The notes beneath the pieces are model-generated. The model did not search any database, was not told the origin of the DNA, and saw nothing but the letters and a program-made list of their open reading frames with translations. Positions 1 through 15,033 of a DNA stretch of 15,033 nt are shown here, in pieces. The stretch spans positions 1 to 15,033 of the forward strand of contig JAAZNO010000398.1 of assembly GCA_012798275.1 (NCBI GenBank), in the 5' to 3' direction. Both the position numbers and the translations under genes were made by a program. Origin of the DNA: Chloroflexota bacterium (GTDB lineage Bacteria; Chloroflexota; Anaerolineae; B4-G1; SLSP01). Within the stretch, counting starts at the first letter, position 1; each line of letters starts with the position of its first letter.

Positions 1-768
1 CGGCGCGGGAATCAGCGCCGGATTCGAGGACTGCGCGCTGACGCTCAGCGTCTGCACTTCGTTAGCAGCCCCGCTGCCGATGCCGCTCAGGGTCACCGTT
101 TGCTGCAGCGCATCCTCGTCCAACGTGCGGGCGGCGATGCTATCCAGCGTCGGCGCGTCGTTGACCGCATTGACGGTGACCAAGAAGGCGCGCGCCGTTG
201 TCGAAACGCCGTCGCTGACCGTGACGGTGATCGTGGCGCTGCCCCACTGATCGGCGAGCGGCGTGAAGCGCAGCGTGCTGCTCGTCTGCGGGCTGACGTA
301 AGTGACGGTCGGGGTCGGGATCAGCGTGACGTTCGACGAGCGCGCCGTGACCGTCAAGGTCTGCGTCTCATTGGCCGCCCCGCTGCCGATGCCGCTCAGG
401 GTCACCGTTTGCTGCCCCGCGTCCTCGTCCAACGTGCGGGCGGCGATGCTGTCCAGCGTCGGCGCGTCGTTCACCGCATTGACGGTGACCAGGAAGGCGC
501 GCGCCGTGGTCGCAACGCCGTCGCTCACCGTGACGGTGATCGTGGCGCTGCCCCACTGATCGGCGAGCGGTGTGAAACGCAGGACGCCGCCGGTCTGCGG
601 GCTGAGGTAAGTGACGGTCGGGGTGGGGATCAGCGTGACGTTCGACGAGCGCGCCATGACCGTCAAGGTCTGCGTCTCATTGGCGGCCCCGCTGCCGATG
701 CCGCTCAGGGTCACCGTCTGTTGCCCCGCGTCCTCGTTCACCATGCGGGCGGCGATGCTGTTCAGCGT
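1..768 (-). repeat. Tandem type C cadherin-like units with near-identical 309-bp DNA repeats
   Basis: Two full C units in tandem, 460-768 and 151-459, each exactly 309 bp, followed by a partial third (1-150) that runs off the window. By base-by-base comparison the two full units differ at about 23 positions (about 93% identical). The codon frame and domain boundaries (VNAVNDAP then TLxSIAAR) are the same in each. The third unit starts like the second (TLDSIAARTLDEDA) but then switches to the sequence of the C unit at 1321-1629 (LSVSAQSSxPALIPAP). The array continues beyond the window, so the true copy number is unknown and may be hard to assemble. Confidence 0.95.
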
Positions 769-3700
769 CGGCGCGTCGTTGACGGCGTTGACCGTCACCG
801 TCACTGTGGCCGTCACCTCCAAGACACCGTCGCTGATGGTGTAGGTGAAATGATCCGCGCCGTTGAGATTGAGCGTCGGCGTGTAGCGCAGGGTACTTCC
901 CGCGATCTCGATCTGCCCCAGGAGCGACGTTCCCACTGCCGTCAGGAAGGGGATTTGCCCATCAACGTCATAGTCATTGTCCAACACCGCGAGAGTGAGC
1001 GACGTATCCTCGTCTGTCGCGGCCACGTCATCCACCGCGGCCGGGGCATCGTTCACGCCGCCCACCTGCACCGTGATCCAGGCCGTCGCCTGCAAGCCGC
1101 CCGGATCACGCACGGTATAGGTGAAGACGTCATCGCCGACGAAGTTGAGCGTCGGGGTATAGACCATGGTCAGGCCGTGCGTGACCGCCGTTCCATTGGC
1201 CGGCGTCCCCAGGCTGCTCACAGTCAGCGCATCGCCATCCATGTCGCTCGCATAGGCCGGGAAGGGCGTGATCTCTGCCGGCACATCCTCGTCGGTCGCC
1301 ACGGAGATGTTCGCTGCCACAGGCGCATCGTTGATCGGATTGACCGTGACCAGGAACGCGCGCGCCGTCGTCAAAAGGCCGTCGCTGACGGTGACGGTGA
1401 TCGTCGCGCTGCCCCACTGATCGGCGAGCGGCGTGAAGTGCAGCGCGCCGCTGGTCTGCGGGCTGACGTAGGTGACGTCCGGCGCGGGAATCAGCGCCGG
1501 ACGCGACGATTGCGCGCTGACGCTCAGCGTCTGCGCCTCGTTCGCGGCCCCGCTGCCGATGCCGCTCAGGGTCACCGCCTGTTGCCCCGCGTCCTCGTTC
1601 ACCGTGCGAGCGGCGATGCCGTCCAGCGTCGGCGCGTCGTTGACCGGGGTCACCACGACTGTGACATCGGCCGTAGCAAACGCCACACCATCGCTGATCG
1701 TGCAGGTAAACGTATCCGTGCCGTGCAGGTTGAGCGTCGGCGTGTAGCGGAGGGTGCTGCCCGTGATCGTGACCTCGCCCAGGAGCGGGATGCCCACAGC
1801 ACTCAGGAAGGGAATTTGGCCGTCAGGGTCGCTATCGTTGCTCAACACCGTGAGGGTGAGCGGCGTGTCCTCGTCCGTGGTCGCCGTATCATCCACCGCG
1901 ACCGGCGGATCGTTGACGTTGTTCACCGTCACGTGGATCGAGGCGGTGGCTTCCAGGCCGCTGGGATCACGCACCGTGTAGGTAAAGGCATCAGCGCCGA
2001 AGAAGTTGAGTGTGGGCATGTAGGTGATCGTCACGCCGTCGGTCGTGGCGATGCCGTCGTAGGGCACGCCCAGGCGCACCACGGTCAGCGTATCGCCATC
2101 TATGTCGCTCGCATAGGCCGGGAAGGGCGTGATCTCGACTGGCGTTTCCTCAGCGGTGACAACCGGGATGTCGTCGGCGGCGGGCGCATCATTGATCGGC
2201 TGGATGGTGACAGTGACCCAGGCAGTGTCGAATAAGGCGCCGTCGCTGATCGTATAGGTGAACATGTCCATGCCGTAGAGGTTGGGCCAGGGCGTGTAGC
2301 GGAGGGTGCTGCCCGCCATCATGACCTCGCCCAGGAGGGGCGTCCCGACGGCGATCAGGAACAGGGTTTGCCCGTCAGGGTCACTGTCGTTGCTCAACGC
2401 CGCGAGGGTGAGCGGTGTGTCCTCGTTCGTGGTCGCCGTATCATCCACCGCGACCGGCGGATCGTTCACGCCGCCCACGGCCACGGTAATCCAGGCCGCG
2501 GCTTCCAGGCCGCTGGGATCACGCACCGTGTAGGTGAAAGGATCGGTGCCGACGAAGTCAAGCGTCGGTGTGTAGATGATGGTCATGCCGTCAGTGGTGG
2601 CCGCGCCATTGGCCGGACTCCCCACCCCGCTCACGGTCAGCGGGTCGTCATCCACGTCGGTCGCATAGACTGGGAAGGGGACAATCTCTACCGACGTATC
2701 CTCGTTCGTCGCTATCGAGATGTCGTTCGCGGCAGGCGCATCATTGACCGGATTGACCGCCATGGTGATGTAGGCGCTGGCCTGAAGGCCGCCGGGATCA
2801 CGCACGGTATAAGTGAAAGCATCAATTCCGACGAAGTTGAGCGTCGGGGTATAGATCGCGCTTGCGCCGTCCGTCGTAGCCAGGCCGTGCGCCGGCGCGC
2901 TTACGCTGGCGATGGTGAGCGGGTCGCCGTCCACGTCATAGACAAACTGGGGGAGCAAGGGAATCCACTTCGCTACCTCTTCATCAGTCACCTCATGGAG
3001 ACTGATTGCCGAGGGCACGTCGTTGACTGCCTGGATGGTGAGCGTGACCGTGGCGAGGTTCGAGCTCTCCAGCTCGCCCAAGAGGCGATAGGTGAAGCTG
3101 TCCTCGCCGTTGTAGTCCGTCGTCGGCGTATAGACAAAGGCGCCGTCGGGCTGCAACCTCACGTCGCCGTAATCCGGGGCGTACACGACCGTCGCCGTCA
3201 CGGACGTCCGCGTCCCCACCGTGTCGTTGCCCAACACGCCCGGCGCGACGACGTTCAGCGCTGTGTCTTCATCCGTCGCATAGCTGTCATCGGTCGCCCC
3301 AAAATCGAAGTAGTAGACGTAGGCGCGACCTGACGCCGCAACATCCGGCGCGCCGACGACAAGGGTGTCGCCATACAAGGCCAGCGCCGCGCCGAAGTGA
3401 TCGCCGGCGCTGCCGTCGGTGCGAGTGATTACCTCCGCCAGGCCCCAGTTGTCCGGCGCGGCGACGCCCGGAGTGTTCGAGTCATAATCGCGCAAGAAAA
3501 CGTAGACCGCGCCCTGTTCGGCGTGATCGCCGACCCCGGTGCGCGGCGCGCCGACGGCGATCCGGTCCCCCGCGATGGCAACCGCGACGCCGAACCCGTC
3601 AGTCAAGACGCTGGTGGATGTCAGGGTGGCAATCTGCCCCCAGGCGTTGTCGCCGCCTTCGTTCTGGAGGAAGACGTAGGCTGCTTCCGCGTCACTGCCG

Positions 3701-6700
3701 ATGACGATGGTGTCGCTGTCAATGTCCACGCTTCGGCCGAAGTGGCCCATTTCCACAAATGCTGGGCCGATCAGCATGACGGGCAGCGTCGTCCAGGTGT
3801 AGTAGGGCGGCGTCAGCGCATCGTAGGTGTACGTATAGACTTTGGCCGCGCCCGCCGCCAGGGCAGTTTCGCAGCTCCAATTCGGCGCCCCCACCACGAG
3901 CATATTGCCGCTGAGGGCCAGCGCCGCCCCAAAGCTGCCACTCACGGGGTCCGAGAGGTAAGTATCGCCCGCGCGAACGCCCCCGCCCCCAAACGCGGGG
4001 TTGCCCGGCACACCGACGATAAACGCATCCGGGCCGAGCTGCTCGACCGCGTAACCGGCATGATCCTGCATCGTCGAGCCCTGGACGGTCTGCGTGACGA
4101 CCCACTGCCCGTTGTCGGGATTCCATGGCTCAGCGGTGCGGAAACGGTAGGCCATCCCGCTGAGATCCGAAGACATCGTCTCGTCGGGGGCGCCGACCAG
4201 GATGTCGGGAACCGGGTTGCCCGACAGGTGACTGATAGCGACCGCCGAGCCAAAGTGCTCGCCGCCCATGTACCACCAACTGGCGCTCAGCGTGGTAGAC
4301 AAAGTCCATGCGCCAGACAAAGGCTGGTACCTCCACAGATACACGATGCCATTATCGCTGGCAACGCCATCTTCATACGGCGCGCCGGTAACGAGATAGT
4401 CGTTGTAGAGCGCGAGCGCCGCGCCGAACTTCTGGTCGGTCTGATCCGCTGTGGGCGAGAGGACGCCGCCCGGCTGCACGGTGAGGGAGACGGTCGTCGC
4501 TTCGGCCAGCGGACTGGGCTGCGCCGCATCCGGCAGCGCCACACTGGGGTGACCCGGGGACTGCGAGGCCGCGTTGCCGGCATAGAACGGGGAGACACGC
4601 AACAGCGCCGGCGCGGGCTGCGCTTTGACGCCAGCCGGCGACGCTGCCGGCGCCAGCGCAATCGCCGCCGCGTTACCCGGCGTGGTATAGGCACTCATGA
4701 GCTGCGGGCTGGTCGGGTCAGCAATGTTGATGACGCGCACACCGCCTGCGCCATCGGCCAGATAAGCGTAATTGCCCTGCACGATGACATCGGTAGCCGT
4801 GCCCGGCGTGTCCAGGCGGCCCGGTGTGGCAGACGGGTTCGACACGTCAATCACTGTCAATCCCAGGTTGCCGTCGGCGATGTAAGCCCGATTGCCAACC
4901 ACGACAACCCCACGCCCGTCGCCGGTTGCGTTGTAAGAGCTCAGAACGCCGGGTAGCGCCGGATTGGAGAGACTCACGCGCCACAGCGCGCCAGAAGGCA
5001 CATACGCCTGATTGTCCACGATGGCAAAATTGCTGGCGACCGAGCGAGCCGTCCAGGCTCCGACTTCGGACAGGCCATAGACGGTCGCCATCGTGCAGTC
5101 GGCGGTCAAACGATACACCTTGTTAGCCAGGCTCGACTGGCCCACCGTCGCCAGATACCACGGCGACTGGAAGTAGTCCGTCTTGTGCACCACGCCCGCG
5201 CCGCACGGCGAGGAAAAGCCATTTCGCCACAAGTTGAAGTCTTCGGCGACGGTCGTGTAGCGATACTTGCCGCCGCCGACCGTGAGGGTGAGGGCCACGC
5301 GCGGCGCCAGCGTGTCCAGATTGCCGCTCCACGTCTGGGCGGCCAGATCCGCCGCGCTCACGTGCCCGGCGGTATCGGCACCGCGCAAGTCAAGCGCGAA
5401 GGCTCCTTCCACCCCATCCGGCACCTCTGCGCTCCAGTTGGAGAACTTGACGCCGGCGCCGGATTGGGCCAGCGTGGCCACCTGCCAGCCGGCCTGGGCG
5501 AGCGCGGCCACTTCAAGCGGCGACAGCGCGCGGGCGTAAACGCGAACATCGTCCACGCCGCCGCGCCAATAGCGCATACTGGCAGGCTGCGCCGCCAGCG
5601 TCCACGCCAGGTCCGCCATGTAGGAATAGGTAGGATGGGAAAGCCGCTGGCTGCCTGCTCCCGGCTGCGGATTGAGGGTCACACTCCGCTGCCAATTTGT
5701 AGCGGGCATAGGTCCCTGGTACGAGACTTGCAACGTGATCTGCGAGCAGAAAGAGTTGAGAACGCTGAGCTTGATGGGAACATACGGCGTGGCCTGGCTG
5801 GTTCCATGATAAAGAGACTGGCCCTCCAGCGTCACGTCATAATATCCCATACTCAGTGGGGTGAGGGTGAGATTCGCAAAGGTGACGCAGCCAGCCACGG
5901 CTTCGCCGCGTCCAATGTCGAAGCGTGAGGGGCTCGTCGGATGCTGGCCCGCGAACGCCGTAGTGCTCGCGCGCTGCTCCCCGTTCACGTACAGGCTGTA
6001 GGTCACGCCGTCGAACGTGGCCGCCACGTGGTTCCAGGCATTCTCCGTCAGTGCGGCAGTCGTGTAGGTGACGAGCGGTTGCGTCCCGTTGCCAAAGCCG
6101 CCGACCAGGACATTCCGGTTGATCACTTGAAGGGCGGGATAGGTGTAGCGCGTGTCCGTGTAGGCGTCGCTGCCCAAGATGGGATAGGAGCTCACATCCT
6201 CCGGGGAGGGATAGACCCAGGCAGCCACACTGAAGCGCGAGCCGGGAAGCAGGCCGGCTTGCGGTCCGACGGCGACGTAATCATCCACGCCGTCGAGGTA
6301 GAGGCTGGAGTCGCCTACCGCGCCGGCGGTGGCTTTGTTCATGTCGTCCGCCCCGGTATACAGCACACCGTCGTGCTCCCAACCGGAGGCATCGGCCAGG
6401 GTCACGCCGTCTGCGGCCCACGCCTCGTCCAGTGTGAGCCGGAGCACCGGTTCGGCGCCGAGGTACAACCGCTCGCGGAGCGTGTCGGCGGACAAGGCGC
6501 GGTCGAACATCCGCACGTCGTCAATGATGCCGGGGAAGCGATGGTTCACGCCGTCCGAGCGGCTGCCCACTGCCGAGGCGCCGCTGCATTGCGCCATGCT
6601 GCCCGCTACTGCTGTGCTGGCGACCAGTCGCCCGTCGCGGTAGAGGCGAAGCGTCGCGCCGTCATACGTGGCAGCCAGGTGAACCCAGGTGTTGAGCGGG

Positions 6701-9700
6701 ACGGTCACGGCTTGTTCGGCATACTTCCAACTGCCGCCCACTTTGACCCAGATGCGCGGGTAGTGACCAGTCTTGTTCTCGTTGAGGGAGAGGGTAAGGC
6801 CACAGCCGGCCGCCTCTTTGTAGGACACGATAGTTTCGCGCGCGCCGGTCCCGCCCGTGCGCTTGACCCAGGCGGAGACCGTAACGTTCGTAAACGTACC
6901 CCAATTGGGCAATGCGACGGTGGTTTGTTTGCCGTCGAAAGCCGCCGCGCTGCCGGAATGTCCTATCACGCCATAACCGGGGCAACCCGCGCCCGTGCAT
7001 GTGCCGTGATGCGCCTGGCCGGAAATATCCTGCCAGGTGAGGCTGCCATTTTGGTCAGACATGTCGTCAAGCGCCAGATGGAGCGTCTCGCCGGCCAAAG
7101 GCGTTTCGTTATAAAGTGCGGAACCGGGCAGCGTGGGCCGCCAGGCCACTTGCGCGCTGCTCAGCCCGGCGACTTTGGGCTGCGCCAGAGCGCGCACTTC
7201 TTCGGGCAACAGCGCCCGCTCGACGATCACCAGCTCGTCGAGGTAGCCCATGTACGGCTCGGCGAGCGCTGTGCTGCCGGTGTTGGTCCCCGCGCCAATC
7301 AGCAGGAGGTCATCCAGGTCGGGTTGCAGGGTCGTGGTCGCGGTGAAGACGGCTTGCAATGCGCCGTTCTGGTACAGGGCAACGGTGTTGTCGTCCCCGA
7401 TCACTGCCGCTACGTGCACCCATTGGTTACTTTGGAGCACACCGGCGACATAGGGACGCGGGCTGCTCCCCAAAGCGGTAAACAGTAGTTGGTTATTCTG
7501 CAACCCGAAGCCAAAGCCGTTGGGGCTGTGGGTCTGGGCTGTTGCCACAAGGCGCTGGACGCCGGATAGCGCTTCAGGCTTGATCCAGGCCGCCACAGAC
7601 AGGCCGGCCGTGCGCTCATTGATCGGGCTATGTGCCACCTGGAGCGCTTGCGCGCCCCTGAAGCGCACCGCATTGCCGTAGACCCCGATCGCGCCGGCTT
7701 CAGGACAGGCGTCCAGGCATGTGGCATGGAGCAACGCGCCGCCGTTATCGTAGAAGAGAGTGGCCCCCGCGCTTTCTTCGAGGTGCAACAGAAGCGCCGT
7801 ATCGCGTGGGGCCGGCGCCTCGCTCACAGTGCCTTGCGCCGTTTGCGTGGACGTGATCGCCGTCGTCGGCAGGTGAGCGTCCCCGCCGGGCGCGGCGGCG
7901 TCCACCAGGATTGTACCAAGCGCCAGGCGCGCCTGATTGCCCATGCGATCGGCGGCCTCCAGGCGGACGGTGTAACGGCCCGTCGGGTACGCCTCCGCGA
8001 TGGTGTAGGTGACCGACCAGGCATTCCCGGCCAGGGCGACGGGCTGCGCCTCCCCCCCGACTACCGCGCCGTTCGCATCCAGCAACGCCACCCGGACGCT
8101 GTCCAGTTGGAGTCCGCTGCCGGGTATAGACGGACCGGCGATGTTGGGATCAGAGACACTGCCGCTCAAGTCAACCGACCAGACGTTGGAAAGCGTGGGG
8201 TGCAGTCGCGCAGAGAGCAGGGAATCGGAAGGGAGACCCAGGTTTGCCACAGGCGGCGTCGCGTCCACGTACAAGGCGGTGTTGGCCGAGGTCGCCTGGT
8301 TGCCGGCCCAATCCGTGGCGCGGGTGGCCAGGACATACTGGCCCTCGCCACTCGGCTTGAAGAACGGGCACCAGGCTGTGTCCCCCAGCGAATCCGTACA
8401 CGCCGGCGCCGCCACGGTCGTCGGGCTTCCGCCGGCTTTGGTGACCAGCAGTTCCACCTGACTCACCCCGGCGTAGCCATCCTGCGCCGCAACATACATC
8501 AACACGCCCTGGTTCGCCAGGTAAGGCAGATCCGGGTTGTAGGAACGCAGGGCTGAGGTAGGCGCAGTCGCGTCTACCAACAACGCGTCGCTGCGGCGTT
8601 CGTGGATCAGCTTGCCCTGGTAGCGATAAATGTCCCGCACCGTGTAGGCGTTGAGCGCGTGATCGTACAGCGTCACCTCGTCGAGCCGGCCATAGAAGGG
8701 AGAGCCCGCGGCAGATCCGCCCATCGAGACGGCCTCCGTACTGGCGCACGCCGCGCCGCTCAGGGCGACGCTGCCCTGTTCGTACCCGTTCACGTAGATG
8801 CGGGCCGTGCTGCCGTCGTAAGTGCCCATCACGTAGTTCCACTGGTCAGGCAACAGTTGCGTCAGGCTGGCGACCGAAATCCCTGCGCCGCAAGCACCGC
8901 TTGACACAGGCGCGAGGGTCAACGTGGCCGTGAGGCCGCCGGCCGGGATGGAGAGCTGATAGTTGTTGCCCTTGCTCACCAACACCTGCTCGCCGTTCTT
9001 GATCGCCGCAGGCTGCACCCAGGCGCCCACGCTGAAATGCGGCAAATCGAGGCTCGCGTTGGCCGCAATCGTAATCCGGTCCGTCGTGTGGCCGGGCGCC
9101 ATGTTGAACTCAGCCGCCTGGCCGGCTTGCCCGGCGGCGCCGGCCGTCGGGCAAGCCGTGCACGTGCCGGGGAGTGCCCCCGTGATGTTGGCAAACTGCG
9201 TCGCACCCAACAGCTCGTCCAGGTGCAGATGAACGACGGGCGCTTCCTGGTAGATGGCTTGCAGGCCGGATGCAGACGGCGGGAGCGTAAAGACGCGCAC
9301 GTCGTCAATGTCGCCGGCCCAGTACGAACCGCCGGCAGGATGCCGGCCCACGGCCAGGTGCTGAGCGGTCAACGAGCTGGTTGTTGTGGTCGTGATCAAC
9401 TGGCCGTTCAAGTAGAACTTGACCTGCCCCTGCTCCAGGGTCGTGGCGACGTGCTGCCACTCATTGGGCGTGACCGCTGCGCCGGTATCGAACAGGGCGG
9501 CACCGTTTAGCACCTTCCAGCGCAGGCCCTCACGCACAATGGCCCAGTTGCCTGTACTGAGCACGACCCGAGTGGTATTGTCTGACGCGGCGGGCTGCAC
9601 CCAGGCCATCAGTGCGCCGCCCTGCGACGTATCGAGCGTCAACGTCGTACTCAGCCAGTCGCTCGAGCCATCGAACAGCGCGGCCTGGTTGATGCGCCCG

Positions 9701-12700
9701 GCCACGCCCGTCGTGGGGCAGGCACCGCCCGCGCTGGCGCAGAAGGCGTTGCTTTGCTGGCTCAAATCCACCGAGTTTTCAAAGGTGGACACCCCCGGCG
9801 CCTCGTCCAACTTGAGGTGCAACGCCAGGCCGGCAGCCCGGTACAGCTCATCAATCTCTTCGGTCGAGAGCGGTCGCCGGTAGATGGCGACATCGTCCAA
9901 CACCCCGCGGAAGGGCATCGCGTTGTTGTAGAAGGCCCAATGGGTGTCGTCGCCCAGATACAGGCCAGCGTAGCGATCCTTATCGTTCAAGGCCATGAAG
10001 CGCAGGCCGGGGGCGTTGGTGTCGAAGTCGTAGGTGCTGTCACACGTCTCCGCGCCATCCGTGCTTTTCAGGCAGAGGTTGTGGTCCGTCGAAAGATAGC
10101 GGTGCACGACCCCCAGCGTGCTGGCGCCATCCATGCTCTTCAAGAGGTCTACATCCACAGTGTCGCCATCACCAAGGCTGTCCCACGAGCACCCGCTACA
10201 TACGCTGCCGTTCCACTTGATCTTGAAGTCAGCCTTCAAAATATCGCCGCTGGTGCCGGGCCGCGCGTTATAGACATGCAATTGGTCAATCCAGACGTTA
10301 CCTCGCTGGCCTGAGGAACCCACGCGCAGAGCCGTGGCATTGGTCGGCCTGGCGCCATCCAGGTTCCAGCTGGCGACACGCGCGTTGTTGACGTAGAGGA
10401 CCAACTCGCTGGCGTTGTAGGTGGCGACGAGGTGATTCCAGGCGGCGGCGGTCAATACCGTGTCAGTGGTCGTGCGCGAGACCCACGTGGAGCCCGTGCC
10501 AAAACCCACCCGGACGTGACGGCCTACCATCTGCAACGTGGGATAAGCGTTCTTTGAGCCGCTCTGCTCGCCCAGGATGCCCTGCGCATAGGGCGGGCTG
10601 AAAGTGAACTGGACCCGAGTGCCGTAAACCGAATCAACGTTAACTTTGATATTGTGGACGCCCGCGCCGAGATGGTAGTGAAGGTTGGTCGCTGTGCGAT
10701 CCCAATACTCCACATAAGAAGCGCTGTCCTCCCATGGATCTGCGGAGGCAATTTGGACGCCGTCTACATAGAGTCTCGCCTTGCCCTGGAGGTCGGTTCG
10801 CAGTGCAAAGTCATAGTAACCCGCCGGGAAGTTGAAGTCCCCTGAGTAGTAGCGGGTATATCCGCCAGCGGGGGTCGTGAGATCCAACATCAGGCCGCTG
10901 GCGGGATCCATCCAGCCATCCCAGCCCGCGCAGCCAGTTTTTACCGGCGTCGAGGCGAGGTAATAGCCGGCCGTGAAAGGACATGCCGGATCCACCGGTT
11001 CCGGTTGCGGATTGGGCTTGACCCAGGCGGAGAGCGTGAACTGGCCGTCGCTCAGGTCCAGGCTGGGGCGGCGGGAGACGTTGAGATAGTCGTTGCCATC
11101 AAACTTCCCGCCCCACAGGCTGGTCACGCCAGGGACGCGGGCGGGGCAGGCGCTCCCGGTGCACGAGCCGCCATTGCTCAAGCCGGAGTCATCGGCAAAG
11201 ACCGTCTGTGACGGCGTCGGGTTAGTGACTTGCTCAAACTGCAGGTGCAAGACCGGGCGCTCATACAACTCGCGGATTTCGCTCACCGTGAGGGGACGGT
11301 TGTAGGTGCGCACATCGTCCAGCCAACCCTTCCACGCGCTGGCCAGGGTCACGGCGCCGGTACCGTTGAAAGCCGCGATGCCGGTGCGGCTGACAACCCG
11401 CTCGGTGTTGACGTAAATGGCCTGTTCCGCGGCTTCCTTGTCGTAGCGGAAGACCAAATGATACCAGCGATTCGCCGCCAACCGGGTAGGGCTGGAGAGG
11501 ACATTGCCGCCGAAATCCAGCGCCGGTTTGCCGTCACGCAACATCAATTGCAATCGAGGCGTGCCCTCCGTGCTCAGAATGTTCCGGTCGCCGGTCAGGT
11601 CGGTGGTGTTGACCCAAACGGAGACGGCAAAACTGGAATCGGTGAGACCCAGTCGGTCCGCAGCGGGGAGGGTGACGGATTGGCCGCCGTCAAACTTGAG
11701 CGCGTAATCGAAGTAACCCGGCTCCGCGCGGGTAGGACATGTCGCCTCGCTGCACGCGCCATTGGCTGCCGGCAGGGTGCCGGAATGATCCAGGAACACG
11801 GTTTGGGTGGCGTCTTCGTCCAGCGGCAGCCAGAGTTGGGCGTAGTTGGATTCCTCACGCCAATCGGTGATCAGCGCCTCGGCGGTCTGGGTGATGCTGA
11901 TCGGTCGGGTGCTCTGGGAGGCAACGGCGAGATTGCCGGCCACACGGGTCTCCGCGAGCGGCTGAAGCACAAAGGTCTGTGGGGCCGGTGTTCTCACGGC
12001 CAGCGCGGGCGCACTGTCGAATGATAGAAGCCCCTGCGCGTAACGGCCCAGCAATTTGTTAGACAGGGTAGCCGTATAGGCCAATGTCTGCCCGGGCAGC
12101 ACGACCCTATCGTTGAGATTGAAGCGGCCTTGCATCACATCCCGAACCTCACCCGCGTTGAACGCGCGGTCGAAGACGGTCACGTCATTGAGTAGACCGG
12201 TGAAGCTATCGGCGGCAGACGTGGCACCGATCACTAACGCATCCCCGGTATCGGGCCGGGCCGGCCTGGAGTATGAGACCTTTTGCTTGAAGACCCCATT
12301 CACGTAGAAGGATACGGCATTCGCGCTATCCATCACGGCTGCCACATGGGTCCACTGGTTCGCTTGCAGTCCGACGGAAGCATAGTAAGTGGTCTCACCA
12401 TAAGTTCTGAGAGATAAGCCAGCGTTCGACAGGCCAAACGCAAAGCCATCGGCAGCGCTATTTATCTGGGCCGTGGCCAGGATGTTCTGAGCGCCGGAGA
12501 CCCTGGTCGGACGCACCCAGGCCGCCACGGTGAAGTTGTGACTCAGACGGTTCACCGGGCCGTTAGGCAGGCTCAGGGAATCGCCGCCGCCAAACTGGGC
12601 CGCGTAAGCATAACGTCCGTCCTTCCCGGCGTCGGGACAGGCGCCCGGCGCGCATACGGCGGCGTCGGTCAAGTTGGCCTCATTGCGGAAGGTCTGCGCG

Positions 12701-15033
12701 CCGGCGGCTTCATCCAGGCGCAACAGCAGGAGGGGCGCACTCGTTTCCTGCACGCCTGCCGCCATGTTGAGGACGCTCGGGTCGGAGGGCACATAGGGAT
12801 TGTAGCCGAAGGTCCTCTCCTTGAAATCGTTCAGGCCGTCGTAATCCGCATCAGGCTGTAACGGGTCAGACGTGACCCAGGTGTAGCGCTGGCTTCCGCT
12901 CGCGTCAATGGCATAGACTATTTCCCAACCGGTCAGCTCTTCCTTGTCCGTCAGGCCGTCGCCGTCGCTGTCCTGGCGCATAGGATCGGTGTGCCGCGCC
13001 CCCTCTTCGGCGTCCGTCAGCCCGTCATCGTCGCTGTCCTGGCGCATAGGATCGCTGCCGTGCGATAGCTCCCAATCATCCGCCAGCCCATCGCCGTCGG
13101 TGTCCCAGCGGCTATCATCAGGGTCGGCGCCGCCATCCGCGCGTCCGAGCAAGCTGTCGCCGTCAAAGTCCGCTTGCCGTTGGAACGTGAGGGTGTTCCC
13201 CTGCCCCCACGCCAGGCTGTAGCCGCCGTCGCGCTCCACCGCCGCGTAGAATTCATCCAGCGTGAACGGCAAGACGTCGAGCACAAAGCGTCCGCCCAGG
13301 TCAATGTGGGTCGAATTGTCACTGCCGCGAATGGCGCAGACGGGAATCAAACAGACATAAGGGATGGCGCACACTCCCATCCACACCGTGAGCGGATTGG
13401 GGACGGTCCAACATTCCTGCGTCGCCACATCCGCCCCCTCGGTCAAGGTCGCCTGGATGGGTTGGTTGATGCCGGCCGTGTCCAGGGGAATCGCCTCGCT
13501 CGCCGGCGTGGGATTGGCATAGAATGTATGCGCCGCGCCGGCCGGCTGCCACTCGTCCTTCATCTGATCCAGGTCAACGCCTTCGAGATCGGCTTCCTGG
13601 TTTTGGATTTCGTACTTGAACGTCGAGCGTCTCACATTGCTATCGGAGAACTGCCACCAGTACGAGAGGGACTTCCAGTCCACCGGGATCAGATTCGTGC
13701 CGCTTTTCCAGTTTTCGATCATTTCGTCGGTGGGCGGGATGACGGGTACCAGCTTGATGGTGCTGGTGAGATCGAGGGTGAGGTAGAGATTGTTGCCCAC
13801 CGCCAGGCCCTCATCGGGTTCTTCCAGATCATAGCCGAAACGGCCAAATTGGAGCCGCTCCGGGTCTTGCAGGTCGGTCAGCGCGCGGGCGCTAAAGATG
13901 AACCACTTGATCGCCTCAGCCGCCCAGCCTGTGAGGCCCTTGCACAGCCACTGGCCGACATACGTTTTCCGCACGTCTGTGCCCACAATGACGGAGGTGA
14001 GACTGCAGATCGCCAGGACCAGCGCGTCAAAGGCGCCAATGATGGCGGCGATGATCTGCCCCACGACCGGGATTAGGGAGATGGCCAGGATGAGGGTCGC
14101 GACGATGGCGTAAGCAATGAAATCGGCAATCGCGGCGTGAGCGGCGATGCTGCTCAGCTCGAGGTGCCCCGCGACAATCGTGACAATTGCGCCCGCAAAG
14201 GCCACCGCCACCCCAATGATAAATCCAATGATGGTGCATACCACGACGGCCCGGCTGAGCTCCGCCAGGGTCTTGGTCGCCGCCTCATAGATGGTCTTGA
14301 TGGCCAGGACCACTTGCACTGTGGCCAGGGTGACCGACACCACCAGGCTGAGCATCAGCTCGACTTTGGCAAAGGCAAAGCCCACGACAATCGAAATGAT
14401 CAGCAGCGAGGCGCCGGCAATGGAGAGCGCGACCGCCGTGCCGAACTTTTTGCCGCTGTTCAATGTGTCGGCGAGAGTATCGAAGAGGCTGTTCAGCTTC
14501 TCAGTCGCCGTGTTCTTGATGCCGCTGCCAATCAGCCAGAACACGTCCCTCGGCCCTGTGATGCCGGCCTTGGAAAATCTGCCTCCCAGGCCCACATAAT
14601 TCATCTCGATCTTGTAAGCGCGATAGGCGGCGTCCACGATCATTTCAGTGACGGTCGCGATGCCCGACATTCCGCCCGTCATCCCGCCATAGACAGAATG
14701 GGTCGCCATGTACGATAGGGTCATCGTCAGCGAGCCATCGCCCTGGAGCGGGTTGTACGGATAGAGGGGGGTATTTCCCACCGCCACCAGACTCGTCCGC
14801 CCCTGATTGAGCGCCAGGTAATACGAGCGGGCGACGGCAATCATCCCGTCGCGAATTTCTTCGACAGTCTCGGAAGGAGCATCCGTCGCCAACGGCAGGC
14901 CGGCCTTCAGGCGCACCCCTAACAGGTCCCAATATTCAGCCATCGGGAAAGAGTCCCACGCGCCGTCGCGATAGCGGTACGGCGCCCAGTTGATCGCGGC
15001 AATCGTGTTAAGCGGCTGACCGGTCAGGTTAAA
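1..15033 (-). CDS. Giant multidomain LamG / FG-GAP / cadherin-like surface protein, internal fragment open at both ends
   Basis: One reading frame on the complement is open through all 5,011 codons, with no in-frame stop on any line, and recognisable domains follow one another in this frame from end to end. That makes it one gene and not several. Order: unrecognised N-side region, about five hydrophobic helices, Ca-binding TSP3-like repeats, eight LamG domains (one with a nested PA14-like domain) with stalk and Ig-like spacers, LVIVD repeats, seven FG-GAP repeats, and at least twelve cadherin-like domains. Such modules are typical of exported adhesins and glycan-binding proteins, so a cell-surface or secreted role in attachment is inferred; no enzyme active site was seen. 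Start, signal peptide, stop and any C-terminal anchor lie outside the window. Codon use looks uniform: only about 25 TTA/CTA/TCA codons by my count. No frameshift or internal stop is seen. No specific gene name is recognised. Confidence 0.97.
769..3012 (-). repeat. Alternating cadherin-like units A-A-B-A-B-C-A-B of fixed lengths
   Basis: Eight units, each ending V/I-NDxP. Type A is 279 bp (93 residues), at 2734-3012, 2455-2733, 1903-2181 and 1042-1320; hallmarks are FPxYxxDxDGDxLTV, YTPTLNFVGxDxFTYTVRDP and GGLQA or SGLEA. Type B is 273 bp (91 residues), at 2182-2454, 1630-1902 and 769-1041; hallmarks are VAVDDTATTxEDTPLTL, NDSDPDGQ, LLGEV and STLRYTP. Type C is 309 bp (103 residues), at 1321-1629; hallmarks are SIAARTVNEDAGQQ, LSGIGSGAANE and FTPLADQWGSATITVTVSDG. 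A and B keep DxDGD or DxDPDG acidic loops that fit Ca2+ binding between domains; C lacks them. Lengths within each type are identical, so the units expanded by duplication and not by drift. The domains probably form an extended stalk. Confidence 0.95.
3013..3300 (-). repeat. Cadherin-like / VCBS-type domain, founder unit (D0)
   Basis: 96 residues, starting GATDDSYATDEDTALNVVA, with NGEDSFTYRL in the middle and ending LTIQAVNDVP. This is the classical 'DDxYxTxEDTxL...VLxND' form of the Cadherin_5/Big_9-type domain. It is longer than and distinct from all later units, and is probably the N-terminal cap of the stalk. The Asp residues at its start could take part in Ca2+ binding. Confidence 0.9.
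3307..4440 (-). other. Seven FG-GAP repeats: integrin-alpha-like beta-propeller
   Basis: Seven successive units with an FG...GAP-type core: KFGAALALYNDYLVTGAP; HFGSAVAISH with ILVGAP; HAGYAVEQLG with FIVGVP; SFGAALALSGNMLVVGAP; HFGRSVDIDSDTIVIGSD; GFGVAVAIAGDRIAVGAP; HFGAALALYGDTLVVGAP. Each is followed by a strand like AYVFL or VYVFLR. Seven is the blade number of the integrin alpha-chain propeller, so this should form a closed propeller of about 378 residues. Units 3 and 5 deviate in the FG or GAP positions. It joins the cadherin-like array through FDFGATDDSYATDEDT without a linker. It is probably a protein- or glycan-binding head at the base or middle of the stalk. Confidence 0.95.
4441..4680 (-). 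other. Pro/Ala-rich linker between LVIVD and FG-GAP segments
   Basis: About 80 residues rich in Ala, Pro and Ser (AAIALAPAASPAGVKAQPAP, then NAASQSPGHPSVALPDAAQP). It has no domain hallmarks and probably serves as a flexible spacer between the two propeller-type segments. Confidence 0.7.
4681..5040 (-). other. LVIVD-type repeats (short beta-propeller segment)
   Basis: Three successive units of roughly 40 residues: a degenerate one (NFAIVDNQAYVPSGALWRV, then SLSNPALPG), a good one (GVVVVGNRAYIADGNLGL, then TVIDVSNPSAT) and a second good one (VIVQGNYAYLADGAGGVR, then VINIADPTSPQ). The pattern 'v-x-v-x-g-n-x-A-Y-x-A-D-G-x-x-G-L-x-V-I-D-v-s-n-P' is that of the LVIVD family, which forms beta-propeller blades in extracellular proteins. 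Three blades are too few for a full propeller, so they may complete one with the unclassified stretch before them. Function is unknown; binding or structural roles are both possible. Confidence 0.85.
5041..5484 (-). other. Ig-like segment and unclassified linker after LamG 8
   Basis: About 148 residues. The first half looks like an Ig-type unit (EGAFALDLRGADTAGHVS, then NLDTLAPRVALTLTVGGG), with the same 'D-T-x-A-P' opening used by the Ig-like pair. The second half (YRYTTVAEDFNLWRNGF, a Cys at SPCGAG, then NKVYRLTADCTMATVYG) is not recognised and may be the first, divergent part of the propeller-like segment that follows. Confidence 0.5.
5485..6453 (-). other. LamG / concanavalin-A-like domain 8, with an insertion before its last strand
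   Basis: About 323 residues: opening PVLRLTLDEAWAADG, LYLDGVDDYVAVG, core FSVAAWVYPS, YPILGSDAY, YPALQVINRNVLVGGFGNG, AWNHVAATFDG, SLYVNGEQRAST, and closing GGVDDVRVYARALSPLEVAALA. Between RFDIGRG and the closing strand there is an extra beta-rich segment of about 107 residues (5575-5895) with two Cys (GCVTF, SFCSQ) and strands such as MGYYDVTLEGQSLYHG. It lacks the C-x(n)-CP pair found early in the other seven LamG domains. The ILG...YPxLQ...R part marks it as the same subtype as LamG 3, but without the PA14 insertion. Confidence 0.9.
6463..7086 (-). other. LamG / concanavalin-A-like domain 7
   Basis: About 208 residues: opening TLHLALDDMSDQ, LTWQDISGQAHHGT, Cys pair CTGAGCPG, AFDGKQTTVALP, core VTVSAWVKRT, TWVHLAATYDG, LRLYRDGRLVAS, and closing PGIIDDVRMFDRALSADTLRERLY. 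A short linker (about 30 residues, QPKVAGLSSAQVAW) joins it to LamG 6. Like LamG 5 it has extra Cys residues (AAGCGL, AQCSGA). Confidence 0.93.
7183..7800 (-). other. LamG / concanavalin-A-like domain 6
   Basis: About 206 residues: opening ALLLHLEESAG, Cys pair CLDACPEA, RFRGAQALQVA, core LSVAAWIKPE, QWVHVAAVIG, ALYQNGALQAV, and closing GYLDELVIVERALLPEEVRALA. It resembles LamG 1 most closely in its middle (SGVQRLVATAQTHSPNGFGFGL here, against SGAQNILATAQINSAADGF in LamG 1), so these two look like recent paralogues within the protein. Confidence 0.92.
7903..8580 (-). other. Two tandem bacterial Ig-like domains
   Basis: Two beta-sandwich spacer units, each opened by a VDATxPx-type motif. Unit 1 (about 8269-8580) starts VDATAPTSALRSY and ends QYVLATRATDWAGNQATS. 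Unit 2 (about 7903-8268) starts VDATPPVANLGLP and ends RYTVRLEAADRMGNQARL, then ILVDAAAPGG. The 'Y-x-v-x-a-x-D-x-x-G-N-x-a' closing strand is typical of the Big_3/Big_7-like units of exported bacterial proteins. They probably act as a rod separating LamG 5 from LamG 6. Unit 1 has two Cys (PACTDS, AWCPFF) that could form a disulphide. Confidence 0.82.
8623..9246 (-). other. LamG / concanavalin-A-like domain 5
   Basis: About 208 residues: opening VVHLHLDELLG, tight Cys pair CTACPT, AEFNMAPG, core FSVGAWVQPA, QWNYVMGTYD, ARIYVNGYEQG, and closing YGRLDEVTLYDHALNAYTVRDIYR. Extra Cys residues occur in the body (SSGACGAG, SGAACAST). The Tyr and Met in WNYVMGTYD replace the commoner HVAATYD without disturbing the strand pattern. 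Confidence 0.93.
9247..9837 (-). other. LamG / concanavalin-A-like domain 4
   Basis: About 197 residues: opening LALHLKLDEAPG, widened Cys pair CASAGGACPT, LFDGSSDWLST, core GALMAWVQPA, EWQHVATTLE, KFYLNGQLITTT, and closing GDIDDVRVFTLPPSASGLQAIYQ. The closing helix lacks the usual R-A-L-S motif (it reads TLPPSAS). It is directly continuous with LamG 3 and LamG 5, so domains 2 to 5 form an uninterrupted string. Confidence 0.93.
9841..11256 (-). other. LamG / concanavalin-A-like domain 3, enlarged by two insertions
   Basis: About 472 residues instead of the usual 200. Opening VLHLQFEQ, Cys pair CTGSACPA, KFDGNDYLNVS and core FTLSAWVKPN are normal. A PA14-like domain then interrupts it (10600-10980). 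The LamG resumes with YAQGILGEQSG, YPTLQMVGRHVRVGFGTG, AWNHLVATYN and LVLYVNNARV. A strand that looks like a closing one (NVWIDQLHVYNARP) is followed by about 130 further residues with several Cys (CSGCSW, NLCLKS, AETCDS) before a second, canonical closing strand (FRGVLDDVAIYRRPLSTEEIDELYR). Either the domain carries an insertion before its last strand or its last strand was duplicated. It shares the ILG...YPxLQ...RxVxVGFGxG stretch with LamG 8, so the two are one subtype. Confidence 0.88.
10600..10980 (-). other. PA14-like domain nested inside LamG 3
   Basis: About 127 residues inserted after the AWVKPN core strand of LamG 3 and before its next strand. Motifs that fit PA14: a start like FTAGYYLAS, YYSGDFNFPAGYYDFALRTD, ARLYVDGVQIASADPW, then HYHLGAGVHNIKVNVDS and a last strand RVQFTF. 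PA14 is a beta-barrel, named for anthrax protective antigen, found in glycosidases, yeast flocculins and adhesins, where it often binds sugars. The VDG turn and the AGxHxIxV strand are the strongest hallmarks. A Cys pair lies in its first part (ACPFTA and KTGCAGW). Family assignment is by eye. Confidence 0.8.
11260..11847 (-). other. LamG / concanavalin-A-like domain 2
   Basis: About 196 residues: opening LWLPLDEDATQTVFLD, Cys pair CSEATCPT, KFDGGQSVTLP, core FAVSVWVNTT, RWYHLVFRYD, AIYVNTERVV, and closing GWLDDVRTYNRPLTVSEIRELYE. It has the same layout as LamG 1. In place of the usual NG turn after the YV strand it has NTE, a small deviation that is unlikely to affect the fold. It ends directly against LamG 3. 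Confidence 0.93.
11848..12126 (-). other. Beta-rich spacer domain between LamG 1 and 2
   Basis: About 93 residues, beginning NLNDRVVLPGQTLAYTATL and continuing SNKLLGRYAQGLLSFD, then LRP-like polar strands and a TQTAEALI stretch. The 'xxPGqxlxYtxtlxN' pattern is like spacer domains of the DUF11/CARDB Ig-like kind found in exported bacterial giants. I call it a stalk or spacer. It has no Cys and no acidic Ca loop. Confidence 0.55.
12127..12738 (-). other. LamG / concanavalin-A-like domain 1
   Basis: About 204 residues with the standard order of LamG_3 motifs: opening strand LLLLRLDEAAG, Cys pair CAPGACP, FGGGDSLSLP, core strand FTVAAWVRPT, QWTHVAAVMD, SFYVNGVFKQ, and closing strand LLNDVTVFDRAFNAGEVRD. 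This fold is a jelly-roll that in many exported proteins binds carbohydrate or protein, often with Ca2+. It follows the TSP3-like repeats with almost no linker. The ligand cannot be told from sequence. Confidence 0.93.
12775..13173 (-). other. Thrombospondin type 3-like calcium-binding repeats
   Basis: Residues 621-753 hold a series of acidic loops: DFDGDSLLG, DPDDSRWDTDGDGLADDWE, DPMRQDSDDDGLTDAEE, DPMRQDSDGDGLTDKEE and, after about 24 residues, DPLQPDADYDGLNDFKE. The DxDxDG spacing followed by a Leu-x-Asp and an acidic pair is the bacterial TSP3 pattern, in which each loop binds Ca2+. Two of the repeats share the same DPMRQDSD start, which points to local duplication. The insertion between the fourth and fifth loop (GWEIVYAIDASGSQRYTWV) resembles the layout of the Ca-binding region of anthrax protective antigen-type proteins. 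The role is probably a Ca-dependent rigid hinge between the membrane-associated N-side and the LamG run. Confidence 0.92.
13174..13980 (-). other. Unrecognised region between hydrophobic block and Ca-binding repeats, with hydrophobic Cys cluster
   Basis: Residues 352-620. It begins with a likely amphipathic helix (GWAAEAIKWFIFSARAL, about 13880-13930). Mixed sequence follows, with beta-like stretches (NNLYLTLDLTSTIKLVPVI) and several Trp residues (KSLSYWWQFSD). Near 13336-13413 there are four Cys residues in a hydrophobic run, three of them spaced C-x5-C-x4-C (GVCAIPYVCLIPVCAI). The end (GGRFVLDVLPFTLDEFYAAVERDGG) flows into the acidic repeats. No family is recognised. It may be an extracytoplasmic domain held by disulphides. 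Confidence 0.45.
13981..14439 (-). other. Block of about five hydrophobic helices (putative membrane-associated segment)
   Basis: Residues 199-351 are strikingly hydrophobic and rich in Ala, Ile, Val and Gly. By eye they divide into helix 1 at 14368-14439 (with SLLIISIVVGFAFA), helix 2 at 14299-14364 (with LMLSLVVSVTLATVQVVLAI), helix 3 at 14167-14250 (with CTIIGFIIGVAVAFAGAIV), helix 4 at 14059-14121 (with ATLILAISLIPVVG) and helix 5 at 13981-14058 (with IIAAIIGAFDALVLAIC). The loops carry some charge (KTIYEAATKTLAELSR). This is not a signal peptide, because it sits inside the protein with about 200 residues before it in the window. It could anchor the protein in a membrane, or be a membrane-inserting segment as in some large exported toxins. 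That role is inference; only the hydrophobicity is seen. Confidence 0.75.
14440..15033 (-). other. Unrecognised region on the N-side of the hydrophobic block
   Basis: Residues 1-198 of the visible protein. I do not recognise a family. It is mixed polar sequence with aromatic clusters near its start (WAPYRYRDGAW, then AEYWDLLG), followed by a predicted helix (EEIRDGMIAVARSYYLAL) and a Gly/Met-rich stretch (YGGMTGGMSG, about 14659-14688). It leads directly into the first hydrophobic helix after the basic motif SGKKFG. There is no repeat similarity to the LamG or cadherin-like parts. It may be the end of a domain that starts outside the window. Confidence 0.5.

Follow-up and report, generated by a model that had tools for sequence, protein, structure and literature searches.

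The DNA analysed here (the window: 15,033 bp, the entire contig G000:C525 of a draft genome of 3.06 Mb in 724 contigs) lies inside a single genuine gene, of which it forms the middle part; the product is a huge cell-surface protein. Judged by its sequence and that of its relatives, the gene quite probably belongs to a Chloroflexota-wide family of modular surface proteins and codes for an N-terminally anchored adhesin or a filament- or aggregate-building protein. The features of the window are as follows.

1..15033, minus strand: giant surface protein gene, middle 5,011 codons; both ends on other contigs
14893..15033, minus strand: 141-bp exact overlap (sequence identity) with contig C146, which holds the gene start
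13174..15033, minus strand: window part of the conserved N-terminal membrane module, residues 1-620; no Pfam family found
13969..14448, minus strand: hydrophobic helix bundle, residues 196-355, with about five or six predicted membrane-spanning segments (hydropathy; AlphaFold2 helices)
12904..13104, minus strand: TSP3 calcium-type repeats, about residues 644-710 (Pfam PF18884, E 2e-14, and motif positions)
5509..12585, minus strand: 11 LamG (concanavalin-A-like lectin) matches, two of them to short pieces, and Ig-like domains, residues 817-3175 (PF13385, E 8e-89 and 8e-97)
4681..4923, minus strand: two LVIVD repeats, residues 3371-3451
3310..4464, minus strand: four FG-GAP repeats, residues 3524-3908 (Pfam PF14312, E 3e-35)
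1..3297, minus strand: about 11 tandem-95 domains of cadherin type, running from residue 3913 to the end of the contig (NF012211, E 1e-159; Pfam)
68..799, no strand assigned: 309-bp tandem repeat (92% match over 2.4 copies), lying within the tandem-95 domains where the contig ends
100..2235, plus strand: antisense open frame of 711 codons with a TTG start, a shadow of the gene

Minus frame 1, which starts at the window's last base, is stop-free over its 5,011 codons; stops number 25, 183, 236, 169 and 127 in the other five frames, and the longest open run in any frame of 100 mononucleotide shuffles of the window was 460 codons. A chance open frame was thus rejected, and the original prediction of a stop-free minus-strand frame of this length is confirmed. 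The frame runs off the window on both sides, since this is a whole contig. GC content at codon positions 1, 2 and 3 is 0.62, 0.51 and 0.80, and the plus-strand frame with only 25 stops is the one opposite this GC3-rich gene. The antisense open frame of up to 711 codons that had been predicted does exist at 100-2235; as a shadow of the minus-strand gene, it was rejected as a gene, as were the other antisense open frames. It had been suggested that an annotation pipeline might overlook such a gene; common gene callers accept genes running off contig ends.

A single gene of more than 5,000 residues with both termini outside the window had been predicted; we saw that its start is on contig C146 and its stop, as colinearity with relatives places it, on contig C162 of the same genome. 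The last 141 bp of C146 (4,545 bp) match exactly the gene-start end of the window, and C146 has an ATG at position 1153 followed by 1,131 codons. The predicted upstream signal peptide was found there: the N-terminus, MKRWHESLSRVLIVVGMLLTVMAGGLSAVRA..., is signal-peptide-like, with positive residues and then a hydrophobic stretch at residues 6-32 of the C146 frame (hydropathy and inspection by eye). Two contigs from other assemblies run through the junction of C146 with the window, G020:C80, at DNA identities of 99.8% and 99.4% with the two pieces, and, from the same genus, G001:C99, at 95.8% and 94.1%, so that the junction is seen in three assemblies; in both comparisons the frame stays unbroken and colinear, over 13.3 kb with G001 and 3.1 kb with G020. 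The G020 contig may be closely related or shared material rather than an independent observation, while G001, at 94-96%, is independent. By this comparison, misassembly at the N-terminal junction is unlikely. G020:C80 (L088) is binned in another genus and has a coverage of 2.0 in its title; its identity of 99.4-99.8%, versus 94-96% for the same-genus G001, probably reflects misbinning or a shared population.

The gene start is flanked upstream by a divergent neighbour coding for a BTAD-type transcriptional activator (L025:1-714, minus strand), in a region that is syntenic in G001; it is possibly a regulator. A Pfam scan of the upstream frames did not find such a neighbour in the relatives G022 and G036: G022 has one frame with no Pfam match, and G036 has two, a DUF11/Ig-type and an AAA/DUF4143 protein.

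At the other end of the window, the 309-bp tandem repeat is the probable cause of the contig break. We looked for an exact overlap of the C-terminal end of the window with another contig and found none; C162 was placed by homology, across a repeat gap, rather than by sequence overlap. This contig is open at its 5' end, starts with tandem-95-type repeats and continues for 1,582 codons to a stop. It is colinear with the C-terminal regions of G008, G022 and G036 (43-47% identity) and 95% identical to G001:C217, which reaches ∼780 bp farther upstream, into repeats that share 82-84% identity with those close to the end of the window; the colinearity and this extension place C162 as the last piece of the gene. 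Added together, the three pieces give 1,084 + 5,011 + 1,582 = 7,677 residues, plus the gap, and the whole protein, as pieced together from sequence, is probably longer than 7,600 amino acids; the complete relatives in G022 and G036 have 7,193 and 7,375 residues.

The order of parts in the N-terminal region is signal peptide, a domain of ∼240 residues, a hydrophobic hairpin, TSP3-type repeats, a second soluble domain that spans the C146 end into the window, and the hydrophobic bundle; the bundle is followed by a conserved stretch to about residue 620, TSP3, LamG, LVIVD, FG-GAP and tandem-95 domains, and then by C162, which carries LVIVD repeats, Ig-like domains and a proprotein-convertase P domain. 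The middle part (LamG, Ig-like, LVIVD, FG-GAP and tandem-95) is variable, and the C-terminal part of ∼1,350 residues is conserved. The frame had been described as domain-bearing throughout; this holds only in part, for over the first 600 residues of the window no Pfam or NCBIfam model matched at E ≤ 0.01. With its size, its export signal and its tandem adhesion-type domains (Big_9/cadherin beside LamG, TSP3 and FG-GAP), the protein is of the broad kind of giant repeat-rich bacterial surface proteins. The prediction of a giant surface-type protein is thus borne out by the secreted-type N-terminus on C146 and the adhesion-type repeats.

In the hairpin (C146 residues 291-344), an RRRSR turn separates two hydrophobic segments. 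In the bundle, there are five conserved hydrophobic peaks, near window residues 211, 236, 275, 311 and 335, and an amphipathic helix in the AlphaFold2 model may be a sixth segment. How many segments cross the membrane, about five or six, is uncertain; an odd number would leave the repeats on the wrong side of the membrane. The first domain is predicted to have an LprG/LolA-like fold, the fold that membership of the LprG/LppX or LolA superfamily calls for; neither family was among the 10 Pfam families listed for 24 members. Its best Pfam match was to the LmeA-like phospholipid-binding family (E 0.0056, in one member), and the Chloroflexus aurantiacus member matched the NCBIfam model of SCO4651-type lipoproteins at 17.7 bits, weak against the cut-off of 65. 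Searched by sequence against solved structures, C146, A4 and A5 had no relevant PDB match. For the second soluble domain and bundle, a fold search found no solved structure at better than E 0.19; since the model has a pTM of 0.46, this search says nothing about fold novelty. No convincing Pfam match was found for the module. A profile of ∼900 residues covering the module and bundle region matched the window and 29 of 29 loci (several truncated or split), all of which had been found through part of the module profile itself; the N-domain profile matched 25 of the 29, the other four being open at the 5' end.

Judged by profile matches, the giant family is found widely in Chloroflexota. Matches to a profile of one conserved stretch of the family (A3; E ≤ 1e-10) came from 48 genomes in a sample of 298 from the class and from 16 in a sample of 301 from the phylum, the source genome being in both. 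A scan of GTDB contigs gave the 29 loci, 26 with titles naming Chloroflexi, Chloroflexota or subgroups; two of the remaining three are titled only ‘bacterium’. The third, L102 (JALGTR010000341.1), is a member in a genome titled Candidatus Zipacnadia, to be explained by misbinning or transfer. Closed chromosomes contain members of 3,847 residues at G429:C1 4,687,537-4,699,080 and of 4,370 residues at G422:C1 2,737,182-2,750,294, in genomes taken as C. aurantiacus J-10-fl and Herpetosiphon aurantiacus; G534, less certainly Chloroflexus aggregans, has two, of 4,022 and 3,854 residues. Each of these members combines the N-domain and the membrane module with a hydrophobic segment close to the N-terminus. 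Complete relatives examined range from 3,847 to 9,244 residues, the largest being in G231:C204 (L131, L132). Internal stops were seen in G269:C55 and G076:C1 and split frames in L105, L111 and L113; these relatives are probably decayed or carry sequencing errors.

For the gene itself, a chimeric or frame-shifted assembly or a decayed gene is hardly credible. The source is a draft in 724 contigs and the contig ends in a tandem repeat, both of which would fit an artefact; against this, the frame runs intact and colinear through G001 and G020, and similar genes exist in closed chromosomes. Furthermore, dN/dS against G001 (Nei-Gojobori, a single genome pair, with the last 563 window codons, which lie in the repeats, left out) comes to 0.128 in the start piece, 0.196 over the first 4,448 codons of the window and 0.208 in C162, and it is at most 0.44 in each of 12 blocks of those 4,448 codons. 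Misassembly and decay were rejected on the junction in other assemblies, dN/dS and the closed-genome relatives; values of 0.13-0.21 point to a functional gene.

The most likely product, as the domain content suggests, is a giant adhesin anchored at its N-terminus. The chain would leave the cell by the Sec route, with the hairpin and the bundle holding the protein in the cytoplasmic membrane; the calcium-type and cadherin-like repeats could form a long outward stalk, stiffened by calcium, while the LamG domains and the C-terminal part may bind glycans or partner surfaces outside. The conserved C-terminal part would then sit at the tip of the stalk. Another reading, which we consider rather unlikely, is that of a released protein or a structural protein of a sheath or matrix: the module would serve export only, and the repeat part would be cut off or assembled into the sheath of the filament. 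The repeat-rich composition and the occurrence of members in the filamentous C. aurantiacus and H. aurantiacus agree with it, and retention of the hydrophobic segments in the mature protein is only predicted; however, a module profile found in 29 of 29 loci means more conservation than a disposable leader seems to need.

It is still less probable, to the point of being improbable, that the protein is a contact-dependent weapon or predation protein, with the bundle inserting into a target membrane and the repeats binding the target cell. An exported protein with a hydrophobic bundle, and a member in the predatory H. aurantiacus, could be read so, as could weak receptor-binding jelly-roll matches over the LamG region (PF07953, below the cut-off in the window and above it in the H. 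aurantiacus member). Yet PF07953 is a lectin-like fold whose matches overlap or adjoin LamG, the start, window and end pieces have no catalytic toxin, nuclease or protease domain at curated cut-offs, and a phototroph also has a member. A bundle close to the N-terminus, preceded by a signal peptide and a membrane hairpin, is what one would expect of an anchor, and pore proteins appear in the structure listing for the bundle model only at E 0.19 or worse, which is no match. Returning to the N-terminally held adhesin, we suggest tentatively, as a possibility with the balance against it, that the module is a display platform of Chloroflexota for such proteins, which might also sense or grip envelope lipids, and that the C-terminal motif described below is a new sorting or assembly tag.

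Proteins of this size had been called rare in bacteria. This is weakened by a survey (PMC11573180) that counts >41,000 proteins above 5,000 residues across life, the majority eukaryotic; for giant genes of bacteria it cites Reva and Tummler 2008. Neither ‘Chloroflexi’ nor ‘Chloroflexota’ occurs in its main text. The bacterial ‘huge proteins’ described there resemble the present family in being >5,000 residues long, repeat-rich and of surface type, whereas the Chloroflexota family has its own conserved N-terminal membrane module. Giant1-5 of Apilactobacillus kunkeei (PMC12863079) are similar in size (3,000-8,000 residues), signal peptide, long repeats and purifying selection; they differ in an N-terminal beta-solenoid, and the portion of that paper at hand mentions neither an LprG-like domain nor a helix bundle. 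The ‘giant protein’ passage of PMC9793634 concerns Gracilibacteria. With BapA/LapF-type adhesins (NF045619) the protein shares tandem cadherin/Ig-like domains, at 59 bits, below the cut-off of 180, and with tandem-95 repeat proteins (NF012211) a match of 519 bits, above the cut-off of 90; unlike BapA-type adhesins, it has a signal peptide and an N-terminal membrane module rather than a type I secretion C-terminus. It differs from LprG/LprF/LppX and LolA/LolB/RseB in that no clear sequence relationship was found and the domain, a predicted fold, is one part of a giant protein. In our searches of open-licence literature we recognised no description of the giant family or its C-terminal motif. 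The size class and repeat domains are known; the N-terminal module and the C-terminal motif are less ordinary and, as far as our searches show, undescribed.

Extension to the stop did not reveal the anchor or sorting signal of known kind that had been expected. The C162 terminus is YMPLVTRDYAPGD, and hydropathy indicates no hydrophobic segment after residue 292 of 1,582; the membrane segments are near the N-terminus, partly in the window at 13969-14448. A sortase-anchored protein has a C-terminal LPXTG, a hydrophobic helix and a charged tail; C162 has neither an LPXTG-type end nor a late hydrophobic segment, and this class was rejected. A type I secreted RTX/BapA-type adhesin has no Sec signal peptide and carries a C-terminal secretion signal with RTX repeats; here a Sec-type signal is present and no RTX family was among the Pfam and NCBIfam matches of the C-terminal piece at E ≤ 0.1, so that this class was rejected as well. 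To our knowledge, cohesion among the filamentous Chloroflexota that live in mats, sludge and hot springs, and their attachment to surfaces, is poorly understood. The present analysis names a conserved adhesion candidate with members in the closed C. aurantiacus and H. aurantiacus genomes, brings to light a conserved membrane module without a Pfam family, and offers in the C-terminal motif a separate lead on protein sorting in Chloroflexota.

This motif, of the type h-[YFHW]-[LMIFV]-P-x-x (x mostly hydrophobic), is in the last 20 residues of 14 of 20 C-termini of the family (a set that includes both G000 and G001 and excludes the split L111 as well as frames truncated by a contig end), with the pattern widened after some of the ends had been seen; under the earlier, narrower pattern the number is 12. 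In G022, G036 and G008 the motif is farther in, 189-307 residues from the end, and in G231 it is 52 from the end; G054 and L113 have none. A narrow search of open-licence literature for YLPLV with Chloroflexi and C-terminal found no paper. Among 274 open frames of the collected loci, 16 (nine giant-family members and seven other frames) carry the narrower pattern within their last 20 residues; in nine further bins of the same length, the counts are 0 or 1. A strict 24-nt version of the motif gave five matches versus five for the control in G429, G534 and G422 and so no excess, in a weak comparison with one spacing allowed. A scan of the genome of the window with Y[LF]P[LV][IMV] written as a DNA pattern gave 11 sites, versus two for the control, and seven of the 11 are 8-10 residues before a stop. 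A [YFH]LP[LV]V-type motif also ends proteins outside the giant family and is possibly a C-terminal tag of these bacteria; we observed it 8-16 residues before the stop at the C162 end (L048:4700-4749) and in L117, L118, L119, L121, L122, L124 and L126.
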